From positions 124,001-188,000 of the forward strand of contig NZ_JADQBZ010000005.1 of NCBI RefSeq assembly GCF_016278365.1: DNA of 64,000 nucleotides, read 5' to 3'. The notes beneath the pieces were generated by a model that was not told the DNA's origin, did not search any database, and saw only the letters and a list, made by a program, of their open reading frames with translations. Position numbers and translations under genes: made by a program. This document shows, piece after piece, positions 1 to 64,000 of the stretch. How positions within the stretch are numbered: position 1 is the first letter of the stretch; every line of letters starts with the position of its first letter. Source of the DNA: Methanolobus sp. (lineage in GTDB: Archaea > Halobacteriota > Methanosarcinia > Methanosarcinales > Methanosarcinaceae).

Positions 1-6
1 AATTTC

Positions 7-31
7 TCGATCCCGATAACTTTCGGGGCGA
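7..31 (+). promoter_or_regulatory. 5' leader hairpin of first CxxC-x17-CxxC gene
   Basis: The leader contains an outer stem TCG (7-9) with CGA (29-31) and an inner 6-bp stem TCCCGA (11-16) with TCGGGG (23-28) closing the loop TAACTT. The same architecture with a different inner stem precedes the paralogous gene at 5724, which makes an RNA-level function more likely than chance. The hairpin ends 27 nt before the start codon. What it does is unknown; temperature- or protein-dependent control of translation is a guess. Confidence 0.5.
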
Positions 32-58
32 ACTAGAACAAAATAAAGGAAATCAAAT

Positions 59-250
59 ATGAGATTCGATAACAGAAGCGGAGACAGCAGAGGCGGCAGC
101 GGTGGATTCAGATCAACCGGTCCAAGAGAGATGCACAAGGCAACTTGCTCAGACTGCAAACAGGAAACAGAAGTACCTTTTGCCCCAGCTGCAGACAGAC
201 CTGTATATTGCAGGGACTGCTACCAGAAGCACAGACCAGCAAGATATTAG
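59..250 (+). CDS. CxxC-x17-CxxC domain miniprotein with RGG-type N-terminus (copy 1)
   Basis: A 63-residue protein with two parts. Residues 1-24 are Gly/Ser/Arg-rich with an SRGG motif and should be disordered and possibly RNA-binding. The rest carries CSDC, exactly 17 residues, then CRDC, the signature of the CxxC-x17-CxxC family first noted in Methanosarcina; the four cysteines probably bind zinc. The C-terminus RPVYCRDCYQKHRPARY is identical in the paralogue at 5724-5939. The ATG follows AAAGGAAATCAAAT, giving an AGGA ribosome site. The gene is monocistronic as far as can be seen and its leader contains a conserved hairpin. The molecular function of the family is not established; nucleic-acid binding is inferred from the RGG and zinc-ribbon features. 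Confidence 0.85.
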   Translation: MRFDNRSGDSRGGSGGFRSTGPREMHKATCSDCKQETEVPFAPAADRPVYCRDCYQKHRPARY

Positions 251-403
251 AGTTCATCCTCTAATTTATTTTAAATATTGGGCAGATATCGAGGCAGAAT
301 CTCTGATTCCTGATCTTCAATTTGCCTGAATGCCTTTTTTAAGTATCTTCCTTTTATGATACTACATTAACTTACATGGTTTAATAAATCAAGGAAATGC
401 GGA

Positions 404-592
404 ATGAAAATTGAAAATGTATTATGCCCGGGATGCGGGACCCAGATCCTTGCGACAATACCTTCGGGACAGCGTATCGTCTGTGTTTCAATGGATTCCC
501 AGATTCCGGCTGATTTTGGAGCAACCTATAAGTCTGCATCCAGATGCACCAGCTGCAAAAAGAGTTTTGCCTGCTATACTACAAATGGATAG
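404..592 (+). CDS. Small zinc-ribbon protein, unknown function
   Basis: A 62-residue protein with CPGC near residue 8 and CTSC near residue 48, so a likely single zinc ribbon; a further pair of cysteines lies between and after them. The start codon is preceded by AAGGAAATGCGGA, and a TATA-like TTTAATAAA lies about 25 nt upstream of the ATG, suggesting a very short leader. It has its own orientation relative to the minus-strand operon that follows and no obvious partner. I do not recognise a named family. The paired cysteines and the ribosome site argue that it is real; an overlapping ORF in another frame lacks such features. Confidence 0.6.
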   Translation: MKIENVLCPGCGTQILATIPSGQRIVCVSMDSQIPADFGATYKSASRCTSCKKSFACYTTNG

Positions 593-678
593 GCCCTTAT
601 AAGGCTACTAGTGTAAACTGTGCACAATATCGTTTGATTAGCGATGCTGCTATTTCAAAATAGAGTGCTTCCACATTC

Positions 679-873
679 TCAATATATCTCTTTCACTCTT
701 CCTATACTTCCATTTTCCAGTTCGACTTTTATCCCATGTGGATGGGTCGGTGAATTTGTTAAAATTCTCTTTACAATACCCCGGGTTATCTTCCCGCTTC
801 TCTGGTCCTGCTTGAGAACTATTCCCACATTGGATCCTATCTTGATATTGTTCCTGGCAGTACCGCTGTTCAT
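679..873 (-). CDS. ywbE: YwbE family protein
   Basis: A 64-residue basic protein with the typical YwbE (DUF2196) core: VGIVLKQDQRSGKITRGIVK followed by the ILTNSPTHPHGIKV block and ending in GRVKEIY. It is predicted to be a small beta-barrel, probably nucleic-acid associated, but no function has been proven. It lies 35 nt downstream of the TrmB regulator and is probably the last gene of the RND exporter operon. The family is widespread in bacteria, so horizontal acquisition is possible. Full length; the family is normally about 65 residues. Confidence 0.85.
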   Translation of the reverse strand: MNSGTARNNIKIGSNVGIVLKQDQRSGKITRGIVKRILTNSPTHPHGIKVELENGSIGRVKEIY

Positions 874-908
874 AGTACAATGTAATCACATGACTATTAT
901 AAAAGCAT

Positions 909-1697
909 TCATCCATGCTCTATCGGGCTGGATGTTTCCCATTCGACTTCGATGAAATGCTTGAAAATATGGACCTGTTCTTTCCCGTTGTACCAGGTGG
1001 CCGCGATGTTCAGGGGAATACTCTCATCTTTTATGGTGATTATAAGAATCTCCGTGTCATCGACAACAAGTATCCCTCCTTTCAAAGGGTGTGATTTCTC
1101 TGCCTCATATACTCTTACCTCCGCACCCGGGAACTCTTTTTCAATATCACCTATCCAACTTCTATTTCGTGCGGTTAGCTTTACCTTTACTCCCTCTTTG
1201 ATTTTATTCTGAATTGTTTGTTTTATACTGTCCATTATAGGATATACTTCAATAACTCTATTCAGAGGGGTATATGAAGATGCAAATATGATTTCTTTCT
1301 GGGCTGACTCCAGCATCCGGATTATTTTGTCATTGACATTCTTCACGCCGTTGATATTCCATACTGCATCCTCTTCTGCCTGTCCGTCCTCTGCATGATA
1401 TATTTCTTCAAGTTGTTCCAGGGAATAACGGACTGCCTTTTCATAATCTTCTTTCAGCATGTCAATAACCTTGTCAGGGGCTATTGACTTGTAGCGCATC
1501 GGCTTGGTATTCTGGGTCTCGATTATTCCTTTATCTTTGAGCTTGGTGATAACGCCATATACAGCAGAGCGCGGGATACCTGAAAGTGCATGGATATCTG
1601 CTGCAGTTCCGCTTCCATACTGTGTAAGCGCAATAAGCACTTTTGCTTCATAGGAAGTCAGGCCAAGTTGCTGAAGTGACTCTATCAATGCGTTCAT
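909..1697 (-). CDS. TrmB family transcriptional regulator
   Basis: A 262-residue regulator. Residues 5-65 form the winged helix of the TrmB family (LGLTSYEAKVLIAL, then SGIPRSAVYGVITKLKDKGI), the DNA-binding part. Residues about 115-255 resemble the TrmB C-terminal effector domain, beginning NDKIIRMLESAQKEIIFASS. TrmB proteins are archaeal repressors or activators that respond to sugars or other ligands. The gene sits directly behind the RND exporter and its surface-protein partner on the same strand (25-nt gap to the latter), which suggests it controls that operon. A palindrome at 5111-5132 in the operon promoter is the obvious candidate operator. The ligand cannot be read from sequence. Confidence 0.88.
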   Translation of the reverse strand: MNALIESLQQLGLTSYEAKVLIALTQYGSGTAADIHALSGIPRSAVYGVITKLKDKGIIETQNTKPMRYKSIAPDKVIDMLKEDYEKAVRYSLEQLEEIYHAEDGQAEEDAVWNINGVKNVNDKIIRMLESAQKEIIFASSYTPLNRVIEVYPIMDSIKQTIQNKIKEGVKVKLTARNRSWIGDIEKEFPGAEVRVYEAEKSHPLKGGILVVDDTEILIITIKDESIPLNIAATWYNGKEQVHIFKHFIEVEWETSSPIEHG

Positions 1698-1722
1698 TAT
1701 TCTACTATAACGTATTACTCAC

Positions 1723-2808
1723 TTATTTATCATTTCTCTTTTTTTTCTTGGAGATCATATATGCCGGTGTGCCGATAATGCCCACCATGAACAGGAGTCC
1801 GATTATAACGGAAGCATTATCTTTCACTTTTTCTCCTGGGGGAGTGGCAGGCCCGATATCCACAGCCACTTTGAGCCCCTCCGAATACTGGCTTTTGTCG
1901 TGCACATCCTTGTATTTTATTTCACTGCTGATGGAATACGTTTTTGCAGTTGCATCATCTGCGACTTTCATATCAAATGTTGCATTCTTTGATTCGCCGG
2001 GGTACATATCTCCGAGGTAGGCCTGATCGTCTGTGGTAGTGAAAGGGTCCACAACACTTATCCTTGCAATACATTCACGTGCTACCTGATCTCCGGTGTT
2101 GATGTATGTCACCGTAATTCTTTCCTTGTCGCCTGCCTGCAGATCTGCTTCAGTGTTCATCACTTTGAAATAGGACTCTTCCTCAATAACGATCTGCACA
2201 TACATGGTTTGATTCAGATCCTCGTACCAGTAGTAAGTATCACCATACGGAGGAGTGACAGCGGAATCCCTCTGGTGCCTGTAGGATACATCAAGCTGGA
2301 GGTTGTAAGTGCCTGCTTTTGCATTGTCATATATCTCAATGGGGAAAGCTGCGGGTGATGAAAGGGACTTACCTGTACTCAATGAACCCATGAGCAAAGT
2401 ATCAAGCTTTATCTTTATAGGGGCATCCGGGTCAACAACTGAAAGTCTTGCCGTAATGGAGTCTGCCGTTGTGATAGCCCTGTCGGAAAGAAGCTCGTTT
2501 GCCATAAATGATCGGGTAAGGGTTTCACCATACTGGGCAATATCGTCATCTATTTCTTTATCGTTTGCCTCATATCCTGTGATCTGTCCGTCATTCATCA
2601 TATTTACATAAAGGGTGGCTGTTTCCCCTCTCTCGAATACCTTGTCGCATGCGAGGTTTGCCTCCAGGTGAGGGGCTCCATAAACATCGTAGTAATCGCT
2701 TGCAATTTCGGAGACCACTTCCTCGTTTATACCTGCAGATGCTATTTGCATACAACTGAGCAACAGGATTGTGATCGTAAGCAACTTTACATTCTTCATA
2801 GTTATCAT
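1723..2808 (-). CDS. COG1361-type secreted, membrane-anchored surface protein
   Basis: A 361-residue protein with a signal peptide (hydrophobic stretch at residues 8-24, LLTITILLLSCMQIASA), extracellular beta-sandwich repeats, one C-terminal membrane segment (ASVIIGLLFMVGIIGTPAYM) and a basic tail KKKKRNDK. Segments such as RITVTYINTGDQVARECIAR have the look of the CARDB/NEW3-like repeats of the COG1361 family. Its ATG overlaps the stop of the RND exporter, so the two are translationally coupled; an in-frame ATG three codons later is an alternative start. Such proteins are often found next to archaeal RND/MMPL exporters and may act as external adaptors, which is inference from context. Confidence 0.8.
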   Translation of the reverse strand: MITMKNVKLLTITILLLSCMQIASAGINEEVVSEIASDYYDVYGAPHLEANLACDKVFERGETATLYVNMMNDGQITGYEANDKEIDDDIAQYGETLTRSFMANELLSDRAITTADSITARLSVVDPDAPIKIKLDTLLMGSLSTGKSLSSPAAFPIEIYDNAKAGTYNLQLDVSYRHQRDSAVTPPYGDTYYWYEDLNQTMYVQIVIEEESYFKVMNTEADLQAGDKERITVTYINTGDQVARECIARISVVDPFTTTDDQAYLGDMYPGESKNATFDMKVADDATAKTYSISSEIKYKDVHDKSQYSEGLKVAVDIGPATPPGEKVKDNASVIIGLLFMVGIIGTPAYMISKKKKRNDK

Positions 2809-5105
2809 ATACTCACCTTATTATTTTCTACATGTTTTTCTGATGTTTTGCGTCCTTCTCTCCATCTGTCCAGGTTGACCATTATTGGTGGCAGGACAAT
2901 GATCGTGCTGAAAAGGGAAAATGCCACAGCTATTACTGTAACGATTCCAAAATCACGTATCATCGGGAATGATGAGATCACAAGGGCTGAGAAACCGAAT
3001 ATTACGGTGAAGCCGGATGCGAGGATTGCAGGTCCGACCTTGGACGCAGCCGTCTCCATAGCGTCAAAGGGTTCCAGTCCTTTCTCACGTTCTTCGAAAT
3101 ATCGTTCTAGCATAAGTATCGTAAATTCAGCACCTATGCCGATTGCAAGAGCACCAAGCGTGGCGGTCAGCGGATTGTACTTCATATCAAGGAGGAACAT
3201 CACGCCTCCAAGCCATCCCGTGACCATCACTATAGGCAGTATTGTTGCTACGGACTTTATCCAGTCTCTATAGATGAACAGCATGCCGATGAAGATGATT
3301 GCCATCCCCAGATAGCCCATGGCAGTCCTGCCTGATGTAAGGGCACCTATAATAGATGTTGACATTACATTGGATCCCGTAACGGTTACCGCTACTCCCG
3401 GAGGTGGCGTGTACCACTGCAAATCGCTCTTGATTTCTTCAATAGTACTTGCCATCTGATTTGTTGTAAGATCACTCTTCAGTTTCAGGTTAAGAATGCC
3501 AAGGTTCCTGCCTTCTATGTACTGGCCAGTGATAATGGGGGACATGCTATCGGTAATGGAAACTATCGTATCTGTGTCCAAAGGTACTGATCCATAACCG
3601 GAGTAAATCAATGATCCAATGCTGTTCGATCCGGTGATGTGGTCGTGACGTTGCTCTTCGAATTCTCCAAAATCGACCATCCATTGTATCATGCCAGGGT
3701 CCATGATGTCGTCGGCCCTGATGATAACATTGATCTGGTCTGTCCCTCCCATGACCCGGTTCAGTTTGTTCAGGTCCTGTAATGCCTTCATGTCCTGCGG
3801 TACAAAGTCCTTTGTATCGGTCTGTACTCCCACATGCTCGTCAGCATACAGTCCTCCAACTGCCAGGATGGATGCAAGCGCAATGACAAATATGGGATGT
3901 CTTGCAGTCAGCATGGATGTCCTGGCAAGAAACTTCCCAAAGGAAGAGCCTTTTCCTTCGATTTGCTTTGTAGTGATCTTTTTTCCCTTGCATTCCTTAT
4001 TCACAGCCCGTCTGTCAAGAATATATAATAAGGGGACGAGAACGAACATGGAGACAAGGTAACAAAGGATAACTCCTACAAGGCTCATCTTTCCGAAGTC
4101 CTGTATCATAGGGACCGGTGAAATTAAGAGGGCGATAAAGCCCAGTGAGGTTGCCACGACAGCTATGCCTACTGCAGGGCCGGTGTGCTTAATGGTATTA
4201 ATAATGGCTTCTTCGGCACACTCGCCCTTTGCAAGTTCTTCTTCCACGCGGTTATGGAACTGGATCGCATAGTCTGCCCCCAGGCCTATAAGTATAGGGA
4301 ATACTGCCATTGATGCCATAGTCATAGGGATGCTCAGGAATCCCATAGCACCAAAAGTCCAGATAAGTCCTATAAGGACTACGGGTATCGGAAGCAGGGA
4401 CCATCTGACATGACGGAACACCATGAGAAGGGCGAATATCATTAGGATGAATGCGAGGACTAACATACTTGTGAGACTTGAACTCATCTCCTCTGACATT
4501 GCTATTATGAATGCAGGCTCACCTGTGGCTGTAACCGTGGTGCCTGCCGGGAAGTCCACAACTTCCAGGGTCCTTTCAACTTCTGCCAGAAGCCTTTTCT
4601 TGTTTGTTTCATCGATGTTTCCCGGCATCTGGATCATAATCATGCTGTGCTGGTCATCGGGCATCAATTGTTCAACGTATGCCTGTGGCAGTTTACCGAT
4701 TAGTGCATCTATGGTGGCCTGGCTGGGTATTTCGGAGCGGCCTGTTGCAGAGTAGGCTGCACTCTTGAGAAGTGTTGCCATACTCATTACGGCATTAACA
4801 TCTTTGTCTCTTTCAATAATATGGTCAAAGTTGTCAATAGCCTTCAGTATCTCCGCGTCTCTTATGTCCTCCGATTCAACCATAACGATTATGACTTCGC
4901 TGCCAAAGTTCTGCTTGTACAGGTGATCGTAGTTCTGATAGATTTCCGAGTCCTTTTCCACAAAAGTATCGGTCCCGCTCTTGTGTTCTATCATGCCTGC
5001 ACCGTAGAGTGACACAAACATCATGACGATAGCTAGCAAAATAATTGCCTTGGGCCATTTTTCTATCAATGCCCCTAATTTTTTATATATTACTTTTGCA
5101 GACAT
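2805..5105 (-). CDS. RND/MMPL superfamily exporter (HAE3-like)
   Basis: A 766-residue membrane transporter of the archaeal hydrophobe/amphiphile efflux-3 type. An N-terminal helix (residues about 19-38) is followed by an external loop, a five-helix bundle around residues 205-370, a second first-of-repeat helix near 400, a second external loop, and a final bundle near 590-745, which is the duplicated RND layout. The motif GLGADYAIQFHNRVEEEL in the first bundle and GIGAEFTILMLERYFEERE in the second mark the sterol-sensing-like core and carry the acidic residues used for proton coupling in RND pumps. It is the first gene of a minus-strand operon with a COG1361 protein, TrmB and YwbE. Substrate unknown; lipids or hydrophobic compounds are typical for the family. 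Confidence 0.92.
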   Translation of the reverse strand: MSAKVIYKKLGALIEKWPKAIILLAIVMMFVSLYGAGMIEHKSGTDTFVEKDSEIYQNYDHLYKQNFGSEVIIVMVESEDIRDAEILKAIDNFDHIIERDKDVNAVMSMATLLKSAAYSATGRSEIPSQATIDALIGKLPQAYVEQLMPDDQHSMIMIQMPGNIDETNKKRLLAEVERTLEVVDFPAGTTVTATGEPAFIIAMSEEMSSSLTSMLVLAFILMIFALLMVFRHVRWSLLPIPVVLIGLIWTFGAMGFLSIPMTMASMAVFPILIGLGADYAIQFHNRVEEELAKGECAEEAIINTIKHTGPAVGIAVVATSLGFIALLISPVPMIQDFGKMSLVGVILCYLVSMFVLVPLLYILDRRAVNKECKGKKITTKQIEGKGSSFGKFLARTSMLTARHPIFVIALASILAVGGLYADEHVGVQTDTKDFVPQDMKALQDLNKLNRVMGGTDQINVIIRADDIMDPGMIQWMVDFGEFEEQRHDHITGSNSIGSLIYSGYGSVPLDTDTIVSITDSMSPIITGQYIEGRNLGILNLKLKSDLTTNQMASTIEEIKSDLQWYTPPPGVAVTVTGSNVMSTSIIGALTSGRTAMGYLGMAIIFIGMLFIYRDWIKSVATILPIVMVTGWLGGVMFLLDMKYNPLTATLGALAIGIGAEFTILMLERYFEEREKGLEPFDAMETAASKVGPAILASGFTVIFGFSALVISSFPMIRDFGIVTVIAVAFSLFSTIIVLPPIMVNLDRWREGRKTSEKHVENNKVSI

Positions 5106-5110
5106 GATAA

Positions 5111-5132
5111 TGTTAGTAATACAATACTAACA
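5111..5132. promoter_or_regulatory. Candidate operator of the RND-TrmB operon
   Basis: TGTTAGTA (5111-5118) and TACTAACA (5125-5132) form a perfect 8-bp inverted repeat with a 6-bp spacer, located just upstream of the exporter start codon. On the minus strand a TATA-like GATATATTG lies at about 5134-5142, so the palindrome would overlap the transcription start, the usual place for a repressor. The TrmB gene in the same operon is the natural candidate to bind it. This is inferred from position and symmetry. Confidence 0.5.
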
Positions 5133-5205
5133 ATATATCTACCTTGTGGATAATAACAGATGTGAGGTATTTTCAAAATTAATACCATCTCCAGATTGTA
5201 TATAT

Positions 5206-5445
5206 CTAGACTATGTTTCCCCGGATATCTTCTATTTTCATAAATTGCTCGCTGGTAACAAAATATTCTTCGCCGGGTATGTTAAGCATTAGAGGTTTTG
5301 GTACGGTTGCGATTGCAATGCAATTTGTTCTGATCCTCTGGTCCCCGACTATCCGGGTGGACTCGCTTGTAAAGCGTACTATTCCATGGTGCGTTTCTAT
5401 GCCCGCATTTTTGGAACACCTTCTCTCAGGCACAGGTTTCTCCAT
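5206..5445 (-). CDS. Hypothetical small protein
   Basis: A 79-residue reading frame from an ATG at 5445; a TTG 15 nt upstream would add five residues. It is polar with balanced composition and contains TRIVGDQRIRTNCIAIATV and IPGEEYFVTSEQFMKIED, which read like a folded protein, unlike the hydrophobic overlapping plus-strand frame. A TATA-like sequence (TTTATATA, 5503-5510, readable on both strands) lies about 60 nt upstream of the ATG. I do not recognise a family. No ribosome site is obvious, as expected for a short-leader archaeal mRNA. Confidence 0.45.
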   Translation of the reverse strand: MEKPVPERRCSKNAGIETHHGIVRFTSESTRIVGDQRIRTNCIAIATVPKPLMLNIPGEEYFVTSEQFMKIEDIRGNIV

Positions 5446-5630
5446 ATTCTCGGCAGTCAACTATTGCCACTTTTATCAGGAAAGATTATTGATGGCATCG
5501 GGTTTATATAGTATGGCGTGTTTGATACAGCTAGTTCGATTGGTCAAGGATTTAATAAAGAATTATTCATCATTGTATGCTTCTTTTAACAATTGCTCGG
5601 ACAATTAGAGTTAGTCGTATCATAATGAGG

Positions 5631-5650
5631 TACCTGGCTAATCCCAGGTA
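5631..5650 (+). promoter_or_regulatory. Upstream hairpin in leader of second CxxC-x17-CxxC gene
   Basis: TACCTGG (5631-5637) and CCAGGTA (5644-5650) are perfectly complementary with the 6-nt loop CTAATC. A TATA-like TTTAATAAA at 5549-5557 would place transcription initiation near 5580, so this hairpin would lie inside a leader of roughly 140 nt, just before the conserved hairpin at 5672-5695. The first paralogue's corresponding region is outside the window. Confidence 0.4.
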
Positions 5651-5671
5651 AAACTAATCATGCGAATATTC

Positions 5672-5695
5672 TCGATCTCGGCTTCTGCTGAGCGA
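5672..5695 (+). promoter_or_regulatory. 5' leader hairpin of second CxxC-x17-CxxC gene
   Basis: Outer stem TCG (5672-5674) with CGA (5693-5695), inner 6-bp stem CTCGGC (5677-5682) with GCTGAG (5687-5692), loop TTCT. It matches the hairpin at 7-31: flanks TCTCGATC and CGAACTA are conserved while both sides of the inner stem changed together. That compensation supports a selected RNA structure shared by the two paralogous genes. Confidence 0.5.
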
Positions 5696-5723
5696 ACTAA
5701 TAAAATCAAGGAGAAATAAAATA

Positions 5724-5939
5724 ATGGGATACGATAACAGAGGCGGAAATAGCAGAGGCGGAAGCAGCAGAGGCGGAAGCGGTGGCAGCGGTGGATTCAG
5801 GCCAAGCGGCCCAAGAGAAATGCACAAGGCAGTCTGTGCAGACTGCAAACAGGAAACTGAAGTGCCTTTCGTGCCATCCGGTGACAGACCTGTATACTGC
5901 AGGGACTGCTACCAGAAGCACAGACCAGCAAGATACTAA
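5724..5939 (+). CDS. CxxC-x17-CxxC domain miniprotein with expanded RGG repeats (copy 2)
   Basis: A 71-residue paralogue of the protein at 59-250. The N-terminus has three RGG units in an SRGG/GSGG context (residues 6-25), more than copy 1, followed by PSGPREMHKA, then CADC, 17 residues and CRDC. The C-terminal 17 residues equal those of copy 1. The start codon follows AAGGAGAAATAAAATA, a strong ribosome site. It is preceded by two hairpins, one shared with copy 1, and followed by a small hairpin and T-rich stretches. The zinc-ribbon plus RGG design suggests an RNA-binding or RNA-chaperone role; this is inference, since the family has no proven function. Confidence 0.87.
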   Translation: MGYDNRGGNSRGGSSRGGSGGSGGFRPSGPREMHKAVCADCKQETEVPFVPSGDRPVYCRDCYQKHRPARY

Positions 5940-5949
5940 GTTATAGTAC

Positions 5950-6055
5950 TGCTATAATTTATAGCAAAAAGGTAGATGCTAAGATCAACTCCGGCTGATC
6001 CGTATCTGCCTGATGAACTTTTTTGGATTTGTTTTTCTGAACCCCGTTTTTAACT
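5950..6055 (+). terminator. Likely terminator region of the second CxxC-x17-CxxC gene
   Basis: TGCTATAA (5950-5957) and TTATAGCA (5959-5966) form a short palindrome 10 nt after the stop codon. Three T runs follow, at about 6017-6023, 6030-6034 and 6047-6052. Archaeal RNA polymerase terminates at such T-rich tracts, so transcripts of the miniprotein gene probably end here. Confidence 0.4.
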
Positions 6056-6330
6056 ATCACTAATTCGTCTACTGGTTGATACTATATGAATTAAAAATAT
6101 GGTATTTTCAAGTTTTCAAAAATTATATAATTATCTGGATCTGTTTTATTCAGAATCTTTCTAAAATGTAAGGTCAGAATATCTGTTTTACTTACAGAAG
6201 GGCCAAATAAGGCAAGAAAAATCAAGTAAATCTCTTTTCAAGTACTAGCTTTACATCAATAAGTTGCTATATGTGAGAATTTCAATTTAACCAAGTAGTC
6301 TTAATCAAAATTACAGGAATGGTTTTCTTT
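6056..6330. other. AT-rich intergenic stretch with nothing recognised
   Basis: About 275 nt between the terminator region of the miniprotein gene and the tRNA-Thr terminator. It is AT-rich, has stop codons in all frames and no repeat or palindrome that I could identify. Confidence 0.5.
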
Positions 6331-6338
6331 AAAAAAAA
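6331..6338 (-). terminator. Poly-U terminator of tRNA-Thr
   Basis: Eight consecutive A on the plus strand, read as U on the tRNA transcript, lie 5 nt beyond the tRNA 3' end. This is the expected type of archaeal terminator. Confidence 0.6.
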
Positions 6339-6343
6339 TTAGA

Positions 6344-6417
6344 AGCCCCGGGCGTGATTTGAACACGCGGCCTAGTGATTACAAGTCACTCGCTCTGCCG
6401 GGCTGAGCCACCGAGGC
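6344..6417 (-). tRNA. tRNA-Thr (anticodon TGT)
   Basis: Read on the minus strand, the acceptor stem pairs GCCTCGG (6417-6411) with CCGGGGC (6351-6345) and the discriminator is U (6344), as in archaeal threonine tRNAs. The anticodon loop is CTTGTAA with TGT at 6383-6381, the T arm contains GTTCAAATC, and the D arm contains AGC..GGC. No intron interrupts the anticodon arm. CCA is not encoded. A TATA-like CATAAATAAG lies about 25-30 nt upstream of the 5' end. Confidence 0.95.
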
Positions 6418-6518
6418 ATTCTGTGAAAAATATGCTCCGCACTTATTTATGCGATGTACTCCCTTACATAGCATGATAGCAGATAAATTTTATGGTTATC
6501 CGGGACCGGAGGTGTCCT

Positions 6519-7073
6519 ATGTGGCGTGAGATATCGAGGATCGGTAAAAAACTTGTGGACAGCGGGCTTGTGGAATCCCATTTCGGGAACATCAGCGTGA
6601 GGGTTGGGAACATGATGGTTATTACTCGCAGTGGCAGCTCTCTGGATGAGATAAACGAGAACAATGTCGTTGAAGTTCTTCTTGGCGGGACTTGTGCACT
6701 TGATGTCATAGCATCCTCCGAGGCTATCGTGCACAGGGCTATCTATAAGAGCACTCCGGCACTTGCTATTGTACATGCACATTGTCCGTTCGCGGTCACC
6801 ATGTCCCTGCTTGCGCGAGGGGAGGTAATCGAGCCGAAGGACAGTGAAGGACAATATTTCCTGGGCGAGATTCCCATAGTGAGGGGTGGTATCGGCTCTG
6901 AAGAGCTTGCGACCAACATGTCCCAGGCGCTCGCATCATGTAAGGCGGCTATCCTGTACAGCCACGGAACATTCGCTATAGGGCGTGTCCTTGACGAGGC
7001 ATACGTTCTGACGACCCAGGTGGAGCACTCCTGCAAGATAAAATACTGGTACGATCTGGCGAGCAGGCACTGA
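6519..7073 (+). CDS. Class II aldolase/adducin family protein
   Basis: A 184-residue zinc-dependent aldolase-like protein. The start is set at ATG 6519 because GGAGGTG (6508-6514) precedes it; the longer frame from 6492 adds nine residues without a ribosome site. Typical features are SGLVESHFGNISVRVG near the N-terminus, the VHAHCPFAVTMSL segment with two metal-binding histidines, and a third histidine in YSHGTFAIG. The family includes fuculose-phosphate, rhamnulose-phosphate and methylthioribulose-phosphate enzymes; length and context do not decide among them. It stands alone between tRNA-Thr and the lipid synthase gene. Confidence 0.85.
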   Translation: MWREISRIGKKLVDSGLVESHFGNISVRVGNMMVITRSGSSLDEINENNVVEVLLGGTCALDVIASSEAIVHRAIYKSTPALAIVHAHCPFAVTMSLLARGEVIEPKDSEGQYFLGEIPIVRGGIGSEELATNMSQALASCKAAILYSHGTFAIGRVLDEAYVLTTQVEHSCKIKYWYDLASRH

Positions 7074-7139
7074 ACATGTTTAGAACTCCCTAACTCTGGA
7101 AAGGATTAAATTGGAATAGAAGACATTTGGTACGTATTC

Positions 7140-7793
7140 ATGACCTCAAACGCCCTCAGACCGCTTGCCCTCAAATATCTGGAACCCCTGGCAAAGACTG
7201 CAGCAGATGTAGGCGTATCTCCCAACACTGTTTCCGCTTTGTCTCTTGTGTTTGCAGTTTTTTCGGGCCTTCTTTTCTATTACTCGGGACGTGAGCCTGG
7301 ATACGGTCCACTGATTGTACTTGCCGCAGGCCTGATGGTAGCCCTGAACTCTCTGCTCGATGCAATGGATGGCGTCATGGCACGCTACCTGGGCATATCA
7401 AGTGCCAAAGGTGATTTCCTTGATCATGTCATCGATCGATATGCTGATTCTTTCATAATCTGCGGCATATTCTTCGGCGGCCATGTCCAGTGGCAGATAG
7501 GGGTAATGACAATAGTAGGTGTCCTGATAACAAGTTATCTGGGGACCCAGGCCCAGGCCCTTAATCTCGGGCGGTACTATGGTGGCATTATCGGGCGTGC
7601 AGACCGCTTGATACTCATTATACTGGCCACGGTGGTGTATGCCATATATCCTTCACAGGTCTATGGCTTATCTTCTCTTGGGTGGATCATACTGATAATT
7701 GGCGTAGGAAGCCACATAACGGCATTCCAGAGAATCTTTCATATCTGGAAACAATTAAATGTCCCCTCTGCCGATTCCGATAAAGACGATTGA
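7140..7793 (+). CDS. CDP-alcohol phosphatidyltransferase, probably archaetidylinositol phosphate synthase
   Basis: A 217-residue integral membrane enzyme with several hydrophobic helices. The family signature D-x2-D-G-x2-A-R-x8-G-x3-D-x3-D is complete around residues 75-100 (LLDAMDGVMARYLG, then KGDFLDHVIDRYAD); these aspartates bind metal and catalyse transfer of the CDP-activated lipid onto an alcohol phosphate. Length and the N-terminal region resemble archaeal archaetidylinositol phosphate synthases, which make the inositol ether lipid precursor. Other CDP-archaeol transferases cannot be excluded. The archease gene follows after 43 nt. Confidence 0.82.
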   Translation: MTSNALRPLALKYLEPLAKTAADVGVSPNTVSALSLVFAVFSGLLFYYSGREPGYGPLIVLAAGLMVALNSLLDAMDGVMARYLGISSAKGDFLDHVIDRYADSFIICGIFFGGHVQWQIGVMTIVGVLITSYLGTQAQALNLGRYYGGIIGRADRLILIILATVVYAIYPSQVYGLSSLGWIILIIGVGSHITAFQRIFHIWKQLNVPSADSDKDD

Positions 7794-7836
7794 CTCGGTA
7801 ATAATGTCATGCAAATTGATAAGGAGCGTTTTTCTG

Positions 7837-8268
7837 ATGGATAATAGATTCGAATATCTGGAACATACTGCAGATGCTAAGTTCCGAGCTTATGGAAAAT
7901 CTCTGGAGGAGGTTTTTGAAAACGCTGCATTTGCAATGTTCAATGTTATGATTGACACCTCCACAGTGTCAACAAAAATTTCCCGTGAGATCGAACTGAA
8001 CTCCGAGGATATGGAAAGCCTGCTTTTCAACTGGCTTTCTGAGATATTATTCGTTTTTGAAGTGGAAAGTATTGTCTTTGCAAAATTCATAGTGGACAAG
8101 CTTGAACAGGACGAAGACGGTTGCCGCCTATTTGCAAGGGCTGTGGGCGAAGAGATAAATCTTTCCAAACATAAGTTTGGCACCGAGGTCAAGGCGGCCA
8201 CATATAATGGCATGATGATCGAAAAAATGTCTGGTGGATGGATGATACAGGCAACGGTGGATACCTGA
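7837..8268 (+). CDS. Archease, RtcB cofactor protein
   Basis: A 143-residue protein; start chosen at ATG 7837 because AAGGAGCG (7820-7827) precedes it and the upstream in-frame extension has no homology. The N-terminus FEYLEHTADAKFRAYGKSLEE and the C-terminal VKAATYNGMMIE block are characteristic. Archease speeds formation of the RtcB-guanylate intermediate and allows multiple turnover in tRNA splicing and RNA repair. It lies 172 nt upstream of rtcB on the same strand, a linkage known in many genomes. Residues conserved as acidic in the family (D12 in EHTADA, D142 in the final VDT) are present. Confidence 0.93.
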   Translation: MDNRFEYLEHTADAKFRAYGKSLEEVFENAAFAMFNVMIDTSTVSTKISREIELNSEDMESLLFNWLSEILFVFEVESIVFAKFIVDKLEQDEDGCRLFARAVGEEINLSKHKFGTEVKAATYNGMMIEKMSGGWMIQATVDT

Positions 8269-8440
8269 TAAATGCGGTTTTGTCAACCTGGCAATAAGAT
8301 ATTGCCTGATTTCGCCTGCGATGGACTTCTGAACTTTCAGAGCCCTTTGTTCGGAATTGTCTCCTTTCACTATCATCAACATGTTCATACGCTCACAGCA
8401 TATAGTTCAAATTACACAAATTCATCACGAGGAATAATCA

Positions 8441-9907
8441 ATGTCAGAGGAAAATGAGAGTTCTGTCTTTAATGTGCTTAAAAGGATAGACGACAACATA
8501 TGGGAAGTACCTATAGACTACATGCCGGGAATGCGTGTTCCCGGACGAATATTCGTTTCAGAGCACCTGTTGAGCATTCTGGAAAAAGAAACTATAGACC
8601 AGGTGGCAAACGTTGCCACGTTGCCCGGGATACTGAAATACTCCATGGCAATGCCGGATGCACATCTGGGTTATGGTTTCTCTATAGGGGGAGTTGCTGC
8701 ATTCGATAAGGAGACGGGAGTCATCAGTCCCGGTGGAGTGGGATTTGATATAAACTGTGGTGTGCGTCTCATACGCACCAATCTCTCGGAAAATGATGTT
8801 CGTCCTAAGCTTTCAACACTTCTGGATGATCTATTTGAGGCTATTCCCACTGGTGTAGGTTCCAAGAGTCGCATCAGGGTTTCTGACGCTGAACTGGATG
8901 ATATCTTTGTCAATGGAGTTCAGTGGGCGGTGGACAATGGGTATGGGGTAAAGGCGGATGTTGATAACTGTGAGAGCGCTGGAAAGATACCCGGTGCGGA
9001 TCCCTCCAAAGTAAGTATCAAGGCCCGTAAGCGGGGAAGACCGCAGCTAGGGACACTGGGAAGCGGCAATCATTTTCTGGAAGTGCAATATGTAGATAAG
9101 ATATATGATGAGGAGGCAGCTTCTGCCTTTGGCCTCAGGGAAGGGCAGATCACTTTTATGATCCATTGCGGCTCACGTGGTGCCGGTCATCAGATATGCA
9201 CAGATCATCTGCAGGTGCTGACACAGGCTTCAAGAAAGTACAACATTACTCTGCCTGACAAACAGCTTGCATGTGCTCCTGCACAGTCCCCCGAAGCCCA
9301 GGATTACTTCAAAGCTATGCTATGTGCCGCAAACTATGCCTGGGTGAACAGACATGTGATCATGCACTGGACACGTGAAGTATTCGAAAAGACATTTGCA
9401 GAAGAATTTGGCGATTTGGGTATGGATCTTGTCTATGATGTGGCGCATAACATTGCCAAGCTTGAAGAACATGACGTAGACGGGAGAAAGACCGAAGTGT
9501 ACGTACACCGCAAAGGTGCAACCCGTGCTTTTGCTCCGGGCCATCCTGACCTTCCCGAGGTTTATCGTACCATTGGCCAGCCTGTGATCATCCCCGGGAG
9601 CATGGGCACCGCTTCCTATGTGCTGCGCAGTACAAAGGAGTCAATGGATATCAGCTTTGGAAGCGCATGTCATGGTGCAGGTCGTGTAATGAGCCGCAAG
9701 AGTGCAAAAAGGGATCTACAGGGAGAGCAGATCCGTGAAGAACTAAGCCTGAAAGGTATCCAGGTCCGTGCTTCGCAGCCCTCCCTTATAGCCGAAGAGG
9801 CTCCTGAAGTTTACAAGTCCAGCAGTGAAGTAGTGGACGTTGTGCATGAGCTTGGTATCGCAACAAAGGTTGCAAGACTCCTGCCAATGGGAGTGATCAA
9901 AGGTTAA
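8441..9907 (+). CDS. rtcB: RNA-splicing ligase RtcB
   Basis: A 488-residue RNA ligase that joins 2',3'-cyclic phosphate and 5'-OH ends, needed for ligation of tRNA exons after intron removal and for RNA repair. Active-site residues are all present: D103 and C106 in GVGFDINCGVRL, the Asn-His pair in GSGNHFLE, the His in IHCGSRGAGHQ, the His in VYDVAHNIAKLE that is relevant to metal binding, and the guanylated His in GSACHGAGRVMSR. There is no intein, unlike some archaeal RtcB genes. The start follows GAGGAATAATC. The archease gene lies upstream and a candidate structured RNA lies downstream. Confidence 0.97.
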   Translation: MSEENESSVFNVLKRIDDNIWEVPIDYMPGMRVPGRIFVSEHLLSILEKETIDQVANVATLPGILKYSMAMPDAHLGYGFSIGGVAAFDKETGVISPGGVGFDINCGVRLIRTNLSENDVRPKLSTLLDDLFEAIPTGVGSKSRIRVSDAELDDIFVNGVQWAVDNGYGVKADVDNCESAGKIPGADPSKVSIKARKRGRPQLGTLGSGNHFLEVQYVDKIYDEEAASAFGLREGQITFMIHCGSRGAGHQICTDHLQVLTQASRKYNITLPDKQLACAPAQSPEAQDYFKAMLCAANYAWVNRHVIMHWTREVFEKTFAEEFGDLGMDLVYDVAHNIAKLEEHDVDGRKTEVYVHRKGATRAFAPGHPDLPEVYRTIGQPVIIPGSMGTASYVLRSTKESMDISFGSACHGAGRVMSRKSAKRDLQGEQIREELSLKGIQVRASQPSLIAEEAPEVYKSSSEVVDVVHELGIATKVARLLPMGVIKG

Positions 9908-10007
9908 CGGGCTATAGGGACAATACTTTTTCTTTTTTACTATTTTCACCGGCTGGGGCCAGATTGGCATATCCTGTCTGCAAAGCCGATGCTCTTTGAA
10001 TAGTAAG

Positions 10008-10015
10008 TTTAAAAG
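10008..10015 (+). promoter_or_regulatory. TATA-like box ahead of the 10034-10130 structured element
   Basis: TTTAAAAG at 10008-10015, preceded by purine-containing GTAAG that could serve as BRE. An archaeal promoter here would start transcription about 25 nt downstream, near 10034-10038, which coincides with the first base of the 13-bp stem. No coding frame begins there. Confidence 0.4.
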
Positions 10016-10033
10016 AAGCCACATATTGAGCAA

Positions 10034-10130
10034 TGAGGAAACGAGATGTGTTTGAGGGGATGAATGGTTTTGCTTGGTTACAGTTACTATACCTTTGAAT
10101 ACAGCTACAAGCAGTTTTCTCGTTTCCTCA
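10034..10130 (+). ncRNA. Candidate structured ncRNA closed by a 13-bp perfect stem
   Basis: TGAGGAAACGAGA (10034-10046) is perfectly complementary to TCTCGTTTCCTCA (10118-10130). Nested inside, GCTTG (10072-10076) can pair with CAAGC (10108-10112). The element lies in the 391-nt gap between rtcB and the PUA-protein gene, contains no credible ORF, and begins where the TATA-like box at 10008 predicts transcription to start. It does not match tRNA, 5S, SRP, RNase P or an obvious C/D box RNA. Alternatives are a rare small inverted-repeat element or a complex terminator of rtcB; no target-site duplication is visible. Confidence 0.4.
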
Positions 10131-10298
10131 GGATATAATTGGTCATTATTATATATAAATCTGTTCGATATTCTTTATATACTATTTTTGTTTTTCCCGG
10201 GATGTCTTCTCCCGACTGACCGCTATGAATTTAAGACTTATATTTTATTTATATCACCTATGCAGACAAGCGATAAAAATATTACCCGAGTTCGTATA
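10131..10298 (+). promoter_or_regulatory. AT-rich promoter region of the PUA-protein gene
   Basis: The remainder of the gap has several TATA-like stretches: ATTATATATAAATC near 10146-10160, TTTATATACTAT near 10173-10184, and TTATATTTTATTTATATC near 10239-10256. The last would give a leader of about 25-35 nt before ATG 10299. Which is used cannot be decided by eye. Confidence 0.35.
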
Positions 10299-10733
10299 AT
10301 GGCAGACTTCCAGTTCGGAAAAGGCTGTGGGAAGATTCTTTTCCCGGAAGGTGTCACTTTTAAGTTGTCAAAGACCAAGCGTGTAAGGCAGGTATTTAAC
10401 AATAACAACCATGTCGCAACAGTACGTGCCAGCGACGGCATGTTTACCCTTGGTATGGAGGGTGCACGTTTATTACACGGTCTCTTCCCAATGCCTGAAA
10501 AAAGAGTTGTGGTGTGTGAAGATGCGGTCCCATTCGTCTCCCAGGGAAAGACTGCTTTTGCAAAACATGTAATTGGCATCGATTCCGAAATGAGGGCGGG
10601 TGACGAAGTGATTGTTGTGAATGAATCAGATGACCTGCTTGCAACGGGCCAGCTTCTTTTATCACCTGGAGAGATCATTGTTCTTGACAGGGGAATGGCC
10701 GTTGATGTCAGAAGGGGCAGGGACCAGGCATAA
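10299..10733 (+). CDS. PUA domain protein
   Basis: A 144-residue protein from ATG 10299 (MADFQFGKGCGKILFPEG); the longer upstream frame has no homology and crosses AT-rich promoter sequence. Residues about 60-140 form a PUA RNA-binding domain, with VVVCEDAVPFVSQGKTAFAK and AGDEVIVVNESDDLLATGQ as the typical strands. The N-terminal part matches the region found before PUA in archaeal tRNA-guanine transglycosylase-related proteins. It probably binds structured RNA such as tRNA, but no catalytic domain is present. The candidate ncRNA upstream is an interesting but unproven neighbour. Confidence 0.8.
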   Translation: MADFQFGKGCGKILFPEGVTFKLSKTKRVRQVFNNNNHVATVRASDGMFTLGMEGARLLHGLFPMPEKRVVVCEDAVPFVSQGKTAFAKHVIGIDSEMRAGDEVIVVNESDDLLATGQLLLSPGEIIVLDRGMAVDVRRGRDQA

Positions 10734-10772
10734 GGGTATGTTAATATACTATCTGTATTAAATATGAGAAAA

Positions 10773-10798
10773 ATAATATAAGCAGGAGCTTATATTAT
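10773..10798. promoter_or_regulatory. 11-bp perfect palindrome before the bactofilin-like gene
   Basis: ATAATATAAGC (10773-10783) and GCTTATATTAT (10788-10798) are perfectly complementary with the 4-nt loop AGGA. It ends 12 nt before the ATG at 10811 and about 40 nt after the PUA gene. Both arms contain TATA-like sequence, so it may be an operator, a leader hairpin sequestering the AGGAG ribosome site, or a terminator of the preceding gene. AGGAG sits in the loop at 10784-10788. Confidence 0.5.
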
Positions 10799-10810
10799 CC
10801 ACTACGACTC

Positions 10811-11731
10811 ATGACCCCGACAGAATCAAGCCAGTCTCCGGAACGCGAGAACATAGAAGAGGATGTTTTTAAGACATTCGTGGTTCCTGATAAGACCAGA
10901 ATGGAAGAGCACACCATCGTAGTAGACGGGGATGTGATCGTAGGTAATCATTCCGATATCAGGTATGGCATAATATCCAATTCCTCTATACTAGGAGAGA
11001 GGGTAGAGGTAGCGGGAGACCTGATTTCCAGGTCCGATGTGAGGGTTGATATCTGGTCTCGTATAGGAGGTAATCTCAAAACCGATACCAATGCCTATAT
11101 CGGTGAGTTTGTCACTATAGAGGGCAAGCTAGTGGTAAAAGGGGACCTTGATGTTGGTAATGATGTCAAGATCAACGGAGGTTTTGAGGCTAAAGGCTGG
11201 ATCGTGGTGCGTAATCCTGTACCTGTTATTGTCTATCTTTATCTTTACATTAGTGAGTTGTTACGGCTTGGCAAGGACGAGCAAGTGGAAAAAGCCCTGA
11301 GCGAATTGTTCGAGGATGATAAGGAGACTGTCAGCATCAATAGCATGATCATTCCAAATGGCTCCAAGATATCGATGGATTCCATCAGGGTGCCATCAAA
11401 AGCTCTTATCGGGAGTGGTTGCAGGCTGGTAGGTAATATCCGCGCAACTTCTCTTGAAATGGCAAATGATACAATTCTTTATGGCAGCATCCGCACTATC
11501 CATGACGTTATGCTGGGCAGAAATAATATAATCCATGGAAATATCGTTTCAAGAGGTAATGTGTACATCAGTGAAAAGACCCATGTGCTGGGTGAGATCA
11601 ATGCACAGACCATTAAGATACACGAGAGCGCCCGCGTAGACGGTATTATGCGTGCTTCCGGTGGTATCGTGTTCGAACGGGAAGATGAAAAAGTTCTCAA
11701 TGAAAAACAATTGATGCAACTTAATATTTGA
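10811..11731 (+). CDS. Polymer-forming cytoskeletal (bactofilin-like) beta-helix protein
   Basis: A 306-residue protein made largely of hexapeptide-like strands with regularly spaced Gly, Ile and Val, as in VVDGDVIVGNHSDIRYGIIS and GNNIIHGN-type segments, predicting two right-handed beta-helix blocks (about residues 35-130 and 180-295) joined by a helical linker near residues 150-175. Archaeal proteins of this kind are annotated as polymer-forming cytoskeletal proteins related to bactofilins (DUF583). No membrane segment is present, so it is cytoplasmic or peripheral. An 11-bp palindrome precedes the start. The gene for a small membrane protein follows after 53 nt and could supply a membrane anchor. 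Confidence 0.75.
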   Translation: MTPTESSQSPERENIEEDVFKTFVVPDKTRMEEHTIVVDGDVIVGNHSDIRYGIISNSSILGERVEVAGDLISRSDVRVDIWSRIGGNLKTDTNAYIGEFVTIEGKLVVKGDLDVGNDVKINGGFEAKGWIVVRNPVPVIVYLYLYISELLRLGKDEQVEKALSELFEDDKETVSINSMIIPNGSKISMDSIRVPSKALIGSGCRLVGNIRATSLEMANDTILYGSIRTIHDVMLGRNNIIHGNIVSRGNVYISEKTHVLGEINAQTIKIHESARVDGIMRASGGIVFEREDEKVLNEKQLMQLNI

Positions 11732-11784
11732 AATATGATCACAATTTGGCAATTCCATGTTAAAAGGACTGCGGAGGGCTGTTT

Positions 11785-12129
11785 ATGAGCTCCATTGAAT
11801 TATTCGATTTTCTTGACCTTGTACTCCGGTTGTGCATTTTTTTAGTAGCGCTACTGATATCGAGCCTATTGGTCAGGATAGATGCTGATGTCATTCGTTC
11901 AAGGATATATGTATCCTTCAGGAAACTGAAAGGGTCATTCGTATTGCTTACAGCCGGATTTATGTTCTACCTTGGAGAAACCTTTGTAGGCATCAGTGGT
12001 CCTGCAATATCTGAGGGTGGTAATGTCCTGCTCATGGGAATACTATCTCTATCTTTCCAGATGCTTATTCTATTTTTCCTGTATCATCTGTACGTGGCCA
12101 TAAGAGTTCCGGACAGACGAATACTCTGA
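11785..12129 (+). CDS. Small membrane protein, unknown function
   Basis: A 114-residue protein with three or four hydrophobic helices: residues 8-27 (FLDLVLRLCIFLVALLISSL), about 50-65, about 78-105. A ribosome site GCGGAGGG precedes ATG 11785. The N-terminal helix pair is followed by a basic cytoplasmic loop (RSRIYVSFRKLKGS). I do not recognise a family. Being directly downstream of the bactofilin-like gene on the same strand, it may be cotranscribed and connect that scaffold to the membrane, which is inference only. Confidence 0.65.
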   Translation: MSSIELFDFLDLVLRLCIFLVALLISSLLVRIDADVIRSRIYVSFRKLKGSFVLLTAGFMFYLGETFVGISGPAISEGGNVLLMGILSLSFQMLILFFLYHLYVAIRVPDRRIL

Positions 12130-12253
12130 GAGCCTGTAACAGGGCTTTTCTTTCTTTCATTACTTGAAGTTGAATAACATTTTATAGAAATGGATTTTAT
12201 CCATAGCCATATTTAAAATAAGTTTACCTAATATAGGCACACAAGGTGTATAC

Positions 12254-13429
12254 ATGACAGAACAGGTTATCTCACGGTCATCATCTCAAGAGGCTGTGAT
12301 CCAAAAAGACGCAAAGTACGTAATGCAGAACTATGGTCGCCAGCCCCTTGTACTGGAGAGCGGCGACGGTTGCATAGTCCGCGATATCGACGGCAGGGAA
12401 TATATAGACTGTGTAGCGGGCATAGCAGTGAACAATGTCGGGCACAGTCACCCAAAACTGGTAGAAGCTATAAAGAAGCAGGCAGAAAAACTGATGCATG
12501 TTTCCAATCTCTACTATACTGTGCCCCAGGCTGAACTAGCTGAGAAACTCGTAAAGATTACCGGCATGTCCAGGATATTTTTCTGCAATTCAGGCACAGA
12601 AGCAGTAGAAGCTGCAATGAAGCTTGCACGTGTCAAAACGGGGAAGACTGACTTTGTAGCGGTCGAGCACGCATTTCACGGGCGTACTATGGGTGCCCTG
12701 TCGCTCACATACAAGGAAATGTATCGAACTCCTTTTAAGCCGCTAGTGCAGGAGGAAAAATTCGTTCCATGCAATGATGCAGAAGCAATTGCTAACGCAA
12801 TCACTGATAAGACTGCAGCTGTCATCATAGAACCAATCCAGGGTGAGGGAGGCATCAATATTCACTCAGATGCGTATCTGAAGGAAGTCCGCAGGATATG
12901 TGATGAAACGGGAACCCTGCTCATCTTTGATGAAGTGCAGACCGGATTTGGAAGGACAGGTAAATGGTTCTGTAAGGAACATTTCGGCGTCGAACCGGAC
13001 ATAATGACCATGGCAAAAGCAATGGGTGGAGGTTTTCCGATGGGTGCCATCGCTGCACGTGAAGGTATCGCCTTTGAACGTGGTCAGCACGCAGCCACCT
13101 TCGGAGGCAGTCCCCTTGCATGTGCCGCAGCCCTGGCTTCCATTGATATTATAGAGAAAGAAGATCTCCTCCGGCATGCAACGGAAATGGGCGATTATTT
13201 CATGAGCCGGCTCAAAGATATCTCCCTGAATGGTGTTGTAGAAGTACGTGGTCGCGGGCTTATGATAGGGGTTGAACTGGACCGCAAGTGTGCAGACATT
13301 GTGGACTTTGCCCTGAAGAATGGAGTACTTCTCAACTGCACATCCGAGAAAGTACTGCGTATCGCACCGCCTCTGGTAATAACTAAAGAGCAGATCGACT
13401 CGGTGGTGGCTGTGCTTGAGCAGGCCTGA
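12254..13429 (+). CDS. argD: Acetylornithine aminotransferase
   Basis: A 391-residue PLP enzyme of the class III aminotransferase family. It converts N-acetylglutamate semialdehyde to N-acetylornithine in arginine biosynthesis. Landmarks are [18 protein letters not shown] near residue 115, the cofactor-binding [16 protein letters not shown], and the PLP lysine in [15 protein letters not shown]. Length fits the family. The start ATG follows GTGTATAC with a TATA-like ATATTTAAAA about 45 nt upstream. Its stop overlaps the start of hisC by 14 nt, so the two are coupled. A related omega-aminotransferase role is possible but ArgD is the best fit. Confidence 0.92.
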
Positions 13430-14507
13430 ACTGGTTAAAAAGGAAGTCTCCGGGATAGCTGAATATGTTCCTGGCAAGTCTATTGAGGAAATAGCCAGCA
13501 AATACGGCCTTGACCCGGCATCGATCATAAAGCTGGGTTCAAATGAGAATGTGCTGGGGCCATCTCCCAAAGCCATAGATGCAGTCATAGCTCATGTAAG
13601 TGGCATCAACATATACCCTTCAGCAGACGCTTCCGAGTTAGTCGAGGCGATATCTGTCTATACTGGTTTCCCAGTGCAGAATATATGCGCTTCGGGCCCT
13701 GGTATGGATGGCCTGCTGGACAACCTTATGAGGCTGCTGATATCAGCCGGTGATGAGGTCATACTTCCCCTTCCTACATTCTCTTACTACGAGATCGCAG
13801 CCCGCGCCAACGGTGCGGTCCCGGTCTATGTAAGCTCAGGTCAAGATCTTGCTTTTGATATTGACGGTATAATGAATGCAGAATCCGAAAGGACAAAGGT
13901 CATATTCCTGTGCTCTCCTAACAACCCCACGGGCAGGCTTGTAAGCGAGGCCGACCTGCGTCGGGTACTTGAACACACAAGAGGCCTTGTTTTTGTGGAT
14001 GAGGCCTATGTGGAGTTCTCAGACTGCAATCTGGCCCACCTTATATATGAATATGACAATATTATCGTCGGAAGAACATTCTCTAAAGCTTTCGGCCTTG
14101 CAGGCATGCGTCTGGGATATGGCCTGATGCCTGCATGGATCAGGTCCGAGTACATGAAAATAGCAACTCCTTTCAACATCAGTGTACCTGCGATAGTTGC
14201 AGGTATCGCTGCACTCTCGGATACTCTCTATCTCCGGAAAAGCATCAGGTGCGCAAGAGAAGGGCGTGATTTCCTGACAAAACATATCCCTTTCAGGGTC
14301 TATGATTCCCAGGCCAATTTCGTGCTTGTGGACGTTGCCCCTCTAAGATCCAGGGATATCAGCGAAGCCCTGCTGAAAAAAGGCATCATAGTACGGGACT
14401 GCAGGTCTTTCAGGGATGCAGGTGAGACCCTCATCCGCGTAACTGTAGGCACGCCTGAACAGAATGAGAAGGTTGTTGCAGCTTTTAAAGAAGTTTCAGT
14501 TGCCTGA
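13416..14507 (+). CDS. hisC: Histidinol-phosphate aminotransferase
   Basis: A 363-residue class I/II PLP aminotransferase of histidine biosynthesis, converting imidazole-acetol phosphate to histidinol phosphate. The N-terminal [20 protein letters not shown] is typical and is reached only from a TTG at 13416, within the end of argD. Other marks are [27 protein letters not shown] for cofactor and substrate binding, DEAYVEF, and the PLP lysine in [17 protein letters not shown]. The gene converges on mptD and overlaps its 3' end by 12 nt. Pairing with argD groups two aminotransferases of amino acid synthesis. Confidence 0.94.
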
Positions 14508-14861
14508 ACTGTAAACCTTCTCTATTTTCATGAGCGGGTAGTCTAGCTCAGCATTATATGCAAGACTTACATCCGCAAGGGCTGAATTATATCTGACGGT
14601 TATTCTCACATCCAGCATGCGGCCCTCAAGCTCGCAGTAACCGAACTCACTATTCAGCTTTGAGCGGATAATCTCTTTGTCGATAGAAACCCTGATATCC
14701 TTTACAAAGGGCTGGGCTGCAATACTCTCCTGTATTGCTTTCTCCAGGCTGTCTGCATTTTTCAGGTTAATGGGTGATCCGGTGAACTGGTGGTAGAGGG
14801 CACCAAGCTTGATGCCTGCTTCAAAGAGCACATTGTCCCTGTCTGTGATATTGCTGTTCAT
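14496..14861 (-). CDS. mptD: Archaeal dihydroneopterin aldolase, MptD family
   Basis: A 121-residue protein resembling the archaeal MptD (DUF372) family, with the typical [20 protein letters not shown] segment at residues 13-32. MptD cleaves dihydroneopterin to 6-hydroxymethyl-dihydropterin in tetrahydromethanopterin synthesis, a coenzyme used by methanogens in one-carbon metabolism. The gene is the last in the minus-strand row with archaetidylserine synthase, whose stop its start overlaps (ATGA-type coupling). The assignment rests on the recognised motif; I could not align the whole protein. Confidence 0.75.
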
Positions 14862-15559
14862 TTCAATCCCTTTTCCACTCTCTTCAAGGAGCCAGCTCTC
14901 CGTATAATTGGTGAGGTAACGTAGAGGATCATTATGGCCAGTAAGAAAGATGCAAATATGTGGGTATAATTTATATTAAATGGGTAGGACAGGACAGTGA
15001 TGACGAAAAGCAAACCTATGGGCAATACATGGCCGGGTTTTTTCGCCTTCATGTACGTGATCTTACTGATCATCAGGAGTCCTACAACAAATGAAAGCAG
15101 GATCATGAGTCCGCTATGGAAGTATCTCTCTCCGGTCAGCACATACGCTGAGAGAATTATTCCTCCTGCTGTGATGGGTAATCCTTTGAAAGACGGAAGT
15201 CCCTGATGGACCGTGTTGAACCTTGCCAGCCTGAGAATACCGCAAAAGAAGTAGAAGCATAGCGCTGCAAGTAGCAGGTTTGATGCCTCACTGCCGGCTG
15301 CAGCGTATACAATAACCACGGGTGCAAGTCCGAATGAGATCACATCTGCAAGGGAATCCAGGTTGGCCCCAATCTCGCTTCCGGAGAACATTCTGGAGAG
15401 GTAGCCATCAACACCATCGGCGACAGCGGCTGCCAGTATCAGTGCGGGCGCAAGGTATGTAAAACCATTCTGGACAAGTATCACAGCTAATAACCCAAGG
15501 AGGGCATTGAGCAATGTTACAATGTCCGCTAATTTCAATGTTTGGAATATGGTGCTCAC
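14858..15559 (-). CDS. pssA: CDP-archaeol L-serine archaetidyltransferase (archaetidylserine synthase)
   Basis: A 233-residue membrane enzyme of the CDP-alcohol phosphatidyltransferase family. The signature reads AVADGVDGYLSRMFSG, then SEIGANLDSLADVISFG, with the metal-binding aspartates in place and most hydrophobic helices predicted after it. N-terminal FQTLKLADIVTLLNALLGL is typical of phosphatidylserine synthases. In archaea it transfers CDP-archaeol onto L-serine. It lies 5 nt downstream of the decarboxylase that uses its product and shares an operon with archaeosortase A, matching a linkage known from haloarchaea. Confidence 0.9.
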   Translation of the reverse strand: MSTIFQTLKLADIVTLLNALLGLLAVILVQNGFTYLAPALILAAAVADGVDGYLSRMFSGSEIGANLDSLADVISFGLAPVVIVYAAAGSEASNLLLAALCFYFFCGILRLARFNTVHQGLPSFKGLPITAGGIILSAYVLTGERYFHSGLMILLSFVVGLLMISKITYMKAKKPGHVLPIGLLFVITVLSYPFNINYTHIFASFLLAIMILYVTSPIIRRAGSLKRVEKGLK

Positions 15560-15564
15560 TTCCG

Positions 15565-16293
15565 CTATTCTTTCCCGTAACTTACACTCGTACCTGCAGT
15601 AATTATACCGCCTTTGCTGCAGAGGATGTCAAAGCTCTCGGGAACTGTTAAAAACTCAACTTCCTGGGTATTGTATTCATTAGCGTTTCTTTTTCGGGCT
15701 ATTACTGTCATTCCTGCAGTGACCTTGTCACCTTTAGTGCAGAGGATGTCGAAATTTTCAGGTATCGTCACATCCACCCTTGATCCAAAGCGTATCATTC
15801 CGAATCTTTGTCCCCGGACCATCTGGTCACCTACCTGTACATATGAGACTATTCTTCTGGCAATCGTCCCGGCTATCTGGATAACTTCCACTATGCCATG
15901 CTCAGTATCAATGAATATGTGGCTGCGTTCATTTCTTTCAGAATCCTTGCAGAATGCAGGCCTATATCCTCCTTTCTTATGCTCTATGGCGATAACTGTG
16001 CCGGTGAGTGGTGCCCTATTGACATGAACATTGTGGACATTCATGAAAATGCATATCTTACGTCCTCTTATGTCTACGATCTTCCCGTCAGCAGGTGCTG
16101 TCATGCTACTGCAGCAGTGCTCTGTTTCCCTTTCAGGGTCTCTGAAAAAGAAGATAAAGAATATCAGTCCTGCCAATCCCAGGAGTGCAATTATACCTGT
16201 ATAAGGCCAGTATACTGTAATGTGTGCGATTGCAGCAAGTGTGCTGATCGCAACCAATGTCAGTAACCATGGAGCAGAACCTTTTGCAAGCAT
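15565..16293 (-). CDS. asd: Archaetidylserine decarboxylase, pyruvoyl type, with duplicated C-terminal segment
   Basis: A 242-residue proenzyme. Two N-terminal membrane helices (about residues 8-28 and 32-50) precede the catalytic part with APADGKIVDI and FMNVHNVHVNRAPLTG. The self-cleavage site is G170-S171 in IRFGSRVDV, where the serine becomes the pyruvoyl group. The usual family end is near residue 200; here residues 176-199 (PENFDILCTKG...) are repeated at 216-239 (PESFDILCSKG...), lengthening the small alpha chain by about 40 residues. It converts archaetidylserine to archaetidylethanolamine and lies between archaeosortase A (adjacent, no gap) and archaetidylserine synthase. Confidence 0.9.
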   Translation of the reverse strand: MLAKGSAPWLLTLVAISTLAAIAHITVYWPYTGIIALLGLAGLIFFIFFFRDPERETEHCCSSMTAPADGKIVDIRGRKICIFMNVHNVHVNRAPLTGTVIAIEHKKGGYRPAFCKDSERNERSHIFIDTEHGIVEVIQIAGTIARRIVSYVQVGDQMVRGQRFGMIRFGSRVDVTIPENFDILCTKGDKVTAGMTVIARKRNANEYNTQEVEFLTVPESFDILCSKGGIITAGTSVSYGKE

Positions 16294-17115
16294 TTACTCG
16301 TTCCTTACTTTCTCATATATGCTGTAAACATATTCTGTTACCATTTTCCATATTCCTTCTATAAGGTCGACAAGTTCGGGCAAGATTCGCATAACAATAT
16401 AGGCTATGCCAAAGAGGGCAACGCCAGATCCGATCTTTGCAATTGTATGATGGGCTATCTCAAAGCTATTGGGGCCAAACCATTGATGGGCATAAGCGAC
16501 GATCACGAATACATCTCTTATTATATTCAAAGTATATATAATCGGCACGGAAACCATAAATGCTGAAAGCAGTTTTTTCAAAGGTGCATTAACAGAGGCA
16601 ATAAGCCCTATGAACAAAGCGATACTCTCTATGGCAGTACATGCAAGTATTATCTCTACCTGGTATCCATTAAGAGCAATTTTATTCCATTCCGCCATTT
16701 CGACAGGTTGTCCCAGTGCCTGAAGTGTCCAGAACACATTGTCTGTTACCAGTGATATGATCCATACATTGAGTGAATCCATTTGGGCAAAGGGGAAATA
16801 GAATAAAGATGCAAGAGCTGTCGCAACAGTTGCCATTGATGTCACATCAACGGATCCGCTGCCTGGCAACTTCATGGATCTGTATTCCTTGAGCATGTTG
16901 TAAGCAAGTATAAGACAAATGATACCAACAACGATGACCAGTACTACATTCACATAATCCCTTATCTCAATAAAGTGCATTGGCTGGTAGAACCAGTGTA
17001 TAGAAAAGAATCCCCATCCTATGGCCCCTAGCAATTTACGTATTTTAATTCTTTTAGGTATCAGTGAGCAAGCAAGCATTAATGCCACTGCGACCCATAG
17101 TACATTTTCTATCAT
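16294..17115 (-). CDS. artA: Archaeosortase A
   Basis: A 273-residue multi-pass membrane protein with about eight helices. The exosortase/archaeosortase catalytic residues are visible: C159 in LACTAIESIALF, R200 in LNIIRDVFVI, and H222/H223 in IAHHTIAKIGSG. ArtA processes surface proteins bearing a C-terminal PGF-CTERM tripartite signal and is linked to their attachment to a lipid. It is the first gene of a minus-strand operon with archaetidylserine decarboxylase and synthase. In Haloferax, PssA and PssD are needed for this lipid anchoring, so the linkage is functionally meaningful. No PGF-CTERM substrate was seen in the window. Confidence 0.9.
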   Translation of the reverse strand: MIENVLWVAVALMLACSLIPKRIKIRKLLGAIGWGFFSIHWFYQPMHFIEIRDYVNVVLVIVVGIICLILAYNMLKEYRSMKLPGSGSVDVTSMATVATALASLFYFPFAQMDSLNVWIISLVTDNVFWTLQALGQPVEMAEWNKIALNGYQVEIILACTAIESIALFIGLIASVNAPLKKLLSAFMVSVPIIYTLNIIRDVFVIVAYAHQWFGPNSFEIAHHTIAKIGSGVALFGIAYIVMRILPELVDLIEGIWKMVTEYVYSIYEKVRNE

Positions 17116-17179
17116 TTACAAGCACCTTTAATAGGTATGCCTGTATATATCAAATGTAGTGTATTAATCTTTTGTTCGT

Positions 17180-17596
17180 ATGTATGCTGATACTCCAAAA
17201 CTGACAGTGGATGCTGTTATCCTTTATAATGGCAGGATTGTTCTTATCCAAAGGAAAAACCCCCCTTTTCAGGGAAAGTTCGCTTTGCCCGGTGGTTTCG
17301 TAAATATAGGTGAAACTGTGGAGGATGCGGTTGCCCGTGAAGCATGCGAGGAAACCGGCCTGTCAATAGAAATTGTTAAGTTGCTTGGGGTGTATTCTGA
17401 CCCTCTGCGCGATCCAAGGGGACATACGGTAAGTATATGCTACCTGTCATTAGGTCAAGGGATCCTGAAGGCGGATTCGGATGCAAAAGATGTATTCCTG
17501 TTCGATGTTGACAGTTTGCCTGAAATGGCTTTCGATCACAACAAGATATTGGAGCAGGCAAGAGGTGAAGTCAATGGAATTTTGTCCAAAATGTAA
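17180..17596 (+). CDS. NUDIX hydrolase
   Basis: A 138-residue NUDIX protein. The signature G-x5-E-x7-R-E-x2-E-E-x-G is complete at residues 39-61 (GFVNIGETVEDAVAREACEE), binding the divalent metal and activating water. Such enzymes hydrolyse nucleoside diphosphates linked to another moiety; the compact size and N-terminus resemble archaeal ADP-ribose pyrophosphatase-like proteins, but the substrate is not decided. The gene overlaps the start of tfs by 23 nt, so translation of the two is probably coupled. Confidence 0.88.
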   Translation: MYADTPKLTVDAVILYNGRIVLIQRKNPPFQGKFALPGGFVNIGETVEDAVAREACEETGLSIEIVKLLGVYSDPLRDPRGHTVSICYLSLGQGILKADSDAKDVFLFDVDSLPEMAFDHNKILEQARGEVNGILSKM

Positions 17597-17894
17597 AAGT
17601 ATGATGGTTCCGGTAAAGGGCGTATCCAAGTGCAGGAACAGCAAATGTGGATATGTAAAAGAGAAAGAAGCTGATCAGGAATCACTAATGTCAAAGGCAG
17701 CACGTTCGGAGAGGGAAGTCACGGTGCTTGAAGGCAATACTGACCAGGGTCTGCCCACTACCGCAGTCCGATGTGATGAATGCGGTCATAATGTCGCATA
17801 CTGGTGGTTACGTCAGCTCAGGTCGGCGGATGAATCCGAAACACGCTTCTTTAAGTGTACAAAGTGCGGTTTAACCTGGCGTGAGTATGATTAA
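17574..17894 (+). CDS. tfs: Transcription factor S (TFS)
   Basis: A 106-residue archaeal TFIIS-like factor; ATG 17574 chosen because GAGGTGAAG immediately precedes it and it gives the canonical start MEFCPKC. N-terminal zinc ribbon: CPKC and CRNSKC; C-terminal ribbon: CDECG and CTKCGLTW. The acidic pair D-E in SADESETRFFKC is the tip that enters the RNA polymerase pore and stimulates cleavage of backtracked transcripts. It lies inside the end of the NUDIX gene and upstream of pcn, a frequent archaeal neighbourhood. Confidence 0.95.
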   Translation: MEFCPKCKSMMVPVKGVSKCRNSKCGYVKEKEADQESLMSKAARSEREVTVLEGNTDQGLPTTAVRCDECGHNVAYWWLRQLRSADESETRFFKCTKCGLTWREYD

Positions 17895-17966
17895 AAAATA
17901 CTGGTATAATTTGTAGAATTATGGTGTCATATAATACATGGCTATAAATGCGTATCTTTACAGGCT

Positions 17967-17981
17967 TTCTGTTTATAAAAA
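17967..17981 (+). promoter_or_regulatory. TATA-like box of the pcn-priL unit
   Basis: TTCTGTTTATAAAAA lies about 70 nt upstream of the pcn start and is the best TATA candidate in the 152-nt gap after tfs. Transcription would start near 18000, giving a leader of about 45 nt with GCGGAG before the start codon. Confidence 0.35.
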
Positions 17982-18046
17982 CAAAGCTTTTATTAGTTAG
18001 TGGATATAATGACCTAGAAATCCAATTTATTTAGCGGAGAATCCAG

Positions 18047-18784
18047 ATGTTCAAGGCAATAATCGATGCAGATATCTTAAAGACTTCCATAGAGACACTT
18101 TCAGTCCTTGTTGATGAAGCAAGGTTCAAAATATCTCCTGAAGGCATTACTGTCAGGGCCGTTGACCCTGCTAATGTGGCAATGGTCAGTTTCGAGCTAA
18201 GTTCCGAAGCATTTGATGAGTACAATGCCGATGATTGTGAGATCGGCCTGGACCTATCAAAGATCAATGATATATTCAGTGTTGCCGGGAAAGAGGACAA
18301 ACTGAGCCTGGAACTGGATGATTTGTCCCAGAAATTGTCTCTTCACATTGGTGGTCTTTCCTATACCCTTGCATTGCTCGATCCTTCTACCATCAGGGCT
18401 GAACCAAGGATCCCACAGCTTGAACTTCCAGCCGAGGTTGTCCTCAATGGCAAGGATCTCCTCAAGGCCGTAAAAGCCGCTGAGAAGATAAGTGACCACA
18501 TGCTGCTGGGTATTGAAGATGATACATTCTATATGGAAGCCGAGGGAGACACTGACCGCGTTAGGCTGGATATCTCCCGTGACCAGTTGATCGATCTGAG
18601 GGCAGGTGATGCGCGTTCACTATTTTCACTGGATTACCTTTCCGATATCGTTAAACCTGCATCCCGGTCCAATGAGGTCACAGTTGAGCTGGGCAAGGAT
18701 TTCCCCGTAAAGATTGGCTTTACGATAGCCAACGGCGCAGGTAAGGTAGGATATCTGCTGGCCCCGCGTATTGAATCTGATTAA
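18047..18784 (+). CDS. pcn: DNA polymerase sliding clamp PCNA
   Basis: A 245-residue clamp protein. Typical features: N-terminal MFKAIIDADILKTSIETLS, FKISPEGITVRAVDPANVAM in the first domain, the interdomain region around LLDPSTIRAEPRIPQLELP, and the C-terminal GKVGYLLAPRIE that ends the PIP-box binding surface. It encircles DNA and tethers polymerase, ligase and nucleases. The ATG follows GCGGAGAATCCAG. priL follows immediately, so clamp and primase are likely cotranscribed. Confidence 0.97.
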   Translation: MFKAIIDADILKTSIETLSVLVDEARFKISPEGITVRAVDPANVAMVSFELSSEAFDEYNADDCEIGLDLSKINDIFSVAGKEDKLSLELDDLSQKLSLHIGGLSYTLALLDPSTIRAEPRIPQLELPAEVVLNGKDLLKAVKAAEKISDHMLLGIEDDTFYMEAEGDTDRVRLDISRDQLIDLRAGDARSLFSLDYLSDIVKPASRSNEVTVELGKDFPVKIGFTIANGAGKVGYLLAPRIESD

Positions 18785-18791
18785 ATTGTCT

Positions 18792-19859
18792 ATGGATAAT
18801 AAAGATCTTGCATTATATCCGTACGTTGCAGAGGCTTCCCGTTATGTGGAGAGCCTCGACTTTTCTCTTGATAGCCTTATATCTTCGCGTGCCATGGATT
18901 CTGCAAGAGCGCGCGGCAAGGAGCGGGTGCTCCAGTCAATAGCCGGAGAGATCGTCAAACCGCCCCTGTCTAATTCGGATGACAGGAAGATTCTCATTGA
19001 GCTTCTATCATATCCTTTCTCCAGGATACTGGTCTCGTGCATCGATGATCCTTTCCTGACAAGGCGTTACTCTCTGGCTGAGGCTGTCGCATCCTACAAG
19101 TCTCTTAAAGTCATGGATATCGCCTTCCTTGGGGAATTCTCTCTTGATTTCAATATCCATGCCGAAAAGAAAGAATCTGCCGCACGGATTCATTTTACGG
19201 ATTACATCCGGCTTGCCAGTTCCCTCAAGGCTATGGAATGGAAACTTGTGAACCGTAAGATGGACCATGGATATGTGACCGTATCAAGGGAAGAATTCGC
19301 ACGTCTCCTGCAGGAAGGTGTGAGGCACAGGATAGAAGGCTCCCTTCCTATGAAGGTACCTGGGGAGGTATGCCTGTCCTGCCAGCCCTATATTGCAGAC
19401 ATCATGACTGCACTGAACGAACGCAAGAGCCGTTTCGAAAGCTCGGAGTTCCAGACTGTTGAAGCAGGCCTCTTCCCTCCGTGTATCACCCGTGCCATAT
19501 CCCAGTCACAGGCAGGTGTTAACCTTGCGCACTCCATGAGATTTGCAATGACCTCTTTCCTGCTTGGCATCGGTATGTCAGTTGATGATATCATGAACCT
19601 CTTCACTTCCTCCCCTGATTTTGATGTCGATAAGGCACGATACCAGGTGGAGCATATCGCAGGCTCATCAGGCACAAGCTATAAGCCTCCTTCATGTGCA
19701 ACCATGCAGACCTACGGTAATTGTTACGCGCCGGATGAGACCTGCAAAAGGATAAGCCATCCTCTTAACTACTATCGCCGCAGGGTATGGTTCAATAACA
19801 GGGATGTGCAAAAAGAAAAAGAAGAACAGCCTTCAGATGATCCTGCCCCGATCCCTTGA
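18792..19859 (+). CDS. priL: DNA primase large subunit PriL
   Basis: A 355-residue iron-sulfur subunit of the archaeal/eukaryotic primase. The start is placed at ATG 18792; an in-frame TTG at 18771 would overlap pcn. The C-terminal domain carries four cysteines for the [4Fe-4S] cluster, in FPPCITRA, PPSCATMQTYGNC and ETCKRISHP. PriL works with the catalytic PriS, which is not in the window, to start DNA strands. The gene directly follows pcn and converges on the cfbB/cbiA gene with a 20-nt gap. Confidence 0.93.
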   Translation: MDNKDLALYPYVAEASRYVESLDFSLDSLISSRAMDSARARGKERVLQSIAGEIVKPPLSNSDDRKILIELLSYPFSRILVSCIDDPFLTRRYSLAEAVASYKSLKVMDIAFLGEFSLDFNIHAEKKESAARIHFTDYIRLASSLKAMEWKLVNRKMDHGYVTVSREEFARLLQEGVRHRIEGSLPMKVPGEVCLSCQPYIADIMTALNERKSRFESSEFQTVEAGLFPPCITRAISQSQAGVNLAHSMRFAMTSFLLGIGMSVDDIMNLFTSSPDFDVDKARYQVEHIAGSSGTSYKPPSCATMQTYGNCYAPDETCKRISHPLNYYRRRVWFNNRDVQKEKEEQPSDDPAPIP

Positions 19860-19879
19860 TATTGCTTACAGTTACAGTT

Positions 19880-21196
19880 TTATCTTCGCTTATATTCCCT
19901 GCATTTCTCTACAAAGCTCTTCACAGGGAATGAAGCAGGATGCGCATGGGTGTAACTCGCAAGTGAATTATGCTCGGTGATACCATCCTTCCCGTCTCTG
20001 ATGCCCTTGCCTCTTTTCATCTCATAGGCCAGTTTTGCATCGCTGGCACAGTTGGTGACAGAATAGTGGAACTCATGCCCTCTGATGGTTCCTTTGATGA
20101 AGTCTCCTTTTGCTGTCCCTTCGGTATAGCCGAGTGCCTGGAGCTTCTTTGTCATGACGGTCTCTGCAGGGAACAGGTCCGCTGTCCTGTAGATCTTGTC
20201 TTCCACTTCGTAAGATGTGGAGAGATACTGGAGCCCCCCACATTCTCCGTATATGGGCATTCCATCTGCAGAAAGATTCTTGAGAATCTTTGTAGTTCTT
20301 GAATTCTCGAGTTCCTTCAGATACAGTTCCGGATACCCGCCACCAAAGTACATGCCGTCAACCTCTGGAACTTCTCCTTCTATGGGGCTGAAGGGAACGA
20401 TCTCTGCACCCGCTTCCCGGAAAGAATCGAACATCTCCTGGTAGTAGAAACAGAAGGCACCGTCCATCGCCACACCAATCCTCACGTCCGACTCCGGTAA
20501 TTTTTCTTCCATGGCGGGTTCTATATCGGGTGCACTTTCAGCAATGGAAATTATGGTATCAAGGTCGATGTTCTGCTCTATGAAATCGGCAAGTCTGGTA
20601 GCATCAAAATCCTGCTCGTGGGCCATGTAGAGACCCAGGTGGCGGGAGGGCACACTAATATCCTGGTTGCGCGGGAGAGTGCCTACTATAGGTATGCCGG
20701 GAATGCAATCTTTAATCATCTTTGCATGCCGGGGGCTTCCTACCCTGTTGAGTATCACTCCTGCAATATTGACATCTCTGTCAAACTCGGAGAATCCTTT
20801 TACAAGAGCCGCAGCGCTGCGTGACATCCCGTGAACATTGATCACAAGGATGACAGGCACCCCGAGTGATTTGGCCACGTGTGCAGAACTGGCTATTTCC
20901 GTGGAATCCATCCCATCAAAAAGTCCCATCACTCCTTCTATTACATTGATGTCATTGTTCTTTGCATGCCTGGAAAATGTGCGCCTGACACCTTCTACCT
21001 GCATCATGAATGTGTCTAGGTTCCTTGAAGGTTTGCCGCAAATGGCGGTATGGTAGGTGGGATCGATATAGTCCGGCCCCACTTTATAAGGCTGGACATC
21101 CATCTCTCTCTTTTTCAGGGCTGCCATTATTCCCATGGACACAGTAGTCTTCCCGACACCGCTGTGTGTCCCGGCGAGCAGTACAGTTTTTGTCAT
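19880..21196 (-). CDS. cfbB: Ni-sirohydrochlorin / cobyrinate a,c-diamide synthase
   Basis: A 438-residue glutamine amidotransferase. The N-terminal CobB/CbiA ATPase domain begins LLAGTHSGVGKTTVSMGIMA with a P-loop, followed by QPYKVGPDYIDPTYHTAICG. The C-terminal class I-like amidotransferase has the nucleophile Cys in YGECGGLQYLS and a final His near FHYSVTNC. It amidates the a and c side chains of cobyrinate, or of Ni-sirohydrochlorin in coenzyme F430 synthesis; in methanogens one protein can serve both. No other cfb or cbi gene is adjacent. It is transcribed divergently from moaA. Confidence 0.9.
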   Translation of the reverse strand: MTKTVLLAGTHSGVGKTTVSMGIMAALKKREMDVQPYKVGPDYIDPTYHTAICGKPSRNLDTFMMQVEGVRRTFSRHAKNNDINVIEGVMGLFDGMDSTEIASSAHVAKSLGVPVILVINVHGMSRSAAALVKGFSEFDRDVNIAGVILNRVGSPRHAKMIKDCIPGIPIVGTLPRNQDISVPSRHLGLYMAHEQDFDATRLADFIEQNIDLDTIISIAESAPDIEPAMEEKLPESDVRIGVAMDGAFCFYYQEMFDSFREAGAEIVPFSPIEGEVPEVDGMYFGGGYPELYLKELENSRTTKILKNLSADGMPIYGECGGLQYLSTSYEVEDKIYRTADLFPAETVMTKKLQALGYTEGTAKGDFIKGTIRGHEFHYSVTNCASDAKLAYEMKRGKGIRDGKDGITEHNSLASYTHAHPASFPVKSFVEKCREYKRR

Positions 21197-21279
21197 GCTG
21201 GGTAGTTTGTCAAATATGTATATAGTATTATTCCCGCGTTATTCAAAACGGTTAAATAAAGAATGTATATCTACCTACT

Positions 21280-22215
21280 ATGAATTCCTCCGGATCGCGC
21301 AGGACACTTACTGATCCTTTCGGACGTACGGTAAAAAGTCTGAGGATGTCCATTACCAACAGGTGCAATCTTAATTGCATATATTGCCATAACGAGGGTG
21401 ACTATGGCAGCACCGGGGAGATGTCGGTCGGAACCATTGTCAATATTGTAAAAGCTGCCGCAGAGTTCGGTGTGGACAGGCTCAAGATATCCGGAGGGGA
21501 GCCTCTCATAAGAAAGGATCTCGAGGAGATCATCTCTGCACTGCCTCCACTGAAGGATGTATCCCTGACGACCAATGCGACACTGCTGAAGGGCAGGGCA
21601 AGATCATTGAAGGAAGCAGGACTTGACAGGGTGAATATAAGCCTGGACACCCTTGACCCGGGCAAGTTCCGGATGATCACCAATTGTAAGCGGGATATTC
21701 TCCCGAATGTTCTCGAGGGTATTGATGAAGCGGTCCGAGCCGGGCTTACACCTGTAAAGATCAACATGGTGCTCCTCAAAGATATCAATGAGGCTGAGAT
21801 AGAGAGAATGCTCGAATTTACAAAAGGTTACAAGGGTGATGTCATCCTGCAGCTCATTGAACTGATGAATTTTAAGGGCGCAGCTCCCTATCATGTGGAT
21901 GCGGATCTTGTGGAAAAGGAACTTCTGCAACATGCCACGGATGTCAGGACACGTATCATGCACCACAGGAAGAAATATATTATCAACGGTGCAGAGGTCG
22001 AGTTCGTCCGCCCCGTGGATAACACGGAGTTCTGCGCAAACTGTAATCGGCTGCGTGTAACTGCCGACGGCAAACTCAAGCCGTGTTTGCTCGTTAACGA
22101 TAATCTTATAGATGTTTCACATGCAAGCCCTGATGAGCTGCCCGGGCTACTGCAGCTTGCTGTGAGCAAAAGGGTGCCATTTTACAGTCATGATACTTAC
22201 GGGCAGGAGAAATAA
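21280..22215 (+). CDS. moaA: GTP 3',8-cyclase MoaA
   Basis: A 311-residue radical SAM enzyme. Residues about 25-45 hold CNLNCIYCHNEGDYG, the CxxxCxxC binding the SAM [4Fe-4S] cluster. The C-terminal FCANCNRLRVTADGKLKPCL binds the second cluster that holds GTP. KISGGEPLIRKDL is the conserved GGEP region. It starts molybdopterin or tungstopterin synthesis, needed for formylmethanofuran dehydrogenase and other enzymes. A 49-residue ORF follows 2 nt after its stop. Confidence 0.95.
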   Translation: MNSSGSRRTLTDPFGRTVKSLRMSITNRCNLNCIYCHNEGDYGSTGEMSVGTIVNIVKAAAEFGVDRLKISGGEPLIRKDLEEIISALPPLKDVSLTTNATLLKGRARSLKEAGLDRVNISLDTLDPGKFRMITNCKRDILPNVLEGIDEAVRAGLTPVKINMVLLKDINEAEIERMLEFTKGYKGDVILQLIELMNFKGAAPYHVDADLVEKELLQHATDVRTRIMHHRKKYIINGAEVEFVRPVDNTEFCANCNRLRVTADGKLKPCLLVNDNLIDVSHASPDELPGLLQLAVSKRVPFYSHDTYGQEK

Positions 22216-22217
22216 AA

Positions 22218-22367
22218 ATGGAAGTAGAACTGATAGTTGATGGGAAAGTGATCGAGATCAACCGTTTCGTTCAGGAGATACTGGGAAGTACTGTGCTGGG
22301 TGCCGCAGGAACCCTGCGCGGGGTTGAAGAAGATTGCAAAGAGATCAGGGTAAGCATTAAAAAATAA
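22218..22367 (+). CDS. Conserved-looking 49-residue protein downstream of moaA
   Basis: An ATG at 22218, two nucleotides after the moaA stop and preceded by GGAGAAATAAAA, opens a 49-residue frame ending at TAA 22365-22367. The protein begins MEVELIVDGKVIEINRFVQ, continues with TVLGAAGTLRGVEEDCKEI and ends IRVSIKK. The layout, a beta hairpin, a helix and a final strand ending in lysines, resembles small archaeal proteins of unknown function of about 50 residues. A strong ribosome site, tight spacing and balanced composition support it. A role linked to molybdopterin synthesis is only suggested by position. Confidence 0.75.
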   Translation: MEVELIVDGKVIEINRFVQEILGSTVLGAAGTLRGVEEDCKEIRVSIKK

Positions 22368-22422
22368 TTAATTAAGATCTGCTTTTGGTGCAGCGGCTAT
22401 CTATTTCCAACCCTGGTCCTGC

Positions 22423-23211
22423 TCAGATAAGGCGTTCTATCTCTGAAAAGTCAATGGGTGATGTCGCGTCCAGCGATAGCGGTGTCACTGAGATATGTCC
22501 CTTCTGTACCAGCGCATTAACATCAGTGCCCTCATCATCCATTATAGAAAGATCACCGGCTATCCAGTAGTAAGGCCTGCCCCTCGGATCATGCCTTTCT
22601 TCTACTTCTGTCCTGAAAAGTTTCCTGGCAAGGCGTGTGATCTCTATCTCCGTATCCATTTCCACAATATGCGGTATATTGACGTTCAGGACGTCTACCT
22701 TGTCAGGAAGGCCAAATTTGAGCACGTTCCTTGCTATCCTGTTCACTACCTTGATAGCGACCTCAAAATCATGCTCATAATCTCTGTTGTCATCGAACTT
22801 CAGGCCTTCTTCTTTTACCTGGATGGAAGCTGCTATAGCAGGAATACCATAACTTGCGCCCTCAAGTGCCGCACCGATGGTGCCTGATGTTGTCACGGTA
22901 TCAGTGCTGATATTCTCTCCAATGTTAAAACCGGAAAGTATGAGGTCCGGCTTTTGTTTCATAATGGTGAACATACCTATTATCACAGAGTCGGTAGGCG
23001 TTCCTCCAACTGCATTGACTTCAATACCATCCACTTTTGTCTTGGTGACCCTCAATGGCTCAAAAATGGATATGGAACGTCCGACACCGCTTTGTTGCAT
23101 CATGGGCGCGGACACAGTGACGTCACCAAGATCGGACACACTTCTGTAAGCAGCCCTTATTCCTGATGAGTATACGCCGTCATCATTGGTAAGAAGGATT
23201 TTACTGGACAT
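22423..23211 (-). CDS. surE: 5'/3'-nucleotidase SurE
   Basis: A 262-residue metal-dependent phosphatase. The N-terminal ILLTNDDGVYSSGIRAAY holds the DD pair and Ser/Asn region that bind the metal; SAPMMQQSGVGRSIS and GGTPTDSVIIGM are the other family blocks, and SGFNIGENISTDTVTTSGTI completes the active site. It dephosphorylates nucleoside monophosphates and short polyphosphates. The gene faces moaA and its small follower; on its own strand it lies downstream of two unknown genes. Confidence 0.95.
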   Translation of the reverse strand: MSSKILLTNDDGVYSSGIRAAYRSVSDLGDVTVSAPMMQQSGVGRSISIFEPLRVTKTKVDGIEVNAVGGTPTDSVIIGMFTIMKQKPDLILSGFNIGENISTDTVTTSGTIGAALEGASYGIPAIAASIQVKEEGLKFDDNRDYEHDFEVAIKVVNRIARNVLKFGLPDKVDVLNVNIPHIVEMDTEIEITRLARKLFRTEVEERHDPRGRPYYWIAGDLSIMDDEGTDVNALVQKGHISVTPLSLDATSPIDFSEIERLI

Positions 23212-23288
23212 GACCTATCTTCTGCAGATATGGGTCTTAAAACTAATGGCTAAAAAAACAAAAGGATTAGTGGAGGTCATTACAGGGT

Positions 23289-23705
23289 CTATACGTTGGC
23301 AAATAATCTCTTTTTATCTTTGGAGTATAAGCAGGCATCAGAGCCTTCAGGAAGGTCTGAAAGAGCTTTTACCTTTTCGATGACTTCAATGTTCTCACTC
23401 ATGTCATCAAGTTTGTTTATTATGTCAATGATGGTCTCGTTCTGTTCGTCGCTCAGGCATTTATTATCTCTCATGATCTCAAGCAGTATCGAGGCATCAT
23501 CCAGTACCTGTGCAGCGATTGTCCTCTCCATGTATTGCTTGGCGATTGCGGAATCATTCCCTTTAAGTGTCAGGTTGAACTCATTGAGCTGAGTTTCAAA
23601 AAGCCCGACATCATAATGGGCACTCCTGAATATCTTTTTAACGTAGTCTTCCCTGTAGACTTGCTTCGAGTTTTTCAGGATTTTCAAAAATTTTTTGTAA
23701 TCCAT
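23289..23705 (-). CDS. Hypothetical helical protein
   Basis: A 138-residue charged protein of mostly helical character, beginning MDYKKFLKILKNSKQVYRED. It has two amphipathic stretches near residues 35-75 and 85-115, the latter rich in Asp, Glu and Ile (NETIIDIINKLDDMSENIE). No cysteine motif, signal peptide or membrane helix. It lies 42 nt downstream of another unknown gene on the same strand and upstream of surE. I recognise no family; the codon pattern and a clean frame suggest a real gene. Confidence 0.65.
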   Translation of the reverse strand: MDYKKFLKILKNSKQVYREDYVKKIFRSAHYDVGLFETQLNEFNLTLKGNDSAIAKQYMERTIAAQVLDDASILLEIMRDNKCLSDEQNETIIDIINKLDDMSENIEVIEKVKALSDLPEGSDACLYSKDKKRLFANV

Positions 23706-23747
23706 TATCTCTCATCTCGTTTTCAAAAAAATGCTAACAGGCACTTT

Positions 23748-24095
23748 TCAGATACTTTTACTAAGCGATCTGCGCTTGAACTCCAGGTTTATCTCAGATT
23801 CAACAGAAACTGTCGTGATGGTCTGAAGTGCATTATAAGTTTCACTGAACTGTCCACCATTAACGTCATAGTCACTTTCAATGTCAATCCCATAGTTTTT
23901 ATCATCTTCTATGATGGGATCGCAAAGGTATACCTGCAGGCTGCCACCCGCATCCATGAAAACAGAAGGTCTAGCTCCGGAGTTGTTGTACTCTTCGACC
24001 AATCCCCTAAAGATTAAAGACATGTACCTCATTGATTCCATTAGGTCATCACCAGTTATGCAATTTCCTGACCATGCATTTATAGGTAATGTCAT
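23748..24095 (-). CDS. Hypothetical protein
   Basis: A 115-residue soluble protein beginning MTLPINAWSGNCITGDDLME, with SVFMDAGGSLQVYLCDPI in the middle and the basic tail EFKRRSLSKSI. No known motif was recognised. It is the first of two unknown minus-strand genes before surE and may form an operon with the one at 23289-23705. Its upstream region (24096-24321, shared with alaS on the other strand) is AT-rich and contains TATA-like stretches for both directions. Confidence 0.6.
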   Translation of the reverse strand: MTLPINAWSGNCITGDDLMESMRYMSLIFRGLVEEYNNSGARPSVFMDAGGSLQVYLCDPIIEDDKNYGIDIESDYDVNGGQFSETYNALQTITTVSVESEINLEFKRRSLSKSI

Positions 24096-24321
24096 TGTTT
24101 TTCAATTTATGTATTTTTATTCAGTACTTTGTGTTCATAACATACTTACTAAACTTTACTTTTTATTATATATTCGGTATCATGCTCAGTAAGAGGGGAT
24201 GTATATTTATATTAGTGCTCTTATTATTCATCCCGAATCTGTTAATAAGAAATGTTTTTAATCATTAGGGTGTACTTGGAAGAATATATTTCATTAAACA
24301 ATCATCTACGTTGGAGTAATT

Positions 24322-27099
24322 ATGCTTGAGGATGAGTATCAACTTGATTTTTTTTCCGAAAACGGTTTTGTCCGTAAGCAATGTTCAAAATGCGGAAAAT
24401 TCTACTGGACACGGGACCTTGACAGGAATACTTGCGGGGATGCTCCATGCGACCCATATTCCTTCATAGGGAACCCTGTTTTTAACAAGAAGTTCGACCT
24501 TGCTGAGATGAGGGAGTATTACCTCAAGTTCTTTGAGGATCAGGGCCATACGAGGCTTGAAAGGTACCCTGTTGTAGCCAGGTGGAGGGACGATATCTAT
24601 CTTACTATAGCGTCTATAGCAGATTTCCAGCCCTTTGTCACATCAGGACAGGTCCGCCCTCCTGCAAATCCCCTGACCATTTCCCAGCCCTGCATACGCC
24701 TCTCAGATCTTGATGCAGTGGGAAGGAGCGGGCGCCACCTCACAACCTTTGAGATGATGGCTCACCACGCTTTCAATAAAAAAGGCGAGGAAATATACTG
24801 GAAGGACCGGACCATGGAGCTGTGCGATGAGCTTTTCAATTCTCTTGGAGTTGACCCCTTGGCTGTCACATATAAAGAGGAACCCTGGGCAGGCGGCGGT
24901 AACGCCGGCCCCTGTGTTGAGGCTCTCATAGGTGGTCTTGAGGTTGCAACGCTGGTCTTCATGGATATGGAGCAATCCAGGGATGGTACGATCCCTATCA
25001 AGGGTGAGAACTACCGTAAGATGGACAATTATATCGTTGACACAGGATATGGCCTTGAGCGCTTTGTCTGGGCTTCCAAAGGCTCACCTACAATATATGA
25101 TGCAGTATTCCCTACCATTGTCAATGAGCTAATGCAGCTTGCAGGTCTTGAACATCAGATAGACGATCCGGAGTATGCCAACATCCTTTCCCAGAATGCG
25201 CGCCTTGCAGGGCTAATGGATGTGAGCGAGAAAGCAAACCTCCTTCAGCTTCGCAAACAGGTGGCTTCCAGCATCGGGACAAGTGTGGAAAAACTGTCGT
25301 CCATCATGGAACCTGTAGAGAACATCTATGCTATTACTGATCATACCCGGTGCCTGACATTCATGCTAGCTGACGGCATCATTCCTTCCAATGTGAAAGC
25401 AGGTTACCTTGCACGCCTTGTGCTGCGCAGGACCCTTCGTATGATGAAGGACATGGACATCAACACCTCACTATCCGATATTGTGAGGATGCACATCAAG
25501 AACCTGCCGGAGTATCCGGAGTTCTCTGAGAAGTTTGATGTCATAGAGGACATTCTTGCTCATGAGGAAAGGAAGTTCGATGAAACTCTTGAGCGCGGCA
25601 GGCGCATGATCCAGAAATCTGCCAAGCATTACAAGTCCACAGGCGAAAAGATACCTCTGCCAACGCTGATCGAGATGTATGACAGTCACGGTATCCCTCC
25701 TGAGATCTCAAAGGAAGCCGCATCCGAAATGGGTGTGGAGGTTGACCTTCCGGACAATTTCTATTCACTTGTGGCAGAGGGCCACAGCAAAGCCGAGCCA
25801 AAAGAAGAAAAGGTTTTTCCATACATGGACCGTGTGGATAAACTGCCAAAGACAAAGCGCCTCTTCTACGATGAGCCCACGCGGATGAAATTCGAAGCTG
25901 TAGTGCTTGATGTATTCGATAAGCACCTGGTTCTTGACAGCACACTCTTTTATCCGGAAGGCGGCGGACAGCCTGCAGACCACGGAACCATAACAATCGA
26001 TGACAATGTAATGAACGTTATCGATGTACAGGTGGCTAATGGTGTGATAGTGCACATAATCAATGGGATAGAGGACGAGCTTCACCTCCGCAAAGGTGAC
26101 CTGGTCATTGGGAATGTGGATGAGGAGAGGAGGATGGCTCATGCCTGCCACCATACTGCAACACACATCGTCAACGATGCGGCAAGGAAAGTGCTTGGTG
26201 ATCATGTATGGCAGACAGGTGCACAGAAGACCACAGATCGTGCACGTCTGGACATATCCCATTACAAGCGTATCACTCCTGAGGAACTGAACCGGATAGA
26301 ACTGATAGCCAACCGTACAGTAATGGATAACCAGCGTGTTACGGCCGAGTGGATGGACCGGGTGGATGCGGAGAAAAAATATGGTTTCGGTCTCTACCAG
26401 GGTGGTGTCCCGCCAGGCAACAGGATACGCGTCCTTAAAGTGGCTGATGACATCGAGGCATGCGGTGGTACCCATTGCAGCAGTACAGGCCTTGTAGGCC
26501 CGATCAAGATACTCAAGACCGAACGTATCCAGGATGGCGTTGAGCGTATCGAGTATGCTGCAGGTCTTGCGGCTGTGAGGGCCACACAGAAGATGGAAAC
26601 CTGCCTGAACCAGTCTGCAGAATCTCTCAGGGTTCTGCCGGAGCACCTGCCTGCGACCATTGACCGCTTTTTCAATGAATGGAAAGAATTCAAGAAGGAT
26701 AATGAACGCCTGAAAGAGGAGCTTGCACACCTGCGCGTCAGCCGGATGGCGGACAATTCAACCATCATCGGTGGAATACGGGTTGTGGCTGAACAGGTCC
26801 CAAATGCGGATGCTGATGAGCTTGTCAAGATCGCAGGCGAGCTTGCCGGGAACAAGGATATCGTTGTCCTTCTCGCAAGTGACTGTGGTGGTGTCAAGAT
26901 CGTGGCAGCTGCCGGTGAAGATGCACTCAAGGCTGGTGCCGATGCCGGAAAGATCGTCACCCAGATGTCCATGGTAGTTGGCGGTGGCGGTGGCGGTCGT
27001 CCGAACATGGCGCGTGGCGGCGGTACTGATCCTCTCAAGATCAGCGATTCGCTAAAAACCGGTATGGACTTGCTTAAACAGCAACTTAAGATCAACTGA
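24322..27099 (+). CDS. alaS: Alanyl-tRNA synthetase, archaeal type
   Basis: A 925-residue synthetase. The N-terminal cysteine cluster CSKCGKFYW plus CGDAPCDPYSF is typical of archaeal AlaRS. Class II catalytic motifs follow around residues 70-250 (for example RLERYPVVARWRDDIYLTIA). The editing domain carries HxxxH in ACHHTATHIVNDA and the Cys/His of EACGGTHCSSTG, which remove mischarged Ser and Gly. The C-terminal DHHA1 domain ends with a glycine run, VGGGGGGRPNMARGGG. Length is normal for archaea. A TATA-like GAATATATTTC lies about 35 nt upstream. The following gene starts 8 nt after its stop. Confidence 0.97.
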   Translation: MLEDEYQLDFFSENGFVRKQCSKCGKFYWTRDLDRNTCGDAPCDPYSFIGNPVFNKKFDLAEMREYYLKFFEDQGHTRLERYPVVARWRDDIYLTIASIADFQPFVTSGQVRPPANPLTISQPCIRLSDLDAVGRSGRHLTTFEMMAHHAFNKKGEEIYWKDRTMELCDELFNSLGVDPLAVTYKEEPWAGGGNAGPCVEALIGGLEVATLVFMDMEQSRDGTIPIKGENYRKMDNYIVDTGYGLERFVWASKGSPTIYDAVFPTIVNELMQLAGLEHQIDDPEYANILSQNARLAGLMDVSEKANLLQLRKQVASSIGTSVEKLSSIMEPVENIYAITDHTRCLTFMLADGIIPSNVKAGYLARLVLRRTLRMMKDMDINTSLSDIVRMHIKNLPEYPEFSEKFDVIEDILAHEERKFDETLERGRRMIQKSAKHYKSTGEKIPLPTLIEMYDSHGIPPEISKEAASEMGVEVDLPDNFYSLVAEGHSKAEPKEEKVFPYMDRVDKLPKTKRLFYDEPTRMKFEAVVLDVFDKHLVLDSTLFYPEGGGQPADHGTITIDDNVMNVIDVQVANGVIVHIINGIEDELHLRKGDLVIGNVDEERRMAHACHHTATHIVNDAARKVLGDHVWQTGAQKTTDRARLDISHYKRITPEELNRIELIANRTVMDNQRVTAEWMDRVDAEKKYGFGLYQGGVPPGNRIRVLKVADDIEACGGTHCSSTGLVGPIKILKTERIQDGVERIEYAAGLAAVRATQKMETCLNQSAESLRVLPEHLPATIDRFFNEWKEFKKDNERLKEELAHLRVSRMADNSTIIGGIRVVAEQVPNADADELVKIAGELAGNKDIVVLLASDCGGVKIVAAAGEDALKAGADAGKIVTQMSMVVGGGGGGRPNMARGGGTDPLKISDSLKTGMDLLKQQLKIN

Positions 27100-27107
27100 G
27101 GTGAAAA

Positions 27108-28448
27108 ATGATTCCAGGGGAGATAAGGCAGTTCTTCTCTTCTCAATTTGGGAAGTCCCTTGTCGTTAAAGGCAAGCCGGGAACTGGTAAAACCACTTTC
27201 GTGTTTGAGATACTGCATGAGTTATGTCCCAGTGGTAACTGCATTTACATCTCTCCCAGAATAGACAAATCTTCATCCTATGGGAAATTTCCCTGGATAG
27301 AAGGGGATTTCAACAACAATGAGGATTTCCTGCGGATGCTTGCTTCCCGTATCAAGGCTATATGGGAATCAAGCGACTCAAAACCGATGATAGCTGTTGA
27401 TTCTATTGACTCACTGAGCATTGCAACCACAAGGTCGGTGCACTGGGGGGAAAACAAGTTCGAACTGGAACGCCTTCTCCTGGATTTTTCAAGAAAAGTG
27501 AATGCAGATATTGTGATGATCACAGAACAGACTGATATTGGCTCTCTGGATTACCTTGTTGATGGTGTCGTGTCGGTCGAAGCACTGGAGATGGCAGGAA
27601 GTGATATTCGCAAAACTCATCTTCTTAAGCTGCGCGGAGTCGGCATGTCGCAGTCCAGGTACCTGTTCACGCTGCACAAAGGGGTATTCACAAGTTTTGA
27701 GCCATTCAGGGTTTCCTATCCCGAGAACACCATAGTACCATCTCCGGTAACGGACCCTGCCCATAGCAAGATATCTACGGGCAGTCTTGACTTTGATGAA
27801 ATACTGGGCGGGGGGTATCAAAAAGGAAGTTTCAACCTTTTCGAGATCACCAGTGGTGTCGGTGATTCATTTTACAGTATCCTGTTGCCGACATTCATAA
27901 ATCACCTCAATATGGGCAGGGCCATGCTTAGCATCCCCACAGAGGGTACCAGTGTTGAGACTGAAAAAAGAATGATATCCCCTTTCACAAACGGGGATAA
28001 TTTCCCAAAGCAGTTCAAGGGTTTTGAGATACGCGACCAGAAGGGCCGCATCCCTCCGTATGTCGAAGCATTCTCCGGAAATGTCTACAAAGACATGGAA
28101 ATATTCTATCAGTCAAAACACGAGATGATGCGCCAGTACGGCTCTCCGCTGCTTGATTATATCGGGCTTGATAGCATGGAGTATAGTTATGGCTGGGAGA
28201 ACATAGGCGCCGTCATAGGGCAGATCGCCTCCGTCACAAAGACGACGGAGAATGTTGTGGTTGCTGTTGCAAAACATGGTCAGAAGATCACTGATTCTGT
28301 TGCACATATGGCCACTACTCACTGGAAGTTTGAGAATGTTGATAAGACCCTTGTTATGTACGGTATAGTCCCCAAGACCGGGATGTATGTAGCCCAGCTG
28401 GATTTTGGTTCCGGATATCCTCAGGTCCGACTGGTCCCTATCAAATGA
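27108..28448 (+). CDS. KaiC/GvpD-like RecA-superfamily ATPase with degenerate second domain
   Basis: A 446-residue protein with two RecA-like domains. Domain 1 has a complete Walker A (KGKPGTGKTTF, residues about 22-32) and Walker B (PMIAVDSIDSL). Domain 2 begins STGSLDFDEILGGGYQKGS, which aligns with the start of KaiC domains, but its P-loop region reads EITSGVGDSF and lacks the lysine, so it should not hydrolyse ATP. Similar proteins in methanogens are annotated as GvpD- or HTR-like. GAGGTGAAAA precedes ATG 27108. It lies right after alaS and before two response regulators; a signalling role is inferred from that. Confidence 0.75.
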   Translation: MIPGEIRQFFSSQFGKSLVVKGKPGTGKTTFVFEILHELCPSGNCIYISPRIDKSSSYGKFPWIEGDFNNNEDFLRMLASRIKAIWESSDSKPMIAVDSIDSLSIATTRSVHWGENKFELERLLLDFSRKVNADIVMITEQTDIGSLDYLVDGVVSVEALEMAGSDIRKTHLLKLRGVGMSQSRYLFTLHKGVFTSFEPFRVSYPENTIVPSPVTDPAHSKISTGSLDFDEILGGGYQKGSFNLFEITSGVGDSFYSILLPTFINHLNMGRAMLSIPTEGTSVETEKRMISPFTNGDNFPKQFKGFEIRDQKGRIPPYVEAFSGNVYKDMEIFYQSKHEMMRQYGSPLLDYIGLDSMEYSYGWENIGAVIGQIASVTKTTENVVVAVAKHGQKITDSVAHMATTHWKFENVDKTLVMYGIVPKTGMYVAQLDFGSGYPQVRLVPIK

Positions 28449-28534
28449 TCTCCGATCTTGTTATTTTTCTTAGTATACCCCAAACATTAATAAGAATATA
28501 GGACTAATATTTACAAAACAAGTTTAAAAGGTAA

Positions 28535-29599
28535 ATGATAATGGATGATCAGACTCAGGAAATTCTGGCAACTCTAAGGGAGGAGCTATCAGACAAAAGT
28601 TCATTGTTCTTTGCTCAGGTTGACAGTTCTGTCGAACGCCTGGTCTATCTTCATATCTACGATGTGCTTCTAAATGATGCTGACCGGAGTGTTGTATGGT
28701 TATGCCTGAATTCTCCGCGTGATAAGATCCTTGGGAAATTCAGGGATTTCGGGTTTGATATCAGCAGTTCCATGGACCGCTTTTTCTTTATTGATATCGA
28801 AGTGCCGGGTAAGCCCCCCCAGCAGGGGACCTTTTACTGCAGTTCTCCGGCAGATTACACCAAAATGGCATCCCATATCTCAAATCTTTTTGAGAGGAAT
28901 GCGCGTACACTGCTGGTAATGGATAATATGAACGTTCTGGCCAGCGACACCATGCAGGTTGTCGAGACATTCATGCAGTTTGTCGAAAAGAAAGTGCATG
29001 AGCAAGAAGGGGGCATTGTCTCAGTGCTTCTGAGGGATATACTTTCCCCGGAAAACGAAATGCTGGTAAAGTCTTTTTTTGATGTTGTTCTGGATGTCAC
29101 CAATATTGGTGAAGTACATGCCCAGATGGGGCTCAGGGACTTCGATTTCAGGTATCTTGTGGAAGATGGCTCCATCAGATTGGAGTATGCCCGAAAAAAA
29201 GTCAAAAGGGACAAATTGAAGATTCTCATAGTTGATGACGAACCTGACATCCCGGAGCTCTTGAAACTGTCCCTCACCAGCGAACCTTATGATTTCCTGG
29301 TCGCATATAATGGCGAAGAGGCAATCGACATCACCCTGAAGGAGCATCCTGACCTGATATTACTTGATATCATGATGCCTGACATGGACGGGTATGAAGT
29401 GGTGGAGCAACTCAAGAAAAGCAAAACTGCAAATGATATACCTGTAATAATGATCTCCGCAAAGACTGCGATAGAAGATAAGGTAAAAGGCATGGAGCTT
29501 GGCATTGATGACTACATAGCCAAACCTTTTGATAAAAGGGAGGTTAAGGCCAGAATTAAAATGGTCATGAGGCGGCTTGGCTGGTCTGTAGAGGAATAA
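28535..29599 (+). CDS. RecA-like sensor domain fused to response regulator receiver
   Basis: A 354-residue protein. Residues 1-225 form a RecA/KaiC-related domain without a P-loop (DNMNVLASDTMQVVETFMQF resembles the Walker B region), as in DUF835/GvpD-like proteins of methanogens. Residues about 228-350 are a REC domain: ILIVDDEPDI with the acidic pocket, the phospho-acceptor Asp in LILLDIMMPDMDGYE, Ser in VIMISAK and Lys in YIAKPFD. No output domain follows. The next gene is a stand-alone REC with a nearly identical phosphorylation loop. It probably works in a phosphorelay together with an unlinked histidine kinase. Confidence 0.8.
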   Translation: MIMDDQTQEILATLREELSDKSSLFFAQVDSSVERLVYLHIYDVLLNDADRSVVWLCLNSPRDKILGKFRDFGFDISSSMDRFFFIDIEVPGKPPQQGTFYCSSPADYTKMASHISNLFERNARTLLVMDNMNVLASDTMQVVETFMQFVEKKVHEQEGGIVSVLLRDILSPENEMLVKSFFDVVLDVTNIGEVHAQMGLRDFDFRYLVEDGSIRLEYARKKVKRDKLKILIVDDEPDIPELLKLSLTSEPYDFLVAYNGEEAIDITLKEHPDLILLDIMMPDMDGYEVVEQLKKSKTANDIPVIMISAKTAIEDKVKGMELGIDDYIAKPFDKREVKARIKMVMRRLGWSVEE

Positions 29600-29658
29600 T
29601 TATATATCTCAATAATATACTCTCACTGTGTATATTATAACTTTTACAGGAGTATAAG

Positions 29659-30033
29659 ATGCATCCGAAAATCATGGTTGTAGATGACGAGCCAGATACC
29701 ATCGATCTTGTAAAGATCATCCTCGAGTCCGAAGATATAAACGTTATCGGTGCCAGTAGTGGGTTTGAATGCCTTGAACTGATGGAGCTGGAGAAGCCTG
29801 ATCTGATTTTACTGGATATTATGATGCCTGATATGAACGGATGGGAGACCTTCCATAAGATCAAGGAAAGGAACCCTGGACTTCCTGTTGCGATGCTCAC
29901 TGTAAAGAGTCAGGAATTCGATAAGATGCTTGGTCTCCATGTGCTCAAGGCAGACGACTATATCACAAAACCATTCAGCAGAAAAGAACTGATAAAAAGG
30001 ACCAGGGACCTCTTAGGAATAAAGGCCCAGTGA
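29659..30033 (+). CDS. Stand-alone response regulator receiver (CheY-like)
   Basis: A 124-residue single REC domain. VVDDEPDTIDLVK gives the acidic pocket, the phospho-acceptor is the Asp in LILLDIMMPDMNGWE, the switch Thr is in AMLTVKS and the Lys in YITKPFSRKEL. ACAGGAGTATAAG before the ATG is a good ribosome site. It sits between the REC-fusion gene and the archaellum operon, but CheY proper cannot be claimed: no che genes are in the window and the phospho-loop matches its neighbour more than classic CheY. It converges on the methyltransferase gene with 1 nt between stops. Confidence 0.88.
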   Translation: MHPKIMVVDDEPDTIDLVKIILESEDINVIGASSGFECLELMELEKPDLILLDIMMPDMNGWETFHKIKERNPGLPVAMLTVKSQEFDKMLGLHVLKADDYITKPFSRKELIKRTRDLLGIKAQ

Positions 30034-30034
30034 G

Positions 30035-31120
30035 TCACAGAATCTCACAAAGGATGGCCTTTCTGTCTTTAAGGAAGAGGTGGGCTTTCCGGTCCCCGCT
30101 TAAATTATCTTCTAACCGGTTGCGTATATCCCAATACTCTTTTGGTTCCACCGCAGCTCTTAATATGACTGTTCCAAAACCGTTCTTCTTCAGGAAACTA
30201 TTGATCAGTGCAGTATCAAAATCCAGAACATTCAACACCTTATACTTGTTCTTCAGCATTGGATGCTCTACGGGTAGTTCCGAAGTGAGGACTAACCGCT
30301 TACTATCAATTAGAAATAAACTTATATCGGGAGCTTGTTTTCCCAGATCATTTGCAAATTGCGAGAGAAGCCCCGCCCTTTCCACCGATTCCTCTGGTTC
30401 ATAAGCAAAATAGGCAAGTCTCTCAGATGGTTCCAGGTTCTGCGAGTCTGAAACTGACTCGATGCGCGCACGGGATGGCAGCGCCACTGCTGAGGTATCA
30501 CATTTCATGAGGCTGCCAAAGTAAAGGTTTAGCCTGTTTATTTTCCCGTCAAGGGACAAATACTCTTTCTCGCATTCAAAAGGTATTCTATCTGGAGTGA
30601 GCTGCGGAGGCGCCTCAAAAGCAAAATCCGATGCTATGGAGTTATATGAAGATATCACTTCAGGTATTGCAGGCCGGAGATTGCCTATGTCGCGCATATC
30701 CTCACTTGCAGGTCTTGCAGGATCTGAAAAGACAATATCTAACTCCGGTAATTGTCTGATCACCTCGGTTGACAGCGCATCCCCACAAATAAATTCAACG
30801 TTATCGATTCCAAGGAGCTTGCAGTTTTTTCTCGCATAGTCTATTTTCTTCGCATCTATTTCCACTGCATAGACCATGTCGCATTCCTTTGCGAAATAGA
30901 TTGTCTGGCCTCCAATTCCGCAACTGATATCTGCGATAGTGCTGCATTTAAGTCTTGCAGCCCTGTATTTCGCAACATCTTCAGGTGTTGCGAATCTAGC
31001 TCCGTCCTTGTCAGAAACGATACTGTGCTCAAATCTCTTCTTACGTGGCAATCTTATCCCGGAAAAAAGGGATTTCAAATGATTTAAAGTCATCTGTGCA
31101 GAACAAGAATTGGTCCTCAT
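30035..31120 (-). CDS. Class I SAM-dependent methyltransferase with THUMP-like C-terminus
   Basis: A 361-residue protein. The SAM-binding motif is ADISCGIGGQTIYFAKECD with the acidic AVEIDAKKIDYARKNCKLLG as motif II, and DIVFSDPARPASEDMRD in the catalytic position, related to the RNA guanine-N2 methyltransferase group (Methyltransf_15-like). The C-terminal third is basic and may be a THUMP-like RNA-binding part. The substrate is probably RNA, but is not identified. The first ATG is used; an alternative is 27 nt downstream. A TATA-like CTTTTAAATC lies about 40 nt upstream of the ATG on the minus strand. Confidence 0.75.
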   Translation of the reverse strand: MRTNSCSAQMTLNHLKSLFSGIRLPRKKRFEHSIVSDKDGARFATPEDVAKYRAARLKCSTIADISCGIGGQTIYFAKECDMVYAVEIDAKKIDYARKNCKLLGIDNVEFICGDALSTEVIRQLPELDIVFSDPARPASEDMRDIGNLRPAIPEVISSYNSIASDFAFEAPPQLTPDRIPFECEKEYLSLDGKINRLNLYFGSLMKCDTSAVALPSRARIESVSDSQNLEPSERLAYFAYEPEESVERAGLLSQFANDLGKQAPDISLFLIDSKRLVLTSELPVEHPMLKNKYKVLNVLDFDTALINSFLKKNGFGTVILRAAVEPKEYWDIRNRLEDNLSGDRKAHLFLKDRKAILCEIL

Positions 31121-31223
31121 AATAGCAAGTTAACACTGAGGTTATCCAATTAGAATTTTGATTTAAAAGCCTATTCATTTTTTCATTAAGACCCTCTGTT
31201 TTTTGAATTATTGTCTGAGACAT

Positions 31224-31340
31224 GGATCTGCAAGATTAACAAGGATCTGCAAAAAAGTTGATCTTAGAATCCGGCAAAGATGGAATCCGTGTAGATTTGC
31301 GTTAATCCGTGTCTTTATATTTCAGGGATGAACGCAAATA
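31224..31340. repeat. Short direct and inverted repeats in the gap before the arl operon
   Basis: GGATCTGCAA occurs at 31224-31233 and again at 31243-31252. AATCCGTGT occurs twice near 31284 and 31304. ATTTGCGTT (31295-31303) is inversely repeated as AACGCAAAT (31331-31339). The stretch has no ORF. It looks like a decayed copy of an intergenic repeat family rather than a promoter, but I cannot identify the family. Confidence 0.45.
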
Positions 31341-31361
31341 GTGAAATATTAAGGAACGTCG

Positions 31362-31398
31362 TCAAATTAGAACGGGAGGGTTTCAGGAGCTAATTTGA
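31362..31398. promoter_or_regulatory. 9-bp inverted repeat upstream of the arl promoter
   Basis: TCAAATTAG (31362-31370) and CTAATTTGA (31390-31398) are perfect inverted copies with a 19-bp spacer, lying 35 bp upstream of the TATA-like box of the archaellum operon. The position suits an activator or repressor site for arl transcription. Confidence 0.4.
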
Positions 31399-31433
31399 TA
31401 ACCTCGCATTATAACTCTCTATTATTCAATATT

Positions 31434-31442
31434 TTTATATAA
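31434..31442 (+). promoter_or_regulatory. TATA box of the arl operon
   Basis: TTTATATAA lies about 60 nt upstream of the chosen arlCDE start at 31503, predicting a leader near 40 nt. It is the strongest TATA match in the gap. Confidence 0.45.
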
Positions 31443-31502
31443 TATCGCATGTATATTGAAGTATCTATAGATGTCTTACACTTTAATCCTATATGTGAAA
31501 CC

Positions 31503-32816
31503 ATGTCCGGCTTGAGCGATACTTTAAAAAAGGTGACAAACGGCATTCTGGGGAAAAAGAATGCTAAAGGCAGTAGCTCGCCTTTTGGTTCAGGTGACCT
31601 TCCATTTTCTTCCGGTATCCCTGATTTGAATTCTCTTCCGGACCTGTCTTCTGCCTTCCCTCCCGGCTCACAGCCTGGTTTCCCAGGCACAAAGTCCTCT
31701 TCTCCTCCTGGGATGGGCTCGTCTGCGGGCATGCCACCATCACCATCTGGGATGATGCCTCCTGGTATGGGTGCTCCCGGAGCTGGACAAGCTGCCAATG
31801 CTGAGCAGAAAGAAGCCATAGAAGTACATGGCAAGAAGATCAAGGATGTTGAAACGAAGCTCTCAAAGGCCGATGTAACTCTGAGCATGGTGCAACGTGA
31901 TAATGAGGAGATCAGGAAAACAGTTGACAAGATCGACCAGAGCGTGCTAGAACTATTATCACTCTATGAGATCGTCTCCAACCAGGTAAACCCATTCGTG
32001 GGAGATGATATAGGGTCCCGTGCTACTATCGAGAGATTCGAGAAGACCGAGAAGAGGATCACTGAACTTGCGGACCTGCTTGTCATTTTTAAGAACGACA
32101 TGGATACTGTCATTCATAAGCTTAACATGCCCGGCATTTCCAAAGAGATTGGTGCAAAAATGCAGGATGTCGAGTCCAAGCTGAACGCTTTTGCCGATGC
32201 GATGTCCATGATGCATGAGGGCATAGAGCAACTGTCCTCACGGACAGAGGAGCTCTCCGGCAAGACTGAGATAATTGACCAGAACATACTCGAACTGGCA
32301 GAATCTACAAGTAATATCTCTTTAAGAGTGGATGAGCTGGAACGGAAAAGTGCTCTGCAGTCTTTGAGTGATGCAAAAGAAGAAATAGAAAATGCTTCCG
32401 GGGAAAGATTGGAAAACAGGGAGCAGGATAGTTCCCGAACAAGGTCAAAGAAAGGCCTTCCTCTTGTACGCCTGGAAAACCTGAGGACCGATCCTACAAG
32501 TGTTGTAGTCCTGCTCAACTGGATAGAGTTCCTGATGGAACGTGTCGGCAGGAACAACCTGATGGATGCATTGGACTATTATGTGGATATAGGATGGATA
32601 AGTGAGGATGTCAGGTCGGAAGTCATGGCATATGCCCGTGGCATCGACTACTATGTAGAAAAGCCTACATGGCGCCTGCTCCCCGAAGATCACACCAAGT
32701 CACTTCTGTTCATAGAAAGGCTCTGCGGACGCAAGATCGATCGCAACATGCTAAGCTCCATAGACAGGGAAATGTCAAAGGTTAAACACGGGCTGGAGGA
32801 GCTTTATGGGATTTGA
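31503..32816 (+). CDS. arlCDE: Archaellum protein ArlC/D/E fusion (FlaCE/FlaD family)
   Basis: A 437-residue cytoplasmic archaellum component. ATG 31503 (MSGLSDTLKKVTNG) is preferred; the longer frame from 31449 overlaps the expected leader. Residues about 22-105 are a low-complexity Pro/Gly/Ser/Met linker (PPGMGSSAGMPPSPSGMMPP). Residues 115-310 are predicted coiled coil with a repeated FlaC-like unit (NEEIRKTVDKIDQSVLEL; KTEIIDQNILELAEST). Residues about 325-437 are the FlaD/E C-terminal domain, ending IDREMSKVKHGLEELYGI. ArlC/D/E form the ring that links the motor to the chemotaxis adaptor CheF in euryarchaea. The stop overlaps arlF. Confidence 0.88.
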   Translation: MSGLSDTLKKVTNGILGKKNAKGSSSPFGSGDLPFSSGIPDLNSLPDLSSAFPPGSQPGFPGTKSSSPPGMGSSAGMPPSPSGMMPPGMGAPGAGQAANAEQKEAIEVHGKKIKDVETKLSKADVTLSMVQRDNEEIRKTVDKIDQSVLELLSLYEIVSNQVNPFVGDDIGSRATIERFEKTEKRITELADLLVIFKNDMDTVIHKLNMPGISKEIGAKMQDVESKLNAFADAMSMMHEGIEQLSSRTEELSGKTEIIDQNILELAESTSNISLRVDELERKSALQSLSDAKEEIENASGERLENREQDSSRTRSKKGLPLVRLENLRTDPTSVVVLLNWIEFLMERVGRNNLMDALDYYVDIGWISEDVRSEVMAYARGIDYYVEKPTWRLLPEDHTKSLLFIERLCGRKIDRNMLSSIDREMSKVKHGLEELYGI

Positions 32817-33237
32817 GGTGACGGTAGTCATTGCTATATTTTTTGTTTCGGCTCTTGTGGTTGGAACCTTTTCCTACACCGCGCTGAGTGCATCTTCTGA
32901 TATTATAAACGATGCATCAGAAGATCAGCACCAACTCCAGAGCAAGAGGTTGCATACTTCTATTAATATTGATCACTCTGTCCCCGGCGCTTCGGGAAGC
33001 ACTTATGATCTGACAGTAACGCTTACAAATAAAGGCAGTGAAACACTCCGTTTCGATGAGCTAAATGTCCTTATTGATGGGTATCTAGAACCTTACACTT
33101 TTAACGGATCTGCTGCTATCTGGGTTCCGGAAGAGACACGTAGCTTCACTGTGCCGGATCTTACGGGTGCCGGAACACACCGTCTCAAAGTCGTGACTGA
33201 GAATGGTATCTCAGCTTATGATACTTATCTGGTGTAA
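32806..33237 (+). CDS. arlF: Archaellum stator protein ArlF (FlaF)
   Basis: A 143-residue protein with one N-terminal membrane helix (VTVVIAIFFVSALVVGTFSY, residues 4-23) and an extracellular beta-sandwich rich in Thr and Val. This is the ArlF architecture; with ArlG it forms a filament-like stator that contacts the S-layer. Its ATG lies within the last codons of arlCDE (overlap 11 nt), showing translational coupling. The 87-nt gap to arlG is the longest within the operon. Confidence 0.85.
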   Translation: MGFEVTVVIAIFFVSALVVGTFSYTALSASSDIINDASEDQHQLQSKRLHTSINIDHSVPGASGSTYDLTVTLTNKGSETLRFDELNVLIDGYLEPYTFNGSAAIWVPEETRSFTVPDLTGAGTHRLKVVTENGISAYDTYLV

Positions 33238-33324
33238 GCCAGGCGGTGTCATATTTATATACTATAGTCAATATATTATAATTCTAATTATATTCTCCAA
33301 TTCACGACCAGACGGTAGGAAAGC

Positions 33325-33831
33325 ATGAAAAACATCCACATTCTCACAATGGGAAGCATTTCCAGGTGCCAACGGGCAGAAACTGCCATAACGCACATGA
33401 TCTTTTTCATTGTGGCTATCATTCTGGCTATGGGGGTCATCACAGTCCTTTCATCTGATGTGCAGTCTATCGTTTCATCTTCCTCCGTGAACAGCAAACT
33501 GGTAGCGCAACAGATGAGGACCGATATAACAATAGTGAACGATCCTTTAATGGTACCCTATGACACCTCCGGTAACAGTTATACATTCTATGCAAAGAAC
33601 ACAGGCAGGACCGAATTAACACCAGAGTTTATAACTGTGCTTGTAGACGGAATCATGGTTGCGTCGACAAATCTGGAAACTGAACTTATCGATGGTGATG
33701 TTGTGTGGAGACCCGGTGATGTCCTTGTGTTACGTGTGATTCCAAGCCCAAGCCCCCTTGATCCCGGGGACCATCGTATCCTTGTTGTCGCAGAGAACGG
33801 AAAGTCCGGCAGCATGAGCTTTAAAACGTAA
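33325..33831 (+). CDS. arlG: Archaellum stator protein ArlG (FlaG)
   Basis: A 168-residue protein with the membrane helix at residues about 25-45, preceded by RAETAITHMIFFIVAIILAM, which resembles a class III signal/helix of archaellin type, and an external beta domain. It partners ArlF. TAGGAAAGC precedes ATG 33325; an ATG at 33349 is an alternative. The stop overlaps the start of arlH by 1 nt (TAATG). Confidence 0.85.
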   Translation: MKNIHILTMGSISRCQRAETAITHMIFFIVAIILAMGVITVLSSDVQSIVSSSSVNSKLVAQQMRTDITIVNDPLMVPYDTSGNSYTFYAKNTGRTELTPEFITVLVDGIMVASTNLETELIDGDVVWRPGDVLVLRVIPSPSPLDPGDHRILVVAENGKSGSMSFKT

Positions 33832-34538
33832 TGGAGAAAAAAATGGTAAAGATATGTTCATTCGACATTCCCAGAGACGAACTAAATGGGAAACTGGGCG
33901 GCGGTTTTCCTGTAGGTTCACTTGTAGTGATAGAAGGTGGAAGCGGTGGTGGTAAAAGTTCCATCTCACAACGCCTTTCATTCGGGCTTAATGAGAATAA
34001 AGTCAGTGTTACTGTCATATCTACCCAGATGACAACAAAAGGTTTTATCAATCAGATGTATTCCATGGATTATCCCATAGCTCCTTACCTTTTGAATGGT
34101 TCCCTTCTGTACATCCCGGTAATACCACTTGTCCAGGCAGCGAAATCCAGATTCGATTTCCTTGAGAGACTGATGGCTGCAGAAGAGCTATTCGAAAAAG
34201 ATGTCATTATAATTGACACAATCTCTTCGCTCATAAAATACAGCGCAAATACGGAAAAAAGTCTTGACCTTATATCTTTTTTCAAGAAGCTTAATGGCAT
34301 GGGGAAAGTGATAATCCTTACCATAGAGCCCAACCAGCTTGATGAGGATATAGCTTCTATGTTCAGATCTTCCTGCGATGTTTACATCACACTCAAATCG
34401 AGACCTCTTGGAAGTGAGGTCAAGCGTACGATTGTGGTGAACAAGTTCACCGGAGCAAAAGGACCGGTGGGCCAGATGATAGGTTTCAGGATAGAACCAA
34501 GGGTTGGCCTGGTAGTGGAGATAGCTTCTGTATCATAA
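33831..34538 (+). CDS. arlH: Archaellum regulatory ATPase ArlH (FlaH)
   Basis: A 235-residue KaiC-like RecA fold protein. Walker A is EGGSGGGKSSISQRL at residues about 34-48 and Walker B is DVIIIDTISSLIKY. ArlH binds ATP, interacts with ArlI and modulates the motor; its hydrolysis is weak in known examples. The start ATG overlaps the arlG stop; a second ATG four codons on (MVKICSFDIP) is possible. The next gene, arlI, starts 19 nt after its stop. Confidence 0.93.
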   Translation: MEKKMVKICSFDIPRDELNGKLGGGFPVGSLVVIEGGSGGGKSSISQRLSFGLNENKVSVTVISTQMTTKGFINQMYSMDYPIAPYLLNGSLLYIPVIPLVQAAKSRFDFLERLMAAEELFEKDVIIIDTISSLIKYSANTEKSLDLISFFKKLNGMGKVIILTIEPNQLDEDIASMFRSSCDVYITLKSRPLGSEVKRTIVVNKFTGAKGPVGQMIGFRIEPRVGLVVEIASVS

Positions 34539-34557
34539 TGTCTGTAAAGGTGATTGA

Positions 34558-36219
34558 ATGGATCTGGAGTTTGAGAAAGCCATACAGAGAAATCCGCATC
34601 TGGGTGAATATGTACGGAAGTTCATGCAGGAGAACGGTGCTGATGAACCCGTTTTCATGGTAAAGCTTTCCAAGGACATAAATAAGGAAAATGTCAATCT
34701 CATCCTGCCTGTGGGGGATCCTGTTTTCATTCATCTCTATGGCACTTCCGAAATTGGAGAGGTTCGCTATTACAGCATAGAACCATTGCTGAACGACCTG
34801 GAGAAACAAAAGTACGATATTATCCTGAGCATCATTCTTGAAAAGTCAGCTAGTGAAGCCCTGCCTGATTCCGAGAGCGAGTTAAAGGAACTTATAATAA
34901 GACTCCTTGACGAATCTGTTGATATCGGTGCCGGAGGGAATATAGAAGCTGATGATAAGAAAGGTAAGTTCGATATATTGAACAAGCTAATACCTGTGCA
35001 AAAAAAAGTTCCTTTAACCCAGAACGAATACAACAAGCTGCTTTATCATATAGAAAGGAACATTATCGGTTCCGGTCCCATAGAACCTGTCATCAGGGAT
35101 CCCTATCTTGAAGATATCAGCAGCATTGGCGTGAACAATGTATTCATTGTCCACAAGATATTCGATACAATAAAAACAGACCTGAGCTTTGGGGATGAGA
35201 AAGGTCTTGATAACTGGCTCAGGAGCATGAGTGAGCGTATCGGCCGCCCTGTGAGCGATGCCCGCCCGATTGCAGATGGTGCATTGCCAGACGGGTCACG
35301 TATCAACATCATCTACAGTATTGATATCAGCAGACGTGGTAGCAGTTTCACGATGCGTAAGTTCAGTGAGGTCCCAGTCAGCATCATCCAGCTCATCAGC
35401 TGGGGTGCATTAAGTGCTGAAGCAGCTGCTTATATGTGGATGTGTCTTGAGAACGGTATGAGTGTCTTTTTCAGTGGGGAAACCGCCAGTGGAAAGACTA
35501 CAATGCTGAATGCCTGCCTTGCGTTCGTCAACCCCAGAGCAAAGGTATTCAGTGCTGAGGATACAGCTGAAGTCCAGCCTCCCCAGCCAGTATGGCAGCA
35601 ACTGATTACGCGTGAGGAAGGTCCCGTGGATTCCAGGGTGGATACGTTCACTCTGCTCAAGGCTGCTTTGCGTTCCAGGCCAAATTATATCATTGTAGGT
35701 GAGATCCGTGGAGCCGAAGGTAATGTAGCTTTCCAGGGTATGCAGACCGGGCACCCCGTCCTGGCAACCTTCCACGCATCTGCGGTCACTAAGATGATAC
35801 AGCGCCTGACAGCCGATCCTATCAATGTCCCTGTGACCTTCATTGATAACCTTAATGTGGCAATGATATTATCCGCAGTCTACCGAAAGGGGAAATTCCT
35901 TCGCCGATGTCTTGCAGTAGAGGAGATAGAGGGATACTATGAAGAAGTAGGTGGAGTGGTCACCAGGGCAGTTTTCCAGTGGGATCCCGAAACCGACAAG
36001 CATAACTTCAGGGGCCTGAACAACAGTTATATCCTTGAGAACAAGATTGCCACAAAACTGGGCTATGAGGATAAGAGGCAGATATACCAGGACCTTTTCC
36101 TCAGGGCAAGGATACTGGAGGAGATGCGTTCACGGGGTATAGAGGACTACTATGATGTACTTGATATCATAGTGAAGTTCTATAAGCATGGCGTCGATGG
36201 CCTGCCTTTCAGTGTGTAG
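34558..36219 (+). CDS. arlI: Archaellum motor ATPase ArlI (FlaI)
   Basis: A 553-residue secretion ATPase of the type II/IV family that powers assembly and rotation of the archaellum. Walker A is SGETASGKTTMLNAC at residues about 305-319 and Walker B is NYIIVGEIRGAEG; HASAVTKMIQRL provides the conserved histidine-box region. The N-terminal domain (residues 1-170) is the variable part seen in ArlI. Length is in the normal range. It sits between arlH and arlJ with close spacing. Confidence 0.95.
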   Translation: MDLEFEKAIQRNPHLGEYVRKFMQENGADEPVFMVKLSKDINKENVNLILPVGDPVFIHLYGTSEIGEVRYYSIEPLLNDLEKQKYDIILSIILEKSASEALPDSESELKELIIRLLDESVDIGAGGNIEADDKKGKFDILNKLIPVQKKVPLTQNEYNKLLYHIERNIIGSGPIEPVIRDPYLEDISSIGVNNVFIVHKIFDTIKTDLSFGDEKGLDNWLRSMSERIGRPVSDARPIADGALPDGSRINIIYSIDISRRGSSFTMRKFSEVPVSIIQLISWGALSAEAAAYMWMCLENGMSVFFSGETASGKTTMLNACLAFVNPRAKVFSAEDTAEVQPPQPVWQQLITREEGPVDSRVDTFTLLKAALRSRPNYIIVGEIRGAEGNVAFQGMQTGHPVLATFHASAVTKMIQRLTADPINVPVTFIDNLNVAMILSAVYRKGKFLRRCLAVEEIEGYYEEVGGVVTRAVFQWDPETDKHNFRGLNNSYILENKIATKLGYEDKRQIYQDLFLRARILEEMRSRGIEDYYDVLDIIVKFYKHGVDGLPFSV

Positions 36220-36228
36220 GTGAGCTTT

Positions 36229-37884
36229 ATGAGTTATGAGAAGGCTTTCAAGAACCTTGGCATGGAACCTCTGGTTTACGCAAAGAAATTTGCCCTGCCT
36301 ATTGTTCTGTTTGGCATTGTGTTCGCCGTTCTCATGTATACGTTGCTTCCCAATCTTTTCGTTGGTCCTGCAAAATACATACCTGTATTGGTCACTTTTG
36401 CATGTGTTTTCTTCGCCTTTTCATATCCTCTCTCCGTTCTTGCTGCAAAGGCCACGCGCATAGATAACAATATGCACTACTACATCACTCAGATGGGTTC
36501 CATAGCAACCGCGGAAACTCCCCGTCTCGACATCATCCGTATCGTTTCGGAGAATGACGACTACCGTGAACTTGCGACGGAAACAAGAAAAATATATGAC
36601 CTTGTGACAGTCTGGCACATGAGCCTGGCTGATGCCTGCAGGTTCATCTCCAAACGTACTCCTTCTATCATTTTTGAAGACTTCCTCGACAGGTTTGCTC
36701 ATGCACTCCAGTCAGGAGAGGACGTGAAAAGTTTCCTTTTCGCCGAGCAGAACGTGGTCATGAACGAATATGAATCCATGTACAATGGTGCTCTCTATGC
36801 AGTCGAGATAGTCAAGGAAATGTTCGTTTCCCTGGTCATGTCCCTTATCTTCCTGGCTTCTTTCGCAGTTATCATGCCGGTGATAACAGGCATGAACGCG
36901 GAACTGCTGATGTCAATCGTGGTTGTTGTCTTCCTTGTGACCGACCTTGTCATGGTCATGTTCACCAGGAGCAAAGTTCCTCAGGATCCGGCATGGAACA
37001 GGTCTGATACATTGACCAAGGATAAGCTGAGACTGTATCGTTCCATTCCAATCTCGGTCGGAGGCTGTATAATTGTAGGTATGGCCGTTCTCATGTATGG
37101 GAAGATCGAGACCCCTATAGCTGTTGCGATGTTCCTCACTCCTCTGGTTTATACGGGGCACGTTGCACGTAATATCGAAAAGGGCATTCGACGGAAAGAT
37201 GAGAACTTTCCTGCTTTTATCCGTTCCCTTGGCAGCTCTGCGGGCGCCAGGGGAGGCCTGATCGATGATGCATTGAAAGCTTTACGGTCTCACGATTTTG
37301 GCCCTCTCACAACAGATGTGAACAATCTCTATAAGCTCCTGGCGACAAGGATCGATAAGTTTGCCTCATGGGACCATTTCTCTGCAAACATCGGGAGCAA
37401 TCTCATCCAGAGATTCTCTGTGATGTTTGTCGAGGCAACTAACCTTGGTGGACAGCCGGATGTCATAGGTGACATTATAGCAACAAATTTCCACAGGATA
37501 GTCAACCTGAGGAAAAAAAGGACCCAATCTGCAAACAGCCTTGTGGGTGTCCTCTATGGACTTACGGGAGGCATCGGCTTTACCATGTACATTTCCCTCG
37601 GTGTCGTGGGACTGATGCAGGATATGTTCGCAACCGTGGAAATGCCTGCAGGTATGTCCATAGGGATGGTGCTGTACACTAATGTCGGGAACATTACCAC
37701 TCTTGAGAATATGGTACTTGGAATAATGATCGGCCATTCCCTGATGTCTGCCATTCTCATAAGGATAGTTGACGGAGGCCACATGCTCAGCTCCACCATC
37801 GACTTTGTTATCATGGTATGGATATCAGGAGCAAGTGCAATCGTGACAATGGCAGCAGTGTCCTCGCTCCTTGGGATGACTTGA
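36229..37884 (+). CDS. arlJ: Archaellum platform protein ArlJ (FlaJ)
   Basis: A 551-residue membrane protein of the type II secretion F family. The start is placed at ATG 36229, since TAGGTGAGC forms a ribosome site in front of it; a GTG at 36220 would place translation immediately after the arlI stop. About nine membrane helices flank two cytoplasmic T2SSF domains (residues about 90-190 and 320-430), the second containing IRSLGSSAGARGGLIDDALK. It anchors the motor in the membrane. It is the last gene of the operon, closed by a hairpin at 37905-37923. Confidence 0.94.
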   Translation: MSYEKAFKNLGMEPLVYAKKFALPIVLFGIVFAVLMYTLLPNLFVGPAKYIPVLVTFACVFFAFSYPLSVLAAKATRIDNNMHYYITQMGSIATAETPRLDIIRIVSENDDYRELATETRKIYDLVTVWHMSLADACRFISKRTPSIIFEDFLDRFAHALQSGEDVKSFLFAEQNVVMNEYESMYNGALYAVEIVKEMFVSLVMSLIFLASFAVIMPVITGMNAELLMSIVVVVFLVTDLVMVMFTRSKVPQDPAWNRSDTLTKDKLRLYRSIPISVGGCIIVGMAVLMYGKIETPIAVAMFLTPLVYTGHVARNIEKGIRRKDENFPAFIRSLGSSAGARGGLIDDALKALRSHDFGPLTTDVNNLYKLLATRIDKFASWDHFSANIGSNLIQRFSVMFVEATNLGGQPDVIGDIIATNFHRIVNLRKKRTQSANSLVGVLYGLTGGIGFTMYISLGVVGLMQDMFATVEMPAGMSIGMVLYTNVGNITTLENMVLGIMIGHSLMSAILIRIVDGGHMLSSTIDFVIMVWISGASAIVTMAAVSSLLGMT

Positions 37885-37904
37885 CAGAATAAGATATCGA
37901 AAAG

Positions 37905-37923
37905 GAAGGGATTCAAGCCCTTC
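37905..37923. terminator. Hairpin between the arl operon and the AksF/LeuB gene
   Basis: GAAGGG (37905-37910) and CCCTTC (37918-37923) pair around the loop ATTCAAG. It lies in the 70-nt convergent gap and could end transcription from both sides, though no long T run follows. Confidence 0.35.
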
Positions 37924-37954
37924 TGCCTGGCAGTGAAGGAGTGTCTTTTCCAGT

Positions 37955-38956
37955 CTATTTCCTCATCTCTTTTTTAATGTGATCTACAACTGCACAGGTC
38001 ATCTCTTTAGTTGTATAGGCTCCGCCCATGTCGGGGGTAATTATGCCCTCAGTAAGAGCAGCATCTACGGCTTCTTCAACGAGTGCAGCTTCCGACATGT
38101 GCCCATACCATTCCAGCATCATCATAAGGCTCAGTATGGCAGCTATAGGGTTTGCTATGCCTTTTCCTGCGATATCCGGGGCACTTCCGTGAACGGGTTC
38201 GAAGAATGCATGTTTGGTGCCTATATTAGCGCTGGGGAGCAGTCCGAGGCTGCCTACGAGTGCTGCAGACATATCACTGAGAATATCCCCGAAAAGGTTA
38301 GTCGTGACTATCACATCGTATTTTTCAGGCGAGCTGATAAGTTTATAGGCCATTGTATCCACTAGCTCGTCACTATAGTCAACGTCATGTGAAGCCGCTG
38401 TCTCGCGGCAGACATCCAGAAAAAGTTTGTCGGATTTCATGACATTGGATTTATGGACAATAACGATCCTGTTCTTTCTTTCCTTTGCCAGTTTACAGGC
38501 GTAACCGGCTATCCTCTCCGAGCCCTTGCGGGTGATAACTCTTTTTGTCCAGGAGATATCCTGCCCGATTTCCTCTATCCCTGAATAGAGCCCTTCGGTA
38601 TTTTCCCTGACGATCACAAAATTGAAATTACTCCTGTCAAGGATACCCCTGACAGTGGGCAGTGGCCTGATCGGGCGGATATTGGCATACATATCGAGCT
38701 CTTTCCGGATGGTCAGGAGCACACTCTTATAGTTGGGGTCAGGCGGGGTAGTGATAGCCCCAAAGAGTATGCAGTCACATCCTTTCAGGACTTCGAGGTC
38801 ATCATCGGTAATAGCCTGACCGGTCTTCTCCCATTTGCCATATCCCAGTTCCACAGGCACTTTCTCAACATCCAGTCCGAGCGTGTCCAGCACCTCTACA
38901 GCCGCAGGAATCACTTCCTTCCCAATCCCGTCACCCTCGATAACAGCAAGTTTCAA
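37955..38956 (-). CDS. Isopropylmalate / isohomocitrate dehydrogenase (LeuB or AksF)
   Basis: A 333-residue NAD-dependent beta-decarboxylating dehydrogenase. AVIEGDGIGKEVIPAAVEVL is the N-terminal family mark; FVIVRENTEGLYSGIEE, NVMKSDKLFLD and GDILSDMSAALVGSLGLLPS form the substrate and metal site, and HGSAPDIAGKGIANP binds the cofactor. The start is a TTG overlapping the previous stop, preceded by GAGGTGAT. Family members act in leucine synthesis (LeuB) or in the 2-oxoacid elongation that makes the coenzyme B side chain (AksF). The linked small subunit has a homoaconitase-type motif, which favours AksF, but sequence alone does not settle it. Confidence 0.88.
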   Translation of the reverse strand: MKLAVIEGDGIGKEVIPAAVEVLDTLGLDVEKVPVELGYGKWEKTGQAITDDDLEVLKGCDCILFGAITTPPDPNYKSVLLTIRKELDMYANIRPIRPLPTVRGILDRSNFNFVIVRENTEGLYSGIEEIGQDISWTKRVITRKGSERIAGYACKLAKERKNRIVIVHKSNVMKSDKLFLDVCRETAASHDVDYSDELVDTMAYKLISSPEKYDVIVTTNLFGDILSDMSAALVGSLGLLPSANIGTKHAFFEPVHGSAPDIAGKGIANPIAAILSLMMMLEWYGHMSEAALVEEAVDAALTEGIITPDMGGAYTTKEMTCAVVDHIKKEMRK

Positions 38957-39849
38957 TCCATCACCTCAACATTATCTAAAGAGCTCTCCTGCTCCCTTAA
39001 TTCCCTTACCAGATCCCACACAGCACTGGCCACGAAGAACTCGGATGCTCCCCAGTGTACCACAGCACCTTTGATACCTTTTATTGTTACAATGCCAGAT
39101 TTTTCTGAGCGGCAGCATCTTGTTATAAAAGGCCTTGAAGGTTTAAATATGTCCGACTTAAAAGGGCAGATATTCACAAAAGAGTAATCGATTCCCGGGA
39201 ATCTTGACTCGAAAAGGCTTCTCGATATTTCACATCCTACAAGCAGCGACCCATCCTCTGTGATCACATCCGAGTCAAGGCACTTACCCTCCAGTCCCGA
39301 CGAAGAGCACGGGAATACCGTTCCTGCTCCTTCAAATCGACGCAGGTCTGTCAGGTTCTCCGAGAACTTCACTGCGAGGTCCCCGAACACCCCGCTTGCC
39401 TCAAGCCTCCTTAGAACACTTGAAAGCCAGGACGGCTCGGGTGGCACTACATCCACTATCTCAATATTGAGTATTGCTGAGAGATCCGGCCTGTGCACAA
39501 AGGTCACATGCATATCAATGCCTGTGAATATAACCGTGTTGACATTTCCCTTGCAGAGCTCATGCGCAGTCTCGATCAGAAGAGCGCGGTCCTTGATGTT
39601 GAGTTGCTTCCCGTACTTTATGACCTCCTCACCGCCGGCTATTCTCTCAAGAGAACTGACCTCCCTCAGGAGCTGGTCCCCTGCCTGGCTGACCCGGTAC
39701 AGAGTGTATGTACCACTCTCATCACCACAGGAACAAGAGTTCTCTTCAATCATGTACTCAGTGAGGAAATAGATGCGTCTGTCAGCGTCTTCGGGAACTG
39801 GGCGAGTGACTCCCACATTCTTGTACTCTTGAGGAAAGATCATAGTCAT
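38953..39849 (-). CDS. Unknown protein between the HacB/LeuD-like and AksF/LeuB-like genes
   Basis: A 298-residue soluble protein of unknown family. Cysteines are unevenly placed: NSCSCGDE near residue 38, GTVFPCSSSGLEGKCLD near residue 180, NICPFK near residue 230 and TRCCRSEKSG near residue 245, which would allow metal or cluster binding. No SAM, nucleotide or membrane motif is evident. It overlaps the following dehydrogenase by 4 nt and follows the small-subunit gene after 28 nt, so it is in one operon with two enzymes of 2-oxoacid metabolism and probably serves that pathway. Confidence 0.8.
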   Translation of the reverse strand: MTMIFPQEYKNVGVTRPVPEDADRRIYFLTEYMIEENSCSCGDESGTYTLYRVSQAGDQLLREVSSLERIAGGEEVIKYGKQLNIKDRALLIETAHELCKGNVNTVIFTGIDMHVTFVHRPDLSAILNIEIVDVVPPEPSWLSSVLRRLEASGVFGDLAVKFSENLTDLRRFEGAGTVFPCSSSGLEGKCLDSDVITEDGSLLVGCEISRSLFESRFPGIDYSFVNICPFKSDIFKPSRPFITRCCRSEKSGIVTIKGIKGAVVHWGASEFFVASAVWDLVRELREQESSLDNVEVMD

Positions 39850-39877
39850 ATTGTAACTATCCGTGTCAGTTTAGATC

Positions 39878-40363
39878 TCATTCTTTTGCCGCAGCTTTCC
39901 TGTGCGCCACAAGTCCGCCATCGGTCAGTATTTCAAGCAGGAAGTCCGGCAGTTTGTTTCCATGACAGGTCCTTCCATTGACCCTGACAGTGCCTTCAAG
40001 GAGGTTAATCTCCATCTCGTCCCCTTCGTTGCACTCAACGTCCACCTCTATCAAAGGAAGTCCCACATTTATAGCGTTCCTGAAGAAGATCCTGGCAAAA
40101 TACCTGGCAACAACGCAGGAAACGCCTGCATGTTTAAGTGCAAGGGGCGCCTGCTCCCTGGAAGAACCGCAGCCGAAATTATCTCCTGCGACTATTATGT
40201 CACCTTTGCTGACCTTGCGGGGGAACTCTGGGTCAATGCCTTCCATCGCATGATCAGCAAACACCTGCATGTCCGTTGTACGAAGGTATTTGCCGGGTAT
40301 GATGACATCCGTATCGATATCGTTCCCGAAGATCCATACTCTTCCTTTGATTATACTGTCCAA
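39878..40363 (-). CDS. hacB: Homoaconitase / isopropylmalate isomerase small subunit
   Basis: A 161-residue aconitase-family small subunit. [21 protein letters not shown] carries the substrate loop YLRT with R28, equivalent to R26 of the Methanocaldococcus homoaconitase small subunit, where it binds the distal carboxylate; isopropylmalate isomerases of methanogens typically lack this Arg. [15 protein letters not shown] is the catalytic Ser region. The start is a TTG preceded by AAGGTGAT. If HacB, it acts in coenzyme B synthesis with a large subunit encoded elsewhere; LeuD remains possible because no large subunit is present to compare. Confidence 0.85.
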
Positions 40364-40485
40364 TATATCACCTTGAATTTAGTTTAACAATTCTGTCCTC
40401 TGATAAAAATGTGTTCCGGTGAATGCCTTGAAAACCAATTCAAGGAACTATGCAAAAAATAGAAAAAAGAAAGGTATGTGACAGA

Positions 40486-42993
40486 TCAGACCTCTATCAC
40501 ATTTCCATCCAGTACTGCGCGCTCATCAACGCTGACCTGCTGGGTAACTTCCCCGTAACTTATCGTGTAAGCACCTGTGGGCCTTACAGCGAACTGGGTC
40601 TCTCCCGGGATTGGTCCCTCTGTTGAATAGGGCACCGTAAAGGAGTAAGTGCCGTCGGATGTGGCAGACTGGGAGTAGGTGAATGACCTACCCTGATTTG
40701 TCTGAATGGTGTTGCTGATGGTCACGGTCTCTCCCGCTGGTGCAGTGCCTGTAATGGTTGCGCCTTCGACATACTCGAATGTCTTGACGTAACCTGAATC
40801 TGTCAGGGGCAGGTTGCCGCCAAAGAGCACGTTATACACATTCTTATATCCCGTCTCGCTGGTGTGTCCTGTTGGTGCTGCAGGGGACTCATGCACAAGG
40901 CGATATTGTTGCAGGCCGCTGCCATCAAAGATGTGCAGCCTTGCTTCCATTGAGTCGTAATATCTCTGCCCGGGAACATGCTGAATACCGCTGTCTGTCT
41001 GCACTGACACATAGTAGCCCTCAGTGTCCAGTGTCCAGGCCGTCATAGCGTAGAACTTGCCCGTCGCCATCTCCACATCGGAGATTATGTAGCGTGCTGC
41101 AGCCTTGTCCGGATCCGGATGGATGGCATTAAGGACCGCCGTTGCTTCTTCCTCAGAGGATGCTGTGAAGAAGGTGGCTGAACCTGGCTGATTCACATCA
41201 TCGATACTAACACGCCTTCCCCCAATACCTGCCTGGAATGGGTTGGCATTTGGCAATCGCCGTGCAATGGTCTCTATTTCATGACCGTAATCCCACCAGG
41301 ACATCACCCCATATGCTGTGTCAGGGTACTCAAAGCGTTCTCCACTTTCAGGTGCTTCATATACCTCAAGGAAATCCATGCCCGGATCTGGTGTGTTGGC
41401 TTCCATCCAGAAGAGCGAGTCAAGCCAGTAGCCATTCACTCCGCTGGCATACTTTGACTGCTCCATGGCAAGGCTGTAACTGGGGTAGGCTACCAGCAGT
41501 AACAGCATGAATATGGTAATTAAATGGGCTGCCTTTATGTTCTTGCTCAAAAAGCCTGGAATCTCCCTTATGGATTTTACTTTGTCATGGTAGGCAGCCT
41601 CGATTTTCTTCCATCCTACAAGGTCCAGGACCTTTGCTGCGAAGTATCCTGAGAGTAATGCGACGTTGATTGCATAGTAATATGCAAAACGATTCTGGCC
41701 GTATATGGCAAGGAGCATTATGAAGGTCCAGACCAGAACAAGCGTCTCTTCCGGTCTTTTATCTTTCTTGACACTGTAGGCCAGCATGAACATCGCGATT
41801 ATTGAAATGAAGAAGCCCATGGCGAAGTTGTACCAGACCGAGCTGAGGGTGAACGCGCCTCCGCGGTAGAAGATGGAGGAAGCTTCACCTACTGTCGACA
41901 TCCCTCCGATATGTATCTGAAAGATTCCTGTAATAATTGAAGTAACCACACCGTAAGAAGAGGGAGAAGCCACTCTAAGAAGAATGAGTGCCATTACAGC
42001 TGTTGCAAGAAGTACCAAAGGATAATAGATGGGCTTCAAATGCCTTTTATCCAGCTGTTTATGTACAATGCTCATATAAACGAACGCAAGCACTGCTGCA
42101 AAGGCTGTCAGTACATGGAACCATGAGTAAAAGTAAGGGGATATCCCCATCTCCGATCTTATGAACGGAGAAACGAATATGAGGCCTACCAGAAAAGTGA
42201 TTATGCCTACTATTCCTAGATAGTCGGTAGACTTGCCATTTAAATGGTCGACTGAATATTGGATTACAGCAAATATGACTACTATCATTCCGAACAAAGG
42301 CGCTCCTGGCCAGGAGAGCTGGAAAGCTGCATACATCAGACCTGCTAAGGCAGCACATAATATTGGTTTTACAGCCTGATTCTCTTTATGCTGGATCATT
42401 CTTATGGAAAGGTTTATTCTTTTTGCCTCGATGATTGCGAGCATAATGAATAAAATGAAGAGTGTGCTGAATAGAGACTCTGCCACATGATGGTCAGTAA
42501 ATATGATCATGGAGCGGTTCAAAAACTGGCCGGGAGCTACGGCAATAAGAACAGCTGCTATTACACCTGTTTTTCTATCCTTTAGATGTTTGCCGAGGAA
42601 ATAGACCGGGAATACTATCAGTGCACCCATTACTGCCGGGAAATAAGCTCCAATGACATTAACAAGTTCAGTACTTGGGTTTCCCAGCCCAATCGCTAAT
42701 GCAGTCAGCGCTATCATGTGGTCGAAAAGTGGACCAAAGTGAATAAGACTGCCATAAGGGTAAACAGTCAATGGATTGTAAAATACTCCATGTGGATAAT
42801 TATGTATTAACACTTCGACCATACGCATATGGTACAATGCATCGTTGCTGAACCTGACAAAGCCATTCGGTAAGAACACAGTTTCAGCAGGGCGTATTCT
42901 AATCCACAATGCAATAATAAAAGATATTGAAACTATAAACAGGGAAGTTAAATCATCTTTTACTCTGGCAAGCGGCAATCTCGCGTTGTTCAT
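40486..42993 (-). CDS. aglB: Oligosaccharyltransferase AglB (STT3 family)
   Basis: An 835-residue membrane enzyme. About 13 helices occupy residues 15-505; the soluble C-terminal domain holds the catalytic WWDYG motif at residues 566-570 (GVMSWWDYGHEIE). The first external loop has the metal-binding NDALYHMRMVEVLIHNYPHG, with the D of the conserved acidic motif. A beta domain with SYSQSATSDGTYSF-like strands closes the protein. It moves lipid-linked glycans onto Asn in N-x-S/T sequons of secreted proteins, including archaellins and S-layer protein. It lies between the hacB-type gene and the glycan locus on the same strand as the latter. Confidence 0.94.
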   Translation of the reverse strand: MNNARLPLARVKDDLTSLFIVSISFIIALWIRIRPAETVFLPNGFVRFSNDALYHMRMVEVLIHNYPHGVFYNPLTVYPYGSLIHFGPLFDHMIALTALAIGLGNPSTELVNVIGAYFPAVMGALIVFPVYFLGKHLKDRKTGVIAAVLIAVAPGQFLNRSMIIFTDHHVAESLFSTLFILFIMLAIIEAKRINLSIRMIQHKENQAVKPILCAALAGLMYAAFQLSWPGAPLFGMIVVIFAVIQYSVDHLNGKSTDYLGIVGIITFLVGLIFVSPFIRSEMGISPYFYSWFHVLTAFAAVLAFVYMSIVHKQLDKRHLKPIYYPLVLLATAVMALILLRVASPSSYGVVTSIITGIFQIHIGGMSTVGEASSIFYRGGAFTLSSVWYNFAMGFFISIIAMFMLAYSVKKDKRPEETLVLVWTFIMLLAIYGQNRFAYYYAINVALLSGYFAAKVLDLVGWKKIEAAYHDKVKSIREIPGFLSKNIKAAHLITIFMLLLLVAYPSYSLAMEQSKYASGVNGYWLDSLFWMEANTPDPGMDFLEVYEAPESGERFEYPDTAYGVMSWWDYGHEIETIARRLPNANPFQAGIGGRRVSIDDVNQPGSATFFTASSEEEATAVLNAIHPDPDKAAARYIISDVEMATGKFYAMTAWTLDTEGYYVSVQTDSGIQHVPGQRYYDSMEARLHIFDGSGLQQYRLVHESPAAPTGHTSETGYKNVYNVLFGGNLPLTDSGYVKTFEYVEGATITGTAPAGETVTISNTIQTNQGRSFTYSQSATSDGTYSFTVPYSTEGPIPGETQFAVRPTGAYTISYGEVTQQVSVDERAVLDGNVIEV

Positions 42994-43072
42994 GCGTCCC
43001 TATTCCCTCATAAGAATATATATCTTATCACATAAGATTTCTATACAATACTTACTAATGATTGCGAAGCAA

Positions 43073-44020
43073 TTATTGGCCTTTGTGCTCTCTCAGGATG
43101 ATACTCTTCTTATGAGAGATGCCTGTGACAAGATCCTTTCCGAAATTCAGAAGAGATCTGGTATTTTTATCTCCAAATATTTTATACAACAATGGATAGG
43201 ATATAGCCCAACTGTAGGATATAAGCCAAGGGACCGTAACTACCTTCAACTGGTTATTTCGCCGTGCTGCGGCAGTTTCCTTAACTAACTTGGTGCAGTT
43301 CTTAGTGATCCCGCCGGTTTGCATTCCAGCTATAACCAGCCCTTCTATAAAATAAGCATCTCCACCTTCTTTAAAAGCTCTGACAAGGAACTCATAATCG
43401 CCCGCAATCTTAAAAGATTCATCAAACTTTCCATAGACATCGAAAAGACTGTGGTGCTGGAACATACCCTGGTGTGTGAAAGCGCAAATCCCATCTACAA
43501 TTATGCCTCTCCATGTGTGATTCCAAGAGCAGCCATCAATACAGCATACTTCCTTGTTTTCTGTGACTCTTGCAACCTGTCCGTAAACCAGTTTTATGTT
43601 CTCAGAGTCTGCTCTGACCAGGTGGGGAGCCAGTTCTTCAAATACATTATCCGTCCAAAGATAGTCATCACATCCCAGAAAATATATCCAGTCCCCGGTA
43701 ATATGGTCCAGTGCTTTGTTCCATGCATTGTATATGCCCTTATCCGGCTCAGACTTCCAGTAGGTGATCTTATCATTGTTGGACATTAATATGTCTATGG
43801 TGCTATCTGTGGAGCCTCCATCTACAATGACCAGTTCCTTGTTCAGATATGTCTGAGCAGATACACTATCGATACAGCGCTGCAAGGTTTTGGAGCCATT
43901 ATATACAGCTATAACAACTGAGATAAGGGGTGCTGAAATCATTTGTACTCGTTCTTGCCAATACTTGGTCATCTTCCACTCTTGTGTCTCTCTATGTTTC
44001 ATCTGCTTTTTAGATACCAT
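43073..44020 (-). CDS. Family 2 glycosyltransferase
   Basis: A 315-residue inverting glycosyltransferase. The GT-A core begins [20 protein letters not shown] at about residue 31, with the nucleotide-binding [13 protein letters not shown], and the metal-binding motif in FLGCDDYLW. The frame from 44020 overlaps fcl by 22 nt; shorter starts at ATG 43972 or 43942 are possible. It is the last gene of the glycan locus before aglB. Donor and acceptor unknown; similarity to enzymes of surface polysaccharides only. Confidence 0.87.
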
Positions 44021-44934
44021 TCATAAGATTGTTGTATTCCCTCACTTAAAGAAATCCTGGCACTCCACCCCAGCTTATGCAGTTTGCTCACATCCAATAA
44101 CTTTTGTGGCGTTCCATCAGGTTTTGTGCTGTCATACACAATTTCTCCTTCATATCCAATGATATCTTTTATTAATTGAGCTAGCTCATAAATGCTTAAG
44201 TCCTTTTCAACACCTATGTTTACAAACTCTCCTATATCATCAGCACTGCAGTTATCCATCAGATATACGCATGCATCCGCCATATCATCCACATGCATGA
44301 ACTCCCGTCTTGGTTTCCCGGTGCCCCAAACAACAACCTGATGTTCGTTGTTTATTTTTGCCTCGTGGAACTTGCGTATTAACGCAGGCATAACATGAGA
44401 AGTCTGCAGGTCAAAATTATCTTTTGGGCCGTATAGGTTTGTCGGCATTACAGAAATGAAATTCGTTCCATACTGCTGGTTATAATGTTTGCAGAGCCGG
44501 ATTCCGGCAATTTTTGCTATTGCATAAGCTTCATTTGTTTCTTCCAGTTCCCCTGTCAAAAGATATTCTTCCCTGAGTGGCTGCGGTGCAAATTTAGGAT
44601 ATATGCAGGATGATCCGAGGAAGAGAAGTTTCTTAACTCCATTTTTGTATGCAGCATGGATGACATTTGCTTCTATCATAAGGTTCTGGTAAATGAACTC
44701 AGCCGGATATGTGCTGTTTGCAAGGATTCCGCCCACTTTTGCTGCAGCAAGGAAGACGTATTCTGGGTTTTGCTCTTCAAAGAATTTGTTTACTTCCTGC
44801 TGGTTGGTGAGGTCAAGTTCTTGATGTGTATGGGTAAGGATGTTATGATAACCTTTAGATTGGAGGTTACGGTCAATGGCTGAGCCTACCAAACCACGGT
44901 GACCGGAAATGTATATTTTTGATTTATAATCCAA
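43999..44934 (-). CDS. fcl: GDP-L-fucose synthase
   Basis: A 311-residue extended SDR enzyme. It turns GDP-4-keto-6-deoxymannose, made by Gmd (56741-57778), into GDP-L-fucose. Marks are the NADP loop [35 protein letters not shown], the catalytic SSCIYPK serine region and the YxxxK in [21 protein letters not shown] precedes the ATG. An Rmd-like reductase follows upstream on the same strand (18-nt gap), offering a second fate for the same intermediate. Confidence 0.93.
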
Positions 44935-44952
44935 ATAATCACCTTTAATAAC

Positions 44953-45903
44953 TTAAACTAAATAATTTCTCCAATAATTAAGCAAATCACTTAACGTCTT
45001 ATGAATTTCTATTTCTGGCATCCATCCTATTTCCGATTTAATTTTGGTGTTGTCTCCTTGCATTACTGGTAAGTCAGATGGCCTGTGCTTTGAGTAATCT
45101 ATTTCTATACTAAGTTCTGCAGTCGACAGCGAAATTAATATGTTAAGTAAGTCTCTGAGACTATATGCTTTTCCTGAGCACAGGTTATATACTGTACCTG
45201 GTTTTGCATTTAATGCTACTTTATAGTATCCTTTCACAGCATCTCTAACGTCAGTATAGTCTCTCTTGACATCAAGGTTTCCAACTGAGATTACATTTTT
45301 CGACTTATTCTTTTCGATTTGCGCAATTTGGTGAGCAAAAGAACTTAGTGCATAAGTAGGAGGACGGCCGGGCCCTGTTAAATTAAAGGAACGTACTCTT
45401 ACAATGTCCATGTTATAACTTTTATAATATTGATATGCTAACATATCTTGCGATACTTTACTTACGGCATATGTGCTAAGTGGATTAAAGCAGCATTTTT
45501 CATTCACTGGAAGATCAGATTCATTAATTAATCCATACTCTTCTGAAGAACCTGCAATAACAATTCTTGTGGGCAGTTCAAGTTCACGTAAAGCTTCGAA
45601 GATATTTATTTGGGATATTACATTATTATTCATAATGTTTATTGGACTTTTCCAGCTCGACGCAACCGAGCTTTCGGCTGCTAAATGAAATATGCATTCC
45701 GGCTTAATCTTTTTCAATATGTTGAAAACAGAAGTATGGTCGATGAGGTTGCACTGCTCATATATCACAGTTGGATGAGATATGGTGAGGATATCAGGAA
45801 TGGAACGTGAAATGCCATAGACCTCATCATCTCCATTACTTAATAACTCTGCGAGATGTCTACCACAGAATCCATTAGCACCTGTTATAAGATATCTAGC
45901 CAT
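44953..45903 (-). CDS. rmd: GDP-6-deoxy-D-mannose reductase-like epimerase/dehydratase
   Basis: A 316-residue extended SDR protein; the ATG at 45903 ([20 protein letters not shown]) is chosen over the GTG at 45921 since AAAGTGATTCT precedes it. NAD motif TGANGFCGRHLAEL, catalytic YxxxK in STYAVSKVSQD, and the VRSFNLTGPGRPP block that is typical of the Rmd and related GDP-sugar reductases. It probably reduces GDP-4-keto-6-deoxymannose to GDP-D-rhamnose. A UDP- or dTDP-sugar substrate cannot be excluded. Its start overlaps the end of the GT4 gene by 8 nt. Confidence 0.8.
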   Translation of the reverse strand: MARYLITGANGFCGRHLAELLSNGDDEVYGISRSIPDILTISHPTVIYEQCNLIDHTSVFNILKKIKPECIFHLAAESSVASSWKSPINIMNNNVISQINIFEALRELELPTRIVIAGSSEEYGLINESDLPVNEKCCFNPLSTYAVSKVSQDMLAYQYYKSYNMDIVRVRSFNLTGPGRPPTYALSSFAHQIAQIEKNKSKNVISVGNLDVKRDYTDVRDAVKGYYKVALNAKPGTVYNLCSGKAYSLRDLLNILISLSTAELSIEIDYSKHRPSDLPVMQGDNTKIKSEIGWMPEIEIHKTLSDLLNYWRNYLV

Positions 45904-47032
45904 TAGAATCACTTTCTTCACATGAGATTATGCTTTTATATATGCTCAAAGTTTCATTTGCCATTTTTTCCCAGCTGAATTTTTTTTCTTGTTCATATCC
46001 ACGTTTTATTAAATCCTTTCTTGTATATTCATTGTATAGGGATTGTATGGACTGAACAAGTTCTTTTTCAGAATTAGGATCAAATAGTATAGCTGCATCA
46101 CCCACAACTTCTGGAATAGAGCTTGTATTGCTTGCAATGACAGGACAACCCATTGACATTGCTTCAAGTGGGGGTATACCAAATCCTTCATAAAGAGACG
46201 GATATACAAAACAAAAAGCATGTTTGTACAATGAAGCAAGTAAATCATCCGAGCCATGTAGCTGGATTATATTATTGTCACTACTTTTCAATTCATTTGG
46301 TTTGAATTTCCCTCCACCAAAACAAACTAAATCAAAGTAGTTTGAAAGGTGATTTCTATAGGAATCGATCAATATTTTGAAGTTCTTATATGCACGTCTA
46401 TCCCCAACGTACAAAATATATGGGCGTGTTATTCGATATGAAGCTTTTAACTCATCCGATTCCAGAGTATTTGATGAACGTAAAGAACTAGCTAAATATA
46501 CAACTTTTGTTTTGCATTCGGGCACACCATAGATTTTGATCAGATCATTTTTTGTGTTTTCTGAAATCGCTATTATAATGTCTGCTCTTTCGATTGCCCT
46601 TTTTTTTGCTTTGATAACAAGTCTACTGTCTATAAATTGATCAGGATATAATTCATGAATCATGTCATATACTGTAATCACAATCGGCATTTTCATGACT
46701 TGCCTTAATCCTTTCATATAATAGGTTGGATGATATAAGTCGAAATTTGAGGAGCGCATATAAATCGCAAACAGTATTTTATTGGGTATTGAAAATAGGA
46801 TATATATAATATATTTTAAAATAGTTCGTTTAGATTTTAATTTGTAGCTCCAGTAAGACCCGTAATTTTGCTTATGTTTAGAGAACGCATATTCATTTAT
46901 ATTGAAACCTTGAAATAGGCTTACATCCATATTTTCGGTTGTGGAGAGCCTCGTTATAAGCTCATAAAAATATCGAGAGATACCTCCATATCGCTGGAAC
47001 TCAAATACTGTATGGTCGTAGAGTATTTTCAT
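45896..47032 (-). CDS. Family 4 glycosyltransferase (paralogue pair, copy A)
   Basis: A 378-residue GT-B enzyme from ATG 47032 ([19 protein letters not shown]); the upstream extension lies within the methyltransferase gene. The C-terminal half holds [19 protein letters not shown] and the retaining signature [20 protein letters not shown] with both Glu residues. It probably adds a hexose in the surface glycan. The 3' half (45951-46479) is identical over 529 bp to the gene at 50121-51236, though the 5' half differs clearly. Its start overlaps the methyltransferase stop (ATGA). Confidence 0.9.
45951..46479. repeat. 529-bp exact repeat, copy A
   Basis: Identical base for base to 50155-50683 by reading the two stretches side by side, with a mismatch at each end (A45950 versus G50154; G46480 versus A50684). 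A second identical tract of 57 bp is at 46819-46875 and 51023-51079. The constant offset of 4204 shows no insertion or deletion between the copies. It covers the C-terminal half of the glycosyltransferase gene. Confidence 0.95.
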
Positions 47033-47817
47033 TTTAAGAACCTCTTGATCATCCCTCTGCTTTTTACTGTAATCTTTACAGGAATTGAGGATAGTGTAAG
47101 GCGCTTTATAGTTTTGATCTCGTTTTCCTTGCAAAGGATGTGGAGAAACGTATCATCCATCGATATGAATCTATATCCGTTCTTTTCACCTAGTAATGTC
47201 AAGCTTTTTTTTGACCAAATTGTGAAATGTCCTGCATCCGGCTCCAAATAGACCCATTCATTTACAGGTTCTGGGGCATTGTCGGTTAAGTTTGTAGTGA
47301 AGATTATCAATTTAGGATTATTAAAGTCACTTAAGATCTTATGGATTTCTTCAAATGCATTGGTCAAGTGTTCAAAGACCTCTACCATTAATAATACGTC
47401 TGCATCAAAGGGCTTATTGCAATAGTATGATCGGTCCAAGTATGTTTCTTCTTGAACAAACGGTTCATAGGCCAATACTTTGAACCCTCTTTTCATAAGG
47501 TCCTTACTTAAGTAGCCGTTGCCTGCCCCAAAGTCACAAATCCGCATTTTTTTAATGTGCACCCATATATTGATGTATTGCATGTAAATGGTCAGTATTC
47601 TTGCTCTCCCCTGCCATCCGTAATCGATGTTATTGAAATAGTCTTTATCGTATATTCTCTCCAACTTGTAATTCTTTGATTCTGGAGCCGTTATCATGCC
47701 ACATGATTCACATTGAACATATTCTACACTATGGCCAAGTGCCTGAGAATATTTATTGTATTCCTTGAATTCTGTAGAATTACAAACGCATTTTCTTTCA
47801 GGGTTCATAACGATCAT
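47029..47817 (-). CDS. Class I SAM methyltransferase with N-terminal zinc-binding cysteines
   Basis: A 262-residue protein. The N-terminus has CVCNSTEF and YVQCESCGMITAPES, a likely zinc ribbon, as in glycan- and sugar-modifying methyltransferases. The SAM motif is ICDFGAGNGYLSKDLMKRG. LMVEVFEHLTNAFEEIHKIL is the next conserved block. The target may be a sugar of the surface glycan. It lies between two glycosyltransferase genes and overlaps the following GT4 start by 4 nt. Related to the gene at 51357-52127 in layout. Confidence 0.82.
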   Translation of the reverse strand: MIVMNPERKCVCNSTEFKEYNKYSQALGHSVEYVQCESCGMITAPESKNYKLERIYDKDYFNNIDYGWQGRARILTIYMQYINIWVHIKKMRICDFGAGNGYLSKDLMKRGFKVLAYEPFVQEETYLDRSYYCNKPFDADVLLMVEVFEHLTNAFEEIHKILSDFNNPKLIIFTTNLTDNAPEPVNEWVYLEPDAGHFTIWSKKSLTLLGEKNGYRFISMDDTFLHILCKENEIKTIKRLTLSSIPVKITVKSRGMIKRFLK

Positions 47818-47865
47818 TCAAATACTTTTTCACGTGCTTGTAGTAATTGGCTGCCATGGGTTATT

Positions 47866-48777
47866 CTATTTTCTCAGAGTTCTATATATAATTCGCAATA
47901 ACAATGAGCTACCTGAAAACATCTCACTCTGAAGTCTCGAATCTGCTTTTGAATCCTGCACTACATATTGGGGATGCAAAATTGGATATTTCATTTGTTC
48001 CGCTCTCATATCGGCGTACTTCTCTTTTATATTTGTATGCACTGCATTCTTTCCAAATCCAATATTTGAAACCAAATTCACACTGGGTATGACAGTCAAG
48101 GCATTTTGTGTCCAGCATGAAAAAGTCCACTGATAATCCCATGTGTCTTTTTTTCCGTTATATGCTTTTTCAAATATATATCTCCAATACCACACACTTT
48201 TTGTGCTTTTTAAAAGATCTCTCAACCATCCTCCATCACGGATCTCAGGCCACAACTTCATCTCAACATCGTAGTTCTTCCATGCACGCCGCCAAGATGC
48301 CCAGCCCCAAATATGCGGATAGCGAGAGAAATAATAACTGTATTCTGTTCTCCTCCTGCCAAACTGGAAGTTATCCCCGCTGATCATGGCAATACGTTCG
48401 TCATCCCTGTATTTCTCCAGCAACTCCTCGCAAAAGCGGAAAAATGTAGGGTCTGGCAGGCAATCATCTTCAAGAATGATGGCTTCTTCAACAGTGTCGA
48501 ATACCCAGTCCAAACCGCTTGATATCCGGCGTTTACAACCCAGATTGACATCTGAATAGTTGGTCAGTACTTCGCAATCCCAATCAACTTTATTAATGAT
48601 GGCACGGACAGCTCTACATTTCTCTGCCTCTTCCGGGCAATCAGCACGTGGACCATCAGCGATCACCAGAAGCTTCTGTGGTCTGGCTTTTGCTATTTCT
48701 GCGAATACTCTCTCGGTGGTTTCAGGACGGTTGAATATTATGAATGCTACAGGTGTTTTTAGTTGGTATTTTAGCAT
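47866..48777 (-). CDS. Glycosyltransferase, GT-A type (paralogue pair, copy A)
   Basis: A 303-residue protein. The N-terminal KTPVAFIIFNRPETTERVF and VIADGPRADCPEE are typical of a GT-A family related to GNT-I-like enzymes. The metal-binding acidic motif is IILEDDCLPDPTFF. SRYPHIWGWASWRRAW follows near the middle and is shared with the paralogue at 53301-54299. No membrane helix. It probably transfers a sugar during glycan assembly; donor unknown. Some homologues are called HlpA-like proteins in databases. Confidence 0.82.
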   Translation of the reverse strand: MLKYQLKTPVAFIIFNRPETTERVFAEIAKARPQKLLVIADGPRADCPEEAEKCRAVRAIINKVDWDCEVLTNYSDVNLGCKRRISSGLDWVFDTVEEAIILEDDCLPDPTFFRFCEELLEKYRDDERIAMISGDNFQFGRRRTEYSYYFSRYPHIWGWASWRRAWKNYDVEMKLWPEIRDGGWLRDLLKSTKSVWYWRYIFEKAYNGKKDTWDYQWTFSCWTQNALTVIPSVNLVSNIGFGKNAVHTNIKEKYADMRAEQMKYPILHPQYVVQDSKADSRLQSEMFSGSSLLLRIIYRTLRK

Positions 48778-48875
48778 ACTGTTCTTGTTTCCAAATATTG
48801 AGTTTAAACACTATATAAAAATTCCAAATGCAGGTAAAGGCAAACATGTATCAAGTTAATTCAACTTGAATATTT

Positions 48876-50105
48876 TCATTTATTCTCTTTAATTATGATG
48901 TTTAAATGATTAAATATACTGCTTCTGTTAAATTGTTGGTAATATTGGCTGACATTATTTGTATATTTCCCGTACGAATTTTGCATTATATATACTGCTT
49001 TTTTAAAATCCTCGTAGTCTCCATGTTTATATGTTATCCCGATATTGCTATAAAGTACTCTTCTAGCCATGAGCCCTATATCAGGGACAATAACGGGTTT
49101 TCCAAACTCTAAGGCTTGAAGCATTACTCCACTTGAGCTATAGTGGTCTCTATATGGCAAAGCAATAAAACATGCTTCATCAAATAGTTTCTTAGTTACT
49201 TTCGGACTCTTTATAAACATTGGAATGTTCAAAAGCTGCTTATTCTTTTCGAGGGTAAGCATATTATCTATAAATTCAGGACTTCTATCACTTTCTGACA
49301 TTTCTCCTGCACGCAGTATTACAAACTGATTGTCATCTAACGCTAATTGTAGTAGGAAATCTAAGCCTTTTCGGACAAAATAGCTACCAAAAAATAGTAA
49401 TATTTGTTTTCCTTTGTTCTGTTCTAAAAAGTTATCAATAAGTGCACATAATGTTTCTGTATCTTCGTCTGTATCATCCACATGGTTAAAACTTTTGGAG
49501 ATATCGGGCAACCAATATGATTTTTTTATGTTAGTATCCTTAACAAAAAATTCATCCAACCAAAATGTGATATCAAAATGCTTTACTTTTTGCTTTAAAG
49601 AAGTTTTTAGCATATTTCTCTTAAGATAATTCATTGAAGGGTAACAGTAAGGAGAAATAAAAATCGCAATCCATTTAGATTTTAGCGGGTGTTTTTTGAT
49701 AGTAAATATGTCTTTCAAAAAAGAGTATGGCGAGTGGTTAAACTCATCGCCAGATATTACAAAAATAAAATCAGGACTGTATTTACTCTCTAGATGCTTT
49801 AAAATACCTGAATCGCTCTTCACTAACGGGTTTTGTTTAAAGTTCAGTAAAGATATTTTATGATTAATCCTGTGTAGTTCACAACCTTCTATAAATACAC
49901 CTGCATTATTTCGATATATCTCTATATAAGGAGAATATTTGTTACGAGAATTTTCGCTGTTACACCAATCTCTTCCAATATAAAATAGTACCTCCATACC
50001 GGAGTCTAGCGCCCAATCAGCAATTACATTGCAATAAACTTGTCTATGGCCGCTCATGTGGGGAGAATATATTAATATTTTGTTAGGTTTATTCTCTACG
50101 TTCAA
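48876..50105 (-). CDS. Glycosyltransferase, GT-B type
   Basis: A 409-residue protein. The N-terminal ILIYSPHMSGHRQVYCNVIA and the C-terminal domain with LFFGSYFVRKGLDFLLQLA and YRDHYSSSGVMLQALEFGKP mark a family 4-like fold; the last segment corresponds to the donor-binding loop with its Glu. Sequence is AT-rich and quite diverged from the other GT4 members in the locus. It starts 16 nt after the preceding GT4 gene ends on the minus strand. Donor unknown. Confidence 0.8.
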   Translation of the reverse strand: MNVENKPNKILIYSPHMSGHRQVYCNVIADWALDSGMEVLFYIGRDWCNSENSRNKYSPYIEIYRNNAGVFIEGCELHRINHKISLLNFKQNPLVKSDSGILKHLESKYSPDFIFVISGDEFNHSPYSFLKDIFTIKKHPLKSKWIAIFISPYCYPSMNYLKRNMLKTSLKQKVKHFDITFWLDEFFVKDTNIKKSYWLPDISKSFNHVDDTDEDTETLCALIDNFLEQNKGKQILLFFGSYFVRKGLDFLLQLALDDNQFVILRAGEMSESDRSPEFIDNMLTLEKNKQLLNIPMFIKSPKVTKKLFDEACFIALPYRDHYSSSGVMLQALEFGKPVIVPDIGLMARRVLYSNIGITYKHGDYEDFKKAVYIMQNSYGKYTNNVSQYYQQFNRSSIFNHLNIIIKENK

Positions 50106-50120
50106 ATTGAATCACCTTAT

Positions 50121-51236
50121 TCATCGCGAAACAATGCTTTTATATATGCTCAAGGTTTCATTTGCCATTTTTTCCCAGCTGAATTTTTTTTCTTGTTCAT
50201 ATCCACGTTTTATTAAATCCTTTCTTGTATATTCATTGTATAGGGATTGTATGGACTGAACAAGTTCTTTTTCAGAATTAGGATCAAATAGTATAGCTGC
50301 ATCACCCACAACTTCTGGAATAGAGCTTGTATTGCTTGCAATGACAGGACAACCCATTGACATTGCTTCAAGTGGGGGTATACCAAATCCTTCATAAAGA
50401 GACGGATATACAAAACAAAAAGCATGTTTGTACAATGAAGCAAGTAAATCATCCGAGCCATGTAGCTGGATTATATTATTGTCACTACTTTTCAATTCAT
50501 TTGGTTTGAATTTCCCTCCACCAAAACAAACTAAATCAAAGTAGTTTGAAAGGTGATTTCTATAGGAATCGATCAATATTTTGAAGTTCTTATATGCACG
50601 TCTATCCCCAACGTACAAAATATATGGGCGTGTTATTCGATATGAAGCTTTTAACTCATCCGATTCCAGAGTATTTGATGAACATAAAGAACTAGCTAAA
50701 TATACAACTTTTATTTTGCTTTCGGGTAAACCATAGATTCTGATCAAATCATTTTTTGTGTTTTCAGAAATTGATATTATTGTGTCTGCTATTTTGATTG
50801 CTCTTTTTTTTGCTTTGATTACAGACCTACTATCTGCAAAAAGGTCAGGATACAACTCATATATCATGTCATATACTGTGATTACAATTGGGATTTTATT
50901 ATTGTGTTTTATCCTTTTCATGTAAAATGTTGGATGATATATATTAGCATTTGATGTCATCATAGAGTATTCAAATAATATTTTATTAGATATCGAAAAT
51001 AGCATGTGAGGTATATATTTTGAAATAGTTCGTTTAGATTTTAATTTGTAGCTCCAGTAAGACCCGTAATTTTGCTTATTCTCAGAAAAAGCATACTCGT
51101 TATTATGGAAGCCCTGAAATAGGCTTATATCTACATCTTCTTTTGTTGATATTCTTGTTATGAGCTCGTAGAAATATCTTGATATTCCGCCGTATCGTTG
51201 GGATTGAAATATGGTGTAATCATAGAGTACTTTCAT
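50121..51236 (-). CDS. Family 4 glycosyltransferase (paralogue pair, copy B)
   Basis: A 371-residue enzyme from ATG 51236 ([19 protein letters not shown]), aligned with copy A at 45896-47032. The C-terminal half is nearly residue-identical to copy A with the same [20 protein letters not shown] signature, while the acceptor-binding N-terminal half has diverged clearly (for example [16 protein letters not shown] against [16 protein letters not shown]). The two enzymes thus probably use the same donor on different acceptors. An upstream frame extending to 51278 is not preferred. Confidence 0.9.
50155..50683. repeat. 529-bp exact repeat, copy B
   Basis: Identical to 45951-46479. The identity stops sharply at both ends and the gene's 5' half shows ordinary paralogue divergence apart from a second 57-bp identical tract at 51023-51079, the pattern expected from gene conversion rather than simple recent duplication of the whole gene. 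Confidence 0.95.
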
Positions 51237-51356
51237 TTGCATACCTACTTTGTATATTTCCTGCCTTCGAATAAACAACTCATTACAGTAGGATGTTTTG
51301 TTTCCAAGACCTAAATATTATTCTCATATTGTTTGACCCAAGTTCAATAATCAACT

Positions 51357-52127
51357 TTACTTAGACGAGATTATGTAATTCATGTCCTCGATAGCCTTAC
51401 TCTGAGTCTTGATTCGAAAACTTTCGAGATAACTGGCTTTATACGCTGGTTTCAAAAGTGTTTTTTTCACAATACTTACTTTGTTCTCGGTCAACAAATG
51501 AATGTCACCTAGTGAATATAAATTCAAGCCATATTTATCTGCAATATATTGGAGTGTTTTTAAAGAGTAGAATGAAATATGTTGCCCGTGTGATAATCCG
51601 TAGTACCACCAATCAGATGGTGAAGGAACAGGAACTGGAAGAATTTCAGTTGAAAATAGGATATTCCTAGAAATACGTAGCATAGCCTCAATAGTAGTTT
51701 GTGGCTCCTCTAAGTGTTCAAAGCACTCAAAACAAGTTATTAACTCAATATCATCTCCTTGTTTATATTCGAAACCTCTGGAAAAAATATTCTCTGCATA
51801 TTTATCCGTCCAATAAAAGTCATATCCGGTATCTCTCATTAATCTTGTGAAAATGCCATGACCTCCCCCATAGTCCAAAAACTGTCCCTGTTTATTGAAC
51901 AATAGCCAGATAATGGCCGAAGTTATATTGCGCAGGCGAATATTTCTACTTAATATTCCCGTATCTTCTATATTTATAGGATTTATGTAGGCCCTGCCTA
52001 ACCAGTAAGGTTCTTCGGTTTGTAGAAACCCGCAATTATCGCAAAAAAAGTAATCTATTTCCAAATCTCCAAGTATTATTGATTTGAAAGCCCAGTTGCT
52101 TTCACCATTACAGATTCTGCATTTCAT
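51357..52127 (-). CDS. Class I SAM methyltransferase with N-terminal zinc-binding cysteines
   Basis: A 256-residue protein starting MKCRICNGESNWAFKS, with FFCDNCGFLQTEEPYW completing a CxxC...CxxC zinc site. The SAM region is FLDYGGGHGIFTRLMRDTG, followed by ELITCFECFEHLEEPQTTIE. The layout matches the C-methyltransferase/glycan methyltransferase group in which zinc-ribbon and SAM domain are joined. It overlaps the GT4 gene upstream by 4 nt. The target is not known; a sugar nucleotide or glycan end is likely from context. Confidence 0.83.
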   Translation of the reverse strand: MKCRICNGESNWAFKSIILGDLEIDYFFCDNCGFLQTEEPYWLGRAYINPINIEDTGILSRNIRLRNITSAIIWLLFNKQGQFLDYGGGHGIFTRLMRDTGYDFYWTDKYAENIFSRGFEYKQGDDIELITCFECFEHLEEPQTTIEAMLRISRNILFSTEILPVPVPSPSDWWYYGLSHGQHISFYSLKTLQYIADKYGLNLYSLGDIHLLTENKVSIVKKTLLKPAYKASYLESFRIKTQSKAIEDMNYIISSK

Positions 52128-53311
52128 TCTATTTCCTTCAATATATGTTCCAAATGTCCCTTTAACTCAGTATAATATGCTTCTATTGAATGACTTTTTC
52201 TAGTGTCCTCAAAACATTTTATAGATCTTAGTCTTAAATTGCTTTCTTCTGTATTTAAAGCTATACTTACTGTTTCATGGATAGAATCAATATCAATGCT
52301 TGGTATTAAATACCCAAAGTCTTTGATTCTGATGCCTGCGTTTTTTGTGACGACCGGTATTATTCCATTTGCCATTAAATTAACTATTGAGCTTGGCTCA
52401 CCTTCAGAACAAGATGGAAAGATAGCAAATAAGCATTTTTCTATCAAATCTCTAAATAGATTCGATGTTATATCAATAAACCCGTATGTATGAATATTAG
52501 GGGTATTATAAAGTTCTTCATGGTATATACCTTGAAATCCAGGTTCATTGTCTATGGGCCCACATATGTGTAAATGTAAATCTGGATGTTGGTAAAAATA
52601 TTCTAGTAATAGATCTAGTCCTTTATGTATAAGGCCAGAGCTTCCGAACCATAAAAAATGATATTTTGCATTTTTGTAGTCTTTTGTGTTTATTATATCC
52701 TCAACTTTTTTTGCTTCTATTACACTATAATATGTCACGGGTGTATTATATATTTCTCCTTCAAAGAATAATTTATAACTGTTCAAAACTTCCTCATTAC
52801 CCAAAGTTATAATTGCATCTACTAGAGTTGTTTGAATGGACCATGCTTTATCTACAATCCTCCCGGATTCAGGCAACCACCTCTTTTTTTTCACATAAAC
52901 TTCTTTAATACGGCTGAGAGAATTGTGATTTTGTGAACAGATATGCATGCCTGTGCCATAATAAACAGTAATAATTTTATTCTTTCTGCCGAAAAAACTT
53001 CCAATTAGAGGTTCTCCAAAACCAAAAACTACTGAATACTTGAAATAATTTATTTTACTTTCAAAGTCATAGTTATACACATCCACATTAAATCCCAAAT
53101 CTCTAAAAACCTCAGCAATTATAATTGATTCATTAAAATTTGTGTGCGTGTAATTAGGAGAATCGGACTTAAATGGTGCAACAATATAAGACAGCAAAAC
53201 ATTTTTTTTAAAATCTGTTTTATAATAATTAATGACAGGCTTACATGTATACTTCAAAACTAACTTCTTGAGTGGCTGCGGCACAATTTTATTAAAGAAC
53301 TTAATCTTCAT
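52124..53311 (-). CDS. Glycosyltransferase, GT4-like
   Basis: A 395-residue GT-B protein. The C-terminal domain reads FLWFGSSGLIHKGLDLLLEY, then HLHICGPIDNEPGF, and IFPSCSEGEPSSIVNLMANG as the donor-binding loop with the conserved Glu. The N-terminal domain contains an aromatic, Lys-rich region and no membrane helix. Its start overlaps the end of the gene at 53301-54299 by 11 nt. Donor and acceptor unknown. Confidence 0.82.
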   Translation of the reverse strand: MKIKFFNKIVPQPLKKLVLKYTCKPVINYYKTDFKKNVLLSYIVAPFKSDSPNYTHTNFNESIIIAEVFRDLGFNVDVYNYDFESKINYFKYSVVFGFGEPLIGSFFGRKNKIITVYYGTGMHICSQNHNSLSRIKEVYVKKKRWLPESGRIVDKAWSIQTTLVDAIITLGNEEVLNSYKLFFEGEIYNTPVTYYSVIEAKKVEDIINTKDYKNAKYHFLWFGSSGLIHKGLDLLLEYFYQHPDLHLHICGPIDNEPGFQGIYHEELYNTPNIHTYGFIDITSNLFRDLIEKCLFAIFPSCSEGEPSSIVNLMANGIIPVVTKNAGIRIKDFGYLIPSIDIDSIHETVSIALNTEESNLRLRSIKCFEDTRKSHSIEAYYTELKGHLEHILKEIE

Positions 53312-54299
53312 GAATCCCTCGTAATTGCCTTATAGTTTTATTAAGTTTCACTTTTTTCAAGAAATCAGAAGCCAGACTTAGAGCGATTCCTCGATAAAGA
53401 GCCGGTTTTAATTTTTCATTAAATAGTTTCATATCGTACTCAGAGTATGGCATGAACATTTGAGAAATAGGTTTATGCTGCAAAACATCTAAAAACTCAT
53501 GCTTATCAATAAAATGATTGTCTGTTGCTTGTCCACTAGCATGTGCTCCATCCACTCCAATGTTAGATATTAAATTCTGCGTAGGTGTAATGCAAAGTCT
53601 CGAGTTCATAAAGCAGTGATAAAACCACTGAATATCCCAAGTGTCCACATCTCCATGTTTAATTAAGTCGAATGTTCTTTTTAAATATAGATAAAATAAA
53701 TAATTAGGACATTTGTATCTAAGCTGGTTTGGATTAAGTGTCGAGTATATCTTCATTTCTACATCGTAGTTCAGCCATGCTCTACGCCAACTTGCCCATC
53801 CCCAAATAGCAAAATAATTTGAATAAAAATAAGTCCCAGGCATTCGAAGATTGCAGTTTGTCATATAATTTGTGCCTGTGATCATTCCTATTTGTTCATT
53901 GTCTTTATACTTCTCCAGCAACTCCTCGCAGAACCAAAAAAAGCTCTGGTTTGGGAGACAGTCATCTTCAAGTATTATACCCATCTCTTCATTCTCAAAA
54001 AACCAGTCTATTGCACCGCTTACAGCATATTTACATCCCAAATTCTGCTCTCTAAAAAGTGTTTTTACTTCACATTCCCAATCTATATTGTTGATTATAT
54101 GCTCTCTTACCTGCTTTACCTTTTCAGATTCTCCCGCTTTATATTTTCTAGGCCCATCAGCAGCTATATAGAGTCTGGGTGGTTTTGCTCTTTTTATCTC
54201 TTCAAATACTTTTTTTGTTGTTGTGGGGCGATTAAAGACTAAGAAAAGAATAGGTGCATTAAGGGAATGTGAAGATACAAAACTATTATTTTTCATCAT
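53301..54299 (-). CDS. Glycosyltransferase, GT-A type (paralogue pair, copy B)
   Basis: A 332-residue protein from ATG 54299 (MMKNNSFVSSHS); the frame extends upstream to 54362 but the extra residues look like translated spacer. It shares with 47866-48777 the blocks APILFLVFNRPTTTKKVFEE, IILEDDCLPNQSFF (metal site) and FAIWGWASWRRAWLNYDVEM. The C-terminal part differs, suggesting different acceptors. It lies between an FkbM gene and a GT4-like gene. Confidence 0.82.
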   Translation of the reverse strand: MMKNNSFVSSHSLNAPILFLVFNRPTTTKKVFEEIKRAKPPRLYIAADGPRKYKAGESEKVKQVREHIINNIDWECEVKTLFREQNLGCKYAVSGAIDWFFENEEMGIILEDDCLPNQSFFWFCEELLEKYKDNEQIGMITGTNYMTNCNLRMPGTYFYSNYFAIWGWASWRRAWLNYDVEMKIYSTLNPNQLRYKCPNYLFYLYLKRTFDLIKHGDVDTWDIQWFYHCFMNSRLCITPTQNLISNIGVDGAHASGQATDNHFIDKHEFLDVLQHKPISQMFMPYSEYDMKLFNEKLKPALYRGIALSLASDFLKKVKLNKTIRQLRGIHED

Positions 54300-54375
54300 A
54301 TTACCTGTAATAATTATATAGACTAAAAACGGAAATGCGCTTGTTGTAATGCTTCTTTCCATTTTAGAGAAGTAA

Positions 54376-55278
54376 TCATTTAAGTATTGTTTCTCCTTTT
54401 TTTATCGCTAGAATATTTTGATATCCATATAACTCGCATAAGATGGGCACATACGGGTCTAGCGGAATTAGCCCACATGGTAGTAACCTAAATAAACGGT
54501 AGCCTTCAAGGATTTTTGTAAACTCATAAAAAGTTGTTTTTGAAACAACGTTCATTTCATTAAATTCAAAGTGTATATACTTCACATTGTACTTTTTGAT
54601 AGTCTTTAGAGCTCCTAGTAGAACTGCTTTTTCATGCCCTTCTGTGTCTATCTTTAACAAATCGACTTCTTTTACAGCGCCTATATTTGCGCTAAACATT
54701 ATTTCATCTAATGTAAGCATTTGCACAGAATACTTTTTTGGTTCTTGTTTTGAGCAATGGATATCAACTATCACATCCTTATATAATGAGGCATGTTGAC
54801 TTCCGCCTTCACAGTTTCCATAATCAAATATGTCTACAATTCCTTTTTCATCACTCACTGCCATGTTTAATGTTGTAACGTTCCTTGAGTCACTGTACTT
54901 GGCTTCAAGTCTTTTATATGTAATTGGGTGAGCTTCAATAGCAAAAATGACCGAAGTCGGATTGTTCTCCAACAAGAGATCAATATAACTTCCTTCATTC
55001 GATCCAACATCAATAACCATACTCAAAGACCCTATCTTTGCAAGTTTTCGTATAAGCCATTGCTCACCGGATACTTTATTGTTTTCATAATTAAAGATAC
55101 CTATACCATTCAAGCTGTGAAGAAAGAGAAAACGATTAATTTTGTAAAAATACGGTTTTGCTAAATATATCTGGATAAGCCTTGTAATTAATCTCATCTG
55201 CCAACACTTCCATGTTTTTTGTTGCCGCTTTCTGCCCACCATTGTTGATGTTCTTGTAGCGTTTTCGTTTATAAACAT
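54376..55278 (-). CDS. FkbM family methyltransferase
   Basis: A 300-residue protein; the first ATG at 55278 adds a basic N-terminus, while ATG 55197 (MRLITRLIQIYLAKP) would give 273 residues. The FkbM signature is MVIDVGSNEGSYIDLLLENN followed by FAIEAHPITYKRLEAKYSD, and DLLKIDTEGHEKAVLLGALK. These enzymes O-methylate sugars or related hydroxyls; here probably a glycan residue. AT-rich, in the middle of the locus. Confidence 0.88.
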   Translation of the reverse strand: MFINENATRTSTMVGRKRQQKTWKCWQMRLITRLIQIYLAKPYFYKINRFLFLHSLNGIGIFNYENNKVSGEQWLIRKLAKIGSLSMVIDVGSNEGSYIDLLLENNPTSVIFAIEAHPITYKRLEAKYSDSRNVTTLNMAVSDEKGIVDIFDYGNCEGGSQHASLYKDVIVDIHCSKQEPKKYSVQMLTLDEIMFSANIGAVKEVDLLKIDTEGHEKAVLLGALKTIKKYNVKYIHFEFNEMNVVSKTTFYEFTKILEGYRLFRLLPCGLIPLDPYVPILCELYGYQNILAIKKGETILK

Positions 55279-55355
55279 TATTCCTTTAAGTTGTTAACAA
55301 AACAATAGATAAGTAATTATTTTGTCTTTATTGTGTTAACTGTTGTATTAAATAT

Positions 55356-56666
55356 TTATCTTTCCATAAACACCCTCAATTTTCTGTAAGTACGAAAAGG
55401 ATTTATTGAATTAGTGGATAACCACAAGTTTCTACGAAGAGGTTTCACGAATATCAAACTCAGATAACTTGCAATCGCATATGAAATCACTGTTGCTATT
55501 GCTGCTCCTTCTATTCCGAGTATAGGAATTAATAATGCATTCAAGGCGATATTGGAAATTGCACCTATGAATGTTCTATAAAAGGAGAACTGCATATAAT
55601 TTTCTATTATTAGCCACTGAGAATTTGCTACACCCAAGAATACAAAAACTGCAGCCCATATATGTATCTTTAATACAGATGCAGCACCAGCATACTCAAT
55701 ACCATAAATCAATGTAATTATCCAGTCGCCTAAGAATGTAATGGGGATGGCTATGAATATAGCAATCCAAACAACAATCCCATATAGAAGTTCTAACCTT
55801 TCTTCATACAATTTATCTGATATTTTCTTACTTTCAACTATTGCTGGAAAAAAAGAACCCACAATTACAACTGGAACAAAATACCAAGCTTCAGATAATA
55901 TTACAGCTGATGAATATAGTCCCACAGCTTGGGTATTCATCATTTCTTTAAGCATTACTTGATCAATTTTCATATAAACGCTAACAAATATTGATGAAAA
56001 CATGAGTGGCCATGAACTTTGAATCAATGACTTTGCTATCTCAAAATCAAATACCCATGACAAAATATAATTTCCTCGCAATTTATAAACTAAGATGTAT
56101 CCGAATGCGAGAAGTATGTTCTCAAGAAGAATAAGGACTGCGAACCATACGAGTGAAGCCTCTACAGACATTAGATATATTTTCAATGCTGCAATACCGA
56201 TTGTTGACCAAAATCGAATTATGACTGTAAATTTTGACTGTACTTGTGCCTGAAAGTAGAAATCCACTACATTTATTGCTTGAAACAATGTTCCGACAGC
56301 TATAATAAATATCAGCAAATTAGTAAAGGAGTCATTGGATGTAAAATGGACGCCAATTGTCAAAAGTACTAGGACTAGAAATGCACCTGCAGCCTTAAGC
56401 CAAAAGGCAGTCCCAAGAAGCAAATCTTTTTTTCTATCATTTTTAATCAATTCTCTGATCACAATTTGTTCCATACCAAGAGCTGAAATAGCTGTAAAAA
56501 GAGCTACGAAACCTATTGAATAATTAAGTAAACCAAACTGTTCAGGACCCAAATATCGGGCAACATAAATACTTACAAAAAATGAAACTGAAAGTCTCAC
56601 AACTTGTTCAAAAAAAAGCCAAGATGTATTAAAGAAGTACTTTTTAAATCCTTCCGATTTAAGCAA
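55356..56666 (-). CDS. Wzx-type polysaccharide flippase
   Basis: A 436-residue membrane protein with about 12-14 helices. The N-terminus NTSWLFFEQVVRLSVSFFVS and YVARYLGPEQFGLLNYSIGF is typical of the oligosaccharide flippases (MOP superfamily). It would turn lipid-linked glycans to the outside face, where AglB could use them. No Wzy-type polymerase or ABC exporter is seen in the locus. It precedes the FkbM gene by 77 nt on the minus strand. Confidence 0.9.
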   Translation of the reverse strand: MLKSEGFKKYFFNTSWLFFEQVVRLSVSFFVSIYVARYLGPEQFGLLNYSIGFVALFTAISALGMEQIVIRELIKNDRKKDLLLGTAFWLKAAGAFLVLVLLTIGVHFTSNDSFTNLLIFIIAVGTLFQAINVVDFYFQAQVQSKFTVIIRFWSTIGIAALKIYLMSVEASLVWFAVLILLENILLAFGYILVYKLRGNYILSWVFDFEIAKSLIQSSWPLMFSSIFVSVYMKIDQVMLKEMMNTQAVGLYSSAVILSEAWYFVPVVIVGSFFPAIVESKKISDKLYEERLELLYGIVVWIAIFIAIPITFLGDWIITLIYGIEYAGAASVLKIHIWAAVFVFLGVANSQWLIIENYMQFSFYRTFIGAISNIALNALLIPILGIEGAAIATVISYAIASYLSLIFVKPLRRNLWLSTNSINPFRTYRKLRVFMER

Positions 56667-56740
56667 TTGTTCCCCTCATTTTATCTATTGAAGTGAGACT
56701 TATTCAAAACCAGTCTTAAGAATTATAATTTTGAGCTAAC

Positions 56741-57778
56741 TTATACAGTTTCTCCTAAATCAGCACTCATCATCAATCTGACCAGTTTTTCAAATCCTGT
56801 TTTTGAATTCCATCCCAGTTTCTCTTTAGCTTTCGTAGGATTCCCTAGCAAAATATCTACTTCAGTCGGCCTGTAATAACGAGAATCAATTCCAATCAAG
56901 ACATTTCCACTTGCTTTATCGACTCCAACTTCATTTACCCCTTCGCCCTGCCACTTAATCTCAATTCCAACTTCCCTGAAAGCAAGCTCCACAAACTCCC
57001 TCACCGAATGAGTTTCACCCGTAGCGATCACAAAATCATCAGGTTCATCCTGCTGCATCATGAGCCACATGGCCTCAACATAATCGCCTGCAAATCCCCA
57101 GTCCCTTTTCGCATCAAGGTTGCCTAGGTATAACTTCTCCTGGAGTCCTTTCTTGATATTGGCCACAGCCATCGTGATCTTCCTTGTGACGAAGGTTTCT
57201 CCCCTGATTGGTGATTCATGGTTGAAGAGTATCCCGTTGCATGCAAACATGCCGTAGGCTTCGCGGTAGTTTATGGTGATCCAGTAAGCATACAATTTTG
57301 CTGCAGCGTATGGGCTTCTTGGATAGAAGGGAGTTTTCTCGCTTTGTGGGATTTCCTGTACTTTTCCGTAAAGCTCGCTGGTTGATGCCTGGTAGAATTT
57401 CGTTTTCTTCTCAAGACCAAGGATACGTATGGCTTCCAGAAGTCTAAGAGTTCCGATAGCATCGGAATTAGCTGTGTATTCGGGTGTTTCGAAGGAAACC
57501 TGCACGTGGCTCTGGGCGGCAAGGTTGTAAATCTCATCAGGTTGTGTTTCCTGTATGATCCTTATAAGGTTAGTTGAGTCAGTCAGGTCGCCGTAGTGCA
57601 TGAAGAAGTTCACATTTCTCTCATGTGGATCCTTGTATAGATGGTCAATGCGTGCGGTATTGAAAGAAGATGACCTTCGTTTGATTCCGTGTACGATATA
57701 TCCTTTGTTAAGCAGGAACTCTGCAAGATATGCGCCATCCTGGCCTGTAATTCCGGTAATAAGAGCTGTTTTAGTCAT
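56741..57778 (-). CDS. gmd: GDP-mannose 4,6-dehydratase
   Basis: A 345-residue extended SDR enzyme. [20 protein letters not shown] and [19 protein letters not shown] are the diagnostic N-terminal blocks; catalysis uses the T-E pair around [12 protein letters not shown] and YxxxK in [13 protein letters not shown]. It makes GDP-4-keto-6-deoxymannose, the common substrate of Fcl and Rmd in this locus. Mannose donor is supplied by ManC at 59860-61233. Confidence 0.96.
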
Positions 57779-57806
57779 TAGTATTGCCTCAGTTGCTGAA
57801 ACATCA

Positions 57807-58733
57807 TTATTCGGTACGTTTAAAGAATTCTATGGTTTCCTTTAATCCGTCCTCTAATTTTACCTTTGGTTCCCAGCCCAAAACTCCTCTCGCTCTGGTA
57901 ATATCAGGCCTTCTAACCTTAGGATCATCCACCGGTAGTTCCTCGTACACTATCCTGGATTTGCTTCCAGTTATTTCTATGATCCTCTCCGCAAACTCCA
58001 GTACGGTCATTTCAGTTGGATTTCCTATATTGACAGGATCCGTATATTCAGACATCATAAGTCTGAAAATTCCCTCTATAAGATCAGAGACATAGCAGAA
58101 AGACCTTGTCTGTTTCCCATCGCCGTAAACAGTGATATTTTCGTCCTTTAGCGCCTGATTGATGAAATTCGGGACCACCCGGCCATCGTTTGCCCGCATC
58201 TTGGGGCCGTAAGTGTTGAAAATACGTGCTATTCTTGTTTCAATGCCGTGGTGTGTGTGGTATGCCATGGTAATTGCTTCAGCATATCTCTTTGCTTCAT
58301 CATATACGCCACGTGGACCGATGGGATTAACGTTTCCCCAGTAGGTTTCAGGCTGGGGGTTCACCAGTGGGTCTCCATACACTTCTGAAGTTGATGCCAG
58401 CAGGAGTCTTGCCTTATGTTCCTTCGCAAGGCCAAGCATGTTATAAGTGCCAAGAGCACCCACTTTTAGCGTTTGTATGGGCAGTTCCAGGTAGTCGACT
58501 GGTGAAGCCGGACTTGCAAGATGAAATATGTAATCTATCTTATCGCCGAAATAGACAGGTTTTGTAATGTCGTGTTTTAGATATGTAAAATTTTCGGATT
58601 TAATGTGTTCGATGTTCTTTGTTTTTCCGGTGACAAGGTTATCAATACATATTACCTTGTGACCTTTTCCTATTAACAGGTCGCAGAGATGCGAACCCAG
58701 AAAACCTGCTCCTCCGGTTACAATCGATCTCAT
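57807..58733 (-). CDS. UDP-glucuronate decarboxylase-like SDR (UDP-xylose synthase)
   Basis: A 308-residue extended SDR enzyme. [20 protein letters not shown] binds [43 protein letters not shown] and [11 protein letters not shown] are closely like UXS enzymes, which convert UDP-glucuronate into UDP-xylose. No UDP-glucose dehydrogenase is in the window to feed it. It sits 28 nt downstream of gmd in the direction of the opposite gene order, so upstream of it in transcription is the nucleotidyltransferase (11-nt gap). Confidence 0.88.
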
Positions 58734-58744
58734 ATTATCACGCT

Positions 58745-59755
58745 TTAAAACTCAATAGAGGATGAATCCCCTATATTCAATGAATTGTGTTTTCCGATAA
58801 CGTTTGCGTCATCGCCGACAATGGAAGATTGAAGGTTGACGCTGGAAAGGTGCGTTCGCGAACCAATGACTGTATTCGATATGATCGAGTTTTCGATGAC
58901 CGAATCTTCTGCAATCGATGTGAACGGACCTACTACTGAATTCACTATTTTCACATTGGCTCCAAATATCACAGGTGGTATTATTACGGAACTGGTGCTA
59001 TCATATACTTCCTGCTTACTTTCCTGTTCGCTGAGCAATATCCTGTTGGCTTCCAGAAGCGATGTAGCATGCCCGCAGTCATACCAGCTTGACACTTCAA
59101 ACGTTTTCAGTTCACTGCCTCTTAAAACCATTTCCTGAAGTGCATCTGTTAATTGATATTCTCCTCTGGTCTTTACACCATTCTCTATCATCCACTCCAG
59201 TATATCCAGAAGAAGCGGTGTGTCCTTAATAAAATAAACACCTGCAATCCCAAGATTTGAAGATGGATTTTCCGGTTTTTCCTCAAGCCTCTCAATATGG
59301 GACGATTGCTCTTTAAGGTATACTATACCATATTTCCTGGGTTCCTCAACTTCTCTTACACCTATGGACGCAGAACACGCCCCGTTTTGACAGTATTGGT
59401 CATGAAAGTCCTTGTAACCGGATTTGAATATCATGTCCCCAAGGGCTATCATTGTTTCAGAGTCCCGGATGTATTCCTTTGCCAGGTATACTGAGTGTCC
59501 GAGTCCCATTCTGTTCTCCTGACAGACGTATCTTATGTTAAATATACTGCTGTAATATTTATCAACATATGATATCAGTTGCTCTTTTCGATAGCCCACT
59601 ATCAGTATTATCTCTTCAGGATGAAGATCTATCATTCTGTCAAGTATGTGCCCGATGATTGGTTTACCAGCAATAAATACCATAGGTTTTGGTTTCGTGT
59701 GCGTATGAGGGAAGAGGCGTGTTCCGGCACCTGCAGCGGGTATGATGACTTTCAT
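58745..59755 (-). CDS. Sugar-phosphate nucleotidyltransferase with left-handed beta-helix end
   Basis: A 336-residue protein from ATG 59755 ([20 protein letters not shown]); a TTG 12 nt upstream is in frame but less likely. The N-terminal GT-A-like domain has the [18 protein letters not shown] nucleotide loop and [14 protein letters not shown] metal region. The C-terminal 90 residues carry hexapeptide repeats ([20 protein letters not shown]). Related enzymes make UDP- or dTDP-glucose. It probably supplies the UDP-sugar for the decarboxylase-like gene that follows. Confidence 0.85.
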
Positions 59756-59859
59756 GTTTATTCTCAATCAACTTCTTGGATGTAATCTAAATGAGAGCTT
59801 TCTGTTGAAATATAATATTTATTTGACCCTTATTATTTTAAATGAATATAAGGGTTGTT

Positions 59860-61233
59860 TCAGGCTCGCCCATATTCATCATCAAATCTCACAATATCAT
59901 CCTCTTCCACATACTCGCCCAGCTGCACCTCAATGATCTCCAGCGGGAGTCTCCCTGAATTTGACAGCCTGTGCTTCGAACCCGCCTTGATGAATGTACT
60001 CTCTCCTTGTCTCAGGAAGAATTTCTGCCCATCGTTCTCCACACACGCCATTCCCTTAACTACCACCCAGTGCTCGCTTCTGTGGTGATGGAGTTGCAGG
60101 CTTAGTTTCTTTCCAGGAAGGACCGATATGTTCTTTATCTTATGGCCGTCAGAGTTCTCAAGCAGCGTATAGGAACCCCAGGGACGATAAACGGTCTCAT
60201 GGATGTTTATGCGCTCGTCATTTCTCTTTCTAAGAAAGCCTACCACTTCTTTAACCTTCTCGCTGCTCTTTCGGGGGCATATAAGTAAAGCGTCTGTAGT
60301 GTCAACAACTATCATCTCATTTATATCGATAAGTGAAACCAGCTTTTTAGAATTGGAATGCACAAAGTTGTTGCCGGAATCGACAAATACATTCTGGCAT
60401 GAAAGAGTGCAATTATTGGACTTATCCTTCTCCCATTCAGCGTAGAATGCGTCAAAATTTCCAAGGTCGCTCCATTTACAGCCAAGCCTGACAACGCTGA
60501 CCTTTGAAGATTTCTCCATGATGCCGTAATCAATAGAAATGTTTGGCATCTCTGCATATATTTCCTGTATGGACCCGGAGTTCTCAAAAGCGTTCCAGAC
60601 ATCCGGGGCTAATTGCTGCACTTCTTCTAAAAAGACTCCTGTGTCCATGAGGAACATGCCGCTGTTCCAGAGACAACCTTCTGAGATGTATCTTTGCGCA
60701 TCTTCCTGGCAGGGCTTCTCCATGAACTCAGAAACCTTGTGACCGATCTCAAGCTCCTCTCCTGGCTTGATGTAGCCATATCCCGTATGCGGGGAAGAGG
60801 GAGCTATCCCGAAGGTCACCATGTATCCGGAAGTCAACTTTTCAGCGCCGGAAATGGTTTCCATTGCGATTGGGTCAAGCACATGATCTGAAGAAAAGAC
60901 ACCGACAACTGATCTTCCATGTGCTTTATCTATCTCTTTCATCCCGTAGCATATAGCGGGGAGAGTATTCTTTCCTTCGGGTTCAAGCAGCAGGTTCTCA
61001 ACAGGGAGATCATAACCAAGCTCTTCCACCTGCCCGATCGCAAAATACTTGTGGACCTCATTTGTAACGACATATATCTCTGATATGTCTGACACTTGCA
61101 GGCACCGTGATACGGTATCCTGGAAAAGGGATCTGTCCTTTATCTTCAGGAACTGTTTAGGATAGAGTTCCCGGCTAAGTGGCCATAAGCGTGTTCCCGA
61201 TCCGCCTGCAAGAATTATTGACTTTATGCACAT
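59860..61233 (-). CDS. manC: Mannose-1-phosphate guanylyltransferase / mannose-6-phosphate isomerase
   Basis: A 457-residue type II bifunctional enzyme. The N-terminal SIILAGGSGTRLWPLSRELY binds GTP; the C-terminal cupin with LQLHHHRSEHWVVVKGMACV is the phosphomannose isomerase part. It makes GDP-mannose, entry point for Gmd, Fcl and Rmd. First gene of the glycan locus; GCGGAGGA stands almost in contact with the ATG, an unusually short spacing. A phosphomannomutase is not in the window. Confidence 0.93.
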   Translation of the reverse strand: MCIKSIILAGGSGTRLWPLSRELYPKQFLKIKDRSLFQDTVSRCLQVSDISEIYVVTNEVHKYFAIGQVEELGYDLPVENLLLEPEGKNTLPAICYGMKEIDKAHGRSVVGVFSSDHVLDPIAMETISGAEKLTSGYMVTFGIAPSSPHTGYGYIKPGEELEIGHKVSEFMEKPCQEDAQRYISEGCLWNSGMFLMDTGVFLEEVQQLAPDVWNAFENSGSIQEIYAEMPNISIDYGIMEKSSKVSVVRLGCKWSDLGNFDAFYAEWEKDKSNNCTLSCQNVFVDSGNNFVHSNSKKLVSLIDINEMIVVDTTDALLICPRKSSEKVKEVVGFLRKRNDERINIHETVYRPWGSYTLLENSDGHKIKNISVLPGKKLSLQLHHHRSEHWVVVKGMACVENDGQKFFLRQGESTFIKAGSKHRLSNSGRLPLEIIEVQLGEYVEEDDIVRFDDEYGRA

Positions 61234-61478
61234 TCCTCCGCTTTAACTAAGTGGAAATAGTTTGCTTTGTATAAATAAACATACGAAAATATAAGTAAAT
61301 CACAGAGGGTAATCAGGTCCATATCTTTTAACTCTGGGTTAAAAATTTATTCCACTGTCATCATTCCTTGATCATACAGACAAGAATAGATAGGATAAGG
61401 GATCTATATCATTGGTACTGGACAATAAACGTTCTTTCCTGATAAACGGACAAGTCATAGTCCATTTCCTACTGCTCC
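61234..61478. other. Divergent promoter region of manC and nfnA
   Basis: About 325 nt (to 61558) separate the glycan locus from the divergent flavoprotein pair. For manC, read on the minus strand, CTTATATTTT near 61287-61298 is TATA-like. No ORF and no RNA gene recognised in this part; one palindrome near the right end is listed separately. Confidence 0.4.
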
Positions 61479-61495
61479 TACTTAAATCTTAAGTA
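61479..61495. promoter_or_regulatory. 7-bp palindrome upstream of nfnA
   Basis: TACTTAA (61479-61485) and TTAAGTA (61489-61495) are inverted copies with a 3-bp spacer, 64 bp before the start codon of the flavoprotein pair. AT-rich palindromes of this length can occur by chance, so this is only a candidate operator. Confidence 0.3.
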
Positions 61496-61558
61496 CTAGA
61501 ACTCTAATCATATGCACTATTTCTATCAATAATTATCAATCCCTAACAGTGTGATCAC

Positions 61559-62401
61559 ATGTCATATACAATTCTTGAAAAGAAGCAGATAGCACCCCAG
61601 GTGCATCTGATGAAGGTGCTGGCACCGGATGTAGCTAAGGCTGCAAAGGCAGGCCAGTTCATTATTTTACGTATCGATGAAACCAGCGAGCGTATCCCTC
61701 TTACAATTGCTGATTTTGATGCCGGCGAAGGTTACGTCACTATTATCTTCCAGGAAATGGGCAAAACCACAAAGCAACTAGCAAAAATGAGCGACACGGA
61801 TGTATTGCAGGACTTTGTCGGCCCGCTGGGGAAACCTGCCGATGTGCAAAAACTGGGTACGGTTATCCTTGTGGGAGGAGGCGTCGGGATCGCTCCCGTA
61901 TATCCTCAGGTCAAAGCCTATCGTGAAGCCGGGAACAAGGTCATATCCATCATCGGGGCAAGGAACAAGGACCTGCTCGTACTGGAAGATGAGATGCAGG
62001 ACGCAAGTGATGAACTTTATGTGGCTACAGATGATGGCTCCAAAGGTCACCATGGCTTTGTGACCGAAGTTGCAAAGAAGATCCTTGACAGCGGTGAGAA
62101 GATCGCAAGGATAGTTGTTATCGGTCCTCCTATCCTGATGAAGGTGGCAGCAGGCATGACCGCCCCATACGGTGTGGAAACCATTGTCAGCCTGAATCCC
62201 ATAATGATAGACGGCACAGGCATGTGCGGTGGTTGCAGGGTCTCTGTCGGCGGCGAGACAAAGTTCGCCTGCGTGGACGGGCCTGAGTTCGATGCACATA
62301 AAGTTGACTTCAATCTGCTTATGAGCCGCCTTGGCCTTTACAGGAGTGAAGAGGCGCAATGTCAGGAAGATCACAACTGCACCTGCAGGAGTGGTAACTG
62401 A
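61559..62401 (+). CDS. nfnA: Ferredoxin-NADP reductase-like subunit NfnA/SudB
   Basis: A 280-residue FAD- and NAD-binding protein with a C-terminal iron-sulfur site. GQFIILRIDETSERIPLTIA is the FAD region, VILVGGGVGIAPVYPQVKAY the NAD region. The cysteines in GTGMCGGCRVSVGGETKFAC bind a [2Fe-2S] cluster. With the large subunit that follows (ATGA overlap) it forms the NfnAB/SudBA type complex, which bifurcates electrons between NADPH, ferredoxin and NADH or acts as sulfide dehydrogenase. Its role in methanogens is not proven. A Cys-rich tail (CQEDHNCTC) ends the protein. Confidence 0.9.
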   Translation: MSYTILEKKQIAPQVHLMKVLAPDVAKAAKAGQFIILRIDETSERIPLTIADFDAGEGYVTIIFQEMGKTTKQLAKMSDTDVLQDFVGPLGKPADVQKLGTVILVGGGVGIAPVYPQVKAYREAGNKVISIIGARNKDLLVLEDEMQDASDELYVATDDGSKGHHGFVTEVAKKILDSGEKIARIVVIGPPILMKVAAGMTAPYGVETIVSLNPIMIDGTGMCGGCRVSVGGETKFACVDGPEFDAHKVDFNLLMSRLGLYRSEEAQCQEDHNCTCRSGN

Positions 62402-63774
62402 TGGTAGCAAGACAGCTAATGCCTCATCAGGACGCCAAAGAGCGGGCCCGGAATTTCGATGAGGTTGCACTGGGGTATACCAAAGAGCAGGCAATCGCTG
62501 AAGCTTCACGCTGCCTAGAGTGCAGGAATCCCAAATGTGTCCAGGGCTGCCCCGTGAACATTGATATTCCTGGTTTTATTGCACAGATAAAAACCGGGAA
62601 CTTCGGTGATGCCATTGCCACCATCAAGCTGACCAATTCCCTTGCAGCGGTATGTGGCCGCGTCTGCCCTCAGGAAGTGCAGTGCGAGGAATTATGCGTG
62701 CTTGCAAAGAAGGGTGAGCCGGTGGCTATCGGCAGGCTTGAGCGTTTCTGCGCCGATCATGAGAGGGAAAAAGGTGTAGTTACTCCGGTGCGCACCCAGC
62801 CAAGCGGCAGGCGCGTGGCTGTAATAGGAGCGGGGCCTGCAGGGCTCACTGCGGCAGCAGACCTTGCAAAGGCAGGTCACGCAGTCACCATCTTTGAGGC
62901 TCTTCACGATACGGGAGGAGTCCTGACCTACGGGATACCCGAGTTCAGGCTTCCCAAAGCCATAGTCCGGGAAGAGGTCGACTACATCAGGCAGTTGGGT
63001 GTTGATCTCAAGGTTGACTATGTCATAGGGAAAATAAAGACCCTTGAAGATTTGAGAGGTGATTTCGATGCGGTTTTCCTTGGCACGGGAGCGGGTCTCC
63101 CTAATTTCATGGGTATCGAGGGTGAGAACCTGAATGGTGTTTACTCTGCCAACGAGTTCCTCACAAGGGTCAACCTGATGAAAGCTTATCTCTTCCCTGA
63201 TCATGGCACTCCTATCAAGAGGGGCAAGCGAGTTATTGTGGTAGGTGGCGGCAATGTTGCGATGGATGCTGCACGCAGTGCGCTTCGCCTTGGAGCCGAG
63301 GAGGTAAGCATCGTCTATCGCCGCGGCGAGGATGAGCTTCCTGCCAGGAAAGAAGAGGTCGAGAACGCAAAGGAAGAAGGTATAGTTTTCAGGCTTCTGA
63401 CCAACCCTGTCCGTATCCTTGAAGGCGAGAACATGACCGTAAAAGGCGTCGAATGCATCAGTATGGAACTTGGCGAGCCGGATGAGTCCGGACGCAGGAG
63501 CCCTGTTCCAAAAGAGGGATCTGAACACATCATCGATGCAGATATTGTGATCATTGCCATAGGCACTTCCCCCAACCCTATGATACTCTCCGGCTCCGAT
63601 GGGTTGAAAGTAGGCTCTCGTGGCACGATAGTCGTAGATGGATCCGCAAGGACATCTCTTGAAAACGTCTGTGCGGGAGGGGATGCAGTTACAGGCGCGG
63701 CAACCGTCATCAGTGCGATGGGTGCCGGCAAGCTTGCAGCCCGGACTATTAATGACTACCTGATGAATAACTGA
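62401..63774 (+). CDS. nfnB: NADPH-dependent glutamate synthase-like subunit NfnB/SudA
   Basis: A 457-residue protein related to the small subunit of glutamate synthase. The N-terminal cysteine cluster CLECRNPKCVQGCPVNIDIP and CGRVCPQEVQCEELC bind two [4Fe-4S] clusters. VAVIGAGPAGLTAAADLAKA is the first dinucleotide fold, VIVVGGGNVAMDAARSALRL the second, and GTGAGLPNFMGIEGENL lies between. Databases often call it homotetrameric glutamate synthase, but with nfnA overlapped it is better read as the Nfn/Sud large subunit. Confidence 0.92.
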   Translation: MVARQLMPHQDAKERARNFDEVALGYTKEQAIAEASRCLECRNPKCVQGCPVNIDIPGFIAQIKTGNFGDAIATIKLTNSLAAVCGRVCPQEVQCEELCVLAKKGEPVAIGRLERFCADHEREKGVVTPVRTQPSGRRVAVIGAGPAGLTAAADLAKAGHAVTIFEALHDTGGVLTYGIPEFRLPKAIVREEVDYIRQLGVDLKVDYVIGKIKTLEDLRGDFDAVFLGTGAGLPNFMGIEGENLNGVYSANEFLTRVNLMKAYLFPDHGTPIKRGKRVIVVGGGNVAMDAARSALRLGAEEVSIVYRRGEDELPARKEEVENAKEEGIVFRLLTNPVRILEGENMTVKGVECISMELGEPDESGRRSPVPKEGSEHIIDADIVIIAIGTSPNPMILSGSDGLKVGSRGTIVVDGSARTSLENVCAGGDAVTGAATVISAMGAGKLAARTINDYLMNN

Positions 63775-63783
63775 ACCAGTGGA

Positions 63784-63826
63784 GTTAACCTGCCTTCATG
63801 GGCCCGACTGGCCTGAAGGGGTTAAC
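63784..63826 (+). terminator. Strong hairpin after nfnAB
   Basis: GTTAACC (63784-63790) pairs with GGTTAAC (63820-63826), CCTTCA (63793-63798) with TGAAGG (63814-63819) and GGCC (63801-63804) with GGCC (63810-63813), loop CGACT, with two small bulges on the left arm. The 17-bp stem starts 9 nt after the nfnB stop and is followed by TTCTATTTTA. It fits a terminator or an mRNA 3'-end stabiliser. Confidence 0.6.
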
Positions 63827-63887
63827 TGCCTTCTATTTTACCGATGGGCTACGGCCTTACTTAGACAATAGTGAAATCCTGACTATA

Positions 63888-64000
63888 ATGAACAAAAATA
63901 AATATTCAGTACAACCTCCAAAGCGAAAGGAACATACTCCTGAAGGCGGTAAAGGTGCAGTGGAAAAGGGCAGGACCAGTCCAAGGTATGCAAGTTATGA
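63888..64000 (+). CDS. Possible 5' end of a gene cut by the window edge
   Basis: ATG 63888 opens a frame without stop to the end of the window (37 codons). It starts MNKNKYSVQPPKRKEHTPEG and is lysine- and glycine-rich, so the N-terminus may be disordered and basic. No ribosome site is obvious. Too little is present to name a family. Confidence 0.35.
   Translation, partial: MNKNKYSVQPPKRKEHTPEGGKGAVEKGRTSPRYASY

Follow-up and report, generated by a model that had tools for sequence, protein, structure and literature searches.

The element at positions 10034 to 10130 of the window (the whole 64,000-nucleotide stretch of DNA that was analyzed) is, with a probability that we put at roughly 0.83, the gene of a dedicated trans-acting antisense small RNA (sRNA) that is encoded on the minus strand and would control translation of the mRNA for a putative winged-helix regulator. 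Sequence comparison strongly supports pairing of the sRNA loop with the leader of this target mRNA. As judged from its sequence, the RNA is a trans-encoded antisense sRNA that is distinguished by its dedicated target, by the duplicated hairpins that present the target site, and by compensatory coevolution across families. It also appears likely that coevolution of loop and leader has maintained this one-sRNA, one-mRNA pair throughout an archaeal order, and possibly a class, while the stems, position, and architecture changed almost completely, and that both members disappeared together in presumed Methanosarcina and in certain other genera. Loop and leader that have changed together in this way point to an old, dedicated RNA switch.

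A predicted sRNA gene on the minus strand between rtcB and a PUA-domain gene

The element is flanked, as a sequence-only reading of this DNA had proposed, by rtcB (PF01139, E 5e-183) and by a gene for a protein with TGT_C2 and PUA domains. The perfect 13-bp inverted repeat described in that reading (10034-10046 and 10118-10130, with 71 nt between the arms) is the sole inverted repeat of at least 12 bp in positions 9700-10500. The features of the locus are as follows.

10160..10167, minus strand: BRE-like element CGAACAGA, kept as CRAACA immediately upstream of the TATA box
10150..10159, minus strand: TATA box TTTATATATA, centred ~25 nt upstream of the predicted start; invariant across the 25 same-genus genomes
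10034..10130, minus strand: predicted sRNA gene (closing stem and interior); covariance-model match of 110.7 bits, E 3.7e-21; single copy
10118..10130, minus strand: 5' arm of the closing stem, TGAGGAAACGAGA; 97% of cells paired
10108..10112, minus strand: 5' half of the inner hairpin, GCTTG; conserved in 32-34 of 35 sequences with no covariation; absent in Methanohalophilus
10072..10076, minus strand: 3' half of the inner hairpin, CAAGC, partner of GCTTG at 10108..10112
10053..10067, minus strand: antisense loop CCAUUCAUCCCCUCA, 15 nt, perfectly complementary to a target-leader loop
10034..10046, minus strand: 3' arm of the closing stem, TCTCGTTTCCTCA, which pairs with 10118..10130
10011..10018, minus strand: T-rich stretch after the stem, CTTCTTTT; possible termination region that overlaps the plus-strand TATA-like site

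The suggestion that this region encodes an independent structured small RNA finds good support in its own promoter, its compensated stem, its single copy, and its lack of an ORF, but the strand originally proposed was wrong. The plus-strand TATA-like sequence TTTAAAAG at 10008-10015 is not conserved in 25 close relatives, and on the minus strand it is the T-rich stretch that follows the stem. The start of transcription had accordingly been misplaced at about 10034-10038 on the plus strand; the conserved BRE and TATA elements at 10150-10167 are on the minus strand and point at 10130, and thus predict transcription from ~10130 towards 10030. In an oriented alignment of the 25 same-genus genomes, this minus-strand promoter, RAACA-n-TTTATATATAATAAT, is the strongest conservation outside the RNA and is invariant in 25 of 25. 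Equivalent TATA boxes are present upstream of the sRNA stem in other genera. We infer from these elements that the sRNA is transcribed and, as far as sequence can tell, that it is its own transcription unit, separate from its target. The predicted 5' end, placed by promoter distance, is at ~10130, the first base of the stem. The transcript probably extends to ~10011, with a predicted size of roughly 100-120 nt, and its termination may take place at the T-rich stretch at 10011..10018; T-rich tails are found 3' of the stem in many relatives. On the plus strand, a TATA-like sequence (TTTATATAC) at window positions 10173-10182 faces the PUA gene ~15-20 bp from the sRNA promoter, and the two promoters diverge out of one common short region.

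No reading frame is kept in the element, which ranges from ~80 to 104 nt among relatives with frame-breaking indels, in agreement with the earlier statement that it contains no ORF. A small plus-strand peptide (ATG AAT GGT TTT ...) was rejected because an indel in GGTTTTGC/GGTTTGC breaks the frame between genera, and a plus-strand transcript was rejected because its promoter is not conserved.

The fold is more stable than dinucleotide shuffles (z of -3.8 for the plus strand and -4.6 for the minus strand; 0 of 200 shuffles were equally stable). The compensatory stem changes that had been suggested as a check are found in relatives: five pairs of the closing stem are changed on both sides, with 14 cells showing two-sided change versus 2.9 in shuffles, and the fraction of paired cells given above compares with 39-58% in slid controls. 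The second, 5-bp stem noted in the interior is the inner hairpin GCTTG/CAAGC, which is conserved without covarying. Conservation in the sRNA is highest not in a helix but in the loop AAMCCAUUCAUCCCCUCA, and the antisense loop is invariant in all related sRNAs of the home family, apart from the compensated changes described below. The element matches no Rfam family, either at threshold or convincingly below it, in keeping with the earlier reading. When the whole window, a 401-bp region at a relaxed E-value, and seven related loci were compared with Rfam 15 (including C/D and H/ACA guides, SRP, and RNase P), tRNA alone reached its curated threshold.

In the home family (f1; 112 genomes), BLAST and the covariance model place the sRNA in 65 genomes, from Methanolobus, Methanococcoides, Methanohalophilus, Methanomethylovorans, Methanosalsum, Methanohalobium, and ANME-3. 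This count leaves out a BLAST match in genome G045 and includes genome G086. The G045 match and a covariance-model match in G134 (locus L253) were judged to be chance because the loop is absent or different and because a proper f2-type RNA is found elsewhere in G134. The sRNA is single copy in its own genome, in all same-genus genomes, and across eight f1 genera, and the scattered copies that had been named as the mark of a mobile inverted-repeat element were not seen. Although an inverted repeat downstream of rtcB might be taken for such an element, or for a bidirectional terminator between convergent genes, both are refuted by the presence of one copy per genome and by an interior that is more conserved than the arms, and no terminator-like site was found; we regard this explanation as hardly credible.

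The sRNA sits between rtcB and the PUA gene in f1 wherever the contig extends far enough. This conserved position would fit the earlier model of a plus-strand RNA, possibly circularized, that serves RtcB or the PUA protein. However, the plus-strand promoter is not conserved while the minus-strand promoter is invariant, and homologous RNAs in three other families (f2, f3, and f5) lie elsewhere, not near rtcB, archease, or PUA genes. We consider that model very improbable: the linkage is a feature of f1 only, and the suggested relation to the neighboring RNA proteins found no support. A role of the sRNA with RtcB or PUA is not supported, and we do not classify it as an RtcB-linked (Y RNA-like) RNA, since linkage to rtcB is found within f1 and not in f2, f3, or f5. 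Downstream of the PUA gene, at window positions 10811-11731, is a gene for a bactofilin-type polymer-forming protein, and this synteny is kept across the family.

Complementary hairpins in the leader of a distant gene

A search of the 112 f1 genomes for CCATTCATCCCCTCA found it in 66, typically at two places, the sRNA and the leader described here, while a reversed-pattern control gave 0 matches in the 112 genomes. At the second place the match has the opposite orientation and lies, a few solo hairpins aside, in the 5' leader of one and the same gene in all genomes read. The leader motif does not behave as a widespread element, with no other consistent place in f1 genomes, and five matches in viral contigs, which have neither hairpin nor gene, were dismissed as chance. 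In the genome of origin, the target site (G000:C3:214299-214313) lies outside the window, ~80 kb from the sRNA, and is a perfect complement of the loop. A second leader site (214265-214279), 34 nt upstream of the first copy, has one mismatch.

In most genomes the leader carries a tandem pair of hairpins that fit the pattern NNCCAU-nn-UCUGAGGGGAU-nA-AUGGNN. Arm sequences are not the same in the first and second hairpin and vary in a coordinated manner (e.g., CCAU/AUGG and CCGU/ACGG), with an invariant core, UCUGAGGGGAU. In f1 and f3, ~20-25 nt separate the start codon from the end of the gene-proximal site, and a GAGG Shine-Dalgarno (SD) sequence is present between the second site and the ATG. 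Folding models of the leader show AUCU and GGAU paired, with GAGG as the loop. Within UCUGAG, the C mismatches the f1 sRNA and is nevertheless conserved; it may be kept because, as folding suggests, it pairs inside the leader hairpin. A K-turn or K-loop reading of the hairpin (CUGA...GAUGA) was discarded because the GAUGA part varies (GATAA, GATAT, and GATGG).

The target gene encodes a protein of 240-390 amino acids that begins with a short domain (MKVRLEI..DDG), continues with a Q/P-rich linker, and ends with a C-terminal domain, ERLELFLKYEYPRVWFTSQDIQ.HYERIYG.IKLSTVSTYLSRMYRK.LLERRGNRTQREYRY, of winged-helix-like appearance. Weak Pfam matches to Penicillinase_R were obtained for 11 of 16 members (best E, 0.0003), with the member from the genome of origin missing the cut-off (E 0.021), and a PDB search with the protein profile gave no match; DNA binding by the target protein is therefore stated here as an inference. 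The protein is probably a winged-helix DNA-binding regulator, and its family is present in 171 of 238 genomes of the class. In f3 the homologues (L210-L220) are built differently, with the short N-terminal domain repeated two or more times and without the Q/P-rich linker.

The sRNA and the winged-helix gene occur together in 63 of the 112 f1 genomes, and neither is found in 45. The exceptions are two genomes with the sRNA alone (60% and 83% complete) and two genomes of genus g12 with leader and gene in which no sRNA was detected (75% and 76% complete). Groups that lack both include the large-genome genus g23, which we take to be Methanosarcina, as well as g14, g15, g16, and g18. The covariance model (R1) gave no match in g23, and none of 39 named records carrying the loop is from Methanosarcina.

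A different arrangement would be that the leader hairpins, in the mRNA and as solo hairpins, act as a sponge on an sRNA whose main task lies with other mRNAs. The extra motif hairpins in Methanohalobium (L107) and in one Methanosalsum genome (L111) are in its favor, as is a 14-nt complement at the ftsZ start of the genome of origin. Against it, one leader alone matches consistently across genomes, the loops are at a fixed place before the start codon, and the sRNA and target gene are lost together; we think a sponge improbable as the main function and favor control of the winged-helix mRNA by the sRNA over the reverse. The ftsZ site (GTGAGGGGATGAATGTGC; G000:C7:126830-126844, L120 positions 1501-1515, minus strand) is perfectly complementary to the sRNA loop over those 14 nt and spans SD-like bases and the start codon, and it is possibly a second target or a chance match. 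The L111 site (positions 2040-2100) is in G088, a Methanosalsum-like genome, and is a separate, TATA-preceded RNA gene whose 13-bp stem encloses the complementary motif GAGGGGATGAATGG in a loop; it looks like an anti-sRNA or sponge. The L107 site (positions 2035-2070, minus strand, in G068) is downstream of a gene; it is a hairpin that bears the leader motif in the loop, and T residues come after it. A site of this type was also found by pattern search at one place in G069, and both genomes are Methanohalobium-like. In many Methanolobus genomes there is a second conserved TCTGAGGGGATCGTTGG outside the target leader (e.g., G001:C1:1434314 and G019:C1:428776), which is probably coding sequence.

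Joint changes of loop and leader across families

The families f2, f3, and f5 are, on our assumption from known taxonomy, ANME-2 and Methanoperedens-like families. In f3, another family of the order, covariance-model matches are individually weak (E 0.002-0.05), and the case for f3 therefore rests on the common loop, the common arrangement, and the matched leader. All 13 of the f3 loci read have a closing stem that is unrelated in sequence (e.g., ATGGAATTCGGGA with TTCCGAATTCCAT) together with the loop CCAUCCAUCCCCUCA, and the f3 target leader, UCUGAGGGGAUGGAUGG, is the perfect complement of this altered loop. Compensatory changes in trans are thus seen in f3 (sRNA CCAUCCAUCCCCUCA with leader UGAGGGGAUGGAUGG), in genome G086 within f1 (sRNA loop CCGUUCAUCCCCUCAGA with leader site UCUGAGGGGAUGAACGG), and in f2 and f5 (sRNA CCCCUCCGAU with leader AUCGGAGGGG). 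The joint changes are of the types U-A to C-G and A-U to C-G. For example, in f2 and f5 the base after CCCCUC is C where f1 has A, and the leader base is G in place of U.

The target gene is present in all f2 and f5 genomes tested. The f2 leaders have AUCGGAGGGGAUGGAAUAC plus UCUGAGGGGAU in a hairpin with a wholly different stem (CCGC/GCGG), and the f5 leaders carry CAUCGGAGGGGA. A search for the complement revealed a compact RNA in both families, with an outer stem GGGGC/GCCCC, an inner stem CGGCAUCG/CGAUCCG or CAUCG/CGAUG, and a 13-nt loop, UAUCCAUCCCCUC or CAUCCAUCCCCUC. This RNA is at one place in 14 of 17 f2 and in 8 of 8 f5 genomes; the f2 count leaves out two further matches that are the leader itself read from the other strand. 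In a separate screen of f2 with CCATCCCCTC, most matches look unrelated, having no closing stem, and two revealed the f2 sRNA.

The longest perfect pairing between loop and cognate leader averages 16.5 nt in f1, 16.2 nt in f3, 14.4 nt in f2, and 13.1 nt in f5, with a range of 11-19 contiguous pairs, while most cross-family pairings are 7.5-12 nt. The exceptions to this specificity involve the f5 sRNA, which pairs over 15.4 nt with f2 leaders and 13.0 nt with f3 leaders, versus 13.1 nt with its own; the cross-pairing with f2 leaders is explained by the nearly identical loops of f2 and f5. The G+C-rich loop explains why duplex energies in f2 are only weakly better than those of shuffles (z of -0.3 to -3.6). 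Outside the main target, at L338, L340, and L332, other sites resemble the leader and are complementary to the f5 loop (TTGGAGGGGATGGATAATGC; ATCGGAGGGGATGGAAAC), and f5 may therefore have more targets. In some f3 genomes a single loop sequence is shared by two distinct sRNA genes (L243/L246 in G145 and L245/L250 in G147), which indicates that the sRNA was duplicated there.

The leader loop could also be a protein-binding or ribosome-standby element, with the sRNA merely competing with the protein or ribosome. This explanation, which we judge unlikely but partly compatible with pairing to a dedicated sRNA, would account for a core (UCUGAGGGGAU) that is kept where sRNA pairing does not need it and for a hairpin stem that changes completely (CCAU/AUGG to CCGC/GCGG in f2). 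However, the changes outside the core follow the sRNA rather than a fixed protein site (f3 and G086), and the winged-helix gene of family f7 lacks the motif. Seven leaders of the winged-helix gene in f7 are without it, and the target gene is therefore older than its control, or the control was lost in f7. The single f6 leader read has GAGGGGAUGGAUAG. The sequence GAGGGGATGGATAG in this leader (L348, of a winged-helix homologue; f6 belongs to another order) suggests that the sRNA-leader pair may reach beyond the order.

Predicted mode of action and relation to known sRNAs

In the proposed mechanism, the terminal stem of the sRNA would close a loop that presents CCAUUCAUCCCCUCA, and this loop would pair with one or two of the leader hairpin loops (core UCUGAGGGGAU) of the distant mRNA. 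The sRNA's CCCCUC and the leader's GAGG loop would probably make the first contact. The sRNA would then invade the 3' arm of the leader hairpin and displace the 5' arm, giving 11-19 pairs; at site 1 of many genomes, AACCAU of the sRNA is a copy of this 5' arm. Where the leader has two loops, one mRNA could hold two sRNA molecules. Loop-loop antisense RNA pairs, such as those of bacterial plasmid copy-number systems, also start contact through complementary loops, but plasmid-type pairs are opposite strands of one locus, whereas the two genes described here are unlinked and covary across families.

An sRNA bound at the nearest site would obstruct the initiating ribosome in f1 and f3, where the duplex ends ~20-25 nt before the start codon, and repression of translation is therefore the expected outcome. 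Repression is probably the direction of control. Modelled accessibility of the SD and start codon with the sites blocked showed no consistent change, so we have not derived the direction from structure. The leader core GAGGGGAU, one mismatch short of a 16S anti-SD match, might also serve for ribosome standby and be blocked by the sRNA. If the same RNA pair worked as an activator, sRNA binding would stabilize the winged-helix mRNA or open it for translation, and the pairing evidence would fit equally. The sites are outside the SD, modelled binding raises SD accessibility in some leaders (L099, L104, L110, and L210), and sRNA154 provides a precedent, having been proposed to act in this way on nifH and nrpA mRNAs (PMC5867862). 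On the other hand, most models of the unbound leader already leave the SD fairly accessible, the modelled change is inconsistent, and in f1 and f3 the nearest site directly adjoins the initiation region. Activation or mRNA protection is a serious alternative, though the less likely one.

We found neither this RNA nor its target gene, nor the two as a pair, described in open-access papers, and on that basis the RNA is a previously undescribed sRNA of methane-cycling archaea. Most similar is sRNA162 of Methanosarcina mazei: it pairs with the mRNA of a transcription factor, and repression of that mRNA's translation has been proposed (Jaeger et al. 2012, PMC3510493). Both are trans-acting methanogen sRNAs in which a single-stranded region pairs with the mRNA for a regulator. 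sRNA162 is 191 nt long, has three stem-loops, and is found in M. mazei, M. acetivorans, and M. barkeri only; its linker is its most variable part and its target is an ArsR-family gene inside an operon (PMC3510493). In contrast, the antisense loop is the most conserved part of the sRNA described here, the target is of a different family, hairpins of the leader hold the sites, and at least four families, rather than three species, have the pair. The 39-nt linker of sRNA162/171 lies between the second and third of three stem-loops, whereas the present RNA is modelled with one closing stem and an inner hairpin. We therefore do not assign it to sRNA162/171.

sRNA154 of Methanosarcina is likewise a structured RNA whose loops pair with the mRNA for a regulator. 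It pairs with several mRNAs, including that of the transcriptional activator nrpA, can stabilize or block, is nitrogen regulated, and is reportedly highly conserved within Methanosarcina (Prasse et al., reviewed in PMC5867862). Unlike sRNA154, the present RNA has one consistent target, and its model has no match in presumed Methanosarcina (g23). sRNA41 of M. mazei has been proposed to mask ribosome-binding sites and targets ACDS operons at several such sites (PMC5867862). The hindrance proposed here would likewise affect translation initiation, but it involves dedicated leader hairpins, and none are described for sRNA41 in that review.

The experimentally studied trans-acting methanogen sRNAs in the literature that we found are from Methanosarcina only, with targets inferred one by one. 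If our reading is true, the present case would be the most deeply conserved archaeal trans-acting sRNA-target pair known to us, and the sRNA would control a class-wide regulator of methanogens and ANME archaea. Part of the control of an uncharacterized winged-helix regulator that is common to many methanogens and methane-oxidizing archaea would thereby be explained. Since the compensatory changes lie in two unlinked genes in several lineages, they amount to built-in evidence for pairing and make the action of an archaeal sRNA directly testable. Presumed Methanosarcina seemingly lacks both parts, and its genetic systems would, if so, provide a clean test host. In Methanolobus psychrophilus, differential RNA sequencing (dRNA-seq) has mapped 195 intergenic sRNA starts (PMC5378194), and the transcript may already be present, uncharacterized, among the supplementary data of that study.
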